A DNA stretch of 64,000 bases from Aliiroseovarius sp. PrR006. Lineage in GTDB: Bacteria; Pseudomonadota; Alphaproteobacteria; Rhodobacterales; Rhodobacteraceae. The DNA lies in contig NZ_JAAGOY010000004.1 of NCBI RefSeq assembly GCF_010500215.1, forward strand, positions 1,550,001-1,614,000. Reading direction: 5' to 3'. The notes under the pieces were generated by a model. The model did no database searches. It saw only the letters and a program-made list of their open reading frames with translations, and was not told the DNA's origin. Each line of letters opens with the position of its first letter. The stretch's first letter is position 1. A program made the position numbers and the translations under genes. Below are positions 1 to 64,000 of this stretch, in pieces.

Positions 1-218
1 TTGGCTTTTGCCAGGAACGCGTCCAGACCACCACGGTGGTCAACCGAACGCAGGGCAGCAGCCGAGATGCGCAGTTTGAACGCGCGACCCAGTGCTTCCG
101 ACTGAAGCGTCACGTCGTTCAGGTTCGGCAGAAACCGGCGGCGGGTTCTGTTTTTGGCGTGGCTGACATTGTTGCCAGTCATCGGGCCTTTTCCGGTCAG
201 TTCGCAAACTCGCGACAT
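1..218 (-). CDS. rpmB: 50S ribosomal protein L28 (partial, 3' end outside window)
   Basis: This encodes a protein of the large ribosomal subunit. The reverse strand gives a basic protein starting [20 protein letters not shown], the diagnostic L28 N-terminus. Later stretches such as [20 protein letters not shown] also fit L28. The start ATG at 218 is preceded by an AGGAAAAG ribosome binding site. About 72 codons are visible and the gene runs off the left edge; alphaproteobacterial L28 is usually near 95 residues, so roughly the last quarter is missing. The following 200 bases up to the ABC gene hold only a stem-loop. Confidence 0.95.
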
Positions 219-385
219 GGCTCTTTTCCTTGCTCACTCGGGCCAGATTGGTGAGATTTCAGCGCGCCCTCGCGCCGCTCACGTCCAGCCGGTCAATACA
301 AACGGGCACTGCCACGGCAGCGCCCCGAATTCCGTCCGCGGTGAATAGACGCCTTATCGGGGGACGTCAAGTGAGTCGCGGGGCC

Positions 386-410
386 GCGGGGCAGGAATTT
401 TCCGCCCCGC
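386..410. other. GC-rich stem-loop downstream of the ABC transporter gene
   Basis: GCGGGGC (386-392) pairs with GCCCCGC (404-410), and the inner GGAA/TTCC extends the stem with one bulged A. It lies ten bases beyond the stop codon of the minus-strand ABC gene. There is no clear T-tract, so it may protect a 3' end rather than terminate transcription. Nothing else is seen between 219 and 419. Confidence 0.45.
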
Positions 411-419
411 CGCAATTGT

Positions 420-2249
420 TTACTCCTCGGCCAGAAAACCACCAGATTGGCGATCCCACAGCCCGGCATAGGTGCCTTTGGCGGCCAGAAGTTCGTCATG
501 ACTGCCGTCTTCGATCACCCGGCCCTGATCCAGCACGACAATGCGGTCCATCTGGGCGATGGTAGACAGACGGTGCGCGATGGCGATCACGGTTTTGCCT
601 TCCATCATTCCATAGAGGGTCTTCTGGATGGCGGCCTCGACCTCGCTGTCGAGCGCCGAGGTTGCCTCGTCCAACACCAGAATCGGCGCGTTCTTCAGCA
701 TGACGCGGGCGATAGCGACACGCTGACGTTGGCCGCCTGAAAGTTTCACACCGCGCTCGCCCACATGGGCGTCATAGCTGGTGCGCCCTTCCGGGTCTTC
801 TAGCGACTGGATGAAGTCATGCGCTTCGGCCCGTTCGGCAGCGGCAATCATCTCGGCCTCGGTGGCCGAGGGGCGACCATAGAGCAAGTTCGCACGCACC
901 GAGCGGTGCAAAAGCGAGCTGTCTTGCGTGACCATGCCGATCTGCGCACGCAGGCTGTCTTGCGTCACACCCGCCACGTCCTGACCGTCGATCAGGATGC
1001 GCCCGCCTTCCGGATCGCGGAAGCGCAGAAGCAAGTTCACAAGGCTAGACTTGCCCGCGCCCGAGCGCCCGACCAGCCCGACCTTTTCGCCGGGATGCAC
1101 CGACAGGGTGACATTGTCCAACCCACCCGAGCCTTTGCCATAGTGATGGGTTAGCCCGTCAAACTGGATCTCGCCTTTTGTCAGCGCCAGCGCAGGCGCG
1201 TTCGGCGCGTCCGTCACTTCATGCTCGACCGAGATCGAGCGCAACCCTTCGCGGATCACGCCCGCATGTTCAAACAGCCGCACCGTGACCCACATGATCC
1301 AGCCGGACATGCCGTTCAGACGGATGGTCAGGGCCGAGGCCGCAGCGACCTCGCCCACGGTGACAACGCCACGTGTCCAGAACCAGATCGAGGTCCCCAG
1401 AACGCCCACGATCAGCAGCCCGTTCAGCACGTTCAGGCCAAAGCTAAGCTCCGTCATCAGACGCAGGAAGCGTTGGAACCGCAGGCGGTGACGTTTGAGG
1501 GCTGACAGGACATAGCGCTCCTCGCTTTCGCCCTGAGAGAACAGTTTGACGCTTTCAATATTGGCATAGGCGTCCACGATCCGCCCCGACAGAAGCGACC
1601 GTGCGTCGGACCATTTCTCGGACGCGGACGCCACGCGCAGCGCGACCCAGCGGGTGTAGATGACGTAAAGCACCAGCCAGATCAGCAAGGGCGCGGCCAG
1701 TCGCGGGTCGATCTGGCTGAGGATCAGGGCCGCCGCGATCACATAGGTCAGCGCGTACCAGATGCCCTCGAACGCCATATAGGTGCCGTCCTCGACCGCG
1801 CCGCCCAGCTGCATCACGCGATTGGACAGCCGCCCGGCAAAATCGTTCTGGAAAAAGCCCATGCTTTGCCCCAGAAGATGCTTATGCGCACGCCAGCGGA
1901 CTTGGTCATGCAGGTTGCCTACGAGGGTCTGTTCGAGCAGCAGGTGGTTCAGCCCGATGGTGGCGGGGCGTAGGAACAGGATGAACAGGGCCGCCAACAG
2001 CAACTCGACCCCATGGGAGGCGAAGAAGCTTTCGGTGGTGCTGCCATCCATCAGGTCGATCACGCGGCCCGAATAGAAGATCAGGGTGGTTTCGATCAGG
2101 GCGACGATGACACCCGACATGGCCATGAATGCCATCAGTCTGCCGAAGCCGTCATATTGCGACTTCAGATATGGCCACAGCTTGGCAGGCGGGGTGTTAT
2201 CCGGCGACGGACGGAACGGGTCGATTAGATTTTCAAAGAAACGGAACAT
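420..2249 (-). CDS. ABC exporter, fused membrane and ATPase domains
   Basis: This is a 609-residue half-transporter that probably works as a homodimer in the inner membrane. The first ~330 residues form a six-helix exporter-type membrane domain. The nucleotide-binding domain follows, with Walker A GRSGAGKS (394-401), Q-loop Gln442, signature LSGGQ (503-507), Walker B ILVLDE (523-528) and the H-loop histidine near 559. The order and length match the MsbA/lipid A and multidrug exporter class (ABCB-like). The substrate cannot be read from the sequence. It is a single gene with its own GAGG site eight bases before the ATG. All motifs are intact, so it should be active. Confidence 0.9.
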   Translation of the reverse strand: MFRFFENLIDPFRPSPDNTPPAKLWPYLKSQYDGFGRLMAFMAMSGVIVALIETTLIFYSGRVIDLMDGSTTESFFASHGVELLLAALFILFLRPATIGLNHLLLEQTLVGNLHDQVRWRAHKHLLGQSMGFFQNDFAGRLSNRVMQLGGAVEDGTYMAFEGIWYALTYVIAAALILSQIDPRLAAPLLIWLVLYVIYTRWVALRVASASEKWSDARSLLSGRIVDAYANIESVKLFSQGESEERYVLSALKRHRLRFQRFLRLMTELSFGLNVLNGLLIVGVLGTSIWFWTRGVVTVGEVAAASALTIRLNGMSGWIMWVTVRLFEHAGVIREGLRSISVEHEVTDAPNAPALALTKGEIQFDGLTHHYGKGSGGLDNVTLSVHPGEKVGLVGRSGAGKSSLVNLLLRFRDPEGGRILIDGQDVAGVTQDSLRAQIGMVTQDSSLLHRSVRANLLYGRPSATEAEMIAAAERAEAHDFIQSLEDPEGRTSYDAHVGERGVKLSGGQRQRVAIARVMLKNAPILVLDEATSALDSEVEAAIQKTLYGMMEGKTVIAIAHRLSTIAQMDRIVVLDQGRVIEDGSHDELLAAKGTYAGLWDRQSGGFLAEE

Positions 2250-2439
2250 ATCTGCGCCTCATGCGCTGAAAGAAATGGAAATGGGGGAGCGAGGCTGACG
2301 ACAGCCTAACAGGACCGGCGTCTTACGCGTGGTATGGGGTCCTGAATACTCGCATCCGGCAATTCCTTCTTGGTGTCCGTGACGGGACGCTATCCGAAAT
2401 GTTAGCGCCGATCAACCTTTGGCTTTAAGTGGGGTTTCG

Positions 2440-2524
2440 GTGGCTCGCTTCGCGAGCCTGAGGGGGCTTTGCCCCTCGCCCCATTTTGGGGCTCACCCCA
2501 GGATATTTATGGCAAGAAAATAAG
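2440..2524 (+). repeat. Intergenic repeat, copy A (hairpins plus GGATATTT/CAAGAAAA core)
   Basis: The element has a perfect hairpin GGCTCGC-TTC-GCGAGCC near 2441-2457, a second hairpin GGGGC-TTT-GCCCC, and the core GCTCACCCCAGGATATTT followed by GGCAAGAAAATAAG, ending at 2524. The meaB stop codon lies a few bases further on, on the minus strand. The same core occurs near 39838, 46307 and 57503. The remaining 2250-2439 gap holds only the upstream region of the ABC gene. Confidence 0.75.
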
Positions 2525-2532
2525 AAGGGCCG

Positions 2533-3507
2533 CTAGATCTTCAAATGTCCCAACATATCCTCGGCGGCGCGCGTGGCCGAAAGCGTGCCGTTTGCCACCT
2601 GTGCGCCAAGGGTTTCGATCCGGGCACGGGTGTCAGGATTTTCCAGCACCGAGAGCAGGCCGATACGCAGGTCTTCCTCGAACCAGTGGCGGGCTTGGGC
2701 TGCGCGACGCTTGTCCCAATGGCCTTCGGCACGGCGCCAATCTGTCAGCTCGGTCATGGCCTCCCACGCGTCGGGCAAGCCGTCATGGGTGACGGCCGAG
2801 ACCATCAGCGCTTTGGGGAAGCCTTCAGGGTCATAGACGCGTTTGCGCAGAAGACGTAGGGCACCGGCATAATCCGCACAGGTGCGCATGGCGGTTTCTT
2901 TGAGCGGCCCGTCGGCCTTATTCACCAAGATCAGGTCGGCGATCTCCATGATGCCGCGTTTGACGCCTTGCAGCTCGTCACCGCCAGCAGGCGCGAGAAG
3001 CAGGAGGAACAGGTCCGACATTTCGGCGACCATCGTTTCAGACTGGCCGACGCCCACGGTTTCGATCAGCACAATGTCAAAGCCTGCCGCCTCGCACAGC
3101 GCTACCGCTTCGCGCGTGCGGCGCGCCACGCCGCCCATCTGCGCCTGCGACGGTGAGGGGCGGATGAAGGCGTTCTTTTCGCGGCTCAGGCTTTCCATGC
3201 GAGTCTTGTCGCCCAGAATGGACCCACCGGAACGCGCCGAGCTGGGATCCACAGCCAGCACGGCCACTTTCAGACCCTTCTCGATCAGGAACATGCCGAA
3301 GGCTTCGATGAAGGTCGACTTGCCGACGCCGGGTGTGCCAGACAGACCGATACGCAGCGCCTGACGACCCTCAGGCGCGGTGGCTTCCAGAAGTTCGACC
3401 GCTTGCGCGCGGTGATCGGCGCGACCGCTTTCCACCAGTGTGATGGCACGCGCCAAGGCGCGGCGTTCGCCTGCAATCACCCGATTGGCCAGATCCTGAA
3501 TGTCCAT
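2533..3507 (-). CDS. meaB: Methylmalonyl-CoA mutase-associated GTPase MeaB
   Basis: MeaB is a G3E-family P-loop GTPase that protects and reloads the adenosylcobalamin cofactor of methylmalonyl-CoA mutase in propionate and ethylmalonyl-CoA metabolism. The 324-residue protein has the P-loop GTPGVGKS (57-64), the family segment DPSSARSGGSILGDKTRM, a D-x-x-G-like stretch ETVGVGQSE, and the base-recognition motif VNKADG. Its length is typical of the family. A GGGAGG site precedes the ATG. The mutase itself is not in the window, but methylmalonyl-CoA epimerase of the same pathway lies at 25999. The older name ArgK (LAO/AO transport kinase) is a misannotation. Confidence 0.93.
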   Translation of the reverse strand: MDIQDLANRVIAGERRALARAITLVESGRADHRAQAVELLEATAPEGRQALRIGLSGTPGVGKSTFIEAFGMFLIEKGLKVAVLAVDPSSARSGGSILGDKTRMESLSREKNAFIRPSPSQAQMGGVARRTREAVALCEAAGFDIVLIETVGVGQSETMVAEMSDLFLLLLAPAGGDELQGVKRGIMEIADLILVNKADGPLKETAMRTCADYAGALRLLRKRVYDPEGFPKALMVSAVTHDGLPDAWEAMTELTDWRRAEGHWDKRRAAQARHWFEEDLRIGLLSVLENPDTRARIETLGAQVANGTLSATRAAEDMLGHLKI

Positions 3508-3638
3508 GTCGCCTCCCGCTTGTTGCCCTGTTCATGCCGCGCCGCCGCGTCCCTGTCCAGAGGCCAGCCGCATGTTAGCGCCCGCGCGTACAGTGATCTG
3601 GGCTGGACCCGACGCGCGGAGCGTCGGATAAGAGCGGG

Positions 3639-6092
3639 ATGACGGACCAACTGCCCATTCACGACGCGATCCCTGATCTGCTGGCCGCATTGCGCGCACA
3701 GGGTCGCGCGGTACTGATGGCGCCGCCGGGTGCGGGCAAGACGACAGTGGTGCCGCTTGAGATGCTGAAGGCGGGTTCGTTTGACGGGCGGCTGATCATG
3801 CTAGAGCCACGTCGCTTAGCTGCGCGTGGGGCTGCCGAGCGCATGGCACAGACGTTGGGCGAGCGTGCGGGGGAAACTGTCGGCTATCGCATTCGCGGCG
3901 AGGCAAAGGTCTCGAAATCCACTCGGGTCGAGGTCGTGACCGAGGGTATCCTGACGCGGATGCTGCAATCGGATCCTTCGCTGGACGGCATTGGCGCGGT
4001 GATCTTTGACGAGTTTCACGAACGCTCTCTGAATGCAGATTTGGGGCTGGCGCTGACATGGGAAGCGATGGGCGCACTGCGCGATGATCTGAAGCTGGTT
4101 GTGATGTCCGCCACGCTGGACGCAGACCCGGTGGCGCGGTTATTGGACGACGCGCCGATTGTGCGCTCGGAAGGGCGCGCCTTTCCGGTCGAGACGCGGC
4201 ATTTGGAACGGCCCTTGGCGAAAAACGTGCGCCTGCCCGAGGCCACAGCCGATCTGGTTCTGACCGCTTTGGCCGAAACCGAGGGTGGTGTCTTGGTCTT
4301 CCTGCCCGGCGAGGGCGAAATTCGGCGCTGCGAGGGCGCGCTGAAGGGGCGTCTGCCCGGTGGCTGCCACCTACACACGCTGTATGGCGCGATGGATTTC
4401 GCTGCCCAGCGCGCCGCTATTCAACCCGCGAAAGAGGGTCGCAAGATCGTGCTGGCGACCGCGATTGCCGAAACCTCGCTGACTATTCAGGACATCCGCG
4501 TGGTGGTGGATGCAGGACAGGCGCGGCGCGCTCGGTTCGATCCGGGTTCAGGCATGTCCCGACTGGTGACCGAGCGCGTGTCCAAGGCCGAGTCCGAACA
4601 ACGGCGCGGTCGTGCTGGCCGTGTCGCGCCCGGCACCTGTTACCGGCTGTGGACCAAGGGCGAAGACGGCGGCATGCCTCCCTTTGCGCCCGCCGAGATC
4701 GAAACCGCAGACCTTGCCCCTCTGGCGTTGGAGCTGGCCGGTTGGGGCAGCCCGGACGGGTCGGGACTGGCGTTTCTGACGCCACCCAATGCAGGTGTGC
4801 TCTCTGAGGCGCAGGCGCTGTTGCGCGGGTTGGGCGCGTTGGATGATGCAGGACGGATCACCGATCACGGAACGAAACTCGCCCGTCTGCCTTTGCATCC
4901 ACGTCTCGGGCATATGCTGCTGACCGCCGGTCCGGATGCCGCCGATTTGGCCGCGCTTTGGAGCGACCGCGATCCCCTGCCTCGTGGTGTCTCGATGGAC
5001 CTGAGCCTGCGGATTGAGGCGATCCGCGATCCGAAAGGCTTTGCGACCAAGCGCGGCATTCAGGCAAACCGGGGCGGTATCGAACGTATCCGGACCGAGG
5101 CCAAGCGCCTACGCCGGATGGCCGGGGATGCCCGCCCGGACCTAAGCCCCGCGCAGATGGCGGCTTTGGCCTATCCCGACCGGGTGGCCTTGCGGCGCCC
5201 CGGTGACATCCCGCGTTTTGTGATGTCCGGCGGCAAAGGCGCGGTGATGGACGAAGGCGACGTGCTGGCCGGGTCGCGCTTGTTGGTGATCACCGACACG
5301 GACGGCAACCCGCGCGAGGCGCGTGTGCGGCAAGCGATCCAGATCGGCGAAAGCGAGTTGCGCGAACAGTTTGAAGATCAGATCCGCTGGGTAGACAGCT
5401 GCGCGTGGTCGAAACGCGAAGGGCGTGTGATTGCGCGGCGGCAGGAATGCCTGGGTGCAGTAGTACTGGATGACCGCATCTGGAAGGACGCGCCGAAAGA
5501 TACTGTGGCACAAGCGATGCTCGACGGCGTGCGCGACATAGGGCTGCGACCCTCGGCTGCTGCAAAACGGTTCATCGCGCGGGTCGAACTGGTGCGGGCC
5601 GGAGGTAACAGCCTGCCCGAGATGACCGAGCCCGCCCTGATGGACACGCTTGAAGAGTGGCTACTGCCGCACCTGACGGGCGTCAAAACCACCGCCGACT
5701 GGAAGAAGTTCGACATCCTCGATGCCCTGCGCGCTATGCTTGACTGGAACCAGATGTCTCGGCTGGATACCGAGGCGCCTGCCCATTTCATCACGCCACT
5801 GGGGCACAAAACCCCCATCGACTATTCCGGCGACACGCCCGAGATCAGCCTGCGCCTGCAAGAGATGTTCGGCGTCACCCGTCACCCGACCGTGGGCAAG
5901 ACTCCGCTGCGTGTGACATTGCTGTCACCCGCACGCCGACCGGTGCAGACGACAACGGACATCCCGAACTTCTGGGCCACCAGCTATGCCGATGTGCGCA
6001 AGGACATGCGCGGGCGCTACCCCAAGCACCCCTGGCCCGAGGATCCAACTGTCGCAGACCCGACCTTGCGCGCCAAACCAAGGGGCAAATAG
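3639..6092 (+). CDS. hrpB: ATP-dependent RNA helicase HrpB
   Basis: This is an 817-residue DEAH/DExH-family helicase of the HrpB type. Motif I is APPGAGKTT (28-36), motif II is DEFH (124-127), motif III is SAT (157-159), and motif VI is QRRGRAGR. The C-terminal half carries the HA2 and HrpB-specific domains. The family contains non-essential cytoplasmic RNA helicases of poorly defined role. It is divergent from meaB, with about 130 bases between them, and stands alone. Length and motifs look complete. I used the ATG at 3639, which is followed by a sequence aligning with known HrpB N-termini. Confidence 0.92.
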   Translation: MTDQLPIHDAIPDLLAALRAQGRAVLMAPPGAGKTTVVPLEMLKAGSFDGRLIMLEPRRLAARGAAERMAQTLGERAGETVGYRIRGEAKVSKSTRVEVVTEGILTRMLQSDPSLDGIGAVIFDEFHERSLNADLGLALTWEAMGALRDDLKLVVMSATLDADPVARLLDDAPIVRSEGRAFPVETRHLERPLAKNVRLPEATADLVLTALAETEGGVLVFLPGEGEIRRCEGALKGRLPGGCHLHTLYGAMDFAAQRAAIQPAKEGRKIVLATAIAETSLTIQDIRVVVDAGQARRARFDPGSGMSRLVTERVSKAESEQRRGRAGRVAPGTCYRLWTKGEDGGMPPFAPAEIETADLAPLALELAGWGSPDGSGLAFLTPPNAGVLSEAQALLRGLGALDDAGRITDHGTKLARLPLHPRLGHMLLTAGPDAADLAALWSDRDPLPRGVSMDLSLRIEAIRDPKGFATKRGIQANRGGIERIRTEAKRLRRMAGDARPDLSPAQMAALAYPDRVALRRPGDIPRFVMSGGKGAVMDEGDVLAGSRLLVITDTDGNPREARVRQAIQIGESELREQFEDQIRWVDSCAWSKREGRVIARRQECLGAVVLDDRIWKDAPKDTVAQAMLDGVRDIGLRPSAAAKRFIARVELVRAGGNSLPEMTEPALMDTLEEWLLPHLTGVKTTADWKKFDILDALRAMLDWNQMSRLDTEAPAHFITPLGHKTPIDYSGDTPEISLRLQEMFGVTRHPTVGKTPLRVTLLSPARRPVQTTTDIPNFWATSYADVRKDMRGRYPKHPWPEDPTVADPTLRAKPRGK

Positions 6093-6208
6093 CCACGCAA
6101 ACCGGCCCCAAACACCTAATCACGGCCCGTTTACTTGCAATTTAGTCGCAAACCGTTATTTAACAGCGCAACAAGTAAAAGAATGAGCAAGAATACCACA
6201 GGCCCCCT

Positions 6209-6667
6209 ATGTCGTCGCTTTTGAAACAAGCTTGGGACGAAGTCCTATCGCCAATGCTGAAACGCCCCAGCCGTCCTCAGGTTGCGGCGCTGTGCTATCG
6301 TGGCCAAGGCGATGACAAGGAAGTGCTGCTGGTCACCTCTCGCGGAACCGGACGTTGGATCCTGCCCAAAGGCTGGCCGATGGAAGGCACGAATGACGCT
6401 GACGCCGCTGCTCAGGAAGCTTGGGAAGAGGCTGGGGTCAAGAAAGGCCAGTTGGATCGCGCGCCCATCGGCGAATACAGCTATGCCAAGGAACTGGACG
6501 ACGGTGGGTTAGCCCACTGTTCAGCCACAGTATTCCCGCTGAAGGTCAAAAAGCTGGAAAACGACTTCCCCGAGGCCGACGAGCGCTCTCGCGCGTGGGT
6601 GTCGCCAGAAGAGGCCGCCGAGATGGTGCAGGAAAAAGGTTTGCGCAAACTGTTGCGTGATTTCTGA
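6209..6667 (+). CDS. NUDIX hydrolase, alphaproteobacterial type
   Basis: This is a 152-residue NUDIX-fold protein with the LPKGWP lead-in seen in diphosphoinositol-phosphatase-like members. The Nudix box runs from Gly55 to Val77. Its core EEAG is kept, but the first glutamate is replaced by Thr61 and the usual arginine by Gln69. The substrate is unknown; nucleoside diphosphate derivatives are the general class. The gene stands between hrpB and the phosphate transporter with no clear operon partner. Confidence 0.8.
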   Translation: MSSLLKQAWDEVLSPMLKRPSRPQVAALCYRGQGDDKEVLLVTSRGTGRWILPKGWPMEGTNDADAAAQEAWEEAGVKKGQLDRAPIGEYSYAKELDDGGLAHCSATVFPLKVKKLENDFPEADERSRAWVSPEEAAEMVQEKGLRKLLRDF

Positions 6668-6746
6668 TTTCCCCACGCCACAAGGCATTTCCATCACAGA
6701 ATCTGTTGCAATCGCAGTCCTGACAAGCTAGCGCAGGCGCTGAATT

Positions 6747-6775
6747 GTAACGGCTGCGTAACGGCCGTGTGACAA
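6747..6775 (-). promoter_or_regulatory. Candidate Pho box upstream of the phosphate transporter
   Basis: Three heptamers stand at exactly 11-base spacing: GTAACGG (6747), GTAACGG (6758) and GTGACAA (6769). Read on the minus strand these are TTGTCAC, CCGTTAC and CCGTTAC, which resemble CTGTCAT/C, the PhoB half-site that repeats every 11 bases. The array ends 20 bases before the transporter ATG. Two units are only 5 of 7 to consensus, so this is a candidate. Confidence 0.5.
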
Positions 6776-6795
6776 GCAGCTTGCGAGGATGGGAC

Positions 6796-8277
6796 ATGAG
6801 CGGCGAGAACAGCGGCAACCAGTGGAAGACACTGGACAAGGACCTGAACAAGATCACCCAAGTTGAATATGCAACCCAGCTGGTGGCGCGCCCGCTGGTG
6901 GGCATGGGCGTAGCTTTGGCTTTCATCGTGATTGCCGCTCTAGGCGCCGCAGTATTCTTTGGCCAAACCCCGACGTCTCTGGTCGTCGTCATCGCTGCCG
7001 CGTTTGGTGCCTATATGGCCCTGAACATCGGCGCGAATGACGTGGCCAACAACATGGGGCCTGCGGTAGGTGCAAATGCGCTGACCATGGGGGGCGCCAT
7101 CGTGATTGCAGTCCTGTTCGAAAGCGCGGGTGCGCTTCTGGCGGGTGGCGACGTTGTTTCGACCATCTCGAAGGGCATTATCGACCCATCAGGCTTTGAC
7201 CACTCGCGCACCTTTGTCTGGGCCATGATGGCTGCGCTGATCTCGTCTGCGTTGTGGGTGAACCTTGCCACTTGGGTTGGCGCTCCGGTGTCGACCACGC
7301 ACTCGGTCGTGGGCGGCGTCATGGGTGCGGGCATCGCAGCCGCAGGCTTTGCTGCCGTCAGCTGGCCCACTATGGGCAAGATCGCGGCCAGCTGGGTAAT
7401 TTCGCCGGTTCTGGGTGGTGTCATCGCTGCGGCCTTTCTGGCGCTGATCAAGCACAAGATCGTTTATCAGGAAGACAAGATTGCTGCGGCCAAACGCTGG
7501 GTGCCAATCCTGATCGGGATCATGGCCGCCGCCTTCGGCGCCTATCTGTCGATCAAAGGCCTGAAGCGGATCGTGAAGATCGACCTCGGCACCGCGCTTC
7601 TGATTGGGGCCGCCGTGGGTGGTGCGGCTTACGTAATCACCGCACCGCTGATCGCCCGTCAGGCAGAAGGGCTTGAGAACCGCACCAAGTCGCTGAAGAC
7701 CCTGTTTGCCCTGCCGCTGATCTTCTCGGCAGCCCTGCTGTCATTCGCACACGGTGCAAATGACGTGGCAAACGCCGTTGGTCCCTTAGCCGCAATCGTG
7801 CACGTGGAAAGTGTGGGCGACTTCGCCGCCAAGGTCTCGATCCCCACATGGGTCATGGTCATTGGCGCGTTCGGCATCAGCTTCGGCCTGATGCTGTTCG
7901 GCCCGAAACTGATCCGCATGGTAGGCAGCCAGATCACCAAGCTGAACCCGATGCGTGCCTATTGCGTCGCGCTTTCGGCCGCGATCACCGTGATTGTCGC
8001 CAGCTGGCTGGGCCTGCCGGTCAGCTCGACCCATATCGCGGTCGGCGGCGTCTTTGGCGTTGGCTTCTACCGCGAATTCCACATGGAGCGCCGTCTGCGC
8101 AACTCGCGCGCAACTCGCCCCGAGGCAAAACGCATCGCCCCCGAGGAACGCCGCCGTCGCAAGCTGGTACGCCGCTCGCACTTCATGACCATCGTGGCCG
8201 CGTGGGTGATTACCGTACCCGCTGCCGCAATGATGTCGGCCGTGATCTTCTATCTGCTGAACTCCATCGTGGCGTGA
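6796..8277 (+). CDS. pit: PiT-family inorganic phosphate transporter
   Basis: This is a 493-residue membrane protein of the PiT (PF01384) family, which imports metal-phosphate by symport with H+ or Na+. It carries both signature copies: GANDVANN at residues 79-86 and HGANDVANAVGP near 319-330. They lie in two homologous halves joined by a cytoplasmic loop. About ten to twelve hydrophobic segments are visible. A basic cytoplasmic tail precedes the last helix (about 435-465). I chose the ATG at 6796, which has a GAGGAT site, over an in-frame GTG at 6769 because the candidate Pho box overlaps the longer start. It is convergent with argF and shares a bidirectional terminator. Confidence 0.9.
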   Translation: MSGENSGNQWKTLDKDLNKITQVEYATQLVARPLVGMGVALAFIVIAALGAAVFFGQTPTSLVVVIAAAFGAYMALNIGANDVANNMGPAVGANALTMGGAIVIAVLFESAGALLAGGDVVSTISKGIIDPSGFDHSRTFVWAMMAALISSALWVNLATWVGAPVSTTHSVVGGVMGAGIAAAGFAAVSWPTMGKIAASWVISPVLGGVIAAAFLALIKHKIVYQEDKIAAAKRWVPILIGIMAAAFGAYLSIKGLKRIVKIDLGTALLIGAAVGGAAYVITAPLIARQAEGLENRTKSLKTLFALPLIFSAALLSFAHGANDVANAVGPLAAIVHVESVGDFAAKVSIPTWVMVIGAFGISFGLMLFGPKLIRMVGSQITKLNPMRAYCVALSAAITVIVASWLGLPVSSTHIAVGGVFGVGFYREFHMERRLRNSRATRPEAKRIAPEERRRRKLVRRSHFMTIVAAWVITVPAAAMMSAVIFYLLNSIVA

Positions 8278-8296
8278 TCCACGGGACAGTCGAAAC

Positions 8297-8326
8297 AAAA
8301 AAGGGCGCCTGTTGAGGCGCCCTTTT
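8297..8326. terminator. Bidirectional terminator between pit and argF
   Basis: A GGGCGCC stem (8303-8309) pairs with GGCGCCC (8316-8322) across a six-base loop. TTTT follows on the plus strand and A6 precedes it, so the structure works in both directions for the two convergent genes. Confidence 0.88.
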
Positions 8327-8347
8327 CTATTGGAGCTGAGTAGCTGC

Positions 8348-9274
8348 TTACTTGCCCAAGCACCAGCGCATCACGGCTTTCTGCGCGTGCAGGCGGTTTT
8401 CAGCTTCGTCAAAAATCACGGACTGCGGGCCATCCATGACCGAGTTCGTTACTTCCTCTTCGCGGTGGGCTGGCAAGCAGTGCATGAACAGCGCATCCGG
8501 TTTGGCATGTGCCATCAGGTCGTCATTGATCTGATAAGGCCGCAACAAATTGTGACGACGTTCACGGGCCGATGGCGCGTCGTGCATCGACACCCAGGTG
8601 TCTGCGACGATCAGGTCAGCGCCTTCGACGGCCGCAACAGGATCACGCACGATTTCGATGTTGGCCCCCTTGTCGCGCGCTTCGTTGACGAACGCAGCCT
8701 CGGGGTCAAGAACCTCGGGTCCGGTAAAGGTCAGGTCAAAGCCGAACTGGCCAGCGGCGTGCAGGAACGATGCACAGACGTTGTTGCCGTCACCGGCCCA
8801 GACGACTTTCTTGCCCTCGATGGATCCGCGATGCTCTTCGTAGGTCAGGATGTCGGCCATGATCTGGCAGGGGTGCGAGCGGTTGGTCAGCCCATTGATC
8901 ACCGGCACGTCGGCGTGCTCGGCCATCTCAAGCAAGGTCGCCTCTTCGAAGGTCCGGATCATGATCATGTCGACATAACGGGACAGCACCTTGGCGGTAT
9001 CGGCAACCGTTTCACCATGGCCCAGCTGCATTTCCGAGCCGGACAGAACCATGGTCTGCCCGCCCATCTGACGCACACCCACGTCAAAGCTGACGCGCGT
9101 CCGGGTCGAGGGCTTTTCAAAGATCAGCGCGACCATGTGGCCGTCCAGCGGCTTTTCGTCATCCAATGCCCCCTTGGGGCGGCCTGCGCGCGCGGCTTTG
9201 ATCCGGTGTGCTTCCGAGATGATGTTTTTCAGATCGCTGGTATCAGTAGCGTTGATATCGAGGAAATGTGTCAT
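8348..9274 (-). CDS. argF: Ornithine carbamoyltransferase
   Basis: ArgF joins carbamoyl phosphate to ornithine to give citrulline, the sixth step of arginine synthesis. The 308-residue protein has the carbamoyl-phosphate motif STRTR (56-60), the second-half motif HPCQ (134-137) and the ornithine-binding HCLPAHR (265-271). All are canonical for an anabolic OTCase. Its start overlaps the 3' end of argD by four bases, so the two are translationally coupled in the order argD-argF. carB and argH lie elsewhere in the window. Confidence 0.96.
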
Positions 9275-10452
9275 GCGCTCTGGCCCTCCACAGCCTTGGC
9301 AGCGGTTTCAAGGCGGGTGATCGCCTCCGCAATGTCTTCGTCTTCAATGGTCAGCGCGGGCAGGATGCGCAGCACGTTGTCGCCGGCGGGCACGCAGAGC
9401 AGGTTCGCGTCATAGCATTTCGCCAGCACGTCCATGTTGGTCGCCTTGCATTTCAGGCCCAGCATCAGGCCCGACCCGCGCACGGCCTCGAAGACATCGG
9501 GATGTTCGGCGACAAGGCCCTCCAGCTTCTGACGGAACAGACCGGCCTTGCGGCTGACCTCGGACAGAAACTCGGGATCGGCGACGATCTCGGTCACTTT
9601 CGAGCCGACGGCACAGGCCAGCGGGTTGCCGCCATAGGTGGACCCGTGCGTGCCCGCGACCATGCCGCTGGCTGCGTCTTCGGTTGCCAGCACAGCACCC
9701 AGCGGGAAGCCCCCGCCGATGCCCTTGGCGACCATCATGATATCTGGCGTGACGCCCGAAAACTCGTGCGCGAACAGTTTTCCGGTCCGGCCCATGCCGC
9801 ATTGAACCTCGTCAAAGATCAGCAGAGCTCCAGCGTCGTCACAGGCGGCGCGGATTGCCTTCAGCTCGTCATCTGGAACGGGACGGATGCCGCCCTCGCC
9901 CTGTACGGGTTCGATGATCACGGCGGCGACGTCGCCCTCGGCCAATTCGTTGGTCAGACCGTCAAGGTCGCCGAACGGCAGATGCGTGAAGCCGGGCAGA
10001 AGCGGGCCAAAGCCAGCGGTTAGCTTCTCGCCACCCGCGGCGGCAATCCCCGCGGACGACCGTCCGTGGAACGAGCCCTCAAAGCCAATGATCCGCGCGC
10101 GGTCCTCGCCTTTATCCGACCAGTATTTCCGCGCCATCTTCACCGCCAGCTCGCACGCCTCGGTGCCCGAGTTGGTGAAGAACACGGTGTCGGCAAAGGT
10201 CAGATCGACCAGCTGATCGGCCAACGTCTGCTGCTGCGGGATCTTATAGAGGTTCGACACATGCCAAAGCTTGGCGCCCTGTTCGGCCAGCACGTCGACC
10301 AGCGCTGGATGGGCATGGCCCAACGCGTTCACCGCGATGCCCGCGCCCAGATCCAGGTATCGCTCGCCCCCATCCGTGACAAGCCAGCTGCCCTGGCCAC
10401 GCTCGAAAGCAAGGTCTACACGGTTATAGGTCGGCAAAAGCGACGGGATCAT
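9271..10452 (-). CDS. argD: Acetylornithine aminotransferase
   Basis: ArgD is a PLP-dependent class III aminotransferase that makes N-acetylornithine from N-acetylglutamate semialdehyde. Many family members also act in lysine synthesis as succinyl-DAP aminotransferase. In the 393-residue protein, FDEVQ (213-217) holds the PLP-pyridine aspartate and Lys243 in MVAKGIGGG is the Schiff-base lysine. NSGTEA (94-99) binds the cofactor phosphate. It is the first gene of the argDF pair, with GAGGAT before the ATG. The 250 bases upstream, shared with the divergent DMT gene, show no clear operator. Confidence 0.94.
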
Positions 10453-10699
10453 GGCGGTATCCTCTTCAAAAAGAAGCCTTTGGGTGCCGGATGGCGGGCT
10501 TCAAGTCAACAATTTCCAGATGGTTTTGGATGGGTTTGCGCAAACGGTGCGCAAGAACAAACGAACGGGACGTCAGGCGCGGGTGCGTCGGCGTCGGGTT
10601 TCAGCGATATGCAGGCGTTTGATCATGGGGGCGGGATAGGGGATCGCGACCGTGCTGTCCAGCCTTTTCAATCTGGAGAGGCGCGCGTAGGAGGGATGC

Positions 10700-11575
10700 A
10701 TGGAAACGCGCAACGCTCCCCTCGTCGCCGTTGGCTTCATGCTGGTGGCCACTGTGTTCATCGCGGGCACGACCCTGATGGCGAAGCTGGCAGGGACGGA
10801 CCTGCTGGGCGATCCACTGCATCCATTCCAGATCACCCATGGGAGATTTACCTTTGCATTTCTGGCGATCGGCAGCTTTGCGCTGTTTCGACGGCTGCGC
10901 ATCATGCGCCCCAACCTGAAACTCCACGCCGCGCGGTCTGCCGCCGGGTTCGCTGGGGTAACCCTGATGTTTGCCGCAGCCACGCTGATCCCTTTGGCCG
11001 ATGCCACGGCAATCTCGTTCCTGAACCCTGTCTTCGCCATGCTACTGGCGATCCCCTTGCTGGGTGAACGCGTCGGCCCTTGGCGCTGGCTTTCGGTCGC
11101 GATGGCGCTGACAGGGGCGCTGATTTTGATCCGCCCGGGCGCGTCCAGCTTTGATCCCGCAGCACTGCTGGCACTTGGAGCCGCAGCGCTCTTGGGACTC
11201 GAGACCATCTTTATCAAACGGCTGGCCGGACGCGAGGCACCCCTGCAGATCCTCGTCGTCAACAACGCCATCGGCCTAACGATTGCCTCTTGCGCCGTGC
11301 TGTTCGTGTGGCAAACCCCGACGCCCGCGCAATGGGCCGTGCTGGCCGCGCTTGGCTTCATGATGGCCGCGGCGCAGGCATGTTACGTGCAGGCGATCCG
11401 ACGCGCCGATGCCAGCTTTGTCGTGCCGTTTTCCTACGCCACACTGATCTTCGCCGCGCTCTATGATTTCGGCCTGTTCGGCGTGGCGCCGGGGTGGGTC
11501 AGCGCACTTGGCGCAGCCATTATCGTGGCGGGCGGCGCCATTCTGGCGTGGCGCGAAGGACGACAGGCCAAGTAA
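10700..11575 (+). CDS. EamA/DMT-family membrane transporter
   Basis: This is a 291-residue polytopic protein with about ten hydrophobic helices arranged as two EamA repeats. The first repeat carries the usual LNPVFAMLLAIPLLGERVG-type signature near residues 110-128. The family exports amino acids or other metabolites; the substrate is not readable. A GGAGGG site lies just before the ATG. It is divergent from argD and about 100 bases from gcrA. The RhaT/YdcZ superfamily is the wider group. Confidence 0.82.
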   Translation: METRNAPLVAVGFMLVATVFIAGTTLMAKLAGTDLLGDPLHPFQITHGRFTFAFLAIGSFALFRRLRIMRPNLKLHAARSAAGFAGVTLMFAAATLIPLADATAISFLNPVFAMLLAIPLLGERVGPWRWLSVAMALTGALILIRPGASSFDPAALLALGAAALLGLETIFIKRLAGREAPLQILVVNNAIGLTIASCAVLFVWQTPTPAQWAVLAALGFMMAAAQACYVQAIRRADASFVVPFSYATLIFAALYDFGLFGVAPGWVSALGAAIIVAGGAILAWREGRQAK

Positions 11576-11682
11576 AGCGGCTTCTTGGCTTGTATCCGCC
11601 GCGTGGGTGACTAGTATAGGGACTTGTGAATTTACAGGGGCCTGACCGGGAACGGCCGCCCCCAAGCAGACGGGAAGAAAGC

Positions 11683-12267
11683 ATGTCCTGGACCGACGAG
11701 CGCGTAGAAATCCTGAAAAAGATGTGGGGCGAGGGTCAATCGGCCTCGGTCATCGCCAAGGAACTTGGTGGTGTGACCCGCAATGCGGTCATCGGCAAGG
11801 TGCATCGTCTGGGCCTGTCCAACCGTTCGGCTGGCGGCACCAAAGCGCCCGCTGCGGACAAGGCCAAGGCAGCGGCCAAACCGAAGGCAGCCGCAAAGCC
11901 CAAACCCGCGCCAAAGAAAGCCGCCGATCCTGCGCCGAAACCGGCAGAAGCTCCAGCAGCCGAAGCAAAGCCCGTATCACCCGCGCGCAAGGCAATCATT
12001 CCGGCCGGCCAACCCCTGCCCCCGCAGCCCTCGGCCAATGAAATCAGCCCCGAGGCTCTGGCCAAAGTCAGCGAAGTTGAAAAGGGCGCCAAGCGCTTGA
12101 ACCTGATGGAACTGACCGAGAAGACCTGCAAATGGCCCGTGGGTGACCCGGCCACCGATGATTTCTGGTTCTGCGGTCTGGGCGTGCAGCAAGGCAAACC
12201 GTATTGCGAGGCCCATGTGGGCGTAGCATTCCAGCCCATGTCCTCGCGCCGCGACCGCAAGCGGTAA
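11683..12267 (+). CDS. gcrA: Cell cycle regulator GcrA
   Basis: GcrA is an alphaproteobacterial transcription factor that binds sigma70 RNA polymerase and activates promoters carrying CcrM-methylated GANTC sites. The N-terminal ~45 residues ([15 protein letters not shown] onward) form the helix-turn-helix DNA-binding domain ending in [16 protein letters not shown] Lys/Ala/Pro-rich linker follows (about 50-120). The C-terminal sigma-contacting domain includes TCKWPVGDP and [16 protein letters not shown]. The total of 194 residues is typical. A longer frame opening at 11626 is possible, but the ATG at 11683 with GGGAAG upstream matches the family start. Confidence 0.95.
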
Positions 12268-12290
12268 TCAACCGCGACAAAGCATTTCGA

Positions 12291-12316
12291 AAGCGCGTCC
12301 CACCGGGCGCGCTTTT
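12291..12316 (+). terminator. Terminator after gcrA
   Basis: AAGCGCG (12291-12297) pairs with CGCGCTT (12308-12314) across a ten-base loop, followed by TTTT. It lies 24 bases beyond the gcrA stop and before rimO. Confidence 0.7.
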
Positions 12317-12371
12317 GCATTCCAGCCCCGCGCCCTTCCCATATCGTCCAGCTTTAGCTATACGGCCCGCC

Positions 12372-13763
12372 ATGACAGATCCTGCAAATCCGCCCAACCT
12401 GCGTCCCGACCTTGCCCCCAAGGCCCGCTTTTCCGAGCCCGCCCGTGATGGCCAACCCACCGTGGGCATGGTCAGCCTTGGCTGTCCCAAGGCGCTGGTC
12501 GACAGCGAGCGCATCCTGACGCGCCTGCGTGCCGAAGGCTATGCAATCAGCCCGGACTATTCTGGCGCGGATGCGGTGATCGTGAACACCTGCGGGTTTC
12601 TGGATAGCGCCAAGGCCGAAAGCCTTGAGGCCATCGGGGAAGCCCTGAACGAGAACGGCAAGGTGATCGTCACCGGCTGTCTGGGCGCGGAAGAGGATTA
12701 CATCCGCGGCACCCATCCCAGTGTGTTGGCCGTCACCGGCCCGCATCAATACGAACAGGTTCTGGACGCCGTGCACGGTGCCGTGCCACCCAGCCCTGAT
12801 CCCTTCATCGACCTGCTGCCCGCCACCGGCGTCAGCCTGACCCCGCGCCATTACAGCTATCTGAAGATTTCCGAGGGCTGTAACCACAAGTGCAAGTTCT
12901 GCATCATCCCCGACATGCGCGGGAAACTGGCCAGCCGTCCGGCTCACGCAATCGTGCGCGAGGCCGGGAAACTGGTGGACGCCGGTGTGAAAGAACTGCT
13001 GGTGATCAGCCAAGATACCTCGGCCTATGGCGTCGACATCAAACACGCGGAAGAACGCGGCCACCGCGCCCACATCACCGATCTGGCGCGTGATCTTGGG
13101 GCGCTCGGCGCGGGCAAGGACCTGTGGGTGCGCCTGCACTATGTCTATCCCTATCCGCATGTACGCAATCTGATCCCACTGATGGCGGAAGGGCTGATCC
13201 TGCCCTATCTGGACATCCCGTTCCAGCACGCCCACCCGGACACGCTGAAACGCATGGCCCGCCCGGCGGCAGCCTCGAAAACGCTGGACGAGATCGCCGC
13301 GTGGCGCACCGACTGCCCCGACATCACCCTGCGCTCGACCTTCATCGTCGGCTACCCCGGCGAAACCGAGGAAGAATTCCAGACCCTCTTGGACTGGATG
13401 GACGAAGCCCAACTGGATCGCGTCGGCTGCTTCCAATACGAAAACGTCGACGGCGCACGGTCCAACGACCTGCCCGATCACGTCCCCGCCGAAGTCAAAC
13501 AAGACCGCTGGGAACGCTTCATGGAGAAAGCGCAGGCGATCTCCGAAGCTAAGCTGGCCGCAAAAGTTGGTCAGGTGATGGACGTGATCGTCGACGACAT
13601 CGACGAAGACGGCATCGCCACCTGCCGCACCAAAGCCGACGCGCCCGAGATCGACGGCAACCTGTTCATCGACGACGGCACCGAGGGGCTTTCGGTCGGG
13701 GATATCGTGTCCGTCGAAGTGGATGAGGCAGGGGAATATGATTTGTGGGGGCAACTCAACTAG
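12372..13763 (+). CDS. rimO: Ribosomal protein S12 methylthiotransferase RimO
   Basis: RimO is a radical SAM enzyme that adds a methylthio group to Asp88/89 of ribosomal protein S12 using two 4Fe-4S clusters. The N-terminal cluster ligands are Cys38, Cys74 and Cys103. The radical SAM triad C-x3-C-x2-C is Cys170, Cys174 and Cys177. A TRAM domain forms the C-terminus. At 463 residues it is full length. [15 protein letters not shown] is the RimO rather than MiaB version of the first motif. The ATG at 12372 is chosen; the residues before the Met at codon 33 are weakly conserved, so a shorter start is possible. Its TAG stop overlaps the stop of the convergent gene inside CTAG. Confidence 0.94.
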
Positions 13764-14545
13764 CGTTCTTCGACCAATAAACCATCCAGAACTTCGTAGC
13801 CAAGTGAGGTTAGAGAAATCTTATCGTCGTAGCTAGTCTGCAATATGTTTGTTCTCTCAAGTTCCCTAAGAGCCTCCGCTGCATCAACCTCCAAACGCTT
13901 AGGCGTGAAGTTGCGAATATATTTTGCTGCAATTCTCTGAACTGTAGGATCCTTCACAAAATCTGAGAGTTTGGGGGATGCAGATTGCTGTCCTCCAACA
14001 AATCTCACCAACAGGTTTTGAAGATCGCTGAGACCCCTCACAATTTCAGACAGTTTATCTTCCTGCGTTGCTTGCTTTCGCTTTATCTCTTCTACAAGCA
14101 TGTCATCGCCAGTCTCGCTTGCACGTATTTGTCGTTCAGCGGCTTCAATAATCCGAGTTTCCTCGGCCTTCTCTTGCTTAGCGCGGGCGTCAGCAAGACG
14201 AGCAGATTGTTCTAACGCATGGATTTCACGCTCGATTTCCTCGTGATGCTGTAGGTTTCGCAACAACCTCACAGGTCTCGAAGCAATCCACGCACCTAAC
14301 AACTTGAGCCAAGGTGCGGCGAAGGCAACAAGAAACCCAAGAATCGGAGGATACACATACAAACTCCAATTATCCGTATTCGCTTCGAAATATAGAAACC
14401 GCGCCCGAACGGGCTTGTCTGCAAACAGCAGATAAAACAGCGGCTGCCAGTTGATCGCCAGAAATACGATCACGATGGACCCGATGAAGGGGCTACGTAT
14501 GCGGGATTGTGCGGCGTCGAATACGTCTTTCAGAAAATCGGTCAT
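13760..14545 (-). CDS. Unknown membrane protein with coiled coil and C-terminal helical domain
   Basis: I do not recognise this 261-residue protein. Two hydrophobic segments are visible: about 20-42 ([20 protein letters not shown]) and 62-86. A long charged, Glu/Lys/Ala-rich helix with coiled-coil character spans about 100-170 ([20 protein letters not shown]). The last ~60 residues (about 200-261) look like a small winged-helix fold with [15 protein letters not shown]. The DNA is visibly richer in A and T than its neighbours and uses codons such as ATA, AGA and TTA, which suggests recent transfer. It stands alone, ending tail to tail with rimO. A membrane-anchored sensor or defence-type accessory protein is possible, but this is inference. 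Confidence 0.75.
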
Positions 14546-14714
14546 CTTAGTTCCAAGAATGCGGTGCGGCCAAACTAGATCAACTTATTCGGGATAAAAA
14601 CACCCATCCAGGGAATTATTCATTGATGCACCGCACATCTGAACCGCAATCCAAGACTTGCCCCCGCCATCCCCTCGGCTAAATTGATGCCGGACTTATC
14701 GGGAGCATTTGCAC

Positions 14715-15191
14715 ATGAAGCTACGTATCGGAATGGCGTTCGCCTTTACTTTGGCCGCCCTGGCGGGGTGCCAATCGAACAGTGGCCTGGAAAGTCAGTT
14801 TTTGCTCAGAACATCCACCGTGACGGCATGTGGCCCTGCGGCGGCCGCGCGGGTCGAGCAAGAGCTGGCAGCGGTCGAGACGCTGCGCCGTGGCTATGAC
14901 CGGTTCCAGATCCTGCGCAACACCGTGGCCAACAGCACCCGCGCGTCCGTGACGGGGCCGACCCATGCGAACCCCTATGCCACCGTCGATACCTCCAGCA
15001 CCTCGGCCAACGGCAATGTCACTTATTTCGGCAATCAGCGGGTGGCCATGTCCGGTGCGCATGAGGCCATGATGTATGTCCAGATGTTCAAGCCACGCGA
15101 CCGGGGCTACAAGACCGCAACCGACGCCCGCGCGGTGTTGGGTGCGGATTGGAAAGCGATTGTCGCGCGGGGCATCTATTCCTGTAACTGA
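14715..15191 (+). CDS. Putative lipoprotein, conserved hypothetical
   Basis: This is a 158-residue secreted protein. It has a basic N-terminus, a hydrophobic stretch and the lipobox LAGC, giving a mature N-terminal cysteine at residue 20, so it should be a lipoprotein. The middle contains SANGNVTYFGNQRVAMSGAH, and the end has two further cysteines in the whole mature chain that could form a disulfide (TACGP and IYSCN). No known domain is recognised. GGGAGC lies upstream of the ATG. It is followed closely by the decayed DUF4864 gene. Confidence 0.75.
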   Translation: MKLRIGMAFAFTLAALAGCQSNSGLESQFLLRTSTVTACGPAAAARVEQELAAVETLRRGYDRFQILRNTVANSTRASVTGPTHANPYATVDTSSTSANGNVTYFGNQRVAMSGAHEAMMYVQMFKPRDRGYKTATDARAVLGADWKAIVARGIYSCN

Positions 15192-15227
15192 TCCAAACCG
15201 CACCTCGCGCCGTACTCATCTTCATAT

Positions 15228-15237
15228 AGGAGGTGAT
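15228..15237 (+). promoter_or_regulatory. Full-length Shine-Dalgarno sequence
   Basis: AGGAGGTGAT matches the anti-Shine-Dalgarno end of 16S rRNA over ten bases and stands four bases before the ATG at 15242. This is unusually strong for the window, and it marks the start of the frameshifted DUF4864 gene. Confidence 0.8.
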
Positions 15238-15241
15238 ACAC

Positions 15242-15621
15242 ATGAGGCTTCCGACATCTCTTCTGCTGGGCTTGGCGCTGATGCTGACCCCAACCTACGC
15301 ACAGAATCAAAGCATCGAGGATATGATCTCGTCCCAGATCGACGCATTCGGGCGCAGGATACAGACAAGGCATTTTCCTATGCCTCGCCCAATATCCAAA
15401 GCCTGTTCGGCACACCCGGAGCCTTCGGCATAATGGTGCAGAACCCGGCCGAGCTTGAGTATGCCGATCAGATCACCAACGGCAGCTATACACTGCAGCG
15501 TCTGCGCATTCAGGATCAGTCCGGCGAGGACCATTGGTTCGCTTACGAGATGATTGTGATCAACGGCATTTGGCGGGCCAACGGCGTCTATCGAATTGAA
15601 CCGATCGGACTTAGCGCCTGA
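15242..15621 (+). pseudogene. DUF4864-domain secreted protein, broken by a one-base deletion
   Basis: The first frame gives a signal peptide and the start of a DUF4864 domain (MRLPTSLLLGLALMLTPTYA, then QNQSIEDMISSQIDAF). The next frame continues the same domain: AQDTDKAFSYASPNIQSLFG, then GAFGIMVQNPAELEYADQIT and on to the stop at 15619-15621. The switch falls at TTCGGGCGCAG (15347-15357). Adding one C would give TTC-CGG-GCG-CAG, that is DAFRAQDTDKAF, which is the family pattern. The span of 380 bases becomes 381, or 126 residues plus stop, when the base is restored. Either the gene is decaying or the base is an assembly error. DUF4864 proteins are periplasmic and of unknown role. Confidence 0.82.
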
Positions 15622-15654
15622 GCTTTGGCGCACTCTCGCCTAACGAGAGTTCCC

Positions 15655-15683
15655 AACATATTCCAGAATTCGCTTGATATGTT
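15655..15683. promoter_or_regulatory. Inverted repeat upstream of the desaturase gene
   Basis: AACATAT (15655-15661) and ATATGTT (15677-15683) form a perfect seven-base inverted repeat with a 15-base spacer, about 45 bases before the desaturase ATG. A separate hairpin ACTCTCG/CGAGAGT (15632-15650) lies between it and the DUF4864 stop. A regulator site is possible. Confidence 0.35.
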
Positions 15684-15729
15684 GACGCGATAGTCTATCC
15701 GAATGGCTTGACACTACGTAAGCAGGCCC

Positions 15730-16764
15730 ATGACAGAGCTCTCAAGCATTCCGCTCCCGAAAGACGAAGACCTTACCGCCCGTGATTGGGTCAGGACACT
15801 TGCCAAGTATCGCGAACCCAGCACGCTGCGCAGTTCGTTCGAACTGGCCGTCAGCGCGGTTCCGTTTCTGCTGCTCTGGGCGCTTGCATGGTATTGCCTG
15901 TCGATCAGCCCCTGGCTGAGCCTTGGCATTGCGCTGTTCAACGCGGCGTTCCTTCTGCGGCTATTTGCGATCCAGCATGACTGTGGACATGGTTCGGTCT
16001 TCAAAAGCCGGACCGTCAGCGATTGGGTTGGTCGCGCGATTGGTGTGGTCACCCTGACGCCCTATGACGTCTGGAAGCGCACCCATTCGATCCACCACAA
16101 CTCGGCCGGCAATCTGGGCAAACGTGGTATCGGCGACATCATGACCCTGACTGTGGCCGAATACAAAGCGCTGTCGCCGCTGCGCAAGTTTCAGTACCGG
16201 GTGTATCGCAACCCGATTACGCTGTTCGGCTTTGCGCCCGGATACCTGTTCCTGCTGCAAAACCGCCTGCCTTTCGGATTGATGAACGCTGCGAAATATT
16301 GGGTCAGCGCCATGGGTACAAACATCGTCATCATCGCCGCGCTTGTGCTGATCTGGTATTTCGGCGGGCTAATGCCGGTCTTGCTGATCTTCCTGCCGAC
16401 CACTTTGCTGGCCGCCACCGCAGGTATGTGGCTGTTCTATATCCAGCACCAGTTTGAAGAGACTCACTGGAAGGCCGAAGAAGACTGGCAGCTGCACGAT
16501 GCGGCACTGCATGGCAGCTCGCATTATGTGATGCCGTCCATCCTTCAGTGGTTCAGCGCCAATATCGGCATTCACCATGTGCATCACCTGCACAGCCGCA
16601 TCCCGTTCTATCGCCTGACGGAAGTCCTGAAGGACAATGATTATCTGGCGACGATCAACCGAATGACGATCCGTGAAAGCTTGGCCAGTGCGCGGCTGCA
16701 TCTGTGGGACGAGAAAAGCAAGAAGCTGATGTCATTTACTCAGGCGCAGCAGCTTTACGGTTAA
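15730..16764 (+). CDS. Membrane fatty acid desaturase
   Basis: This is a 344-residue di-iron membrane desaturase. All three histidine boxes are present: HDCGH (83-87), HSIHH (119-123) and HHVHH near residues 278-282. Pairs of hydrophobic helices lie between them. It probably introduces a double bond into acyl lipids in the inner membrane; position and acyl carrier are not readable. The start is the ATG at 15730, although the Shine-Dalgarno is weak. The gene is monocistronic and ends in a TTAA shared with the convergent lipoprotein gene. Confidence 0.88.
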   Translation: MTELSSIPLPKDEDLTARDWVRTLAKYREPSTLRSSFELAVSAVPFLLLWALAWYCLSISPWLSLGIALFNAAFLLRLFAIQHDCGHGSVFKSRTVSDWVGRAIGVVTLTPYDVWKRTHSIHHNSAGNLGKRGIGDIMTLTVAEYKALSPLRKFQYRVYRNPITLFGFAPGYLFLLQNRLPFGLMNAAKYWVSAMGTNIVIIAALVLIWYFGGLMPVLLIFLPTTLLAATAGMWLFYIQHQFEETHWKAEEDWQLHDAALHGSSHYVMPSILQWFSANIGIHHVHHLHSRIPFYRLTEVLKDNDYLATINRMTIRESLASARLHLWDEKSKKLMSFTQAQQLYG

Positions 16765-17078
16765 TTCCCCCGCGGGACACTGAACAGAACCCAGCCGTCA
16801 ATCCGCGCGACCTCGGTACCGCCGGTGTCCGTTTGGAACACGCCCAGACCTTCATAGTCTGCCGGGCAGCCGACCAAGGTAGCCGTGTGGTCCAGATAGG
16901 CGATGGTCAGCTCGTTCTCGCCCAGCTTCTCGCATTCATCCGCCGGGTCGCGATATCCGCCCATCAACGGCAGGTCCGTGACGTTGGTGGTGGGCGTAGT
17001 GGCCGGTTTCATCAGCTGACAGCCGGACAGAATGCCGACAAACGCGACGGGCAGGATCATGGGCGCAAAGGGTTTCAT
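16761..17078 (-). CDS. Small putative lipoprotein
   Basis: This is a 105-residue protein beginning MKPFAPMILPVAFVGILSGC, a lipoprotein signal peptide with lipobox LSGC (Cys20). The mature part is acidic and has two further cysteines (DECEKLG and LVGCPAD). Its C-terminus (VARIDGWVLFSVPRGN) resembles periplasmic beta-rich lipoproteins, but I recognise no named domain. AAGGAGAG precedes the chosen ATG; a longer frame begins at 17108 without a site. Its stop codon overlaps the desaturase stop. Confidence 0.75.
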   Translation of the reverse strand: MKPFAPMILPVAFVGILSGCQLMKPATTPTTNVTDLPLMGGYRDPADECEKLGENELTIAYLDHTATLVGCPADYEGLGVFQTDTGGTEVARIDGWVLFSVPRGN

Positions 17079-17151
17079 CACTGCTCTCCTTCTTGTTGAG
17101 GGAAACATAGCACAGCCTGTGCGGATCGAACGAAGATTTCACCCCACAACG

Positions 17152-17181
17152 AAAAAGGGCGCGGAATTGCCGCGCCCTTCG
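17152..17181 (-). terminator. Terminator of carB
   Basis: A ten-base stem (17155-17164 with 17170-17179) built on AAGGGCGCGG and CCGCGCCCTT ends in TTTTT on the minus strand. It lies just downstream of the carB stop. Confidence 0.85.
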
Positions 17182-17201
17182 TTCTGTCTGTGCTGGTGGG
17201 C

Positions 17202-20200
17202 TTACGCCTCTTGCAACGATTTCACCGTGATCTCGCGTTCGCCGCGGACCTTCATCGCGCGGGCGGCGGCATGGCTGCCGGCCAGCGTGGTGAAGTAGGG
17301 GATCTTGTCCATAAGGGCGACGTTGCGCATTGCGCGGCTGTCGTTAACGGACTGAGCGCCCTCGGTCGTGTTCATGACCAGATGCACTTCGCCATCTTTC
17401 ATGATGTCGATAATCATGCGGCCCGGTTCATAGGCTTTCGCCACAACATCCGCCTCGACCGCGTTTTCAGCCAAGAACTTGGCCGTGCCCGAGGTTGCGA
17501 TGATGCGGAAGCCTTGTTCGGCCAGCATCTGCGCGGTTTCGACCAGCTGAGGCGTCTTGTCGCCATCCTTGATCGACAGGAACACGGTGCCACCGGTCGG
17601 CAGCACGGTGCCTGCGCCCAACTGGGCCTTCAGGAAGGCCATCGCAAAGCTCTTATCAGCGCCCATCACCTCGCCGGTCGAACGCATTTCCGGCCCAAGC
17701 AACGTATCGACACCCGGAAAGCGGGCGAAGGGCAGAACGGCTTCTTTCACCGCGTAGGTGTCGATGTTGGGATCGACCAGATCGAACGCGTCCAGCTTCT
17801 CGCCCGCCATGACGCGTGCGGCAATCGAGGCGATGGGCGACAGAACCGCCTTGGCCACGAAAGGCACGGTACGCGAGGCACGCGGGTTCACTTCGATCAG
17901 ATAGATCTCGCCATCTTTCACAGCAAACTGCACGTTCATCAGGCCAACCACGTTCAGGGCCAAGGCCAGAGCATGCGATTGGCGACGCAGCTCGGCGATA
18001 ACCTCGTCCGACAGGCTGTATGGCGGCAAGGAACAGGCGCTGTCCCCCGAGTGAACACCAGCTTCTTCGATGTGTTGCATGATGCCTGCAACGTGCACGC
18101 TTTCGCCATCGCAGAGCGCATCCACGTCCACCTCGATCGCACCTGCCAGATAGCTGTCCAGCAGAACCGGGCTGTCGCCCGAGACCACAACCGCCTCGGC
18201 GATATAGCGTTCAAGCTGGGCCATATCGCGCACAATCTCCATCGCGCGGCCACCCAGAACGTAGGACGGGCGGATGACCAGCGGGAAGCCGATTTCCTCA
18301 GCAATCTCAAGCGCCTGTTCGTCGGTCGAGGCGATGCCGTTCTTCGGCTGTTTCAGACCAAGCTTGTTGACCAGATCCTGGAAACGCTCGCGGTCTTCAG
18401 CCAGGTCAATCGCGTCGGGCGTGGTGCCCAAGATCGGAATGCCTTCGGATTCCAGCGCGTTGGCCAGTTTCAGAGGGGTCTGACCACCGAACTGAACGAT
18501 CACGCCGTGCAGCGTGCCGTTGTCTTGCTCGACACGCAGGATCTCCATCACGTGTTCGAAGGTCAGCGGTTCGAAATACAGACGGTCCGAGGTGTCATAG
18601 TCGGTCGACACCGTTTCGGGGTTACAGTTGACCATGATGGTCTCGTACCCGCTTTCGGTCAGTGCGAAACAGGCGTGACAGCAGCAATAGTCGAACTCGA
18701 TCCCCTGCCCGATCCGGTTCGGGCCACCGCCCAGAATGACGACCTTTTTGCGGTCCGAGGGGCGCGCTTCGCATTCGACTTCGCCCATCATCGGGGCTTC
18801 ATAGGTCGAGTACATATAGGGCGTCTGCGCTTCGAATTCGGCCGCGCAGGTGTCGATGCGCTTGAACACGGCGTTCACGCCTGCGTTCCGGCGCGCATCC
18901 CGCACGTCTTTTTCGCTTTTATCAGTCAGCTTGGCCAGACGGGCATCGGTGAAGCCCAGCATCTTCAGCTTGCGCAGACCGTCGGGGTCTTGCGGCAGGC
19001 CGTTCTCACGCACGTCGTTTTCGGCGTCCACGATCTCGCGGATACGATCAAGGAACCACGGGTCAAACGCGGTCACACGTTGGATGTCAGAGTTCGACAT
19101 GCCAAGGCGCATGGCCTGCGCGATCCGCAAAATGCGGTCGGGACGCTGTTCCGAGATCGCCTTAACGATGGCAGCCTCTTCCGGCGCGCCTTCGATCTCG
19201 ACCTCGTCAAAGCCGGTCAGGCCCGATTCCATCGACGCCAGCGCCTTCTGCATCGATTCGTGGATGGTGCGGCCGATCGACATGGCCTCGCCCACGGATT
19301 TCATCGCGGTGGTCAGTTCAGGCTTGGAGCCGGGGAACTTCTCAAACGCGAATTTCGGGATCTTGGTGACGACATAGTCGATGGTCGGCTCGAACGAGGC
19401 GGGCGTGACCTTGGTGATGTCGTTGTCCAGCTCGTCCAGCGTATAGCCAACCGCCAGCTTCGCGGCGATCTTGGCAATCGGGAAGCCGGTGGCTTTCGAG
19501 GCCAGCGCCGAAGAACGCGACACGCGCGGGTTCATTTCGATGACGACCATGCGGCCATCGGCGGGATTCACGGCCCACTGCACGTTCGACCCGCCGGTTT
19601 CCACGCCAATCTCGCGCAGAACGTTGATCGAGTGCGTGCGCATCAGCTGGTATTCCTTGTCGGTCAGCGTCAGCGCAGGCGCAACGGTGATCGAGTCGCC
19701 GGTGTGCACACCCATCGGGTCCACGTTTTCGATCGAGCAGACGATGATGGCGTTGTCGGCAGTGTCGCGCACAACTTCCATCTCGTATTCTTTCCAACCC
19801 AGCAGGCTTTCATCCACAAGAATCTGGTTCACCGGCGAAGCGTCCATGCCAGTTCGGCAGTAGTGAATGTAGTCTTCGCGGTTATAGGCCACACCACCGC
19901 CGGTACCGCCCAAGGTAAAGGCGGGGCGGATGATCGCGGGCAGACCGATCTCGTCCAGCGTTTCCAGAGCCATCTGCACGCCAGCGTCCAGATCCGCGTG
20001 ACCCTTTTCGTTGGTCGGGGCGGTAACGATGGTTGCGCGCGGGTTCTCGATGCCCAGACGGTCCATCGCTTCGCGGAACAGCTTACGGTCTTCGGCCATC
20101 TCGATGGCGTCGCGCTTGGCGCCGATCAGTTCTACGTTGAACTTGTCCAGCACACCAAGATCGTCCAGCTCCAGCGCGGTGTTCAGACCGGTCTGACCAC

Positions 20201-20471
20201 CCATCGTGGGCAGCAGCGCGTCGGGGCGCTCTTTCTCGATGATTTTGGCGACGACCTCGGCGGTGATCGGCTCGATATATGTGGCGTCGGCCAGACCGGG
20301 GTCGGTCATGATCGTCGCCGGGTTCGAGTTCACCAGAATGACGCGATAGCCTTCTTCGCGCAGCGCCTTACAAGCTTGGGCACCCGAGTAGTCAAACTCG
20401 CAGGCTTGCCCAATAATGATGGGCCCCGCGCCGATGATCATGATCGAGTTGATATCGGTTCTTTTTGGCAT
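17202..20471 (-). CDS. carB: Carbamoyl-phosphate synthase large chain
   Basis: CarB makes carbamoyl phosphate from bicarbonate, ammonia and two ATP, supplying both arginine (argF) and pyrimidine (pyrB) synthesis. The 1089-residue protein has two homologous ATP-grasp halves. Each begins with the nucleotide-binding pattern: [20 protein letters not shown] near residue 10, and [20 protein letters not shown] near 575. The C-terminal MGS-like allosteric domain occupies about the last 140 residues. The small subunit carA is not nearby, which is common in this group. The start is [10 protein letters not shown] at 20471, after GGGGGAT; an upstream in-frame extension lacks conservation. No attenuator is obvious in the 278-base gap shared with aspS. 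Confidence 0.96.
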
Positions 20472-20749
20472 GGTATCCCCCATCGGCAGACTGAACGCGC
20501 GCGGGAATCCCTGCCGCACGCAAATTGTCGTGGGTTATAGACACCAGCGGGGTTTCTGCAAGCCCTGTTTGTGCTGAACCCATCATTGTTTCAGGTTCAG
20601 CCGGAATTCTCGTTCATTGTGCGATAAAGACCAAGAAAATTGCACCTTGAAGGGGCTCTTTTGCGCCATTGATGCCGCTGCGGCTTGACTTTGCCCGCCA
20701 AGGCAGGTGTATCGGCCCGAGATTATAGAACCGCTCGTGGGAGCCTGAC

Positions 20750-22600
20750 ATGCACGCCTATCGCAGCCACACCTGTGCTGAACTGAACAAATCTAACGTC
20801 GGTGAGACCGTCCGCCTTTCGGGCTGGGTCCATCGTGTCCGCGATCATGGCGGCATCCTGTTCATCGACTTGCGCGACCATTACGGCGTGACGCAGGTTC
20901 TGTGTGACCCCGACAGCCCGGTTTTCGCCGAGATGGAGAAAGTCCGCGCGGAATGGTGCATTCGCATCGACGGCAACGTGAAAGCGCGCGACGAAGATCT
21001 GGTAAACCCGAAAATCCCGACCGGTGAAGTCGAAGTCTTCGTGCGTGATCTGGAAGTTCTGGGTGCGTCGGATGAACTGCCGCTGATGGTGTTCGGCGAT
21101 CAGGAGTACCCGGAAGAAACCCGCCTGAAGTACCGCTTCCTCGACCTGCGCCGCGAGGTGATGCAGGAAAACATGAAGCTGCGGTCTGACGTTGTGGCCT
21201 CGATGCGCAAGCGCATGTGGGATCAGGGCTTCCGCGAATACCAGACCCCGATCATCACGGCCTCAAGCCCTGAAGGTGCGCGTGACTTCTTGGTGCCGTC
21301 ACGTCTGCACCCGGGCAAGTTCTACGCCCTGCCGCAAGCCCCTCAGCAGTTCAAACAGCTGATGATGGTCGCGGGCTTCGACAAGTATTTCCAGATCGCG
21401 CCCTGCTTCCGTGACGAAGACCCGCGCGCGGACCGTTCGCCCACCGACTTCTATCAGTTGGACATGGAGATGTCGTTCGTTGAGCAGCAGGACGTGTTCG
21501 ACACGATCGAACCGGTTCTGCGTGGCGTCTTTGAAGAGTTTGGCGGCGACCGCAAAGTCGACCAGACATGGGAGCAGATCTCGTACGCAGACTCCGCCCT
21601 GTGGTATGGCACCGACAAGCCGGACCTGCGTAACCCGATCAAAATGCAGATCGTCTCGGACCACTTCCGCGGTTCGGGCTTCACGATTTTCGCCAAACTG
21701 CTGGAACAGGACGGCACACAGATCCGCGCCATCCCGGCCCCGAAAGGTGGCTCGCGCAAGTTCTGCGACCGCATGAACAAGTTCGCACAGCAAGAAGGTC
21801 TGCCCGGCATGGGTTACATCTTCTGGCGCGAGAAAACCGCCGATGCCGTGGCGCAAGAGCTGGGCATCACGGTGAAAGAGGCTCAGGCCAAGCTGAAATC
21901 CGGCGAAGTCGAAGGTGGCATGGAAGCTGCTGGTCCGCTGGCCAAGAACATCGGCCCCGAGCGCACCGAAGCCATCCGCCAGCAACTGGGTCTGGACATC
22001 GGCGACGCGGCCTTCTTCCTTGGCGGCAAGCCGAAAGCATTTGAAGGTGTCGCTGGCCGTGCCCGCACAACCATCGGCGACGAGCTGGGCCTGACCGACA
22101 AGGACCGCTTTGCCTTTGCATGGATCGTCGACTTCCCGATCTTCCAGCTGGACGAAGAAAACGGTGGTCTGGACTTCGACCACAACCCGTTCTCAATGCC
22201 GCAAGGCGGTCTGGACGCGCTTCTGGGCGATCCGCTGCACGTCAAAGGCTTCCAGTATGACTTGGCCTGTAACGGCTATGAACTGGTGTCGGGCGCGATC
22301 CGGAACCACCAGCCTGAAATTATGTTCAAAGCCTTTGAACTGGCTGGCTATGGCAAGAGCGAAGTGATCAAACGCTTCGGCGGCATGGTCAACGCGTTCC
22401 AGTACGGTGCCCCCCCGCACGGTGGCTGTGCTGCCGGTGTCGACCGTATCGTGATGCTGCTGGCCGATCAGGACAACATCCGCGAAGTGATGATGTTCCC
22501 GATGAACCAGCGCGCCGAAGATCTGATGATGAACGCTCCTTCCGAGCCGCTGAACGAACAGCTGCGCGAGCTGCACCTGCGGGTCATTCCGCAAGAGTAA
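20750..22600 (+). CDS. aspS: Aspartyl-tRNA synthetase
   Basis: This class IIb synthetase charges tRNA-Asp. At 616 residues it is full length. The N-terminal OB-fold anticodon-binding domain begins [19 protein letters not shown]. Motif 2 carries the [10 protein letters not shown] signature. A bacterial GAD-type insert lies around residues 290-420. Motif 3 is [12 protein letters not shown] near the C-terminus. Whether it also charges tRNA-Asn cannot be decided here. It is divergent from carB. A TTGACT at 20685 may be part of its promoter, but no good -10 follows at normal spacing. Confidence 0.96.
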
Positions 22601-22693
22601 TCTGCTCGCTGTCATCGCATATCAATAATTCCCCTGGCATAATCTGGCGTGCCCGCACATTCTGCGCGGGCCGTCTGGTGCCAGGAGACCGCA

Positions 22694-23491
22694 TTGTCTT
22701 TCGACCCACGTATTGCGCAGAGCCGTTTTGGGTTCGGGCCGGGCCCGGGTTTCGAACTGCCGCGCTCGGCCCAGCAGATGCTAAACCTGTTGGCTGGACC
22801 GGATAGGCAAGCAAAACGTTTTCCGATCTCGGGCTTTGTCGACGTCTCCGACGACCTGAGGGAACTCCGGAAACTGAACAAAACCCTTCGCAAAGCCCGC
22901 GGCGCAGGTGGCGTCGGTTTCAAAACTGCCCAAGCCGCCCGCAAAGAAAAATACCGCGAAACGCGCGGCAAGCGGGACGCGTGGTTTCTGGCCGCCATGG
23001 CGCGCTGCACCACGGCCGAGGATGCATTTCGCGAACGCTTGGTGCGTTTTTGGGCCGATCATTTTACGGTCGTCGGCAAGGGACAGCTGTTCCGGGGCGT
23101 GGCCTCGACCTTCCCCGAAGACGTCGTCCGCCCCCATGTCACCGGACGTTTTGCCGACACACTGACGTCGCTGAACCGCAAAACCCGCAATCAACTGCTC
23201 TTCGGGCCACTGAAGCTGATGGGGCAACCGTGGGAAGCCCCCGGAGGTCCCGATGGCTGGCCTGAAGATGCCGCCCATTGGATCACACCGCAGGGGCTTG
23301 CCGCGCGCATCCAGTGGGCAGTCTCGGCCCCATCATCCTTTGGCGTGAAGCTACCTGACCCGCGCGACTTCGTGCAAACCGCGCTGGCCGGACAGGCATC
23401 CAAGGTAACCGAGTTCGCAGCCCGCGCGGCTGAAACCCGCTGGGAGGGGATCGGGATCATCCTGTCCTCGCCCGAGTTTCAGCGCCGCTAG
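22694..23491 (+). CDS. DUF1800-family protein with a large internal deletion
   Basis: DUF1800 proteins are secreted or surface proteins of unknown function, usually about 450-500 residues and encoded before a DUF1501 gene. Here only 265 residues remain. Residues 1-157 match the family N-terminus, with RFWADHF at 118-124. From about residue 165 (RNQLLFGPLKLMGQPWE, then GPDGWPED and WITPQGLAARIQWA) they match the C-terminus. The central section, with the ARELLELHTLG-type helix, is missing in frame. The best start is TTG at 22694, seven bases after AGGAG; no ATG fits. It is 14 bases from the DUF1501 gene, so the operon is kept although this member is probably non-functional. Confidence 0.8.
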   Translation: MSFDPRIAQSRFGFGPGPGFELPRSAQQMLNLLAGPDRQAKRFPISGFVDVSDDLRELRKLNKTLRKARGAGGVGFKTAQAARKEKYRETRGKRDAWFLAAMARCTTAEDAFRERLVRFWADHFTVVGKGQLFRGVASTFPEDVVRPHVTGRFADTLTSLNRKTRNQLLFGPLKLMGQPWEAPGGPDGWPEDAAHWITPQGLAARIQWAVSAPSSFGVKLPDPRDFVQTALAGQASKVTEFAARAAETRWEGIGIILSSPEFQRR

Positions 23492-23505
23492 AAAGGAGAC
23501 TGGAT

Positions 23506-24741
23506 ATGACAAGACACACTTCCCTTTCCCGGCGCGGGTTCCTAAAGAACGCGGGCATTCTGGGCTGCTCTTTGGCCGCAAGCCCGCTGGTCACGCCCGT
23601 CAGCCTGGCGGCGACTCCCGGCGACCACCGTCTTGTGGTCATTGTCTTGCGCGGTGGTATGGATGGGCTGGACCTTGTGCGCCCTGTGGGTGATCCCCTG
23701 TTTGCCGATCACAGACCGAACCTGTCCATGGCGGACCCGAAACTTCCCCTGACGGACTTCTATGCCCTGCACCCGGCGGCGGACAAACTCCACGATCTTT
23801 GGACGGCGGGCGAGCTGGCGTTCGGCCAAGCGGTCTCGACCCCATATCGTGACAAGCGCAGCCATTTCGATGGACAGGATATTCTTGAAGCCGGCGTCAA
23901 TGCGGGTGGCGCGATACGGGACGGATGGCTGAACCGGCTGGTGCAGACCATGCCGGATACGCGGCTCCGCACCGCGTTGGCGGTCGGTCGCGAGGATCTG
24001 CTGATCCTCAGCGGGGATGCGGCAACGTCCGGGTGGTCCCCGGATGTGACCCTGCCCCTGACCGAAGCGTCCCGGCTGCTGATGGCAAGAGTGTACGAAC
24101 ATGACCCGCTGTTCTCTGCCGCCTTGGATGAGGCCGTTGGTCTGACCAATACCTTGCACCCTGAGCTTTTGTTGAACGGGGATGACGCCGCAAGCGATCC
24201 CGCCGATATCATGTCAAACGCTATGATGATGGCGAAAGATCACGACGGCATCAACAGCGTCGCCTCGTTCACCGCCGAGATGTTGAAACAAGACACACGC
24301 ATTGCGTCGTTCTCGATCGGGGGCTGGGATACGCATGTGGCACAGCCGGGGAATTTCAAACGAGCGCTGGGAACGTTGCAAGACGCGATCATGACCCTGA
24401 AGGCTGATCTGGGCGCGACATGGGGCAAGACCACGGTGCTGGCCATGACCGAGTTTGGGCGGACGGTCCGCCAGAACGGAAGCAAGGGGACGGATCACGG
24501 CACCGGCGGCACGGTGATTGTGGCTGGCGGCGCGGTGCGAGGCGGCAAAATCTACGGAGACTGGCCCGGGCTGGCAGAAGAGGATTTGTATAATCGCCGC
24601 GACCTGATGCCGACTGCCGACATCCGCCTATATGCAGCGGCCGCGATGCGCGGGCTGTTCAACGCCACCCCCTCCGAGATCGAAGGCACCATTTTCCCCG
24701 GGTTGGATCTGTCCCCCGGCCTACCCAAGATCATCGCTTGA
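23506..24741 (+). CDS. DUF1501-family secreted protein (Tat signal)
   Basis: This 411-residue protein belongs to the DUF1501 family, in the alkaline-phosphatase-like fold. A twin-arginine signal SRRGFLK (8-14) precedes a hydrophobic stretch ending near residue 32, so export is by Tat. The core has RGGMDGLD near 48-55, and later stretches GGWDTH, AMTEFGRTVRQNGSKGTDHG and GGTVIVAGG typical of the family. It follows the truncated DUF1800 gene with its own AAAGGAG site. The function of the DUF1800-DUF1501 pair is not established. This member looks complete. Confidence 0.88.
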   Translation: MTRHTSLSRRGFLKNAGILGCSLAASPLVTPVSLAATPGDHRLVVIVLRGGMDGLDLVRPVGDPLFADHRPNLSMADPKLPLTDFYALHPAADKLHDLWTAGELAFGQAVSTPYRDKRSHFDGQDILEAGVNAGGAIRDGWLNRLVQTMPDTRLRTALAVGREDLLILSGDAATSGWSPDVTLPLTEASRLLMARVYEHDPLFSAALDEAVGLTNTLHPELLLNGDDAASDPADIMSNAMMMAKDHDGINSVASFTAEMLKQDTRIASFSIGGWDTHVAQPGNFKRALGTLQDAIMTLKADLGATWGKTTVLAMTEFGRTVRQNGSKGTDHGTGGTVIVAGGAVRGGKIYGDWPGLAEEDLYNRRDLMPTADIRLYAAAAMRGLFNATPSEIEGTIFPGLDLSPGLPKIIA

Positions 24742-24751
24742 TCGGACAAAA

Positions 24752-24780
24752 AGAATAGGGCGCGCTTTAATAGCGCGCCC
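24752..24780 (-). terminator. Terminator after the Flp-like pilin gene
   Basis: GGGCGCGCT (24758-24766) pairs with AGCGCGCCC (24772-24780). On the minus strand it is followed by TATTCTTTTT, while on the plus strand there is no T-tract. It therefore mainly serves the minus-strand pilin gene, although it also lies just after the DUF1501 stop. Confidence 0.7.
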
Positions 24781-24818
24781 GATACTCATAACAGCAGAAC
24801 AATTACTATTAGGTCAGG

Positions 24819-25001
24819 TCAACCTGCCAAGGGCTGCATCTCGACGACTTGGCCCGTTGCGTCGCTCACCGGAGCATTGGGTTCGACCACCGCAAGAACC
24901 ACCGCAGTCACCATCATAACCGCACCCGCAATCAATACGGTCCAGTCAATTACGGCATTGCCCAGCTCTTCATCTGCAAATTTCTTGATCAGGTCTTTCA
25001 C
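24819..25001 (-). CDS. Flp/type IVb pilin-like small membrane protein
   Basis: This is a 60-residue protein with one hydrophobic helix (about 21-40). A prepilin-like site is visible: Gly14 followed by NAVIDW, so that Asp falls at +5 and Trp at +6 where Flp pilins have Glu-Tyr. The charged N-terminus MKDLIKKFADEELG fits a leader cut by a TadV-type peptidase. No tad/cpa genes are nearby. It lies 120 bases downstream of a response regulator on the same strand. The pilin assignment rests on this short motif. Confidence 0.6.
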   Translation of the reverse strand: MKDLIKKFADEELGNAVIDWTVLIAGAVMMVTAVVLAVVEPNAPVSDATGQVVEMQPLAG

Positions 25002-25120
25002 GATATCAACCTCGCAAATTGATTCAAATACCTTTCCTATTTCTTAAGACTGCCCCCGAAAAGGGGCGGAAATGTGAAGGGCCGAGGTCTATTTCGTGCC
25101 AGATTCCCCGAAACCACTAC

Positions 25121-25840
25121 TTAAAGATGTCGTCGTTCCTTTAATCGGCCCTCTACCAAATGCGTCACATGGGCCATGTCCGCCCCCGTGGATCGTCCCG
25201 CATGTCGGGCCGCAGCAAGCCGTTTGGCGGCGGTGGCCAGCCCCTGATCATGGGCAGAACACGCCAGCCCACCCAGAAACTGCGCGACATAATCCTGTGT
25301 CGCATCGTCGTCACCCGCACGCATGATCTGCGCTAGATGCGACAGGTCATCCTGAAGCGCCAAAGCATCCGGGGCAATTACGTCGTTCGGAAGCGTACGC
25401 GGGGTCGCCGGGCCTTCTTGGTGCGGCAAGACGCTAAGGATGGCTTGCTGAAACGCGGCCAAACGTTCGACGGGCTTCTCAAGGAAACCATCCGCCCCTG
25501 CATCAAGCGCGGCATCGCGAGTGCCGGCATCACCGCTCATCCCAAGAATCACGGGGACGCGGATCGCATCACCTGAAAGCTCTTCGATCAAGTCGGCGCC
25601 AAACCCATCTGGAAGTCCCATATCCACAATGACTACAGTCGGCCGATAAACACGGAGATGCCGATGCGCAGCGGCCAGATTGTCAGCACGACGGATCCGT
25701 GCGCCAGAGCGCAAACACAACAGGCGGATCGCCTCGGACGCAAAGCGGCTGTCTTCGACCACCAGAACAGTCATCCCGTTCAGGGGGCGCTCGGCGGTCG
25801 GCGGTTGGGTCATCATGAAGGCTTCCAGTTCATCGCTCAT
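25121..25840 (-). CDS. Response regulator with receiver domain and helical C-terminus
   Basis: This 239-residue protein has a CheY-like receiver domain at about 22-145. The acidic pair is Glu29/Asp30, the phospho-acceptor is Asp73 (VIVDMGLP), Ser102 is the switch residue, and Lys122 is in FLEKP. The C-terminal ~90 residues are helical and Hpt-like in length, but I see no clear HxxKG phosphotransfer motif. There is no DNA-binding domain and no kinase neighbour. I chose the ATG at 25840, seven bases after AAGGAG; two in-frame starts lie slightly upstream. Confidence 0.82.
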   Translation of the reverse strand: MSDELEAFMMTQPPTAERPLNGMTVLVVEDSRFASEAIRLLCLRSGARIRRADNLAAAHRHLRVYRPTVVIVDMGLPDGFGADLIEELSGDAIRVPVILGMSGDAGTRDAALDAGADGFLEKPVERLAAFQQAILSVLPHQEGPATPRTLPNDVIAPDALALQDDLSHLAQIMRAGDDDATQDYVAQFLGGLACSAHDQGLATAAKRLAAARHAGRSTGADMAHVTHLVEGRLKERRHL

Positions 25841-25955
25841 CTTCATGCTCCTTTCAGGGATCACCTTGAAGCAAAACTGCCTAACAACCGGTTAACCTGT
25901 GAAACGCAGCGGCATTCCCGGCCTGTGGCACAGTGCCGCTTGCCCTGAACGGGCC

Positions 25956-25969
25956 GCTTATGCATAAGC
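25956..25969. promoter_or_regulatory. Perfect 14-base palindrome upstream of mce
   Basis: GCTTATGCATAAGC is its own reverse complement and lies 29 bases before the epimerase ATG. It is a candidate operator; the cognate regulator is unknown. Confidence 0.4.
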
Positions 25970-25998
25970 AGCACAGTATTTGAATTGGGAGAGACAAG

Positions 25999-26403
25999 AT
26001 GATCGGACGCCTGAACCACGTAGCCATCGCCGTACCGGACCTTGAGGCCGCAAGCGCACAATATCGCGACACGCTTGGCGCAAAGGTTAACGCACCGCAG
26101 GACGAGCCCGACCACGGTGTAACCGTTGTGTTCATCGAACTTCCCAACACCAAGATCGAGCTGCTCTACCCGCTGGGGGACAACTCGCCCATCGCTGGCT
26201 TCCTGGAAAAGAACCCGTCGGGTGGCATCCACCACATTTGTTACGAGGTTGACGACATTCTGGCCGCACGTGACCAACTGCAAGCCTCGGGTGCACGCGT
26301 ACTGGGCACGGGCGAGCCGAAGATCGGCGCCCACGGCAAGCCGGTTCTGTTCCTGCACCCGAAGGACTTCACCGGTACGCTGGTGGAACTGGAACAAGTC
26401 TGA
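25999..26403 (+). CDS. mce: Methylmalonyl-CoA epimerase
   Basis: The epimerase interconverts (S)- and (R)-methylmalonyl-CoA and belongs to the glyoxalase/VOC metalloprotein fold. The 134-residue protein has the N-terminal MIGRLNHVAIAVPDL, with metal ligand His7, and GGIHHICYEVDD near residues 75-86. The C-terminal FTGTLVELEQV provides the last metal-ligand glutamate. GGGAGAG precedes the ATG. Its stop overlaps the DUF1467 start by one base, so the two are co-translated. MeaB at 2533 serves the next enzyme of the same route. Confidence 0.93.
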   Translation: MIGRLNHVAIAVPDLEAASAQYRDTLGAKVNAPQDEPDHGVTVVFIELPNTKIELLYPLGDNSPIAGFLEKNPSGGIHHICYEVDDILAARDQLQASGARVLGTGEPKIGAHGKPVLFLHPKDFTGTLVELEQV

Positions 26404-26681
26404 TGTCGATCACCGCCGCCGCCGTCCTTTATGTCGTGATCTGGTTCGTGACCATGTTCGTGGTCCTGCCGATCCGCTTGCGCACTCAAGGCGACGAGGG
26501 CGAGATCGTACCCGGCACCCATGCCGGAGCCCCGGCCAATTTCAAGCTGGGGCGCACCTTGTTGATCGTGACCATCGCGGGCACGATCGTCTGGGCGATC
26601 ATCGCGGGCATCATCATGTCGGGCTGGATCGGGGTCGAGGATATTGACTGGTTCGACCGCTACGATGACACCAGCGGATAA
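26403..26681 (+). CDS. DUF1467-family small membrane protein
   Basis: This 92-residue protein has two transmembrane helices, about 4-22 and 52-76, joined by a charged loop with the family pattern VVLPIRLRTQGDEGE. DUF1467 is typical of alphaproteobacteria and often follows the methylmalonyl-CoA epimerase gene, as here. Its role is unknown. The start ATG shares its first base with the mce stop codon. Confidence 0.85.
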   Translation: MSITAAAVLYVVIWFVTMFVVLPIRLRTQGDEGEIVPGTHAGAPANFKLGRTLLIVTIAGTIVWAIIAGIIMSGWIGVEDIDWFDRYDDTSG

Positions 26682-26682
26682 G

Positions 26683-26706
26683 AAAAGGGCGCCCAGTGGG
26701 CGCCCT
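26683..26706. terminator. Bidirectional terminator between DUF1467 and the EI24 gene
   Basis: A nine-base stem AGGGCGCCC / GGGCGCCCT (26686-26706) surrounds the three-base loop AGT. It is preceded by AAAA and followed by TATTT, so it can act for both convergent genes. Confidence 0.85.
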
Positions 26707-26714
26707 ATTTCGTT

Positions 26715-27401
26715 CTAACGTCCTGCAAGACGGTGGAACATATGCGTGAAGCTTGCCGCGCCCAGAATGGGGATCAAGAGGTTCACCAGCGGCACTGACA
26801 ACGGCACTGCCATCAAGCATCCGGCAAACCAGATCTGCGCGTTGTGACGGCGGCGTAAGGCATGCGCGTCTGCGCGGGGCATGCGGCGCATGGCGGCCAT
26901 GGTGAAGTATTCTCGGCCCAGCAGGTATCCGTTCACCGCGTAGAACAGGATCGGGGCCAAGGGACCCACGAAGAAGAACAGGATCAGGGCGATCAGGTTC
27001 ACGCCGACAATCACGCCGAAAAAGCCAAGGCTTTCGCGGACGTCATTCAGGATCGAGGTCTCGGGGTTGGGCGGGAGGTGGGGATAGTGCTTGGCCTCGA
27101 CTGCGTCGGCGACCTCGTCCAGAAACAGACCCGTGAAGGCGCCCGCGACGGGAACCATCAGGATGACCGACAGCACCAGCATCAGCAGCACCGACGCCCA
27201 AAGCGCCAGCCCGTTGACCCACGAGATCTCGCCCACGAAGGGCAGCGACAGGGTGTCGGGGACCAGTAAGCCCACCAGCCATGTCATCGCGAAGGTGATC
27301 GCCGCCAGAAGGCCAACGGTCAGGCCAAGCCCCTTCAGCAGCACATTGCGAAAGCGCGGGTCGCCAAGCTGGCCAAGCGCGCGGAAGAAATCGTCAAACA
27401 T
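26715..27401 (-). CDS. EI24/CysZ-like membrane protein
   Basis: This 228-residue protein has four to six hydrophobic segments. The EI24 family pattern includes PVAGAFTGLFLDEVADAVE near residues 85-103 and YAVNGYLLGREYF near 155-167. CysZ, the best known member, imports sulfate. In alphaproteobacteria the role is less certain and no cysteine genes are nearby. Its ATG overlaps the stop of the upstream nitroreductase gene by one base (TAATG), so the two form an operon. Confidence 0.82.
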   Translation of the reverse strand: MFDDFFRALGQLGDPRFRNVLLKGLGLTVGLLAAITFAMTWLVGLLVPDTLSLPFVGEISWVNGLALWASVLLMLVLSVILMVPVAGAFTGLFLDEVADAVEAKHYPHLPPNPETSILNDVRESLGFFGVIVGVNLIALILFFFVGPLAPILFYAVNGYLLGREYFTMAAMRRMPRADAHALRRRHNAQIWFAGCLMAVPLSVPLVNLLIPILGAASFTHMFHRLAGR

Positions 27402-27979
27402 TAGCTTTCAATCCAAGTGGTGATTGCGTCCAGATCCGGGCGCGGACGCTCGGGCGGGGCAACGGTTTCGGTGCCGATATGGATGATGCCTGCAACGCTT
27501 TCGTGACTGTCCACGCCAAAGGCAGCACGGGTGAAATCCGCGTCAAAGCTGGCCCAGCCAGACAGCCAGTTCGCCCCCCAGCCCGAGGCCAAAGCGGCGT
27601 TCAGAAGCGCCAGACAGACGGCGCCGGCAGAATAGGTCTGCTCGATCGCTGGCACCTTCTCGCTGTCGACAGGGCTTGCCACCACCACGACAGCCAGAGG
27701 GCTGCGCGCGTAAGCGATCTGTTCTTTCTCGATCTTGGCAGGATCAAGACCCAGCGCGGTACCGCGTTCTGCCACAAGCGCATGGGCGCGCATCAAGGCA
27801 GGCTTTTCCAGCACGACAAAACGCCACGGTTCCAGCTTGCCGTGATCCGGCGTGCGGGCGGCGGCGGTTAGGATGGTTGTCAGCGTGTCACGATCCGGGC
27901 CGGGACCGGTCAGGGTCTTGGCCGGGCGCGAGCGTCGGGTCAGAAGGAAATCAAGCGCCGCTTGGTTGCGTTCAGGCAT
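27401..27979 (-). CDS. Nitroreductase family protein (YdjA-like)
   Basis: This 192-residue FMN-dependent flavoprotein starts MPERNQAALDFLLTRRSRPA, with the LTRRS phosphate-binding pattern at residues 13-17. Other family parts are AARTPDHGKLEPWRFVV near 43-59 and GWGANWLSGW in the C-terminal half. The size and the short sequence fit the minimal YdjA type. The physiological substrate is unknown. I chose the ATG at 27979 with AAGGA seven bases upstream; the longer frame to 28069 has no such site. Confidence 0.87.
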   Translation of the reverse strand: MPERNQAALDFLLTRRSRPAKTLTGPGPDRDTLTTILTAAARTPDHGKLEPWRFVVLEKPALMRAHALVAERGTALGLDPAKIEKEQIAYARSPLAVVVVASPVDSEKVPAIEQTYSAGAVCLALLNAALASGWGANWLSGWASFDADFTRAAFGVDSHESVAGIIHIGTETVAPPERPRPDLDAITTWIES

Positions 27980-28078
27980 ATGTTTGTCCTTGGTCAGAGC
28001 AATATCTTGCTTGGCCGCGGGACGCGGCTGGCTTGGGGGATATGTCGGGTCTGCGTGGCCCGACGTCAAGATGTTAAG

Positions 28079-29191
28079 TCACTTTACATTGAAGAAATCG
28101 GACAGGTCGGCCAGCTGACCGGAAAAGAACGCTTCGGCCTTGGCGTTGGGTTGGCGGATGGCGAAAGCCTCGGCCAGAGGGTCAGGGGCGTGAATGCCCG
28201 CGCCTGACAATTCCTCCAGTACGGCGTGGCCGCAGAAGGGCACATAGACCTCGGAGTACCCGCCCTCATGGGCCATCATCACGCGCCCATCGCAGATGTC
28301 GCCAGCCAGCTCCATGACCATACGGGTCATCTGGCGGAAGGTGTCGGCAGTGGCCAACATGCAGGACAGCGGGTCGATCACCGCCGCGTCATAGCCATTT
28401 GCCACCACGATCACCTCGGGCTCGTGCGCGCGGATGGCGGGCAGGATAATCCGCTCCATCGCCTCGATATAGGTCGCATGCCCCGCGCCCGGAGGCAGCG
28501 GAAGGTTCATGTTGGCGCCCTGCCCTTTCCCTTCGCCCCGCACATCCGCGTCGCCCGTATCCAGCGGATAGTTCCGCTCTTGGTGGATAGAGATCGTCAG
28601 CACGTCCGGATCATCGATAAAAATCGCCTCAGTCCCGTTGCCGTGATGCACGTCCCAATCCAGCACAACAAAGCGCTTGGCCAGACCCTTGGCCTGCGCA
28701 TTGCGGATCGCGACGCCAAGGTTGGCAAGCAGACAGAACCCGTTCGGGAAATCCGGCAGACAGTGATGGCCGGGCGGGCGCGACAGGGCATAGGCGTTGT
28801 CGACCTCGCCCCGCAGAACAGCCTCCAATGCGGCGACGGACAAGCCTGCCGAGAGCGCCGCGATCTCGAACCCACCTTGGCCGAAGGGGGTGCGCAGGCC
28901 CAGCTCGCCTCCGCCCGTGTCCGAGGCGGCTTTGAAATCCGACAGGAAGGATGCGGGGTGGACGCGGGCCAGCGTCTCGATGTCCGCTTCGGCAGCGGTG
29001 CGCTGGACCAGTGCGCGCGACAGGCCGGTCACGTCCATCAGGTTCTTCAATCGCCGTTTGGTCTCGGGGCTTTCAGGCAGACCGCCTGCCGCCAAGGGTT
29101 GCACCAACCCGCCCACGGGCAGGTTGCCCGCATAGTTGCCGCCCGAATGCCAAAAGCACTTCTCGTCCCAGAAAAACCCTGTCTTGCGCAT
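28079..29191 (-). CDS. Histone deacetylase-family amidohydrolase (acetylpolyamine type)
   Basis: This 370-residue zinc deacetylase of the arginase/HDAC fold has RPPGHHC (138-144) with the catalytic His pair 142/143. LDWDVHHGNGT (177-187) gives zinc ligands Asp180 and His182. NGYDAAVIDPLSC carries the third zinc aspartate. Bacterial members remove acetyl groups from polyamines or other small amines; the true substrate is not known here. The start MRKTGFFWDE has GGAGG upstream; longer in-frame starts exist. It is divergent from the DUF167 gene. Confidence 0.88.
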   Translation of the reverse strand: MRKTGFFWDEKCFWHSGGNYAGNLPVGGLVQPLAAGGLPESPETKRRLKNLMDVTGLSRALVQRTAAEADIETLARVHPASFLSDFKAASDTGGGELGLRTPFGQGGFEIAALSAGLSVAALEAVLRGEVDNAYALSRPPGHHCLPDFPNGFCLLANLGVAIRNAQAKGLAKRFVVLDWDVHHGNGTEAIFIDDPDVLTISIHQERNYPLDTGDADVRGEGKGQGANMNLPLPPGAGHATYIEAMERIILPAIRAHEPEVIVVANGYDAAVIDPLSCMLATADTFRQMTRMVMELAGDICDGRVMMAHEGGYSEVYVPFCGHAVLEELSGAGIHAPDPLAEAFAIRQPNAKAEAFFSGQLADLSDFFNVK

Positions 29192-29265
29192 GCCGCCCTC
29201 CATCGTTGCCTGCACAGTGACCCACAGCCCTTGCGCCGTCCAGCCCCGCGCGGCACTCTGCGCCC

Positions 29266-29523
29266 ATGAAGAAGGGCGAGTTGTCATATCTGGCCGAGGA
29301 AGGCGCGCGGATCGCGGTGCGGGTCACCCCGAAAGCGTCTCGGAACAAGGTCTCTGTGCGCGATGGGCAAATCCGCGTTCAGACCACAACCGCGCCCGAG
29401 AACGGTAAGGCCAACAAGGCGGTTGGAAAGCTGCTGGCAGACGCGCTTGGCATCGCAAAATCGCGCCTTGAACTGGTCCAAGGCGCGACGTCGAAAGATA
29501 AGGTGTTTCAGGTCAACGGGTGA
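29266..29523 (+). CDS. DUF167 (YggU-like) protein
   Basis: This 85-residue protein belongs to the DUF167/UPF0235 family. The family motif is clear: RVTPKASRNKV near residues 19-29, and later PENGKANKAVGKLLADALGI, then SRLELVQGATSKDKVFQV. The function is unknown. Its TGA stop abuts the stop of the convergent DUF805 gene, forming TGATCA with no spacing. Confidence 0.87.
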   Translation: MKKGELSYLAEEGARIAVRVTPKASRNKVSVRDGQIRVQTTTAPENGKANKAVGKLLADALGIAKSRLELVQGATSKDKVFQVNG

Positions 29524-29946
29524 TCAATGGCCCGCGCGCGGGATCGAGGAGGTGGCATAGTCGCCGTCATCATCGCTCGGGGCATTGCCAAGCGGATCAT
29601 GTCCAAAGCGGTTCGGACCATCGGTGCCTATCGACGCCCACCAAACGATCAGCACAATGATACCGATCAACGGCACAAGGATCAGCAGATACCACCATCC
29701 GCTACGATCGCGATCATGCAGGCGGCGTACGGCCACAGCCAAGCCCGGAAGAAATGTCGCGAGTGAGAACAGGCTGCTGAGTGGTGACAGGGTTTCAGAC
29801 CCGAGCAGCATAATGTCAACGAGCGTCAGCGCAAATGAACCGATAACGAGAAACAACGTGAACCACCAAAATTCACTGCGAGAAGCTCGGCCTGAAAAGG
29901 TGACGTATTTCTGAAAGCACGTCCGAACTGATGTTTGGAAATCCAT
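29524..29946 (-). CDS. DUF805-family membrane protein
   Basis: This 140-residue protein begins with the DUF805 signature: CFQKYVTFSGRASRSEFWWF (residues 10-29). It then has three hydrophobic helices (about 30-50, 56-74, 84-105) and the family segment RRLHDRDRSGWWYLL. The acidic tail is variable. The function is unknown. It is separated from plsY by only 22 bases, so the two may be co-transcribed. Confidence 0.87.
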   Translation of the reverse strand: MDFQTSVRTCFQKYVTFSGRASRSEFWWFTLFLVIGSFALTLVDIMLLGSETLSPLSSLFSLATFLPGLAVAVRRLHDRDRSGWWYLLILVPLIGIIVLIVWWASIGTDGPNRFGHDPLGNAPSDDDGDYATSSIPRAGH

Positions 29947-29968
29947 ATTAAATGCCCCTTAGCTGGGA

Positions 29969-30574
29969 TTACTTGCGCCCAATGCGTGGCTCTTCGCCAG
30001 AGATGATGCGCGCAATATTCGCGCTGTGGCGGTAGAAAATCAAGGCAGCCAATGCAACTGAAATTAGAACAAGGCTGTTCCAGCCAAACACCAAAGCGAT
30101 GACCGGCGACAGCGCCGCTGCGACCAACGCGGCAAGCGAGGAGATGCGGAAGATCAGCGCAGTAACCAACCATGTGGCACAAGCGGCCAGCCCCAGAGGG
30201 AAGGCCAGCGCCAACATGGTGCCCAGCCAAGTGGCCACGCCCTTGCCGCCCTTGAACCCCAGAAACACCGGGAAGCAGTGGCCAAGAAACGCCATGAACC
30301 CTGCCAGTTGGGCGGCGTCTTCGGCAAAGAGAGCGCGGGCCAGCAAGACGGCGGCGCCCCCTTTGCCGGCGTCTCCGATCAGGGTCAGGAATGCGGCGAC
30401 TTTGTTGCCGGTGCGCAGCACGTTGGTCGCCCCGATATTGCCCGATCCGATCTGGCGCAGATCGCCCAGCCCAAACAACCGCGCCATGACGATACCAAAG
30501 GGGATCGAGCCCAGCAGATAGCCAGCGATGGCGACACCAATCAGCAGCGGGAATGAGGTGAGCAGATCAGGCAT
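29969..30574 (-). CDS. plsY: Acyl-phosphate:glycerol-3-phosphate acyltransferase PlsY
   Basis: PlsY is the integral membrane enzyme that starts phospholipid synthesis by acylating glycerol 3-phosphate with acyl-phosphate. The 201-residue protein has about five transmembrane helices. Its three conserved loops are SIPFGIVMARLFG..GSGNIGATNVLRTG in the first half and FKGGKGVATWLG in the middle. The start MPDLLTSF at 30574 overlaps the preceding gene by eight bases. It is the last gene of the pyrB operon. The gap to DUF805 has no terminator. Confidence 0.93.
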   Translation of the reverse strand: MPDLLTSFPLLIGVAIAGYLLGSIPFGIVMARLFGLGDLRQIGSGNIGATNVLRTGNKVAAFLTLIGDAGKGGAAVLLARALFAEDAAQLAGFMAFLGHCFPVFLGFKGGKGVATWLGTMLALAFPLGLAACATWLVTALIFRISSLAALVAAALSPVIALVFGWNSLVLISVALAALIFYRHSANIARIISGEEPRIGRK

Positions 30575-31838
30575 CTTCGCCCCCAAACACACGTTCGCCG
30601 CCAACCCATGTGCCCAGCACTTTGCCCTCCATCCGCGCGCCATCAAACGGCGTGTTTTTGGATTTCGAATTCAGCTTGAAGCGGTCCAGAACGAAGGGCG
30701 CATCGGGGTCGAACAGGACCAGATCGGCGGGCCCACCCACGGTCAGCTCTCCTCCCGGTAGGTTGAAGCGGCGGGCGGGGTTCAAGGACAGCGCACGCCA
30801 CAGCGTCGGCAGGTCGATCAGACCCGCATGCACCAGACGCATCGCAGCGGGCAGCAGCGTTTCCAACGCCACCGCGCCCGAGGCCGCTTCTTCGAACGGC
30901 AGGCGTTTGCTTTCCTCATCCTGCGGGGTGTGCATGGAGGAAATTATGTCGATCAGGCCCGAGGCCACGGCCTCGACCATCGCCAGACGGTCGTCTTCGC
31001 TGCGCAAGGGCGGCTTCACCTTGAAGAAGGTGCGATAGTCGCCCACGTCCAGCTCGTTCAGGGTCAGGTGGTGGATGTTCACACCTGCGGACACATCGAC
31101 GCCAGCCGCTTTCGCGCGCTCCAGCGCAGGCAACGATTTCGCGGTGGACAGACTGTCAGCGTGATAGGCCACGCCCGTCATCTCGGCCAGCGCCAGATCA
31201 CGTTCCAACCCCATCCGTTCGGCCATAGGGGTGACCGCTGGCAGACCGCGCAAAGACGCAAATTTGCCCGAGGTCACCGCCGCCCCCTTCGACAGTTGCG
31301 GATCCTGCGGGTGGCCGATGATCAGCGCGCGCAGCGAGCGGGCATAGGTCATGGCGCGGGAATAGACCTTGTTGTCGGTCACCACATGGTCGCAATCGGT
31401 AAAGGCAATTGCTCCGGCATCCAGCATAAAACCCATCTCGACCATCTCGCGGCCTTCACGGCCTTTAGTCAGGGCGCCCATGGAATGCACGTTCACAGGC
31501 GTCACCTGCCCGGCGCGGCGGGTTACGAAGGACAACGTCTCGGGCGTGTCCACGGCGGGGGTGGTGTCGGGGCGAATGACCATCGTGGTCACGCCGCCCG
31601 CCGCCGCCGCCAGACCGGCGGTGCGGAAGCTTTCCTTGTGCCGCTCGCCCGGCTCGCCGATCTTCACACCGATATCCACGATGCCGGGAGCCAGACATTT
31701 GCCGCCGCAATCGATGACATCGCCTTCCTCGCCCGCATTCACGCCGGTGATCAGCCCGCCTTCGATGGTCAGGCTGCCAACCTCGTCCGTGCCGGTTTCC
31801 GGGTTGATCAGGCGGGCATTGGTGAAGGTGGTGGTCAT
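30567..31838 (-). CDS. Dihydroorotase-like protein, metal site lost (PyrC'/PyrX type)
   Basis: This 423-residue protein has the class I dihydroorotase fold and sits in the pyrB operon, but key residues are missing. The usual DxHxHxREPG is DIGVKIGEPG (55-64), so both histidines are gone (Gly57, Lys59). The metal histidine of YHxxHVST is Ser229 in YHADSLST. The catalytic Asp of TDHAPH is Met302 in SSMHTPQ. HHL and KVKPPLR remain. In Pseudomonas a comparable inactive PyrC' protein is a structural partner of aspartate carbamoyltransferase. I infer the same role here, with the true dihydroorotase elsewhere. The start is the ATG at 31838 after AAGGAG. Automatic annotation would call it pyrC. Confidence 0.85.
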   Translation of the reverse strand: MTTTFTNARLINPETGTDEVGSLTIEGGLITGVNAGEEGDVIDCGGKCLAPGIVDIGVKIGEPGERHKESFRTAGLAAAAGGVTTMVIRPDTTPAVDTPETLSFVTRRAGQVTPVNVHSMGALTKGREGREMVEMGFMLDAGAIAFTDCDHVVTDNKVYSRAMTYARSLRALIIGHPQDPQLSKGAAVTSGKFASLRGLPAVTPMAERMGLERDLALAEMTGVAYHADSLSTAKSLPALERAKAAGVDVSAGVNIHHLTLNELDVGDYRTFFKVKPPLRSEDDRLAMVEAVASGLIDIISSMHTPQDEESKRLPFEEAASGAVALETLLPAAMRLVHAGLIDLPTLWRALSLNPARRFNLPGGELTVGGPADLVLFDPDAPFVLDRFKLNSKSKNTPFDGARMEGKVLGTWVGGERVFGGEDA

Positions 31839-31848
31839 GTCAGTCTCC

Positions 31849-32307
31849 TTACGCGCCTCGCGCACGATCAATCGCGGCTTGGGTGGCCTTGGCGTTGGCC
31901 TGATATTTCAACATGTATTTGTCGCCGGACAGGGTGACCAACTGAGCCGCGGTGAAGATCACGTTCACCTTGTCGATCGAGGTCAACAGAATGGTGCGCC
32001 CATCCGGACCAATCATGCGACGGTTGGTCAGGTGCCACGTAAAGCCCAGCTGTTCTTTGGCGACATAAAGCCCGCGCACGGCGATCGCCGCGACAGAACC
32101 AATCACACCCGTCCAAGCATGCGGGTTACCCATCGCCATCAATGCGCCCGAGATCACAAGCGCGCCCAAGGCGGCCAGCATCACATGCTCTTTCACATAG
32201 GTCGTTGTATTACCCGAGAATCTGTCGATCAGCGTCTCGCCCGGTTCCAGTTGAGGGGCGGTCTGGCTTTCCAGACGGGGTTCCAGTTCGAACTCTTGCT
32301 CAGACAT
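31849..32307 (-). CDS. Bacterial PH-domain membrane protein in the pyr operon
   Basis: This 152-residue protein has an acidic N-terminus, two hydrophobic helices (about 43-60 and 66-82), and a C-terminal domain with [20 protein letters not shown], the pattern of bacterial PH-like (bPH2/YdbT) domains. The domain probably faces the cytoplasm next to the membrane. Its start overlaps the 3' end of pyrB by eight bases, and the dihydroorotase-like gene starts ten bases after its stop. No link between this family and pyrimidine synthesis is known to me. Confidence 0.8.
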
Positions 32308-33262
32308 AGACGCCCTCGGCCTTATTCTCGCGTTCCGCCTTCAGATTGCGCGCCAGAAGGTCCATCGCGGCCATGCGCACGGCGACGCCCATTTCGACCT
32401 GTTCCTGAATGACCGAACGGTTGATGTCGTCGGCGATGGTGCCGTCGATCTCGACCCCACGGTTCATCGGGCCGGGATGCATGACGATGGCGTCATCCTT
32501 GGCGTGAGCCAGCTTTTCGGCGTCCAGACCGTAACGATGATAGTATTCGCGTTCCGAGGGGATGAAGCCGCCATCCATACGCTCGCGCTGAAGCCGCAGC
32601 ATCATGACGACATCGGCGTCTTTCAGACCCTCTTCCATGTCGTCATAAACCTCGACCCCGAACTGGTCGATCTGGCTGGGCATCAAGGTCGGCGGGCCGA
32701 CGAGGCGCACGCGGTTTTCCATCTTGCCCAGCAGGATCAGGTTCGAACGGGCAACGCGGCTATGCGCGATGTCGCCGCAGATCGCCACGGTCAGACGATG
32801 AAGGCGGCCCTTCTCGCGCCGGATGGTCAGCGCATCCAAAAGCGCCTGCGTCGGGTGCTCGTGCTTGCCGTCGCCAGCGTTTAGAACGGCACAGTTCACC
32901 TTCTCGGCCAGAAGGTTCACCGCGCCCGAATGCGGGTGACGCACAACCAGCAGATCCGGATGCATCGCGTTCAAGGTCAGCGCTGTATCAATCAGCGTCT
33001 CGCCCTTCTTAATGGACGACGCCTGCATCGCCATGTTCATCACATCCGCACCCAGACGCTTGCCGGCAATCTCGAAAGACGCCTGCGTGCGGGTGGAGTT
33101 CTCGAAGAACATGTTGATCTGGGTCAGCCCCGCCAAAGCATCGGAATGCTTGGTGGTCGATCGGTTCATCTCGGCATAGCTGTCGGCAAGATCGAGAACG
33201 GTTTTGATCTCTTCCGGGTGAAGCTGTTCGATCCCAAGAAGATGTCGTTGGCGGAATGTCAT
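32300..33262 (-). CDS. pyrB: Aspartate carbamoyltransferase catalytic chain
   Basis: PyrB condenses carbamoyl phosphate with aspartate, the first committed step of pyrimidine synthesis. The 320-residue protein has the carbamoyl-phosphate motif [13 protein letters not shown] in the N-terminal half, with Gln in place of the last Arg of STRTR as in many alphaproteobacteria. The second half has [12 protein letters not shown]. No pyrI regulatory subunit is nearby; the operon instead holds the dihydroorotase-like gene. The start is the ATG at 33262 after GGAGG; an open frame reaching 33646 is not coding. Confidence 0.95.
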
Positions 33263-33389
33263 ACGGGCCTCCGTCCTGTGTTCCACGCGCTTATAGGGTT
33301 GAGGCGCGGGTTCGTCTATCCCTTGTGTGCATGTGACACCGTCGTCGCGTGTTAGACGCAGGTGGCGCACGAGCCTGGGTGGGTGTGAA

Positions 33390-33438
33390 GCGCCCTCCCA
33401 TGGGGGAGGGTCGGGCGCCGCCTGCCTATCGGCAGGCG
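33390..33438. repeat. Tandem hairpins between pyrB and the glycosylase gene
   Basis: CCCTCCC (33393-33399) pairs with GGGAGGG (33404-33410) around ATGG, inside an outer GCGCCC/GGGCGC pairing. Directly after it, CGCCTGCC (33419-33426) pairs with GGCAGGCG (33431-33438). The pair lies in the divergent promoter region. It could be part of the pyrB leader or a repeated intergenic element. Confidence 0.55.
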
Positions 33439-33502
33439 AATGGGCAGATCCTATTGCCTTGAGTACGTTTACCTTCCCTTGTCGCCCCCGTAAGCTGCGC
33501 AC

Positions 33503-34318
33503 ATGGAATCGGCACAAGACTGGCACAGCGCAAAAGCGCTTTTGGAATGGCAGATCGAGCTGGGCGCGGTGGATGCAATTTCCGACGCCCCGGTGGATCG
33601 CTATGCCCTGGCCCCATCTGAACCGAAACCTGCCCCCAAAGCCCAAGCATCCGCACCGGTCGAGCTACCCAAACGGACCGCCCCGACACCGCCGCCTGCT
33701 GAGCCCAAGATCGACTATGTTGCGCTGGCCAAACAGGCCGCCGCAGGGGCGCAGGATCTGGACGGGCTGAAGGCCGCGATGAAGGCTTTTGATGGCTGCG
33801 AATTGAAGAAGGGCGCACGCAATACGGTGATCTCTGACGGCAACCCCGCCGCGCGCGTGATGATCATCGGCGAGGCTCCGGGCCGGGACGAGGATATCGA
33901 AGGCCGCCCCTTCGTGGGCCGCGCCGGGCAGCTTCTGGACAAGATGTTCGCCGCAATCGGCATGGGGCGCGATGTACCCCTGTCGAAAGATGCCGTTTAT
34001 ATAACCAATGTCATGCCCTGGCGTCCTCCGCAAAACCGCGATCCTAGCCCCGAGGAAATGGCCATGATGGTCCCCTTCCTTGAGCGTCACGTGCAGCTGG
34101 TCGCGCCCGAACTGATCGTGTTGATGGGCAACACGCCCTGTCAGGCCATCCTCGGCAAGCGCGGCATCACCCGGCTGCGGGGCAACTGGGACAGCCATTG
34201 GGGCAAGCCGATCATGCCGATGTTCCACCCCGCCTATCTGCTGCGCAACCCCACCGCCAAGCGCGAGGCATGGGCGGATCTGTTGGAAATCCAAGCAAAA
34301 CTGAACGAGGGCTCATAG
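33503..34318 (+). CDS. Uracil-DNA glycosylase, family 4-like
   Basis: This 271-residue protein of the uracil-DNA glycosylase superfamily removes uracil from DNA. A Pro/Ala-rich N-terminal ~95 residues precede the catalytic domain. Motif 1 is [20 protein letters not shown] (123-142) and motif 2 is HPAYLLRNP (242-250). Family 4 enzymes bind a 4Fe-4S cluster by four cysteines. Here only Cys99 ([10 protein letters not shown]) is kept. The cysteine of the KCRPP motif is Trp173 (MPWRPPQNR), and the one before PFL is also replaced. The cluster is therefore probably absent. It is divergent from pyrB and followed closely by moaB. Confidence 0.87.
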
Positions 34319-34342
34319 CCCACCAAAGACACAGGCCACACC

Positions 34343-34891
34343 ATGTCCAAGATCCCCGCCGACAACCAACGCGAATTCATCCCCGTCCGCATCGCGGTTT
34401 TGACCGTGTCTGACAGCCGCTCGATGGACGAGGACCGTTCGGGCGACACCTTGGTGAAGCGGCTCGAAGGGGCTGGGCATCTACTGGCTGATCGGAAGAT
34501 CATCCGCGACGAACGGGGAGAGATTGCGGATCAACTGCGCGCTTGGTCGCTGGACCCCGAGATCGACGTGGTGATTTCCACCGGCGGCACAGGCCTGACG
34601 GGCCGCGATGTCTCGGTCGAGGCGCATCGCGATGTCTATGAAAAGGAAATCGAGGCCTTTGCGACTGTTTTCACCATCGTCTCGATGAAAAAGATCGGTA
34701 CCTCGGCCGTGCAAAGCCGCGCCACAGGCGGCGTCGCCAACGGCACGTACCTCTTTGCACTACCCGGCAGCCCCGGCGCCTGCAAAGACGCGTGGGACGA
34801 AATTCTGGTGCATCAACTGGACTATCGCCACCACCCCTGCAATTTCGTCGAAATTTTTCCGCGTTTGGACGAACATAAGCGACGGAAGTAA
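34343..34891 (+). CDS. moaB: Molybdenum cofactor biosynthesis protein B
   Basis: This 182-residue protein of the MogA/MoaB family adenylylates molybdopterin or acts in a related step of molybdenum cofactor synthesis. Motifs are VLTVSDSRSMDEDRSG near residues 18-33, STGGTGLTGRDVS near 77-89, and the C-terminal LPGSPGACKDAWDEIL. These are typical of MoaB. It follows the glycosylase gene by 24 bases and no other mo genes are nearby. The RND adaptor begins about 120 bases later. Confidence 0.92.
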   Translation: MSKIPADNQREFIPVRIAVLTVSDSRSMDEDRSGDTLVKRLEGAGHLLADRKIIRDERGEIADQLRAWSLDPEIDVVISTGGTGLTGRDVSVEAHRDVYEKEIEAFATVFTIVSMKKIGTSAVQSRATGGVANGTYLFALPGSPGACKDAWDEILVHQLDYRHHPCNFVEIFPRLDEHKRRK

Positions 34892-35013
34892 TCCACTCAT
34901 CCGTTTGATCCGTATGGATCATATGGACCGACGCTATCGCAGCTGTGACCACACGCCGCTTGCCCCGGCTTGTGGCGCAGGTCAGGATAGCAACGGATGA
35001 GACGGAGAGATGT

Positions 35014-36471
35014 ATGCGATTTCTGGGACGCAGCCTGATTGGGCTTTTCCTGTTGGCTGCCACAATCGGCCTTTTGGCGATGGCTGGACTGATGGTGCAA
35101 ACGGCCTTTAAGGCGCGCGCGGATCGCGACAACGCGGCCCCGTCGGGGCGCGAGCGGGTGTTTTCGGCCAATGTGGTCACGCTGGAGCCCGCGACCATCA
35201 CCCCCATCCTGTCATCTTTCGGGGAACTCGCCACACGCCGGGGCTTGGACATCCGCGCCCGCGCCTCGGGCACGGTGGTCGAAATGTCAGACGCCTTCGT
35301 GAACGGCGGGCAGGTCGAGGAAGACGCGCTTCTTCTGCGTATCGACCCGACCGACTACAAAGCCGCGCTGAGTTTGGCCGAGACAGACCTGACCCAAGCC
35401 AAGGCTGAACTGCGCGATGGGACGGCCGCTTTGGATCTGGCGCGCGATGATCTTGCGAATGCCCGCCGTCAGGCCGATTTGCGCGATGCCGCATTGGCCC
35501 GTCAGAACGATCTTGTTGAGCGGGGTGTCGGCACCGAAGCTGCTGTTGAAAACGCCGCGCTGGCGGCCTCTACCGCTGCACAGGCCGTGCTGGGCAAACG
35601 GCAGGCAGTCATCACCGCCGAAGCCCGCGTCGCCACGGCCGAAGCCTCCCTATCTCGCCGCGAAATCGCCCGCGACGAAGCCCAGCGCCGTCTGGACGAG
35701 ACCGAAATTCGCGCCGCATTCGCAGGCACCCTGACCGACGTGACTGTCCTGCGTGGCGGGCTCGTTACCCCGAACGAAAAGCTGGCGCGCTTGGTCGACC
35801 CCAACAAGCTCGAGGTCGGCTTCCGTGTCTCGACCGCGCAATATGCACGGCTTTTGGCCGATAACGGCGCATTGGCAGACCTGCCCGTAATGGTCCGGCT
35901 GGAAGCCACCGGCGTGGACCTGACCGCCACGGGCCGCGTTGACCGCGAAAGCGCCGATGTGGGTGAAGGGCAGACGGGCCGGATGCTTTTTGCCAATCTG
36001 GACGCCACGCCGGGCCTGCGTCCGGGGGATTTCGTGACCGTTGAACTGTCCGAGCCGCCGCTGGACCAAGTGGTGCGTCTGCCCGCGACCGCATTGGACG
36101 CCTCGGGCAACATCCTGCTTTTGGGCGAAGGTGACCGGCTGGAAGGCGCGCAGGTGACACTTCTGCACCGCCAAGGTGACGACGTTCTGGTCCGTGCGTC
36201 CGGCCTGAATGGGCGCGAGGCGATTACCAAGCGCAGCCCGGTTCTGGGCGAAGGCATTCGCGTGCGCCCTGTGCGCGACGGCAAACTGGTCCCGGAAACC
36301 AAGCCCGAAATGGTTGCCCTGGACCCCGCCCGAATTGCGCTGTTGAAAAGCTTTGTGGAAAGCAACACACGGATGCCCGAACCCGCCCGCGATCGCATCC
36401 TGCGCCAGTTGGACGAGGGCGAACTGCCCGCTGACACGCTGGCGCGGCTTGAAAAGCGCATGGGGAACTAA
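35014..36471 (+). CDS. RND efflux periplasmic adaptor subunit
   Basis: This 485-residue membrane fusion protein has an N-terminal membrane anchor (about 8-30). It is followed by the lipoyl-like half LDIRARASGTVVEMSDAFVN near 87-106, a long alpha-hairpin rich in Ala/Asp/Arg (about 120-235), the second lipoyl half, and beta-barrel domains. The extra C-terminal ~60 residues are helical. It links the inner membrane pump to an outer membrane channel, which is not encoded here. The start MRFLGRSLIG is chosen for its GGAG site. It is three bases from the pump gene. Confidence 0.9.
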   Translation: MRFLGRSLIGLFLLAATIGLLAMAGLMVQTAFKARADRDNAAPSGRERVFSANVVTLEPATITPILSSFGELATRRGLDIRARASGTVVEMSDAFVNGGQVEEDALLLRIDPTDYKAALSLAETDLTQAKAELRDGTAALDLARDDLANARRQADLRDAALARQNDLVERGVGTEAAVENAALAASTAAQAVLGKRQAVITAEARVATAEASLSRREIARDEAQRRLDETEIRAAFAGTLTDVTVLRGGLVTPNEKLARLVDPNKLEVGFRVSTAQYARLLADNGALADLPVMVRLEATGVDLTATGRVDRESADVGEGQTGRMLFANLDATPGLRPGDFVTVELSEPPLDQVVRLPATALDASGNILLLGEGDRLEGAQVTLLHRQGDDVLVRASGLNGREAITKRSPVLGEGIRVRPVRDGKLVPETKPEMVALDPARIALLKSFVESNTRMPEPARDRILRQLDEGELPADTLARLEKRMGN

Positions 36472-36474
36472 GTT

Positions 36475-39400
36475 ATGTCTCCGGCCACCGGCATCCTGTC
36501 TTATTTCACCCGCCACGCCACGGTCGCCAACCTGCTATTGGTGATTCTTATGGCACTTGGCATCGCCAGCTATCCGCAGATGCGGGCGCAATTTTTCCCC
36601 GATGTTGTGGTCGAGACTGTCTCGGTCAACACCACATGGCAAGGCGCAGGCGCCGAGGATGTAGACACCGCAATCGTCCAAGTGATGGAGCCTTCGCTTC
36701 TGGCTGTTGACGGTGTGTCCAGCGTCAGCTCGCGCGCCTTCGAAGGCCGCGCAAACATAACGATGGAGTTCGAACCCGGCTGGGACGTTAATCAGGCTGC
36801 TGATGACATTCAGACGGCGGTGGATGAAATCACCGACCTGCCCGAGGACGCCGACACCCCGAAGGTTCGGCGCGGCGTGTGGCGCGACAGCGTGACGGAC
36901 GTGGTGATCTCGGGGCCTGTGGCCATTGAACAGCTGGGCCGCTTTGCCGATGAAATGGTAATCCGCCTGTTCGAACGCGGCGTGACGCGCACCTCGATCC
37001 GGGGCTTCGCCGCCCCGCAAACCGTGGTCGAGGTCACGTCCCTGTCGCTGATCAAGAACGACGTAAGCATGGCTGAGATTGCTCAGGTTATCTCCGGCGC
37101 CGTCAGCACCAACCCAGCGGGCAATGTCTCGTCCGGCGCGGCAAGGGTCCGCACGGGTGATCCCAAGCGAACGCCGGATGACATCGCCGCACTGGTCCTG
37201 CGCGCCAATGCGGACGGCTCGAACTTGACCATCGGTGACGTCGCGACCGTGCGCGTCGAAGGCGTGAACCGCAACCGCTCTTATTTCGTGGGCGACGATC
37301 CGGCGATGGCGCTGAACGTCTCGCGGTCCGCCCAAGGGGACGCGATCGAGCTGCAAGAGATCGTCGAGGAAATCCGCGCCGAAATGCTGGAAACCCTGCC
37401 CGAAGGGGTCGAGATCGAGCTGATGCGTACGCGCTCTGCCCTGATTTCTGCCCGCCTGAAGATGCTGACCGAAAACGGGCTACAGGGACTGGGACTGGTG
37501 CTGCTTCTGCTCTTCCTCTTCCTGAACGCCCGCACCGCGTTCTGGGTTGCTGCCGGAATCCCCGTGGCCATGACCACCGCCGTCTTCCTGATGTACATGT
37601 CCGGGATCACGATCAACATGATCTCGCTTTTCGCGTTGATCATCACGTTGGGGATCGTCGTGGATGACGCCATCGTGGTGGGCGAACACGCGGATTTCCG
37701 AGCGCGCAGGTTGGGTGAAAGCCCCTTCACAGCTTCTGAGAACGCGGCGCGACGGATGTTCCCGCCGGTTTTCTCGGCCACCCTGACCACGATCATCGCG
37801 TTCTTCGGTCTGACTTCGATTGGTGGTCGGTTTGGGGATCTGATCACCGACATTCCCTTCACCGTGATCGTGGTGCTGGCGGCATCACTGATCGAATGCT
37901 TCCTGATCCTGCCGCACCACATGGCGCATGCGTTGACACATACAACGAAAGAACACTGGTATGATTGGCCGTCGCGACAGGTGAACAAAGGCTTCCGCTG
38001 GGTGCGAGACAACGGATTCCGTCCGCTCATGGCGCTGGTGATCAAAGCGCGCTATCCGGTAATTGCCGCGACCATCCTGATCCTCGCCAGCCAAGTGTCG
38101 GTCTTCATTCGCGGCGATCTGACCTTCCGCTTTTTCAGCGCGCCCGAGCAATCCACCATCACCGCCAACTTCGCGATGGCCGAGGGCGCAACCCGTGCTG
38201 ATACCCGTGCCATGCTGGACAATGTGCAGCGCGCCGTGGAAGCCACCACCGCTCAATTCGAAACAGAATACGGTGCGGACCCCGTGGCCAGTGCGCTAGC
38301 ACAAATCGGCGGCAACGCGGGGCGTGGCCTATCCGGCGTAGACAACAAGGATGCTGATCTTCTTGGGTCCATCGTGGTCGAACTGATCGATGCCGACCTG
38401 CGCCCCTATTCCACGTTTGAACTCGTCTCGGCCCTACAAGACGAGATCGTGAACCATCCGCTGCTCGAGGTTCTGTCTTTCCGCGGTGGCCGGTTCGGTC
38501 CGGGCGGAGACAGCCTTGACGTCGATCTGTTCGGGGCGACCTCGGAGGCCTTGAAGGCCGCTGCCGAAGACCTGAAAATGCAGCTAATCCAATACCCCGA
38601 AGTGTCAGCACTGGAAGACAGCCTGAGCTATGATAAGGAAGAGCTGGTTCTGGATCTGACCGCGCAAGGCAAGGCGCTGGGGTTCACCATTGATGACCTC
38701 AGCCGCGTCTTGCGCAACCGCCTGAACGGGGTCGAGGCCGCGACGTATCCCGACGGCACGCGGTCCGCTGAAATCCGGGTCGAAATTCCGGATGGCGAAC
38801 GCTCGGCCGATTTCCTTGAGCGGATGCAACTACGCACGCAGGCGGGCGATTATGTCAGCCTCGCGGATCTGGTGTCTGTCCAGACACGACAAGGGTTTGC
38901 TACGGTTCAACGTGAAAACGGCATTCGGATGGTCAATGTCTCGGGTGATATCAGCGAAGACAACGCAGCCCGCGCCGAAGAGATCCAGCGCACGATCGAG
39001 ACCGAGATCCTGCCCGCGCTGGCCGAGGTCCACTCTATCGAATATCGCATCGGCGGGTTGGCCGAACAGCAAAGTGATTTCCTGTCGGATGCGCGCACCG
39101 GTCTGATCTTGGTGCTGCTGGGAATCTTCCTGACGCTCGCGTGGATTTTCTCAAGCTGGACGCGGCCTTTGGTGGTGATGTCGATCATTCCCTTCGGGCT
39201 GGTTGGGGCGATCTACGGCCATGTGCAATGGGGGGTCCCCCTGTCCATGTTCTCGGTCGTGGGGCTGATCGGGATGACGGGGATCATCATCAACGACTCC
39301 ATCGTGCTGGTCACCACCATCGACGAGTACGCAAAGGAACGCGGGATTATACCAGCCATTATCGAAGGCACCGCCGACCGCCTGCGCGCGGTGATGCTGA

Positions 39401-39798
39401 CCACAATGACCACGGTTCTAGGGCTGATGCCGCTGCTCTATGAAACCTCGCGGCAGGCGCAGTTCCTGAAACCCACGGTGATCACGCTGATCTATGGGCT
39501 TGGGTTCGGAATGTTTCTGGTGCTGCTGATCGTGCCATCGCTGATCGCTATTCAGACTGACATCGGGAAGATGCTGGCCACGTTGCGGCGTCTCTGGCAC
39601 GGGCGCGGGCGCGCTGCAGCCAAACCGGCAGTGCGCGTCACCGGGCTGGCTGCGGGCGCGATGCTGCTGGCATTTGTTGGATCCATCGCGATCTGGGGCG
39701 CCACCAACGGCGCGATCCTGCGTGCGGTCATAATGTGCGGCACAATAGCGGTGATCAGCATGGCCGCGGCCTATGCCAGCCAGCGACGCGCAGGGTGA
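36475..39798 (+). CDS. RND efflux transporter permease
   Basis: This 1107-residue inner membrane pump of the AcrB/HAE family has 12 transmembrane helices. The first lies at about 15-32, and two groups of helices flank the two large periplasmic loops. LGIVVDDAIVVGEHADF near residue 400 holds the proton-relay aspartates, and GMTGIIINDSIVLVTTIDEY near 935 is the matching motif of the second half. The substrate is unknown. It is the second gene of an adaptor-pump operon without its own TolC. The C-terminus carries two further hydrophobic stretches, longer than in AcrB. Confidence 0.92.
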   Translation: MSPATGILSYFTRHATVANLLLVILMALGIASYPQMRAQFFPDVVVETVSVNTTWQGAGAEDVDTAIVQVMEPSLLAVDGVSSVSSRAFEGRANITMEFEPGWDVNQAADDIQTAVDEITDLPEDADTPKVRRGVWRDSVTDVVISGPVAIEQLGRFADEMVIRLFERGVTRTSIRGFAAPQTVVEVTSLSLIKNDVSMAEIAQVISGAVSTNPAGNVSSGAARVRTGDPKRTPDDIAALVLRANADGSNLTIGDVATVRVEGVNRNRSYFVGDDPAMALNVSRSAQGDAIELQEIVEEIRAEMLETLPEGVEIELMRTRSALISARLKMLTENGLQGLGLVLLLLFLFLNARTAFWVAAGIPVAMTTAVFLMYMSGITINMISLFALIITLGIVVDDAIVVGEHADFRARRLGESPFTASENAARRMFPPVFSATLTTIIAFFGLTSIGGRFGDLITDIPFTVIVVLAASLIECFLILPHHMAHALTHTTKEHWYDWPSRQVNKGFRWVRDNGFRPLMALVIKARYPVIAATILILASQVSVFIRGDLTFRFFSAPEQSTITANFAMAEGATRADTRAMLDNVQRAVEATTAQFETEYGADPVASALAQIGGNAGRGLSGVDNKDADLLGSIVVELIDADLRPYSTFELVSALQDEIVNHPLLEVLSFRGGRFGPGGDSLDVDLFGATSEALKAAAEDLKMQLIQYPEVSALEDSLSYDKEELVLDLTAQGKALGFTIDDLSRVLRNRLNGVEAATYPDGTRSAEIRVEIPDGERSADFLERMQLRTQAGDYVSLADLVSVQTRQGFATVQRENGIRMVNVSGDISEDNAARAEEIQRTIETEILPALAEVHSIEYRIGGLAEQQSDFLSDARTGLILVLLGIFLTLAWIFSSWTRPLVVMSIIPFGLVGAIYGHVQWGVPLSMFSVVGLIGMTGIIINDSIVLVTTIDEYAKERGIIPAIIEGTADRLRAVMLTTMTTVLGLMPLLYETSRQAQFLKPTVITLIYGLGFGMFLVLLIVPSLIAIQTDIGKMLATLRRLWHGRGRAAAKPAVRVTGLAAGAMLLAFVGSIAIWGATNGAILRAVIMCGTIAVISMAAAYASQRRAG

Positions 39799-39837
39799 TG
39801 AAGCCAAGTAGGGGCGCTGCCCCTCGCGGCTGCCGCC

Positions 39838-39889
39838 GCTCACCCCGGGATATTTGAGACAAGAAAAAGAGAGGGGCCGCCCTCTCTTT
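39838..39889 (+). repeat. Intergenic repeat, copy C, with terminator hairpin
   Basis: The core GCTCACCCCGGGATATTT followed by GAGACAAGAAAAAGA (39838-39870) is the same element as copies at 2492, 46307 and 57503. It runs into AGAGAGGG (39868-39875) pairing with CCCTCTCT (39880-39887), with A5 before and TTT after, which should end transcription from the RND operon. Confidence 0.75.
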
Positions 39890-39991
39890 CAAGCTGTCGC
39901 TTTTCCTTGTGCGGTCATCGGCGTCCCCGCCTGTACCGCCCCTTCACACTATGGCCCGGGGGTTAAGAATTGGTTTTCGCGCTTTTCTAGT

Positions 39992-40014
39992 TGGAAAATA
40001 TCCCCGCCGGAGGC
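39992..40014 (-). repeat. Inverted, diverged copy of the GGGATATTT repeat
   Basis: Read on the minus strand this is GCCTCCGGCGGGGATATTTT, which resembles the GGGATATTT core of the other copies. A hairpin CATGCC/GGCATG follows near 40060. Nothing coding is seen between 39799 and 40091. Confidence 0.4.
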
Positions 40015-40091
40015 ATCAAATCTACCGAGCGCAGCGAGGCCACCCCCAACCGGGGAACATGCCGTCAGGCATGGCGCACGGGCGGGAGGGT

Positions 40092-41162
40092 TTAGTCGAA
40101 CGTCCCCGTCACGCGCCCGAGAAGCATGAAGGCCCGCGCAGTGCGGGTGTCTGCCATCGCCGCCAAATCTGCATCCGAAGCGTTCTTTTCGAACTGCGCA
40201 TAGGTCTGGTCAAAGCGGCGTAGGAAATGGTGGGCCGTATCGCGGAATACCGGATCTTTGCGCATCCGCCCAGCGGTCAACGCCAAGGACGAGCGGTCAC
40301 GAACCCCACCCAACGCGGCAATCTCTTTGCCGCGTTCACCAGCTGCAAATTTGCGCCAGACTTCGGGGCGGGCGCGGTCAGGGCGCAGGTCATCCATGTA
40401 GATGCCATCCTGAGACATCAGCGTCAGAATATCTTGCGCGGCCTGCACCAGCCCCGCCACCTGACGATCTTCAAGGGCGCGGCGCAGGGCGCGGAACCCT
40501 TCAGCGTCCTGCGCGTGTTCGGGGAAATGCATCGCGCGGATGAAATCCTCGATCGACAGCGGCGGGATCATGTCCTCTGCCGGGGTGCCAAGCTCGAGCT
40601 TCGTTTGATCCACCGGATCTTTCGGCGCTTCCTCAGCCCCCATAGCAGGCGCAATCGGAGCTGGGTGTGGGTTGGTCAGGCTGGGCATGCCGGGGCGAAT
40701 CGACACAAAGGTCGCCAGCGCCGTTTCTGTCCGGCGCGAGACCTTGGCGATCTCTTCCAGCTTTTGTTCCACCTTGGACGCCTGCGCGCCAGGGCCGCCC
40801 ATGCTTTGTTGCTGCTGCAGATACGCCGTGCGCATCCCGTCGATCGCCGCTTTCAACCGAGTGCTTTCCTGACGCATGATCCGGGCCGAGCGCATCGCGG
40901 CAACGGCCACCCAGATCATTGCAACAGGCATGGCAATGGCAACCACGACCATCACGAAGCGCAACGGATCAAATCCGCCCTCCGACGGGCCGGTGCCCAG
41001 TACCATGAAGAACATCGCACAGGCGGCCAACCAGACGAAGGACAGGGCAAGGCCGATTACTTCGGCCACGCTGAGCGAAGAAGCCTCGTCCAGCAGCTCT
41101 AAAGGTGCAGTACCTTTAGGGGCACGTTGCTTGGCGTCCTTCTTCTGGGGCTTGTCTGCCAC
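40092..41162 (-). CDS. Conserved hypothetical membrane protein next to greA
   Basis: I recognise no named domain in this 356-residue protein. It has a Lys-rich start, two transmembrane helices (about 33-56 and 68-91), and a basic helical stretch with coiled-coil character (about 92-150, SARIMRQESTRLKAAIDGMR). After a Pro-rich linker (about 160-205) comes a folded, soluble C-terminal domain of ~150 residues rich in Arg and Asp. It starts two bases after the greA-side boundary and is probably co-transcribed with greA, upstream of it on the minus strand order greA then this gene. Orthologues seem common in this group, which is recollection only. Confidence 0.75.
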   Translation of the reverse strand: MADKPQKKDAKQRAPKGTAPLELLDEASSLSVAEVIGLALSFVWLAACAMFFMVLGTGPSEGGFDPLRFVMVVVAIAMPVAMIWVAVAAMRSARIMRQESTRLKAAIDGMRTAYLQQQQSMGGPGAQASKVEQKLEEIAKVSRRTETALATFVSIRPGMPSLTNPHPAPIAPAMGAEEAPKDPVDQTKLELGTPAEDMIPPLSIEDFIRAMHFPEHAQDAEGFRALRRALEDRQVAGLVQAAQDILTLMSQDGIYMDDLRPDRARPEVWRKFAAGERGKEIAALGGVRDRSSLALTAGRMRKDPVFRDTAHHFLRRFDQTYAQFEKNASDADLAAMADTRTARAFMLLGRVTGTFD

Positions 41163-41164
41163 GT

Positions 41165-41635
41165 TCAGATCCAGTCGATATTCAGGATTTCATAGGCTTT
41201 CTCGCCACCCGGCGTGCGCACTTCGACGCTGTCGCCTTCTTCCTTGCCGATCAGGGCACGGGCCAAGGGGGACTTGATGTTCAATTTGCCATTCTCGATG
41301 TCGGCTTCGGGTTCGCCGACAATCTGATAGGTCTTCTCTTCGTCGGTGTCTTCATCAACGATGGTGACGGTCGCCGAAAACTTGACTGTGCCAGACATGT
41401 TCGCGGGGTCGATCACTTCGGCCAAAGACAGAATGCCTTCCAGCTCTTTAATGCGGCCTTCGATGAAACCCTGCTTTTCGCGGGCCGAGTGGTACTCGGC
41501 ATTTTCTTTCAGGTCACCAAGCTCGCGCGCGGTGGCAATCGCCTCGATGATCGCGGGGCGTTCTACAGTTTTCAGCTGTTTCAACTCGTCATTCAGCGCG
41601 GTGTGGCCCGCGCGGGTCAAAGGTATTTTTTCCAT
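41165..41635 (-). CDS. greA: Transcription elongation factor GreA
   Basis: GreA inserts a coiled-coil into the RNA polymerase secondary channel and stimulates cleavage of backtracked RNA. The 156-residue protein begins MEKIPLTRAGHTALNDELKQ. The coiled-coil ends near residue 75 and carries the acidic tip, with GDLKENAEYHSAREKQ near 47-62. The FKBP-like C-terminal domain has SPLARALIGKEEGDSVEV. A TTG one codon earlier is possible, but the ATG at 41635 matches the family. The 293-base gap upstream is shared with the divergent ETF-QO gene. Confidence 0.95.
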   Translation of the reverse strand: MEKIPLTRAGHTALNDELKQLKTVERPAIIEAIATARELGDLKENAEYHSAREKQGFIEGRIKELEGILSLAEVIDPANMSGTVKFSATVTIVDEDTDEEKTYQIVGEPEADIENGKLNIKSPLARALIGKEEGDSVEVRTPGGEKAYEILNIDWI

Positions 41636-41867
41636 CAAACCTGTTCATTTATTGTCGCCCGGCACCGAGGCACCCGACAGCGTGGTCTCATTACGGCTCG
41701 GTCAGGTCGAAAATCTAGCAATCCGGCGCGATTTGCAACGCCCTTGTTGGTCTGCGCGATTGGATCCGAAAAGGGCCATTCCAGCCCTATACGGTGTGTG
41801 TCAGCGCAAACAACGCCGCGGCACCGCAAATTTGTCGGAAACACCCCCTTGTAACGTCGTGTCCTGA

Positions 41868-41896
41868 TTGACCCGCCCCGTGCGTCAAGCTAACGA
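41868..41896 (+). promoter_or_regulatory. Possible promoter of the ETF-QO gene
   Basis: TTGACC (41868-41873) is followed after 17 bases by TAACGA (41891-41896), 32 bases before the ATG at 41929. The -35 box is good and the -10 is weak, so this is a low-confidence call. Confidence 0.3.
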
Positions 41897-41928
41897 TCTT
41901 GCGAAACGGACCATCCGGGGAAAAGATT

Positions 41929-43581
41929 ATGAGCGACATCGAACGCGAAAGCATGGAATACGACGTGGTCATCGTGGGCGCAGGCCCCGCAGGCCTGTCC
42001 GCCGCCATTCGTCTGAAACAACAAGACCCAGACCTTGAGGTCGTGGTGCTTGAGAAGGGCTCGGAAGTGGGCGCGCACATCCTGTCGGGTGCTGTGCTGG
42101 ACACCTGCGGCCTGGACAAGCTGATCCCCGACTGGAAGGAAAAAGGCGCACCGATCAAGACGGAAGTGAAGAAAGACAACTTCCTTGTGCTTGGACCGGC
42201 AGGTCACCTGCGCGTGCCGAACTGGCCGATGCCGCCTCTGATGAACAACCACGGCAAATACATCGTCTCGATGGCGAATGTCTGCCGCTGGATGGCTGAA
42301 CAAGCCGAAGAACTGGGCGTGGAAATCTTCCCCGGCATGGCCGCATCGGAACTGGTCTACGGCGACAACGGCGAAGTGAAGGGCGTCGTAGCCGGTGTCT
42401 TCGGTCTGGAAGCTGACGGATCCTACGGCCCCAACACCGAACCGGGCATGGAGCTGCACGGCAAGTACGTCTTCATCTCGGAAGGCGTGCGCGGGTCGCT
42501 GGCGAAAGAGATCATCGGCAAATACGACCTGCAGGCTGGCCGCGACGTTCAGAAATTCGGCGTCGGCATGAAAGAAATTTGGGAGATCGATCCCGCCAAG
42601 CACCGCGAAGGCACCGTGACCCACACGATGGGCTGGCCGCTGGGATCGAACGCGGGTGGTGGTTCGTTCATCTATCACCTGGAAAACAACCAAGTGTTTG
42701 TCGGCTTCGTGGTTCACCTGAACTATAAGAACCCGCACCTGTATCCTTACATGGAATTCCAGCGCTTCAAGCATCACCCGGAAATCGCCAAGCTGCTGGA
42801 AGGCGGCAAGCGCGTCGCCTACGGCGCGCGTGCGATCTCGGAAGGCGGCTATCAGTCGATGCCAAAAGCCTCGTTCCCCGGTGGAGCACTGCTGGGCTGC
42901 TCGGTCGGTCTGGTGAACGTGCCGCGCATCAAGGGCAACCACAATGCCATGCTGTCGGGCATCGCTGCGGCTGATGCCGCTGTGAAAGCCATCAAGGCAG
43001 GCCGCTCCAGCGACGAGCTGAACGATTACGAAGAAGAACTGCGCACCGGTGACGTCGCGAAAGACCTGAAGAAGGTCCGCAACGTCAAGCCGCTGTGGTC
43101 GAAATACGGCCTGACCGCATCGCTGATGCTGGGCGGTCTGGACATGTGGGTTCAGTCGATCTTCAAGTTCTCGCCCTTCGGCACCGTGAAGCACGGCAAG
43201 TCGGATGCGGAAGCCACCGGCAAAGCCGCGGACTATCCGGAAATCGAGTATCCGAAGCCCGATGGCACGCTGTCGTTCGACCGCCTGACCAACGTGTCCT
43301 TCGCAGCCACCAACCACGAGGAAAGCCAGCCTTGCCACCTGAAGCTGGCCAACCCGGACCTGCCGATCTCGGTCAACCTGCCCGAGTTCGCAGAGCCCGC
43401 GCAGCGTTACTGCCCGGCTGGTGTGTACGAAGTTGTCGAAGAAGAAGGCAAAGACCCGCGCTTTGTCGTCAACTTCCAGAACTGCGTGCACTGCAAGACC
43501 TGCGACATCAAGGATCCCAGCCAGAACATCACCTGGACGGTACCGCAGGGCGGCGACGGACCGAACTATCCGAACATGTGA
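41929..43581 (+). CDS. Electron transfer flavoprotein-ubiquinone oxidoreductase
   Basis: ETF-QO passes electrons from ETF, reduced by acyl-CoA and other dehydrogenases, to ubiquinone at the membrane. The 550-residue protein has an FAD-binding GAGPAG motif near residues 16-21. Its C-terminal 4Fe-4S ferredoxin domain has Cys in RYCPAGVYE and then NCVHCKTCDIKDP. The length is typical. ETF subunits are not in the window. The start MSDIERESMEYDVVIVG is chosen over an in-frame upstream ATG at 41899. It is followed by a terminator. Confidence 0.95.
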   Translation: MSDIERESMEYDVVIVGAGPAGLSAAIRLKQQDPDLEVVVLEKGSEVGAHILSGAVLDTCGLDKLIPDWKEKGAPIKTEVKKDNFLVLGPAGHLRVPNWPMPPLMNNHGKYIVSMANVCRWMAEQAEELGVEIFPGMAASELVYGDNGEVKGVVAGVFGLEADGSYGPNTEPGMELHGKYVFISEGVRGSLAKEIIGKYDLQAGRDVQKFGVGMKEIWEIDPAKHREGTVTHTMGWPLGSNAGGGSFIYHLENNQVFVGFVVHLNYKNPHLYPYMEFQRFKHHPEIAKLLEGGKRVAYGARAISEGGYQSMPKASFPGGALLGCSVGLVNVPRIKGNHNAMLSGIAAADAAVKAIKAGRSSDELNDYEEELRTGDVAKDLKKVRNVKPLWSKYGLTASLMLGGLDMWVQSIFKFSPFGTVKHGKSDAEATGKAADYPEIEYPKPDGTLSFDRLTNVSFAATNHEESQPCHLKLANPDLPISVNLPEFAEPAQRYCPAGVYEVVEEEGKDPRFVVNFQNCVHCKTCDIKDPSQNITWTVPQGGDGPNYPNM

Positions 43582-43607
43582 TCGCAACCGATCAAAAAAG
43601 CGACAAA

Positions 43608-43640
43608 GAGGGGCGGCCATGTGCTGCCCCTCATTGTTTT
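43608..43640 (+). terminator. Terminator after the ETF-QO gene
   Basis: GAGGGGC (43608-43614) pairs with GCCCCTC (43626-43632) across an 11-base loop, followed by ATTGTTTT. It lies between ETF-QO and the TPR gene. Confidence 0.75.
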
Positions 43641-43697
43641 CAACTGGAAGGCACATTAGGTTTTACAGACGTAACCCTGCTGCGACTTAAGGAATTT

Positions 43698-45425
43698 ATG
43701 CCCTTGTTCCGCCTGACTTCTTCGGCCCTGCGCGGCCTTGCCCTTTCGACCCTTCTGGCCGCGCAATGCGCGGTGGGAACCGCTGCCTATGCGGATAATG
43801 TGGCGGGGGCGTATCTGGCCGCACGGCATGCCGATCTGTCACGCAGCTTTCCGGAAATGGTTGAATACGGCACCCGCGCGATTGCGCAGGACCCGCAAAA
43901 TCTGGACGTTCTGGAAGGGCTGATCGTCGCCCAGATCGCGCTTGGAAAACTGGACGATGCACTGCCCTACGCGCGCCGGCTGGCCTCGGTCAGTGAAGAC
44001 AATCAGATCGCGGCACTTGTCCTGCTGGGCAATGCCCTGACAAGGAGTGATTGGGAGACCGCTACCGCACTTGTGGGCACCAAAGTTTCTATCGCCCCGG
44101 TTATCGACCAGATGATTCAGGCGTGGATCCGTATTGGACAAGGCAAGATGTCGGACGCGCTGGCTATTTTTGACGCGATGGGTGAAGACAATGCGAGCCA
44201 CGGATTTACCCTGTATCAAAAAGCGCTTGCGCTGGCCTATGTCGGAGACTTCGAAGGCGCGGCCCGCATTCTGGGCGGCGAGAACGGCGCGCTTCAACTG
44301 AACCGCTCGGGCCTGTTTGCCCATGCCCAGTCGCTTAGCCAAAGCGACCAGCAGGACAAAGCGATTGAGCTGATGACGGCCGCACGCACCGGCATGTCCG
44401 ATGCCGAAGTCGAACAAATGATCGCGGATCTCGAGGCGGGAAAAACGCTGGACTTCACCATCATCCGCGCGCCGCAAGATGGAATTGCCGAGCTCTTGTT
44501 TGCCGTGGCCGAGTCGGTCGGCCCTGAAGGCGACCAAACTGGCATCCTTCTGTACAACCGAGTGGCCGAGCATCTTGCCCCAACCCATGCCGGGGCTCTG
44601 GTCCTGTCGGCCCAGATCCTTGAAGACATGGGCCACCATGATCTGGCGATCGAGAGTTATGGCCGGGTGCCGCAAGATAGCTTTGCCTATCAGCATGCCG
44701 CTCTTGGCCGTACCGATGTTCTGCGTCGTGCCGACCGACTGGACGAAGCCACTGGCGAGCTGCGCGCGTTGGCTGAAACATTCCCTGACACACTGCGCTT
44801 TCGCGTGGCGCTTGGGGACACTCTGATGCAACAGGACCGCTTCGCCGAAGCACGCGATGCATATGACCTTGCAATTGAGCGCTTCGAAGCCAAGCTGCCG
44901 TCCCAATGGCCCACCTATTTCCAGCGCGCGATCGCCGCCCACAAACTGGATGATTGGCCAGCTGCGGAAGCCGATTTCCGCAGGGCGCTAGAACTCAGCC
45001 CCGAGCAACCCACCGTTCTGAACTATCTGGGCTATTCGCTGGTGGAGAGGCGCGAGAAGCTGGACGAGGCTCTGAACATGATCGAGCGCGCCGTCGCGGC
45101 CCGCCCGGATCGCGGCTATATTGTCGACAGTCTGGGTTGGGTTCTCTATCGCTTGGGCCGCTATGACGAGGCTGTCGTGCAAATGGAACGCGCGGTCGAG
45201 TTAGATCCCGTTGAACCCATCCTTAACGATCATCTGGGCGACACATACTGGGCCGTAGGTCGCAAACGCGAAGCCGAGTTCCAATGGAGCCGCGCCCTAA
45301 GCTTCATCACCGATGACACCGACCTGACCGAGCTTGACCCCGACCGCATCCGCCGCAAGCTCGAGGTTGGTCTGGACGTGGTTCTTGAAGAAGAAGGGGC
45401 CGACCCCCTGAACGCCTCGGAATGA
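43698..45425 (+). CDS. Tetratricopeptide repeat protein, exported
   Basis: This 575-residue protein has an N-terminal signal peptide (MPLFRLTSSALRGLALSTLL, cleavage near AYA-DN at residue 33). The rest is built from TPR-like helical pairs, best seen at 395-560: LGRTDVLRRADRLDEATGEL, VLNYLGYSLVERREKLDEAL, and then YRLGRYDEAVVQMERAVELD. It is probably periplasmic and a scaffold for protein contacts. The role is unknown, but the position before ispE is common in this group as I recall. Its stop overlaps the ispE start by four bases. The ATG at 43698 has AAGGAA upstream. Confidence 0.87.
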   Translation: MPLFRLTSSALRGLALSTLLAAQCAVGTAAYADNVAGAYLAARHADLSRSFPEMVEYGTRAIAQDPQNLDVLEGLIVAQIALGKLDDALPYARRLASVSEDNQIAALVLLGNALTRSDWETATALVGTKVSIAPVIDQMIQAWIRIGQGKMSDALAIFDAMGEDNASHGFTLYQKALALAYVGDFEGAARILGGENGALQLNRSGLFAHAQSLSQSDQQDKAIELMTAARTGMSDAEVEQMIADLEAGKTLDFTIIRAPQDGIAELLFAVAESVGPEGDQTGILLYNRVAEHLAPTHAGALVLSAQILEDMGHHDLAIESYGRVPQDSFAYQHAALGRTDVLRRADRLDEATGELRALAETFPDTLRFRVALGDTLMQQDRFAEARDAYDLAIERFEAKLPSQWPTYFQRAIAAHKLDDWPAAEADFRRALELSPEQPTVLNYLGYSLVERREKLDEALNMIERAVAARPDRGYIVDSLGWVLYRLGRYDEAVVQMERAVELDPVEPILNDHLGDTYWAVGRKREAEFQWSRALSFITDDTDLTELDPDRIRRKLEVGLDVVLEEEGADPLNASE

Positions 45426-46252
45426 GCATCGCGAAGGTTTTCGCCCCCGCCAAGGTGAACCTGACCCTGCATGTCACCGGGCAGCGGCGCGATGGCTATC
45501 ATCTGCTGGACAGCCTTGTGGTCTTCGCCGATGTGGGCGACCGGATCACCGTGATGCCCGCCGAGCAGAACCGGCTGGAGGTGATTGGCCCGAAGGCGGC
45601 AGGTGTGCCGACGGATGGATCGAATCTTGTTGCCCGCGCCGCGGACCTGTTTGGCGTGCCCGTCCATATTGTCTTGTCCAAACACCTGCCGGCTGCGGCG
45701 GGAATCGGCGGCGGAAGCGCGGACGCCGCGGCGACCATTCTTGCTCTGTCCGACCTGATCGGCGACACGCGCCTGCCCGAGGGCGTTGCGGACCTTGGCG
45801 CAGATGTACGTGTCTGCCTGATGCGACAAGCCGCCCGGATGCGCGGGATTGGCGAAGACGTCACCCCCTGCTCCGGCCTTCCGCCCATCTTCGCGGTTTT
45901 GGCGAACCCCGGTGTGGACGTACCGACCCCAGAGGTCTTCAAGGCGCTGGAGAACAAACAAAACCCACCGATGCCCAAACGGATCCCGCAGGGCCTAAAG
46001 GCACGCGCGTTTATCGACTGGCTGGCCACTCAACGCAATGATCTGGAGGCCCCGGCGATTGCGCGGTCCCCGGTCATTCACGATGTGTTGGACGCGCTGG
46101 CGAATCTGCCCGGCGCACGGCTGGCGCGGATGTCGGGGTCGGGCGCGACGTGCTTTGCTCTGTTCGAGACCGTGGAGGCTGCGCAATCAGGTGCTGCCAC
46201 ACTGGCGCAAACCAAAGCTGACTGGTGGGTGGAAGCCGCGAAACTATCGTAA
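45422..46252 (+). CDS. ispE: 4-diphosphocytidyl-2-C-methyl-D-erythritol kinase
   Basis: IspE is a GHMP-family kinase that phosphorylates CDP-methylerythritol in the MEP route to isoprenoids. The 276-residue protein starts FAPAKVNLTLHVTG near residue 7 and has the ATP-binding glycine loop PAAAGIGGGSADAAATI near 84-100. The C-terminal MSGSGATCFALFE is the third GHMP motif. It is translationally coupled to the TPR gene. The polyprenyl synthase that uses the pathway product is on the opposite strand immediately beyond. Confidence 0.94.
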   Translation: MSIAKVFAPAKVNLTLHVTGQRRDGYHLLDSLVVFADVGDRITVMPAEQNRLEVIGPKAAGVPTDGSNLVARAADLFGVPVHIVLSKHLPAAAGIGGGSADAAATILALSDLIGDTRLPEGVADLGADVRVCLMRQAARMRGIGEDVTPCSGLPPIFAVLANPGVDVPTPEVFKALENKQNPPMPKRIPQGLKARAFIDWLATQRNDLEAPAIARSPVIHDVLDALANLPGARLARMSGSGATCFALFETVEAAQSGAATLAQTKADWWVEAAKLS

Positions 46253-46260
46253 GGCTATAG

Positions 46261-46342
46261 GTAGCTCACTTCGTGAGCCTGGAGGGGCGTTGCCCCTCGC
46301 CCATACGGGCTCACCCCAGGATATTTCCGGCAAGAAAATGAG
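46261..46342 (+). repeat. Intergenic repeat, copy B (hairpins plus GGATATTT core)
   Basis: The hairpin GCTCAC-TTC-GTGAGC (46264-46278) is followed by GGGGCGTTGCCCC and the core GGGCTCACCCCAGGATATTT with CCGGCAAGAAAATGAG, ending at 46342. It fills the whole gap between ispE and the polyprenyl synthase stop. The arrangement matches copy A almost base for base. Confidence 0.78.
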
Positions 46343-46345
46343 CGA

Positions 46346-47341
46346 TTAGTTCAGGCGCGCGACCACGTAATCTGCAATGTCGTGCAACATGTGGCGGATC
46401 GGGGCGTCGGGCAGTGCAGTCAGGGCGGCTTTGGCTTTGTCCGCCCAAGCGATCGCTTCGGCGCGGGTGTCTTCCAGAGCACCGTGCTTGTTCAACAGCT
46501 CCAAAGCGTGTTCCAGATCGCCCTCTTCCTGACGGCCTTTTTCGATCGTACGGGTCCAGAAGGCGCGCTCTTCGTCGTCGGCCTTGGCCACAGCCTTGAT
46601 CAGCGGCAGGGTTAGTTTGCGTTCGCGGAAATCGTCACCGATGTTCTTGCCGGTGGCATCGCCGCCCCAGTAATCCAGAAGGTCGTCCACGATCTGGAAG
46701 GAAATCCCCAGCGCGTCGCCATAGTCAAACAGCGCCTTCACCTGATTTTCCGGCGCATCCGCGATGACACCGCCGACCTCGGTCGCAGCCGAGAACAGTG
46801 CGGCGGTTTTACCGCGAACGACCTGACGATAGATGTCTTCATCCGTCGACAGATCCTGCGCGGCAGTCAGCTGCAGCACTTCGCCCTCAGCAATTGTGGC
46901 CGAAGCATTGGACAGGATGCGCAGCACATCCAACGAGCCGGTGTCGGTCATCAGCTGGAACGAACGCGAGAATAGGTAGTCCCCCACCAGAACGCTGGAC
47001 TTGTTGTCCCACAGAAGGTTCGCGGTCGGGCGGCCACGGCGTTGGGCGCTCTCATCCACAACGTCATCATGCAGAAGCGTCGCGGTGTGAATGAACTCGA
47101 CCGTTGCGGCCAGATGGATGTGATAGGGGCCGTCATAGCCACACAGACGCGCGGCTGCCAAGGTCAGCATCGGGCGCAGACGTTTGCCGCCTGCATCAAC
47201 CAGATGCGCAGTCACTTCGGGAATACGCGGCGCATGTTTCGAGGCCATCCGTTCGCGAATCAGCGTGTTCACGGCCTCCATATCCTTGGCCAAATGCTGG
47301 CCCAGGCGCTCATGCGGCTTATGTGCAGCTTCGATCAGCAT
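46346..47341 (-). CDS. Polyprenyl diphosphate synthase (ubiquinone side chain)
   Basis: This 331-residue trans-prenyltransferase probably makes the octaprenyl to decaprenyl tail of ubiquinone. The first aspartate-rich motif is LLHDDVVDESAQRRGRP and the second is IVDDLLDYWGGDATGKNIGDD, both of the long-chain DDxxD type. Chain length cannot be read directly; Q-10 is usual for the group. I chose the ATG at 47341 after GGAAGG; a GTG two codons earlier is an alternative. It is divergent from the DUF2007 gene. Confidence 0.92.
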   Translation of the reverse strand: MLIEAAHKPHERLGQHLAKDMEAVNTLIRERMASKHAPRIPEVTAHLVDAGGKRLRPMLTLAAARLCGYDGPYHIHLAATVEFIHTATLLHDDVVDESAQRRGRPTANLLWDNKSSVLVGDYLFSRSFQLMTDTGSLDVLRILSNASATIAEGEVLQLTAAQDLSTDEDIYRQVVRGKTAALFSAATEVGGVIADAPENQVKALFDYGDALGISFQIVDDLLDYWGGDATGKNIGDDFRERKLTLPLIKAVAKADDEERAFWTRTIEKGRQEEGDLEHALELLNKHGALEDTRAEAIAWADKAKAALTALPDAPIRHMLHDIADYVVARLN

Positions 47342-47400
47342 ATTCACCTTCCCGTCAACCGGCTCGACAAATGGGCAGGGATGCCCTTATCTCCGAAAGC

Positions 47401-47616
47401 ATGAAAGAGCTTCTGAGAACCACGGATCCAACTATGATCCCCTTCGTCACCGCCCTTCTTACAGGCGAGGATATAGCTTGCTTTGCGATGGACGTCCATA
47501 TGAGTGCGCTGGAAGGAAGCATTGGCATTTTGCCGCGCCGACTGATGGTGCGGGACCAGGATCTGTTCATCGCCCGCGCCATCCTGCGTGACCATGACAT
47601 CGCCTTCGAAAGCTAA
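47401..47616 (+). CDS. DUF2007-family small protein
   Basis: This 71-residue protein carries the DUF2007 pattern, with PFVTALLTGEDIACFAMDVH (residues 14-33) and GILPRRLMVRDQDL (41-54). These proteins are called putative signal transducers, but the role is not shown. It is five bases from the methyltransferase gene and probably co-transcribed with it. Confidence 0.82.
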   Translation: MKELLRTTDPTMIPFVTALLTGEDIACFAMDVHMSALEGSIGILPRRLMVRDQDLFIARAILRDHDIAFES

Positions 47617-47621
47617 GGGCC

Positions 47622-48380
47622 ATGATGCATCCCGGCGATCTGACACAGGATGACTTTCTGGGCGGGCAGCTTGTGCTGACGCAACCCAGAACGGGCTATC
47701 GTGCAGGGGTTGATCCTGTATTTCTGGCAAGCGCCGTGCCTGCGCAGACCGGTCAGGCCGTGCTGGAGCTGGGTTGCGGCGTCGGGGCGGCGTCTTTGTG
47801 CCTAGGCCGGCGGATACCCGGGCTGGACCTGTACGGGATCGAGCGACAAGCCGATCACGCAGATCTGGCCCGCAAGAATGCAGAAGATAACGGAATTTCT
47901 CTGACCGTGCATGATGGGGATCTGACACAGATGCCCGAAATACTACGTGCCCGAAGCTTTGATCATGTGATTATGAACCCACCCTATTTCGACCGAGCAC
48001 GCGGAAGTATGTCACCGCATGGTGCCCGCGAACAGGCGATGGGGGAAGAGACCCCATTGGCGGTTTGGTTGGATCAGGCCACACGTCGTTTGAGGCCGCG
48101 TGGGCTATTGACGATGATCAACGCCGCCGAGCGGTTGCCAGACATTTTGTCAGCGCTCGATGATCGGCTTGGGTCGGTGGTCGCACAACCTTTGTCCCCA
48201 CGCACCGGGCGCGCGGCGAAACTGTTACTGCTGCAGGCCCGCAAAGGCGGGCGTGCGGCATTTCGACTGGCAGCACCGATTGTTCTGCATGAAGGCGCGG
48301 CACATACCTCGGATCGTGAACACTATACGCCTGCGATACAGGCCATCCTGCGCGACGGAGCGGCATTGAGTTGGGGGTAA
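47622..48380 (+). CDS. N6-adenine methyltransferase, TrmN6-like
   Basis: This 252-residue class I SAM methyltransferase has the SAM site VLELGCGVGAASLCLG near 47-62 and the catalytic NPPYF at about 115-119. NPPY marks an amino-group methylase; this small family includes the enzyme that methylates A37 of tRNA1-Val. The start ATG at 47622 is followed by the family opening LTQDDFLGGQLVLTQPRTGY. No other tRNA-modifying gene is adjacent. The exact target is inferred from the family. Confidence 0.85.
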   Translation: MMHPGDLTQDDFLGGQLVLTQPRTGYRAGVDPVFLASAVPAQTGQAVLELGCGVGAASLCLGRRIPGLDLYGIERQADHADLARKNAEDNGISLTVHDGDLTQMPEILRARSFDHVIMNPPYFDRARGSMSPHGAREQAMGEETPLAVWLDQATRRLRPRGLLTMINAAERLPDILSALDDRLGSVVAQPLSPRTGRAAKLLLLQARKGGRAAFRLAAPIVLHEGAAHTSDREHYTPAIQAILRDGAALSWG

Positions 48381-48506
48381 AGCCCACCAGTTAAATCCCG
48401 CGCAACCACGTCAGCAGATACCCGCAAAGATTTGCAACGATTCCGTGACAAGCGGGAAAAAGTGTGGTGCACTCAGTACGTTCTATAAACCAACAGGAGG
48501 ATCGCC

Positions 48507-48680
48507 ATGAGCATGAGTTCGCATCTTGAAGAGCTGCGCAGGAAACACGAGGTCCTCTCGGATAAAGTCGAAGAGATCCAGCGCGCGCCCGGCACCACCG
48601 ATGCCGAGATTACCGAACTAAAAAAGCAAAAGCTCCAGCTCAAGGAAGAAATTGAACGACTGACGACGGCCACGGCCTGA
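48507..48680 (+). CDS. DUF465 (YdcH-like) small protein
   Basis: This 57-residue protein starts MSMSSHLEELRRKHEVLSDK and is a single charged helical hairpin with an ELKKQKLQLKEEIERL end, which fits DUF465. The strong site CAGGAGG lies six bases before the ATG. The function is unknown. The 17 bases to the next gene's stop contain no terminator. Confidence 0.83.
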   Translation: MSMSSHLEELRRKHEVLSDKVEEIQRAPGTTDAEITELKKQKLQLKEEIERLTTATA

Positions 48681-48696
48681 CGACTTTAGGCTCGGG

Positions 48697-49572
48697 TCAG
48701 GTCTGTTTTGACGAACCGGCGCTGGCCCGTGCCGCCATCAAAGCCCCAGCAGTGATCAACACCCCCGCGATCAGCAAGGATGGGTGTGGCTGGGCAACAC
48801 CCGCTAAGATCAAGACCAGCGTAGACAACAATGGCGCGCCATAGCTGGCAACGCCAAGAAGTTGGATATCGCCGCGTTTGACCCCCACATCCCAGACATA
48901 AAAGGCCAATCCAACCGGCCCAAGCCCAAGCCCTGCGACGGACGCCCAGCCCAATGCTCCGTTGGGCCAGACCGTATCCTCCCACAGCATATGCGCGCCG
49001 ATGGATAGGATGGCGGTGGATAGGCAGAACACCACCACCGAAGCCGTGGGCGTATTTCCGAGACGGCGCGACAGAACCGAATAACCCGACCAAGTCAGCG
49101 CACACAGAAAGGCCAGAGCGAAGCCCGGCAGCGCAGCGGTGTCAAAGCCCGTGGCGCCGCCCAGCACGATCAAAGCGGCCCCTGCAAAAGAGACCAGCGC
49201 TCCGATCACATGCATCGGGCGCAGGCTTTCCCCAGGCAGCAATCCGGAAAACAAAACGATGAAGAGGGGCCATAGATAGGCAATCAGCCCAGCCTCGGCC
49301 GCAGGTGCCATGCGCAGGGCCGAGAAATACAGCGCGTGATAGCCAAACAGGCCCAGAGTTCCGAACGCATAGACGCGCCAACTGACCGTGCGCAGAACCC
49401 CCAACCCCTCGGTTGTGGCAATCCAGATGACGCCCAGCGTGCCCCCTACAAGAAAGGTCATCGCAGCCAGTTGGAAGGGCGGTACGGGGTTCGTGCCTAC
49501 GGTAAAGAGCGCCAAGAGCGACCAGAGCAGTACAGCAATAAACCCGATGAGGGTGGCAGTCTTCCGCGTCAC
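48697..49572 (-). CDS. EamA/DMT exporter, YddG-like
   Basis: This 291-residue protein has ten predicted helices. The N-terminal MTRKTATLIGFIAVLLWSLL resembles the YddG aromatic amino acid exporter, and AEAGLIAYLWPLFIVLFSGL holds the EamA signature of the first repeat. It starts with GTG, one base of which is shared with the stop of the upstream LysR gene (TAGTG). The regulator and exporter therefore form an operon. Amino acids are the likely cargo, by analogy only. Confidence 0.84.
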   Translation of the reverse strand: MTRKTATLIGFIAVLLWSLLALFTVGTNPVPPFQLAAMTFLVGGTLGVIWIATTEGLGVLRTVSWRVYAFGTLGLFGYHALYFSALRMAPAAEAGLIAYLWPLFIVLFSGLLPGESLRPMHVIGALVSFAGAALIVLGGATGFDTAALPGFALAFLCALTWSGYSVLSRRLGNTPTASVVVFCLSTAILSIGAHMLWEDTVWPNGALGWASVAGLGLGPVGLAFYVWDVGVKRGDIQLLGVASYGAPLLSTLVLILAGVAQPHPSLLIAGVLITAGALMAARASAGSSKQT

Positions 49573-50510
49573 TACAAATCCTCGACCGAAACGATCTTCA
49601 AACTTTCAGTTACATGCGTGTTTTTTGCGATTTCAGCAAGTACCCAATCGCGGAACGCCGCGATGGCTGGCCGGTTTTCCTGCCCCTGACGGCAGAGGAA
49701 ACGGTACCGGGCTTTGGTGGACAACGCCAAGCCATATGGTGCGACCAGACGCCCTTCAGTCAGATATTTCACAACAAAGGCACGCCGTCCCAAGACGACG
49801 CCCACTCCGGACATCGCCGCATCCAGCGCGTGGTCGGGTTGCGAGAACACCGAGGCAATCCGGGGCGCACCTTCAACCCCAGCCGCGCGCAGCCAAGCGG
49901 GCCAATCACAGGGCGGGTTCAGGAAATCATCCGAGGTGTTGTGTATCAGAGGCGCCGACAACAAGTCTTTCGGCTCCGGATATTTTTCGGCCAGTGCAGG
50001 CAGCATAACCGGGGTCAGCCATTCGTTCGCCAGCGGATGAGAATACAACCCGTCGTCCGGGCCATAGCCAAAACGAATGGCAACATCGACCTCGTCCCGG
50101 TTCAAATCCACCATTTTCAATCCAGCAGCGAAGCGCAGCTCGATCTCGGGATGGTCCTGAGCAAAGGCATACAGCCGGGGCGCAAGCCACTTCGATGTAA
50201 ACGCCGGGCCCGCCGTTACGGTCAAAGTATTGCTATCCAAGCTGCGCCGCGCATTGCGCCACGCTCTGGTCAGCATCTCGAACCCGTCCGCCGCGCCGGG
50301 GGCCAAAAGGCGTCCGGCCTCGGTCAGCTCAACAGCACGGTTAAGGCGATGGAAAAGTGGCGCTCCGAAATGTTCTTCAAGCGATTTAATCTGAAAAGAC
50401 AGGGCCGCCGGCGTCACATTCAGCTCGGCCGCAGCCTTCTGAAACGACATATGGCGGGCAGCGGCATCGAAAGCACGCAGGGCGGTCAACGGAGGCAGGC
50501 GGTCACTCAT
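49572..50510 (-). CDS. LysR-family transcriptional regulator, GcvA-like
   Basis: This 312-residue LysR regulator has an N-terminal helix-turn-helix (about 5-62) with LTALRAFDAAARHMSFQKAA and TPAALSFQIKSLEEHFGAPL, followed by a substrate-binding domain. The pattern is that of the GcvA subgroup. It probably controls the EamA exporter downstream of it and the small divergent reading frame. The ATG at 50510 is chosen; a TTG three codons upstream is possible. An inverted repeat covers the region just before this start. Confidence 0.9.
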   Translation of the reverse strand: MSDRLPPLTALRAFDAAARHMSFQKAAAELNVTPAALSFQIKSLEEHFGAPLFHRLNRAVELTEAGRLLAPGAADGFEMLTRAWRNARRSLDSNTLTVTAGPAFTSKWLAPRLYAFAQDHPEIELRFAAGLKMVDLNRDEVDVAIRFGYGPDDGLYSHPLANEWLTPVMLPALAEKYPEPKDLLSAPLIHNTSDDFLNPPCDWPAWLRAAGVEGAPRIASVFSQPDHALDAAMSGVGVVLGRRAFVVKYLTEGRLVAPYGLALSTKARYRFLCRQGQENRPAIAAFRDWVLAEIAKNTHVTESLKIVSVEDL

Positions 50511-50536
50511 TTCAGTCAAGTATCACTTATCTGAAA
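50510..50536. promoter_or_regulatory. Inverted repeat in the LysR divergent region
   Basis: TTTCAG (50510-50515) and CTGAAA (50531-50536) form a six-base inverted repeat with a 15-base spacer, the geometry of LysR-type operators. It touches the regulator's own start codon. Confidence 0.3.
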
Positions 50537-50617
50537 CCTTTGAAAGTCTCGTTTGTCGCCTGCATTTCAACATCCCATACTAAAATCACGCAAAGATGAC
50601 TTAAGGGGATTAGGATT

Positions 50618-50806
50618 ATGTTGGAGACCGCGACAACCCAGACCGAGCTTCAAGCCGCCTATCAGCGCGCACATAAAGAGCGCGCCTTGGTCTTTCGGAA
50701 CATTGGCCGTTCGATATCAACGCGTCTGGCTTCGCTGACTCCTCAGCTGCCAACAAAAAAGGCTGGCCAGAACGGCCAGCCCCTGAATTGTGATTGTCCC
50801 GCGTAA
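50618..50806 (+). CDS. Small hypothetical protein, divergent from LysR
   Basis: A 62-residue frame starts MLETATTQTELQAAYQRAHK, then ERALVFRNIGRSISTRL. It is basic and helical, slightly like DUF1127 proteins. It has a purine-rich AAGGGGATTAGGA upstream and possible -10 TACTAA at 50578. The last ~18 codons run straight through the phaB terminator hairpin (50761-50781), which is odd for a real C-terminus. The frame may have lost an earlier stop or may not be translated to the end. Confidence 0.4.
   Translation: MLETATTQTELQAAYQRAHKERALVFRNIGRSISTRLASLTPQLPTKKAGQNGQPLNCDCPA
50755..50781 (-). terminator. Terminator of phaB
   Basis: GGCTGGCC (50761-50768) pairs with GGCCAGCC (50774-50781), followed by TTTTTT on the minus strand. 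It lies just downstream of the phaB stop. Confidence 0.88.
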
Positions 50807-51529
50807 TTAAACGAAGAACTGAGCACCGTTGGCCGAAATGGTCGAGCCGTTGATGAAGCCCGCATCGTCCGACGCCAGGAAGGCCACGCAGCGTGCGATT
50901 TCTTCCGGTTCGCCCAGACGGCCTGCCGGGATGCCGGCAACGATCGAGTCGCGCACTTTTTCCGGGATCGCCATAACCATTTCGGTCGCGATGTAGCCGG
51001 GGCAGATGGCGTTTGCGGTGATGCCTGCGCGTGCGCCTTCTTGGGCCAGCGACTTAACGATACCCAGATCGCCTGCTTTGGTCGCAGCATAGTTCACCTG
51101 AGCGAACTGACCTTTCTGACCGTTGATCGAGCTGATCACGATGATGCGGCCGAACTTGCGCTCGCGCATGCCGGGCCAGATCGGGTGCACGGTGTTGAAC
51201 ACGCCAGTCAGGTTGGTGTCGATGACTTCTTGCCACTGTTCGGGCGTCATCTTGTGGAACGGTGCGTCACGGGTGATGCCAGCGTTGGCAACGACCACGT
51301 CGATCGGGCCAAGATCAGCTTCGACCTGTGCGATACCGGCCTGGCTTTCTTCATAGCTGCCGACATTCCACTTGTAAGTCTTGATGCCGGTTTCGGCGGT
51401 GAAGGCTGCGGCTTTCTCTTCGTTTCCAGCGAAAGTCGCGGCAACTTCGTAGCCTTCCGCTTTCAGCGCTTTTGAAATTGATGCGCCAATACCGCGCGAA
51501 CCTCCGGTGACGAGTGCAACTCGGGCCAT
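50807..51529 (-). CDS. phaB: Acetoacetyl-CoA reductase
   Basis: PhaB is a short-chain dehydrogenase that reduces acetoacetyl-CoA to (R)-3-hydroxybutyryl-CoA with NADPH for PHB synthesis. The 240-residue protein has the Rossmann motif TGGSRGIGAS near residues 8-17. The catalytic Ser and the YAATK motif are in ISSINGQKGQFAQVNYAATK (about 136-155). The start MARVALVTGG follows GGAGGA. phaA lies upstream on the same strand, separated by a terminator and the operator-like array. Confidence 0.95.
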   Translation of the reverse strand: MARVALVTGGSRGIGASISKALKAEGYEVAATFAGNEEKAAAFTAETGIKTYKWNVGSYEESQAGIAQVEADLGPIDVVVANAGITRDAPFHKMTPEQWQEVIDTNLTGVFNTVHPIWPGMRERKFGRIIVISSINGQKGQFAQVNYAATKAGDLGIVKSLAQEGARAGITANAICPGYIATEMVMAIPEKVRDSIVAGIPAGRLGEPEEIARCVAFLASDDAGFINGSTISANGAQFFV

Positions 51530-51584
51530 GTATTCCTCCATTACGAATCTTGGGTCTGAAACTCTGTTACATTTTCAATTTAAC

Positions 51585-51619
51585 TTGCGCAATATTATTG
51601 CGCAAACATTTTGCCGCAA
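51585..51619. promoter_or_regulatory. Array of TTGC..GCAA palindromes upstream of phaB
   Basis: TTGCGCAA occurs at 51585-51592 and again at 51598-51605, and TTGCCGCAA follows at 51611-51619. The starts are exactly 13 bases apart. A weaker TTGCATCTGCGA lies at 51633. The array sits 56-90 bases before the phaB ATG and is a strong operator candidate, possibly for a PhaR-type repressor. Confidence 0.55.
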
Positions 51620-51667
51620 TGCAGAGTTTATTTTGCATCTGCGACAAGAGCACGACAAAACTCTTAA

Positions 51668-51694
51668 CAAAAAAGGCGCCCGAAGGCGCCTTTT
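51668..51694 (-). terminator. Terminator of phaA
   Basis: AAGGCGCC (51673-51680) pairs with GGCGCCTT (51685-51692) around CGAA, a tetraloop-like turn. A run of T follows on the minus strand and TTTT on the plus. It separates phaA from phaB. Confidence 0.88.
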
Positions 51695-51712
51695 CCATCG
51701 TTCATTTCGATC

Positions 51713-52888
51713 TTACGGACGCTCAAGGCACATGGCCACGCCCATGCCGCCGCCGATGCAGAGGGTCGCAAGACCCTTCTTGGCTTCGCGGCGCTTCATT
51801 TCGAACAGCAGCGTGTTCAGGATACGGCAGCCCGAGGCGCCGATCGGGTGACCGATGGCGATGGCGCCACCGTTTACGTTCACCACATCCGGGTTCCAAT
51901 CCATGTCCTTGTTCACAGCACAAGCCTGAGCCGCGAAGGCTTCGTTGGCTTCAACCAGATCCAGATCCTGAGCTTTCCAGCCAGCCTTATCCAGCGCCTT
52001 GCCCGATGCGTGGATCGGGCCAACGCCCATGATCGACGGGTCCAGACCAGCAGTGGCGTAAGAGGCGATGCGGGCCAGCGGCTCCAGCCCACGCTTCTCG
52101 GCTTCATCAGCCGACATCAGCAGCACAGCGGCAGCACCATCGTTGATGCCCGAGGCGTTTGCAGCAGTGACCGAACCGTCCTTGGTGAAAGCCGGGCGCA
52201 GTTTCTGCATGGCTTCCATAGTGGCGCCGTGGCGGATGTATTCGTCCTGATCCACAATGATCTCGCCCTTGCGGGTTTTCACGGTGAAGGGAACGATCTC
52301 GTCAGCAAATTTGCCTGCTTTCTGAGCGGCTTCGGCCTTGTTCTGCGAGGCTACGGCGAACTCGTCCTGCATTTCGCGGGTGATCTGCCACTGCTCAGCC
52401 ACGTTCTCGGCGGTCTGGCCCATGTGGTAACCGTTGAACGCATCCCACAGACCATCTTTGATCATGCAGTCGATGAATTTCATATCACCCATTTTGTGCC
52501 CAGCGCGCAGATGTGCGACGTGGGGGCTGAGGGTCATGTTCTCTTGACCACCGGCAGCTACGATGGCGGCATCGCCCAGCTGCACGTGCTGCGCGCCCAG
52601 CGCCACGGTACGAAGCCCCGAACCACAAACCTGGTTGATTCCCCAAGCCGACGCCTCTTTCGCGAAGCCCGCGTTGATGTGTGCTTGGCGTGCCGGGTTC
52701 TGACCCTGACCGGCCTGAAGCACCTGACCCAGAATGGTCTCGCTGACCTCGGACGGGTCAATTCCAGCGCGGGCGACGATCTCGGCCAGAACAGTGGCGC
52801 CAAGATCATGGGCGGGGGTGTTCGCGAACGATCCCGAGAAACTGCCCACGGCGGTGCGCGCGGCCGATACGATTACGACATTGGTCAT
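51713..52888 (-). CDS. phaA: Acetyl-CoA acetyltransferase (beta-ketothiolase)
   Basis: PhaA condenses two acetyl-CoA to acetoacetyl-CoA, the first step of PHB synthesis. The 391-residue thiolase has the nucleophile in [14 protein letters not shown] (Cys near 88), the catalytic His in [14 protein letters not shown] near 345-358, and the second Cys in [14 protein letters not shown] at the end. All are canonical. A CTGCATTGCAG palindrome lies about 110 bases upstream. It shares direction with phaB, but each has its own terminator. Confidence 0.95.
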
Positions 52889-52993
52889 GTTGCTTCCTTT
52901 TCCTCCAGACTGACGATCAGCAAGATGTCGCGTATTTCAGAAATTTCCAAAACACACGCCATCCCGCACGATCATTGCTGAGCGCATCCTGTG

Positions 52994-53004
52994 CTGCATT
53001 GCAG
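52994..53004. promoter_or_regulatory. CTGC-N3-GCAG palindrome upstream of phaA
   Basis: CTGCATTGCAG is a CTGC/GCAG inverted repeat with a three-base centre. As I recall, PhaR of related bacteria recognises this kind of site. It stands between the EAL gene and phaA. Confidence 0.45.
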
Positions 53005-53047
53005 AGAAAATCAAGCGAAGAGCGCGTGGTTGCGTTATCACACGCGC

Positions 53048-53890
53048 CTATGCCGCTTTACACCAATAGGGGTTCAGGGTCGGAACGCCGAAGTAATACC
53101 CCTGCATGCAGTCCACACCGATCTGGGTCAGAAAGGCCGCATCCTCGGCCGTTTCGACACTTTCGGCCACGGTAAACATATCGAAATGCCGCGCGACCGA
53201 GACCATGGCCTGCGTGAGGATCTGATTATCCGCGTCGCTATGGATCCCGCGGATGAACTCGCCATCAATCTTAATAATGTCAAAATAGAAATCCTTGAGG
53301 TATTTGAATGAGGTATAGCCTGCCCCAAAGTCATCCAGCGCGAAACTGATGCCGTGACCCTGCATCTCGGCCATGAAGACCCCCACCAACTCGGGCATGG
53401 TGATTGCAGTACGCTCCGTGATCTCAAGGATCAGACGCTCGCCCAGATGCGGATCATCTTCGAGCCCCCGCTCTAACACCTTTTTCCATCCCGGGTAACC
53501 GATCGACCGGGCAGACATATTGATGGCTAGGCGAAGGTTGGGTTCGGCCTGCAATGCCTCCAATCCTTTTTCCAGCGCAAGCGCATCCAATTGGCGCCCC
53601 ATCTCTTTATCTTCGACCGAGTCGATGAAGTCCTTGGCGGGAATCACCCGTCCGTTTGGGTCCAAAACGCGGATCAGCCCTTCGAAAAACGCATGGCGAT
53701 CTGGTCTGGTCGATTGCACGACGGGCTGAAAGGCCAGCCGGACGCGTTTTTTGCGCAACGCCTCGCGCACAAGGCTGATCGCACCCTTATCCCGCATCCT
53801 GATCGCCGAACTGAGCGGATCCCCGACGGGGCCGCCCACAGGGTCTTGCATCTGCGTGTCCGGGAGTATCTTACTTCCATCGTTGAACAT
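53048..53890 (-). CDS. EAL-domain protein, probable cyclic-di-GMP phosphodiesterase
   Basis: This 280-residue protein is almost all EAL domain, which hydrolyses cyclic-di-GMP to pGpG. The key motifs are kept: EGL in place of EAL (FEGLIRVLD near 69-77), NMSARSIG, LEITER, LDDFGAGYTSFKYL, IKIDGEF, and AESVETAEDA with QGYYFG at the end. No GGDEF, sensor or transmembrane part is seen, so the N-terminal ~40 residues may be the only input. It is probably active. Its start has AGGTGA upstream. It lies upstream of phaA on the same strand. Confidence 0.9.
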   Translation of the reverse strand: MFNDGSKILPDTQMQDPVGGPVGDPLSSAIRMRDKGAISLVREALRKKRVRLAFQPVVQSTRPDRHAFFEGLIRVLDPNGRVIPAKDFIDSVEDKEMGRQLDALALEKGLEALQAEPNLRLAINMSARSIGYPGWKKVLERGLEDDPHLGERLILEITERTAITMPELVGVFMAEMQGHGISFALDDFGAGYTSFKYLKDFYFDIIKIDGEFIRGIHSDADNQILTQAMVSVARHFDMFTVAESVETAEDAAFLTQIGVDCMQGYYFGVPTLNPYWCKAA

Positions 53891-53987
53891 GGTGTCACCT
53901 GTGCTGCCGTACGACCATAAGTGACAATTCCATGCTAATGAGACGTAAATCAGATAAGTTGCCTAAAATCGTAACGGACCCGACCTT

Positions 53988-54572
53988 ATGACCCTTTCCA
54001 CGTCGCAAAACCCTGACACCGCCCGCTGCCCGTGGTGCGGAAGCGAGCCGATTTATCAGGAATATCACGATCTTGAGTGGGGCGTGCCGGAATGGGACGG
54101 GCGTGCGCTTTGGGAAAAATTAATCCTTGATGGCTTTCAGGCCGGGCTCAGCTGGATCACGATCCTTAAAAAGCGAGATAATTTTCGTGCGGCTTTTGAG
54201 GGGTTTGATCCCGAACGCATCGCCACATGGGGTGAGCCCGAGATTGAGCGCCTCTTGCAGGACAAAGGCATCATCCGGCATCGCGGCAAGATCGCAGCGA
54301 CGATCACCAACGCGCAGGCCTATCTGGACTTGGGCGGTGCCGACGCCTTTCGGGATATGATGTGGGGTTATGTGGGCGGCGAGCCGCTGAACGGGCGATA
54401 CAAGGCGCTGGACGAAGTGCCGACTTCGTCCCCGCTGTCCACGCAGATCTCAAAAGACCTGAAGAAAGCTGGTTTCAAGTTCTGCGGTCCGACGATTGTC
54501 TATGCGTGGATGGAGGCCTGCGGGTTGTTCAACAACCATCTGGTCAGCTGCCACCGGCACGATCAGGTCTAG
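53988..54572 (+). CDS. tag: DNA-3-methyladenine glycosylase I
   Basis: Tag removes 3-methyladenine from alkylated DNA. The 194-residue protein has the N-terminal RCPWCGSEPIYQEYHDLEWG, in which a Cys and His give zinc ligands, and the matching C-terminal NNHLVSCHRH. The core has WEKLILDGFQAGLSWITIL near 43-61. All are typical of Tag. It is divergent from the EAL gene. Its TAG stop overlaps the stop of the convergent transglycosylase gene within CTAG. Confidence 0.93.
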   Translation: MTLSTSQNPDTARCPWCGSEPIYQEYHDLEWGVPEWDGRALWEKLILDGFQAGLSWITILKKRDNFRAAFEGFDPERIATWGEPEIERLLQDKGIIRHRGKIAATITNAQAYLDLGGADAFRDMMWGYVGGEPLNGRYKALDEVPTSSPLSTQISKDLKKAGFKFCGPTIVYAWMEACGLFNNHLVSCHRHDQV

Positions 54573-55771
54573 CTGAGGCGCGCCAAAAGCTGGGAGCTGG
54601 GCACGCCAGTCACCGGCATCCCGCGCGACGCCTCATAGGCGCGGATGGCGGCGCGGCCTTTTTCTCCGATCACACCATCGGGGCGCCCCGCCTGAAACCC
54701 CAGATCGTTCAAACGCTTCTGAAGCGCCTGCCGTTCTTTGGTGGTCATCCCCCATGGGTTCTTGGGATAGCTGGCCCGGATCGCACCGCGCCCCGCTAGA
54801 CGGTCGGACAGGTGGCCCACACCGATCACATAGCTATCAGCATAGTTATAGGTCTTCAGAACGTGGAAATTCTGGAAGATCATAAAGACAGGGCCCGTCG
54901 GGCCAGCTGGCAGAATCAGTGCACCACTGGCGTCACCAGTCAGCGGGTGTCCCGCCACATTCGTCACTCCCAACTTTCCCCAATCACGCAGGCGGCGCGA
55001 ATAGATCCGTCCAGTCAACGCTAGATCAAACCCTTTCGGTAGACGAACCTCGATCGCCCAGGGCTGACCTTTTGCCCACCCTTTGGCCCGTAGATAGGCA
55101 GCGGTCGAGGCCAGCGCATCCGTTGGATCATCCGACCAGATGTCCCGCGCGCCGTCGCGGTTGAAGTCTTCGGCATGGGCCAGATACGAGCTGGGCAGGA
55201 ATTGTGTGTGTCCCATCGCCCCTGCGTATGATCCCTTCAAACGTGATGGCGACACGTCGCCCGCGGTCAGGATCTGCAGGGCGGCCAGCAGCTCGGCCTC
55301 GAACAAATCGCGGCGGCGGCCTTCATAGGCAAGAGTGGCCAGCGTCGACAGGACCGAAGCTGATCCACGCACCGCGCCAAAGCTGCTTTCCATGCCCCAG
55401 ATTGCGACGATGACCTCTTTCGAGACGCCATATTTCCGTTCAATCTTCTTCAGAAGCGTCGGATAGCGCGACAGCATTCGCTGCCCGCCCTTGATGCGCT
55501 GAGGCGACGCCGCCGAGCTGATATAATCTTGCAAACTGCGCGCAGTTTCCGCCGGACGTCGGTCCGATTTGATGACCGAGGGCAGGTACTCTGCCCGCCC
55601 AAGCGCCTTAAGAGCTGAGGCACTGACCCCTACCGACCTTGCCTTGGTCGCAAATCCCGACAGCCAGCCCGCAAACCCGCTATCGGCCAGCACGCGCCCC
55701 GGCATCACCGCCGCAGCGGTCAGCGTGGCCATCGCCAAACGGCGACTGAGGGACGGGGAATGTCGGGTCAT
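54569..55771 (-). CDS. Lytic murein transglycosylase, MltB-like
   Basis: This 400-residue periplasmic enzyme cleaves peptidoglycan glycan strands. The signal peptide runs to about residue 30 (VLADS). The SLT/MltB domain has the catalytic Glu in WGMESSFGAVRGSASVLSTL and the motif YAGAMGHTQFLPSSYLAHA. A C-terminal peptidoglycan-binding domain (about 335-400) includes LQKRLNDLGFQAGRPDGVIG. The start MTRHSPSLSRR is chosen; the longer frame to 55846 overlaps the argH upstream region. Confidence 0.9.
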   Translation of the reverse strand: MTRHSPSLSRRLAMATLTAAAVMPGRVLADSGFAGWLSGFATKARSVGVSASALKALGRAEYLPSVIKSDRRPAETARSLQDYISSAASPQRIKGGQRMLSRYPTLLKKIERKYGVSKEVIVAIWGMESSFGAVRGSASVLSTLATLAYEGRRRDLFEAELLAALQILTAGDVSPSRLKGSYAGAMGHTQFLPSSYLAHAEDFNRDGARDIWSDDPTDALASTAAYLRAKGWAKGQPWAIEVRLPKGFDLALTGRIYSRRLRDWGKLGVTNVAGHPLTGDASGALILPAGPTGPVFMIFQNFHVLKTYNYADSYVIGVGHLSDRLAGRGAIRASYPKNPWGMTTKERQALQKRLNDLGFQAGRPDGVIGEKGRAAIRAYEASRGMPVTGVPSSQLLARLS

Positions 55772-55951
55772 CGGGGATCCTGTTGGCAGCAGCGTGTCCA
55801 GCCACTCTAGGGACTGCAAGTGGCGACACAAAGGCAATCCGGCCACATCGGCAAAAGCGTGCCGTGAACAACCGGGGCTACAGCAATTGCACCCACCCGC
55901 CTTGCCGCGTATAGCATGCAGTCAGCAGAAATATGTCCTGAAAGGCAGATC

Positions 55952-57349
55952 ATGAGCGACGACACGAAATCCGCGAATGAAATGTGGGGCGGCCGGTTCT
56001 CGGCAGGGCCCGACGCGATCATGGAGGCGATCAATGCCTCGATCGGCTATGACCAGCGCATGGCACGACAGGACATCGAAGGCTCGCGCGCCCATGCCGC
56101 GATGCTGGCCGCGACTGGTGTGATCACCGAAGACGACGCCAAGGTCATCCGCGAGGGTTTGCTGACCGTGCTGTCCGAAATCGAGGAAGGCAACTTCGCC
56201 TTCTCGACCGCGCTGGAAGACATCCACATGAATGTGGAAGCGCGTCTGAAAGAAATCGTAGGCGAACCGGCTGGTCGCCTGCACACCGCGCGGTCGCGCA
56301 ACGACCAAGTTGCCACCGATTTCAAACTGTGGGTCCGTGACCAGATGGACGCCGCGACCCAAGGGCTCGAAGCCCTGATCCGCGCGCTGCTGGGTCAGGC
56401 CGAAGCGGGTGCCGATTGGGTCATGCCCGGCTTCACCCACCTACAAACCGCACAGCCCGTGACATGGGGCCACCACATGATGGCCTATGTCGAGATGTTC
56501 GGCCGCGATATGTCGCGCTTCCGCGACGCCCGTGCCCGGATGAACGAAAGCCCATTGGGGTCCGCTGCCCTCGCCGGCACGTCCTTCCCCATCGATCGCC
56601 ACATGACGGCCGAGGCGCTTGGCTTTGACCGCCCGACCGCAAACTCGCTGGACGCCGTGGCCGACCGTGACTTCGCGCTGGAGTTCCTGTCGTCCGCCAC
56701 GATCTGCGCTATGCACCTGTCGCGCTTCGCTGAAGAGCTGGTGATCTGGTCCTCGGCCCAGTTCCGCTTCGTGCGCATGTCGGACAAATGGTCGACGGGC
56801 TCGTCGATCATGCCGCAGAAACGCAACCCCGACGCCGCCGAGCTGATCCGCGCCAAAATCGGCCGGATCATGGGCGCCAATATCGGTCTGATGACCGTAA
56901 TGAAGGGTCTGCCGCTGGCCTATTCCAAAGACATGCAGGAAGACAAAGAGCAAGTCTTTGACGCCGCCGACAATCTGATGCTGGCACTGGCTGCAATGAC
57001 CGGGATGGTGTCGGACATGACCGCGAATACCGAAAGTCTTGAGGCCGCGGCCTCGTCCGGGTTCTCGACCGCGACCGATCTGGCCGACTGGTGCGTACGC
57101 GCGCTGAACATGCCGTTCCGCGATGCCCACCACGTCACCGGGTCTCTGGTGGCGATGGCCGAGGATCGCGGCTGTGACCTGCCCGACCTGTCGCTGGAAG
57201 ACATGCAGTCAGTCAACGCGCAGATCACCGAAGAAGTGTTTGGCGTGCTGGGCGTCCACAACTCGGTCGCCTCGCGCACCAGCTATGGCGGCACCGCGCC
57301 TAGCGAAGTGCGCAAACAGATTGCCCGCTGGACCGAGGCGTTGACATGA
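55952..57349 (+). CDS. argH: Argininosuccinate lyase
   Basis: ArgH splits argininosuccinate into arginine and fumarate, the last step of arginine synthesis. The 465-residue protein of the fumarase/aspartase superfamily carries the signature [15 protein letters not shown] near 282-296, with the catalytic serine in the loop. [13 protein letters not shown] and [13 protein letters not shown] mark the other two conserved regions. The start is the ATG at 55952 after AAAGG. It overlaps the tiny lipoprotein gene by four bases; lysA follows. Confidence 0.96.
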
Positions 57350-57450
57350 TCCGCGCGCTTCTGATCACCGCGCTTCTAGGGCTGGCGGCCTGCGGCGCGG
57401 ATGGCGAGCCCATCCGTCCGGGGTCACCCGAGGACACTCAAGCACAATAG
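57346..57450 (+). CDS. Very small lipoprotein between argH and lysA (LptM-like)
   Basis: This 34-residue product starts [17 protein letters not shown], a lipoprotein signal with lipobox LAAC (Cys16). Only ~19 residues follow, with [14 protein letters not shown]. It overlaps the argH stop (ATGA) and lies before lysA. LPAM_2-type proteins in this place include LptM of Escherichia coli, which assists the LptD-LptE lipopolysaccharide machine and has a CGLKGPLYFP core. The order of small residue, Gly and Pro is similar here, but the similarity is too short to prove homology. Confidence 0.7.
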
Positions 57451-57454
57451 CTTC

Positions 57455-57482
57455 AAACGCCGGTCCAAGTGGCCGGCGTTTT
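57455..57482 (+). terminator. Terminator after the argH-lipoprotein pair
   Basis: AAACGCCGG (57455-57463) pairs with CCGGCGTTT (57473-57481), followed by a further T. It stands between the lipoprotein and lysA and is directly followed by repeat copy D. Confidence 0.85.
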
Positions 57483-57487
57483 CATTT

Positions 57488-57534
57488 GCGAGGCTCTGCC
57501 TCGCGCTCCGGGATATTTAAGACAAGAAAAAGAG
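57488..57534 (+). repeat. Intergenic repeat, copy D
   Basis: A short hairpin GCGAGGC-TCT-GCCTCGC (57488-57504) leads into CTCCGGGATATTT and AAGACAAGAAAAAGAG, ending at 57534. It is the shortest copy of the family and lies 5' of lysA rather than after a minus-strand stop. Confidence 0.72.
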
Positions 57535-57607
57535 CAGGCCCGGAGGGTTGAGCGGCAGGCGCAGTTCCGCTAGGGCAGTCGGGAAGCGCAGACAGACGAG
57601 GCCCAAG

Positions 57608-58873
57608 ATGGACCATTTCCTTTACCGTGACGGCGTATTGCACGCCGAAGACGTATCGATTGAAGAGATCGCTGCCAAGGTTGGCACGCCCTTCTATGTC
57701 TATTCCGCGGCAACGTTGAAACGTCATATTGGACTGTTCAATGAAGCGCTGGATTGGGCCGATCATCTGGTCTGTTTCGCGGTGAAATCGAACTCGAACC
57801 TCGCAGTGTTGAAACTGCTGGGCGAGAAGGGCGCGGGGATGGACGTGGTATCGGGCGGCGAATACCGCCGCGCGATTGCGGCTGGCGTGCCGGGTGACCG
57901 GATCGTGTTCTCGGGCGTTGGCAAAACCCGCGACGAAATGCGTCTGGCGCTGACGGGCGGCATCCGCCAGTTCAATCTGGAAAGCGAGCCCGAGATGCGT
58001 GTGCTGTCCGAGGTCGCCAGCGATCTGGGCGTTGTTGCCCCCGTCACTGTGCGCGTGAACCCCGATGTGGACGCGAAAACCCACGCCAAAATCTCGACCG
58101 GGAAGTCGGAAAACAAGTTCGGCATTCCGATTGCACGTGCACGCGAAGTTTATGCGGAAATCGCATCCCTGCCCGGCCTAAAGGCCGTTGGCATCGACGT
58201 GCATATTGGCTCGCAGCTAACCGAGCTTCAGCCGTTCCGTGAAGCCTATGAAAAAGTGGCCGAACTGACCGAAGCGCTGCGCGAAGACGGCCACGACATT
58301 ACGCGCCTTGATCTGGGCGGCGGGCTTGGCATTCCTTATGAACGCTCGAACGACGCGCCCCCCCTGCCCATCGAATACGGGCAGATGGTGAAAGAAACCG
58401 TGGGTCATCTGGGGTGCGAGATCGAGATTGAACCGGGTCGTCTGGTCTCGGGCAATGCCGGGATCATGGTCACCTCCGTCATCTATGTGAAGGAGGGCGA
58501 AGGGCAGGACTTCCTGATCGTCGACGCGGCAATGAACGACCTTGTGCGCCCCGCGATGTACGAGGCGCATCACGATATCATCCCCGTGGTCGAAACCGCC
58601 CCGGGTGAAGAAAAGTCCCGTTATGACATTGTCGGCCCGATCTGCGAAACCGGCGACACCTTTGCCAAAGGCCGCGATCTGGACAGCCTGAAGCCAGACG
58701 ATCTGATCGCCTTCCGCTCGGCGGGGGCCTATGGCGCAGTGATGGCGTCCGAGTACAACTCGCGGCCCCTCATCCCCGAAGTGCTGGTGATGGACGATCA
58801 ATATGCTGTCATCCGCGCACGTCCCACCTATGAAGAAATGCTGGGACGCGATACCATTCCAGAATGGCTGTGA
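57608..58873 (+). CDS. lysA: Diaminopimelate decarboxylase
   Basis: LysA is a PLP enzyme of the alanine-racemase-like fold that makes lysine from meso-diaminopimelate. The 421-residue protein has the PLP lysine in CFAVKSNSNLAVLKLL near residues 57-72. It also has HIGSQL and the glycine-rich LDLGGGLGIPY, and the C-terminal CETGDTFAKGRDL holds the active-site cysteine of the partner subunit. The start MDHFLYRDGVL is chosen over an upstream in-frame ATG. It follows argH and the small lipoprotein, the usual order in this group. Confidence 0.95.
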   Translation: MDHFLYRDGVLHAEDVSIEEIAAKVGTPFYVYSAATLKRHIGLFNEALDWADHLVCFAVKSNSNLAVLKLLGEKGAGMDVVSGGEYRRAIAAGVPGDRIVFSGVGKTRDEMRLALTGGIRQFNLESEPEMRVLSEVASDLGVVAPVTVRVNPDVDAKTHAKISTGKSENKFGIPIARAREVYAEIASLPGLKAVGIDVHIGSQLTELQPFREAYEKVAELTEALREDGHDITRLDLGGGLGIPYERSNDAPPLPIEYGQMVKETVGHLGCEIEIEPGRLVSGNAGIMVTSVIYVKEGEGQDFLIVDAAMNDLVRPAMYEAHHDIIPVVETAPGEEKSRYDIVGPICETGDTFAKGRDLDSLKPDDLIAFRSAGAYGAVMASEYNSRPLIPEVLVMDDQYAVIRARPTYEEMLGRDTIPEWL

Positions 58874-58889
58874 TGTTCCCACGGGTTCG

Positions 58890-61442
58890 GTGACCCGGCC
58901 CGACCTGTCCCAGAAGGTGCAAAAGCGCCTTCGTTGGCCCTTGGCACTGACAAGGGGCGGGATGGTTTTGGAGCGACTCTGGCACGTCGGATGGCCGCTT
59001 GCGACCGTTGGGTTGGCGACGATCGCGCTGGCGGGCTTCGGTGGATTGCGGGGCTGGGCAGTGCCTGTGGTGCTTGCTGTCGCAGCGCTGGCCTTCCTTG
59101 CCTCGGCGGCGCGGCGCTTTGTCTGGCCCACTTCAGGACATGCCCTTCGACGTCTGGATGACAGCTTGAAGGGCCACCCGATTGCCGCACTTCAAGATGA
59201 TCAGGCAACCGGCGTGGGTGACGTGGCCTCGGCCCAGCTGTGGCAGGCCCACCAGGACCGGATGCTCGCGCAGCTGGATGATGTGCAGGCAGTCCATCCT
59301 GATCTGCGGGTGGCACGGAAAGATCCGTTTGCATTGCGGTTGATTGCGGCGACCGGGGCGGTCATGGCGATTGGGTTTGGGCCTTGGAACAGCCCGGCAC
59401 CCTCGGGCGCACCCGGTGCGGCCGCGCAGGTTGCCGCCAGTTGGGAAGGCTGGATCGAGCCGCCGTCCTATACCGGCCAACCCAGCCTGTATCTTCACGA
59501 CCAACCCGATGGGGCGCTGACAGTCCCGAGGGGCAGCCGCCTAACCCTGCGCAGGTACGGCGATCCAGACGCCTTAGAATTCGCTGGGTCGGTTCTGGAC
59601 AGGGATGCGGGCGCAGCGCCAAGCCTCAGCCAACGGATCACACGCAGCGGCGGCTTGACCATCGACGGGCCAAAGGCACGCGACTGGGCAATCACCGCCT
59701 TAGAAGACACACCGCCGACGATTCAGCCGAACGGGCCACTGACCCGGCAGCTCAATGGTGATTTCACGCTCGGTTTCGTGGCCACAGATGACTATGGCAT
59801 CACGGGGGGCGCCGTCATCATCACCCTGTCGCTGGACGATGTCACACGCGCGCACGGGCTGACCATCGACCCTGAACCACGGCCCGAGGCGGCGGTGGAC
59901 CTGCCCCTGCCCTATCGCGGGGCGCGCAAGATGATCGAAGGGACACTTCAGGAAAATCTGATCGAACACCCTTATGCGGGCCTTCCCGTCACCCTCACTT
60001 TTCAGGCGCAGGACGGCGCGAAACAGACAGGAGACAGCCAGCCCTACCCCATGATCCTGCCCGGTCGGCGCTTTCTGAACCCGATGGCCAAGGCGCTGAT
60101 CGAACAACGCCGCGACTTGTTGTGGAACCGCGTCAACGCCCGGCGTGTCTCGCAAGTTCTGCGCGCCACATTGTTCCACCCGGAAGACCTGTCCCTGCCC
60201 GAAGGCATCTATCTGCAACTGCGCGGCGCGATCCGGCGGCTTGAGGCGGGTCTGGCGTTTACCGATGTGGCCAAAGGTGTCCCCGGCGACCTGCGGGACG
60301 AGGTGGCGCAGGTATTGTGGGATGTGGCAGTTGAACTGGAAGACGGGCAGCTGGATGACGCCCGCGCCCGCATGGAAGAGGCGCAGCGGCGTCTGGAACA
60401 AGCCATGCGCGACGGCGCCACGCCCGAGGAACTGGCCGAGCTGATGGACGAATACCGCGAGGCGATGCGCGACTATATGGACCAACTGGCCCAGCAAGCC
60501 CCGGAAGGCGATCCGAACGCACCGCAGCCTGACAACGCGATAGAGCTTAGCCAATCTGATCTGGACGCGATGATGGACCGGATCGAAGAACTGATGCGCG
60601 AGGGCCGCACCGATGAGGCGATAGAGCTTCTCGACCAGATGCGCCGGATGATGGAGAACATGCAGGCCCAGCGCGGTGGTGAAAGCCAGCGCCCCGGCGA
60701 AGCGGCACGCGACGAGCTGCGCGAGACCATGCGTCAGCAGCAGGGCCTATCGGATCAGGCCTTCCGCGATCTTCAGGAACAGGGACAAGGATCCGCCGCC
60801 GGTGAAAACCAAGAGAACGAAGGACGCGATGGCGGTCAGGGCCGCGGACAAAGCCACGAGGGATCGGGCGGCGAACAGGGCCAGGATGGCCAAGGCGGCG
60901 CGCAGGAAGGGCAAGACGGCCAAGGCCGTGGCGGTGATCCCGGCACCAGCCTTGCGGATCGTCAGCGCGCCTTGCAAAACGAACTGGACGCGCAACGCCG
61001 CAACCTGCCCGGCGCGGGCGATCCCGCCGGGCAAGCCGCCCGCGACGCGCTGGATGAAGCGGGCCGTGCGATGGGGCAAGCAGCCGATGCACTGGAGCAA
61101 GGCAACATCCCCGAAGCCCTGAATCAGCAAGCCGACGCGATGGAAGCCATGCGCGAAGGTTTGCGTCAGTTTGATCAGGCAATGGCCAATCAGCAGGCCC
61201 GCGAGAATGGTCAGCAGGGCGAGAACCCGGGCGAAAACAATCAGGCCTCGGATCAGGATCCGCTGGGCCGCAGCGCATCGGGCCGCGGCGGGGCGGCATC
61301 GACCGACAGTCCGCTGGGCGACACGGACGAGACCTATCGCCGGGCCGAAGAGTTGATGCAGGAATTGCGCAAACGCTCGGGCGAGTCAGACCGCCCGCAA
61401 TTGGAACGCGATTATTTGGAACGTCTGTTGGATCAGTTCTAA
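58890..61442 (+). CDS. TIGR02302/DUF4175-family large membrane protein
   Basis: This 850-residue protein has three N-terminal hydrophobic segments (about 30-50, 52-72 and a shorter one near 150-170). A large presumably periplasmic part with beta-rich regions (about 175-390) follows. The last ~350 residues are helical, with many Gln, Glu, Arg, Asp and Gly residues and short repeats such as GGEQGQDGQGG (about 570-790). This matches TIGR02302, found next to lysA in alphaproteobacteria; its role is unknown. The start is GTG at 58890, 16 bases after the lysA stop; no good Shine-Dalgarno is seen. It is convergent with recR. Confidence 0.85.
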   Translation: MTRPDLSQKVQKRLRWPLALTRGGMVLERLWHVGWPLATVGLATIALAGFGGLRGWAVPVVLAVAALAFLASAARRFVWPTSGHALRRLDDSLKGHPIAALQDDQATGVGDVASAQLWQAHQDRMLAQLDDVQAVHPDLRVARKDPFALRLIAATGAVMAIGFGPWNSPAPSGAPGAAAQVAASWEGWIEPPSYTGQPSLYLHDQPDGALTVPRGSRLTLRRYGDPDALEFAGSVLDRDAGAAPSLSQRITRSGGLTIDGPKARDWAITALEDTPPTIQPNGPLTRQLNGDFTLGFVATDDYGITGGAVIITLSLDDVTRAHGLTIDPEPRPEAAVDLPLPYRGARKMIEGTLQENLIEHPYAGLPVTLTFQAQDGAKQTGDSQPYPMILPGRRFLNPMAKALIEQRRDLLWNRVNARRVSQVLRATLFHPEDLSLPEGIYLQLRGAIRRLEAGLAFTDVAKGVPGDLRDEVAQVLWDVAVELEDGQLDDARARMEEAQRRLEQAMRDGATPEELAELMDEYREAMRDYMDQLAQQAPEGDPNAPQPDNAIELSQSDLDAMMDRIEELMREGRTDEAIELLDQMRRMMENMQAQRGGESQRPGEAARDELRETMRQQQGLSDQAFRDLQEQGQGSAAGENQENEGRDGGQGRGQSHEGSGGEQGQDGQGGAQEGQDGQGRGGDPGTSLADRQRALQNELDAQRRNLPGAGDPAGQAARDALDEAGRAMGQAADALEQGNIPEALNQQADAMEAMREGLRQFDQAMANQQARENGQQGENPGENNQASDQDPLGRSASGRGGAASTDSPLGDTDETYRRAEELMQELRKRSGESDRPQLERDYLERLLDQF

Positions 61443-61449
61443 GCCGCAG

Positions 61450-62046
61450 TTACATCCGCTTGCGTGCAGACAACGCGGCCGAGATCGTGCCCTCGTCCAG
61501 ATAATCCAGCTCGCCCCCGATGGGCACACCTTGAGCCAGCGAGGACACCAGACAGCGACCCTCAAGCTCGTCAGCAATATAGTGCGCGGTGGTCTGGCCA
61601 TCGACGGTGGCGTTCAGGGCCAAAATGACTTCGCTGATGTTGTCATCGACAACACGCTGGACCAGACGCGGTATGCCCAAATCCTCAGGGCCAACGGCGT
61701 CCAACGCAGACAGCGTTCCGCCCAGCACGTGATAGCGGCCCTTGAACAGACCCGCGCGCTCCATCGCCCACAGGTCGGCCACGTCTTCGACCACGCAAAT
61801 CTCGCCGGTGGCACGCTTTTCCGACACGCAGATGTCACACCGATCCGAGGTCGAGACATTGCCGCAGGTCACGCATTCCCGCGCGGTTTCCGCAACCGCC
61901 TGCATCGCATCCGCCAAAGGCGTCAGCACCAGCGCACGTTTGCGGATCAGGTAAAGCACCGCCCGACGGGCAGAACGCGGACCGAGCCCCGGCAGCTTCG
62001 CCATCAGCTCGATCAGGTTCTCGATATCGCGCGGTGCTTCTGACAT
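61450..62046 (-). CDS. recR: Recombination protein RecR
   Basis: RecR works with RecO (and RecF) to load RecA on gapped DNA. The 198-residue protein has the helix-hairpin-helix [20 protein letters not shown] near residues 11-30, and a C4 zinc finger [16 protein letters not shown] near 58-75. The Toprim domain follows, with [17 protein letters not shown]. Its ATG directly follows the ybaB stop. The order dnaX-ybaB-recR is the standard bacterial cluster, intact here. Confidence 0.95.
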
Positions 62047-62391
62047 TTAGAACGGCAGGTTCATGTCTTTGGGCAGGCCCAGCTCTTCCGTCAGACGCGA
62101 CATTTCGCTTTCCGAACGCTGCGCCGCCTTGGCCTGAGCATCCTTGATCGCGGCAAGGATCAGATCCTCGACCACTTCTTTTTCATCCGGATTGAAGATG
62201 GTCGGGTCGATGTCCAGACTGGTCAGAACGCCTTTTGCGGTAGCGGTCGCCTTGACCAACCCTGCGCCGCTTTCGCCAACCACAGTCATGGTCTCGAGGT
62301 TTTCCTGCAGCTCGGCCATCTTGGCCTGCATTTCCTGCGCTTTCTTCATCATCCCGGCCATATCGCCGAGACCGCCCAGTCCTTTGAACAT
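62047..62391 (-). CDS. YbaB/EbfC nucleoid-associated protein
   Basis: This 114-residue DNA-binding protein has the helical N-terminus MAGMMKKAQEMQAKMAELQE and the beta-strand core VVGESGAGLVKATATAKGVL. The C-terminal half has DPTIFNPDEKEVVEDLILAA. The protein forms dimers that bind DNA without strong sequence preference. It lies between dnaX and recR and touches recR without a gap, so the three are co-transcribed. Confidence 0.93.
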   Translation of the reverse strand: MFKGLGGLGDMAGMMKKAQEMQAKMAELQENLETMTVVGESGAGLVKATATAKGVLTSLDIDPTIFNPDEKEVVEDLILAAIKDAQAKAAQRSESEMSRLTEELGLPKDMNLPF

Positions 62392-62457
62392 GTGATGCTC
62401 CTGTTATGTCACTTGAGGATTAGATACGGGCGGCGCGCCTATGATACAAGGTCGCGC

Positions 62458-64000
62458 TTAGTCTTCCTCGAACGGATCCCATTCGTCTTCGACCTCGGCC
62501 AGACCTTCCTCGGCGGCCTCCTGCACCATATCCTCAGCGGAACGAATTTCGGTGATACGGGCCTTTGGGAAGGCGGCGATCACGGCCTGCACCAACGGAT
62601 GCGCCTTGGCCTCTTCCTCCAGCGCCAGCTTCTCGCCATCGCGGGTTTCGGTGATGGTCGGCGCCTCGCAGCCATTCACCAGTGTCACGCCCCAACGCAC
62701 GCCGGTCCAGCCATGCAGGCGCTGTGCCAGACGCGCAGCCAAATCCTGCGGCGCGTTGTCGGACGGCGTAAACTCGATCCGTCCCGGCTGGTATGCGGCC
62801 AAACGCACTCCGCCTTCAACCTCGACCAACAGCTTCACATCGCGGTTGATGCGGATCAGCTCGACCACATCCTCGAACCGCGCATAGCGGGCCAGAGAGG
62901 TTTCGGCATCTGCCGCCACGGCCAAAGCGGTGGCCCCGCCACCCGGTCCCGAAGGCATAGATTGCGTCGACATGGCCGGCGCACCCATTGGTGCGCCATT
63001 GCCCGCAGGCATCCCGCCGCCACCACCCGGCCCAGTTGGCGGTGTCGGCGTATCTTTCAGCTTACGCACCAGCTCTTCAGGCGAGGGTAGATCGGCCACA
63101 TGGGTCAGACGAATGACTGCCATTTCCGCCGCCATCATCGCGTTTGGTGCACGGCCCACTTCCTCGATCGAGGTCAGAAGCATCTGCCACATCCGGGCAA
63201 GGACGCGCATCGGCAAAGCCTGTGCCATCTGCTGCCCGCGCGTACGTTCGTCGGGGGACACGGTCGGATCCTCGACCGCTTCCGGCGTGATCTTGATGAT
63301 ACTGACCCAGTGCGAGACCTCGGCCAGATCGCGCAGCACCGCCATCGGGTCGGCCCCATCCGCATATTGCGCGCCCAACTCGGTCAGCGCGCCTGCGGCG
63401 TCGCCCTTCAGGATCATGTCAAACAGGTCCAGAACCCGGCCACGGTCTGCCAAGCCAAGCATCGCGCGCACTTGATCGGCGGTGGTTTCACCTGCGCCAT
63501 GCGAAATCGCCTGATCGAGCAAAGACTGCGCATCACGCGCAGACCCCTCGGCCGCCCGCGTGATCAGGGCCAGAGCGTCATCTGCAATCTCGGCCCCTTC
63601 GGCATCGGCGATCCGGCGCAGCATGGCCAGCATGTCTTCAGGCTCAATCCGGCGCAGGTCAAAGCGCTGACAACGCGACAGCACCGTCACTGGAACCTTG
63701 CGAATTTCAGTCGTCGCGAAGATGAATTTCACGTGCGCGGGCGGCTCTTCCAGCGTCTTCAACAGCGCGTTGAACGCACTGGTCGACAGCATGTGAACCT
63801 CATCGATGATGTAGATCTTGTAGCGCGCCGAAGCCGCCCGATAATGCACGCTTTCAATGATCTCGCGAATGTCGCCAACCCCGGTGCGGGATGCGGCGTC
63901 CATCTCCATCACATCCACGTGGCGACCTTCGGCAATCGCCACACAGTGCTCACACTCGCCACATGGCTCGACCGTCGGGCCACCCTGCCCGTCCGGGCCG
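62458..64000 (-). CDS. dnaX: DNA polymerase III subunits gamma and tau (partial, 5' end outside window)
   Basis: DnaX is the clamp-loader ATPase of the replicative polymerase. The visible 514 codons cover part of the AAA+ domain: the zinc-binding PCGECEHC just inside the right edge, then IDEVHMLSTSAFNALLKTLE, and the sensor-type ATTEIRKVPVTVLSRCQRF. The Walker A region is off the edge. Domain III and a Pro/Gly-rich linker (near codon 365 of the visible part) lead to the tau C-terminus. No clear slippery sequence for a gamma frameshift was found by eye. Confidence 0.94.
   Translation of the reverse strand, partial: GPDGQGGPTVEPCGECEHCVAIAEGRHVDVMEMDAASRTGVGDIREIIESVHYRAASARYKIYIIDEVHMLSTSAFNALLKTLEEPPAHVKFIFATTEIRKVPVTVLSRCQRFDLRRIEPEDMLAMLRRIADAEGAEIADDALALITRAAEGSARDAQSLLDQAISHGAGETTADQVRAMLGLADRGRVLDLFDMILKGDAAGALTELGAQYADGADPMAVLRDLAEVSHWVSIIKITPEAVEDPTVSPDERTRGQQMAQALPMRVLARMWQMLLTSIEEVGRAPNAMMAAEMAVIRLTHVADLPSPEELVRKLKDTPTPPTGPGGGGGMPAGNGAPMGAPAMSTQSMPSGPGGGATALAVAADAETSLARYARFEDVVELIRINRDVKLLVEVEGGVRLAAYQPGRIEFTPSDNAPQDLAARLAQRLHGWTGVRWGVTLVNGCEAPTITETRDGEKLALEEEAKAHPLVQAVIAAFPKARITEIRSAEDMVQEAAEEGLAEVEDEWDPFEED

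What the first reader, a model, noticed from the sequence alone, without database searches (positions are those of the whole stretch)
30567..31838. Dihydroorotase-like gene in the pyrB operon has lost its metal site
Seen: the class I dihydroorotase scaffold is clear, but the metal pattern DxHxH is DIGVK (Gly57, Lys59), the histidine of YHxxHVST is Ser229, and the catalytic aspartate of TDHAPH is Met302. Known: Pseudomonas has an inactive PyrC' that holds its aspartate carbamoyltransferase together. Inference: this operon encodes a similar ATCase scaffold, with the working dihydroorotase elsewhere in the genome. Automatic annotation would call this pyrC and miss it.
Basis: partly seen in the sequence, partly recalled or inferred. 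Interest (0 to 1): 0.72.

Follow-up and report, generated by a model that had tools for sequence, protein, structure and literature searches.

The report
Inactive dihydroorotase scaffold beside ATCase gene
A gene that looks like the third enzyme of pyrimidine synthesis has lost its metal-binding site and most likely survives as a structural partner of the second enzyme, while a different gene elsewhere in the genome does the chemistry.

Summary
Window 31838-30567 (-) encodes a 423-residue class I dihydroorotase (DHOase) fold that has replaced all four Aquifex alpha-site residues (His61, His63, Asp153, Asp305 are Gly57, Lys59, Cys149, Met302), plus Arg65, Asn95, His232 and His309. It is not decaying: median dN/dS is 0.06 in its genus. 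The genome has one PyrB over the model cut-off, no PyrI match, and a complete class II pyrC beside pyrE, outside the window. Gene order is a tight pyrB-orf152-pyrX-plsY. Best reading: a PyrX/PyrC'-type pseudo-DHOase that assembles or stabilises PyrB. The state is widespread: 0 of 57 copies of its class on the tree keep the whole alpha site, and in 103 genomes read across the phylum the site is lost in 68 of 69 with another DHOase found and intact in 33 of 34 without. In print, disrupting the pyrB-linked copy of Sinorhizobium meliloti gives pyrimidine auxotrophy and was already proposed to be PyrX. So this is a known kind; the class-wide spread, graded erosion and a possibly separate origin from other classes' copies are the additions. 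Inactivity, complex formation and PyrB's need for it were not measured here.

The parts
30567..31838 (-). pyrX: pseudo-dihydroorotase, class I DHOase fold, 423 aa
   Evidence: AF2 model pLDDT 72, pTM 0.81, best PDB match 3d6n_A TM 0.83
31656..31676 (-). codons 55-61, DIGVKIG where active class I enzymes have DxHxHxR: both alpha-site histidines and the arginine replaced
31392..31394 (-). codon 149, Cys in place of alpha-site Asp153 of Aquifex
31152..31154 (-). codon 229, Ser in place of His232 (beta site, dispensable in Aquifex)
30921..30935 (-). codons 302-306, MHTPQ where active enzymes have DHAPH: Asp305 and His309 replaced
32300..33262 (-). pyrB: aspartate carbamoyltransferase catalytic chain, 320 aa from this ATG, STRT, HPTQ and HPGP motifs present
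31849..32307 (-). orf152 between pyrB and pyrX: model of a helical (membrane) hairpin with a PH-like beta domain, no Pfam or NCBIfam match; its start overlaps the pyrB end by 8 bases
29969..30574 (-). plsY, start overlaps the pyrX stop by 8 bases (tight run, one transcript likely, not shown)

Best explanation
The gene encodes PyrX, a dihydroorotase-fold protein without dihydroorotase activity that binds the PyrB chain encoded next to it and holds PyrB trimers in an active, probably dodecameric, class A aspartate transcarbamoylase; the dihydroorotase reaction is done by the class II PyrC encoded with pyrE. Shown here: lost metal and substrate residues, strong purifying selection, gene linkage, second DHOase with intact residues, no PyrI match, DHOase fold. 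Inferred: lack of activity, contact with PyrB, oligomeric state.
For: All four Aquifex alpha-site residues and the Arg65, Asn95, His309 positions are replaced (zinc-ligand roles from PMC3880350 passages). Median dN/dS 0.059, maximum 0.13, in 180 usable of 190 genus pairs. pyrB lies in 80 of 80 named loci. No PyrI match and one TIGR00670 match over cut-off in the genome. Class II PyrC beside pyrE. Across 103 genomes read: alpha site lost with another DHOase found 68; intact with none found 33; exceptions 2. One own-family genome, G028, has PyrB and PyrX in one 900-aa open frame. Literature: P. aeruginosa PyrB is monomeric and inactive without its pDHO (PMC7053772); S. meliloti smc01361, next to pyrB, gives pyrimidine auxotrophy when disrupted although an essential PyrC lies elsewhere (PMC5929573 passages); R. 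pomeroyi SPO0284, 'dihydroorotase, multifunctional complex', is listed like pyrE among mutants with higher fitness in mixed culture, in a different treatment (PMC10041152 passages; orthology with this gene not checked).
Against: No complex, activity or mutant was measured. Loss of zinc ligands is not proof of inactivity: a PyrC paralogue without them is reported active (PMC2770081 passage). pyrB is not always directly beside pyrX: in G019 it lies about 4 kb off on the other strand, other genomes have genes between, and in L083, L100 and L111 no pyrB was seen in the 1.8-1.9 kb held upstream (in L013 and L050 the contig ends). The fusion is a single case in an 82%-complete genome; each of the 7 listed matches that cover both proteins in a sample of 289 class genomes holds at least one stop. 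If 33262 is its start, the window PyrB lacks the 11-residue N-terminal extension of P. aeruginosa (5 residues precede the profile start). The co-occurrence is clustered by clade, so its count overstates independent evidence.
Confidence: 0.83

Rival explanations
1. It is an active, metal-independent or unusual-metal dihydroorotase, a back-up for the class II enzyme, as reported for a Pseudomonas PyrC paralogue that lacks zinc ligands.
For: Precedent of a ligand-less PyrC paralogue with activity (PMC2770081 passage, citing Brichta 2004, not read). His176, His303, Asp55 and Asp148 are kept.
Against: Besides the metal ligands, the Arg65, Asn95 and His309 positions are changed. The pyrB-linked copy keeps an intact site almost only where no other DHOase was found (33 of the 34 intact copies read). 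The S. meliloti mutant is auxotrophic although another PyrC exists (PMC5929573), which a back-up enzyme would not predict.
Confidence: 0.06
2. The dead pocket has been turned into a new conserved site, for a nucleotide or other ligand, so PyrX is a regulatory subunit and not only a scaffold.
For: In 80 named relatives the Lys59, Asp91, His176 and Gln306 positions are invariant, and the nine former active-site positions are more conserved than random sets of nine (mean entropy 0.107 against 0.606; 0.9% of sets as low).
Against: Buried core positions are conserved anyway, and the Gly57 count is partly conditioned by the scan pattern. Other genomes of the class fill the same positions differently (RxF, RxQ, RxK, QxH, or a deletion). 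PMC7053772 argues that P. [quoted passage not shown] The AF2 model is poor just there (pLDDT under 50 at 60-70, 88-94, 302-323).
Confidence: 0.1
3. It is a decaying pseudogene kept by its place between pyrB and plsY.
For: Catalytic residues are lost; it sits in a tight gene run.
Against: Open over 419 or more codons in the 20 genus loci used, median dN/dS 0.059 (G008, with Ns inside, was left out), and kept with pyrB in the loci read apart from the exceptions named.
Confidence: 0.01

Closest known systems
Sinorhizobium meliloti Smc01361, proposed PyrX
   Same: pyrB-linked gene annotated as dihydroorotase in an alphaproteobacterium with another, essential PyrC; disruption gives pyrimidine auxotrophy (PMC5929573 passages)
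   Different: Its sequence was not compared here by name; the window's family has GxK where other genomes of the class mostly have RxF, RxQ or RxK
Pseudomonas PyrC'/pDHO of class A2 ATCase
   Same: Inactive class I DHOase homologue needed by PyrB (PMC7053772); separate active DHOase (PMC2770081)
   Different: No named Pseudomonas sequence was in hand. The unnamed degenerate copies of other classes have SxR, AxR, SxA, AxS, AxA or NxA and all 20 read keep Arg65 (one, L113, scored over the cut-off of NF005791); the 7 on the tree fall outside the window's class in the best tree, but one common clade is not rejected (AU p 0.25)
Aquifex aeolicus ATC-DHO complex (class A1, 3d6n)
   Same: Best structural match of the model; DHOase paired with ATCase
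   Different: Aquifex DHOase is active and keeps His61, His63, Asp153, Asp305 (PMC3880350 passages)
Fungal Ura2 pseudo-DHOase domain
   Same: DHOase fold without zinc ligands, tied to ATCase (PMC7053772, introduction)
   Different: Domain of a multifunctional chain; here a separate gene, seen fused only in G028

Membership tests
Class A2 ATCase pseudo-dihydroorotase (PyrC'/PyrX) | Homologous over its length to class I dihydroorotase | tested here: met
Class A2 ATCase pseudo-dihydroorotase (PyrC'/PyrX) | Encoded with pyrB | tested here: met
   among relatives G019 has them 4 kb apart on opposite strands
Class A2 ATCase pseudo-dihydroorotase (PyrC'/PyrX) | Zinc ligands and substrate residues lost | tested here: met
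   zinc roles, substrate roles recalled
Class A2 ATCase pseudo-dihydroorotase (PyrC'/PyrX) | Separate dihydroorotase with intact residues in the genome | tested here: met
Class A2 ATCase pseudo-dihydroorotase (PyrC'/PyrX) | PyrB without a PyrI regulatory chain | tested here: met
Class A2 ATCase pseudo-dihydroorotase (PyrC'/PyrX) | No DHOase activity; PyrB needs it; dodecamer | not testable with these tools
   Only relatives in print: PMC7053772, PMC5929573
Class A2 ATCase pseudo-dihydroorotase (PyrC'/PyrX) | Inactive state inherited from the same ancestor as the degenerate copies of other classes | tested here: inconclusive
   Best tree separates them by a branch 95/88; AU p 0.25; no named Pseudomonas sequence included
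Active class I dihydroorotase (TIGR00857) | Alpha-site His-x-His, Asp153, Asp305 | tested here: not met
   0 of 4 kept

The most novel reading that the evidence does not exclude
The window's class (Alphaproteobacteria) turned its pyrB-linked dihydroorotase into a pseudoenzyme once, separately from the Pseudomonas type, by stepwise erosion after a second dihydroorotase was gained; in the window's family the dead pocket was then rebuilt as a conserved Gly-Lys/Asp/Cys/His/Met-Gln site that binds a regulator, and the membrane-hairpin PH-like protein encoded between pyrB and pyrX ties this ATCase to the membrane.
Probability: 0.1. Interest if true: 0.6.

Novelty: new member of a known kind. Interest (0 to 1): 0.36.

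Why it matters
Models used for automatic naming call this protein and the degenerate relatives tried 'dihydroorotase', which misleads metabolic models and mutant screens: if PyrX serves PyrB, a mutant blocks the step before the one named. The phylum-wide trade-off (dead site with a second enzyme, live site without one) makes a natural series from enzyme to scaffold, with rare intermediates (G070 has both, G122 is one ligand short), on which the order of losses and the conditions of pseudoenzyme birth can be tested.

Tried and rejected
Chance or assembly error: rejected, the changes recur in the relatives read. Pseudogene: rejected by dN/dS. One shared loss with the copies of other classes: neither shown nor excluded. 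Co-occurrence by class II alone: failed in many genomes of the class until the second class I type (PRK09060) was counted. Rhodobacter sphaeroides essential-gene paper: no hit for pyrB, pyrC or dihydroorotase in the main text. Promoter and terminator scan: about as many sites as in shuffles (1 against 0.9; 2 against 3.5). In one search my pyrB query was sliced out of frame, so the PyrB column of that call is void; one search repeated it correctly. Genomes of the phylum sample with a match but with the site not read: 56 of 159 (103 read); the unread ones include 11 of the window's own family and G064 and G072. Rows left out of the tree: 28 of 111, near-copies, second-type paralogues and one row with Ns, one of them (L009) put back as 'window'.

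Full report
WHAT IS THERE. The finding lies in a 3.22-Mb genome held as 15 contigs; the window is C4:1550001-1614000. The gene runs from ATG 31838 to the stop at 30567 on the minus strand, 423 residues. It is the third of four closely packed genes on that strand: pyrB (33262-32300, 320 aa), a 152-aa open frame (32307-31849), this gene, and plsY (30574-29969). Starts and stops overlap by 8 bases at pyrB/orf152 and at pyrX/plsY, and 10 bases part orf152 from pyrX (read). One transcript is likely but was not shown; the promoter and terminator scan found about what shuffles give.

THE SITE. By sequence the protein matches Aquifex dihydroorotase best in the PDB (E 2.9e-73), and its AlphaFold2 model (mean pLDDT 72, pTM 0.81) is closest to 3d6n_A, the Aquifex enzyme in its ATCase complex (TM 0.83). 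The model is weak at the former active-site loops. In Aquifex, zinc is held by His61, His63 and Asp153, with Asp305 near by, while His180 and His232 can both be changed to alanine with little effect on activity (PMC3880350, passages). Here the four are Gly57, Lys59, Cys149 and Met302; Arg65 is Gly61, Asn95 is Asp91, His232 is Ser229 and His309 is Gln306. Of the six metal positions only His180 (His176) stays. The roles of Arg65, Asn95 and His309 as substrate residues are from recall.

IS IT KEPT. In the genus, 180 usable of 190 pairs of coding sequences (20 loci) give a median dN/dS of 0.059 and a maximum of 0.13. GxK is in 34 of 36 own-family loci. In the 80 loci of named records (Ruegeria, Leisingera, Shimia, Roseovarius, Sulfitobacter and others; the best 80 of at least 510) the residues at Lys59, Asp91, His176 and Gln306 are the same in 80 of 80, Cys149 in 76, Met302 in 79, and position 229 is Gln in 79. 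One scan pattern demanded the Gly at 57, so that count is conditioned. pyrB is present in 80 of 80 of these loci and plsY in 79.

THE OTHER ENZYME. The genome holds a class II PyrC at C4:1147310-1148332 (TIGR00856, 433 bits, cut-off 293) with HLH, Lys, His, His and Asp all present, directly before pyrE (NF001729, 379 bits, cut-off 245). A further class I-like match at C7:122833 scores 104 bits against a cut-off of 538; it was not identified, and a dihydropyrimidinase is my guess. There is one ATCase over its cut-off, beside pyrX, and no PyrI match (the PyrI model rang in 7 of 14 control genomes). Of the 37 own-genus and own-family genomes, 34 have class II PyrC over its cut-off; G008 has it in two pieces below, G011 (56% complete) has none, and G028 has none but holds a PRK09060-like copy (L059).

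HOW WIDE. On a tree of 84 rows, built with the six active-site motifs masked out, the 57 rows of the window's class form one side of a branch (100/99); none keeps all four alpha-site residues. Ten intact enzymes of other classes are their nearest group (95/88); the 7 degenerate copies of other classes form their own group (99/99) elsewhere. Holding both degenerate groups together costs 11.4 log units and is not rejected (AU p 0.25), so a separate origin is favoured and not proven. Erosion is graded: L095 lacks one ligand, others keep two, one or none of the four, and one family (f13) has deleted the stretch with His63 and Arg65.

THE TRADE-OFF. In a sample of 199 genomes of the phylum at 90% completeness or better, 159 have a match at E 1e-40. 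I read the site in 103 of these. Alpha site intact and no other DHOase found: 33. Lost, with another DHOase: 68 (34 class II, 32 second class I type PRK09060, 2 both). Exceptions: G070, intact with a class II enzyme, and G122, three of four alpha residues with no other enzyme found. The 62 matches of the window's class in that sample split as 27 with class II, 34 with PRK09060, none with both, and G122 with neither. Outside that sample G040 has class II and a copy that looks PRK09060-like by motif, and in two incomplete genomes, G047 (77%) and G058 (71%), no other DHOase was found although their sites are degenerate. 'Other DHOase' rests on two searches with a threshold of 1e-60; other types were not sought. 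The model NF006559 (PRK09060) was run on two of these copies; 11 of the 12 second-type copies read have Gln for the first His, and their activity is assumed. Clades, not genomes, are the independent units, so the Fisher values printed should not be used.

PHYSICAL LINK. In G028, same family, PyrB and PyrX lie in one 900-aa frame with a linker of about 45 residues. It is one 82%-complete genome, and in the seven other listed cases where one match covers both proteins at least one stop lies inside, so a lost stop or an error is possible. pyrB was not seen in the stretch held for L083, L100 and L111 and is inverted in G019.

PRINT. P. aeruginosa ATCase is monomeric and inactive without its inactive DHOase-like chain and has full activity as a dodecamer with it (PMC7053772; first fifth of the text and passages). 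S. meliloti smc01361, next to pyrB, gives pyrimidine auxotrophy when disrupted, and the authors propose PyrX (PMC5929573, passages). R. pomeroyi SPO0284, 'dihydroorotase, multifunctional complex', and pyrE are the two pyrimidine genes listed among mutants with higher fitness in mixed cultures, each in a different treatment (PMC10041152, passages); that SPO0284 is this gene's orthologue was not checked. A PyrC paralogue without zinc ligands is reported active (PMC2770081, passage), the main caution. Class A ATCases with active or inactive DHOase are textbook matter in reviews (PMC4581275, PMC6022934, passages). In the listings of eight searches I saw no title or abstract that states an inactive PyrX for Rhodobacteraceae; the library lacks most subscription journals, and Labedan 2004, Schurr 1995 and Brichta 2004 were not read.

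VERDICT. Observation confirmed and extended; interpretation supported. It works like PyrC'/PyrX and meets the sequence-level features of that kind that could be tested, save common descent with the copies of other classes, which is undecided; biochemical features are untested. It is a new member of a known kind with moderate interest, mainly for the class-wide natural series and for the misnaming by curated models.

Noticed in passing
window 31849-32307 (-): 152-aa protein between pyrB and pyrX with no Pfam or NCBIfam match; confident model (pLDDT 91) of two long helices (membrane hairpin) plus a PH-like beta domain, weak PDB matches to PH/PTB/FERM domains (best E 0.013). A relative is found in 57 of 80 named loci of the family.
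   Followed up: partly
L044:1064-3763 (G028:C38): PyrB and PyrX in one uninterrupted 900-aa frame.
   Followed up: partly
L095 (G122) and L208 (G070): The two exceptions to the trade-off: G122 has Gln for one histidine and no other DHOase found; G070 has an intact class I copy and a class II enzyme.
   Followed up: partly
L071, L096-L098, L222-L225 (family code f13): PyrX copies that have deleted the stretch with His63 and Arg65 outright.
   Followed up: no
L059-L068, L070, L072: The second class I type (PRK09060-like by motif; model run on L063 and L065) has DxQxHxR, Gln for the first metal histidine, in 11 of 12 loci read (L068 keeps His), although in 34 of 62 genomes of the class sample it was the only other DHOase found.
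   Followed up: no
G019:C7:751078-757212: pyrX and pyrB about 4 kb apart on opposite strands, an inversion against the other genus loci read.
   Followed up: partly
L082 and L113: NCBIfam equivalog models NF006558 and NF005791, named dihydroorotase, score proteins with a lost alpha site over their cut-offs (751 against 645; 767 against 442 bits).
   Followed up: partly
window about 8363-9268 (-): A second carbamoyltransferase below the ATCase cut-off (153 bits), probably ornithine carbamoyltransferase (not identified further).
   Followed up: no
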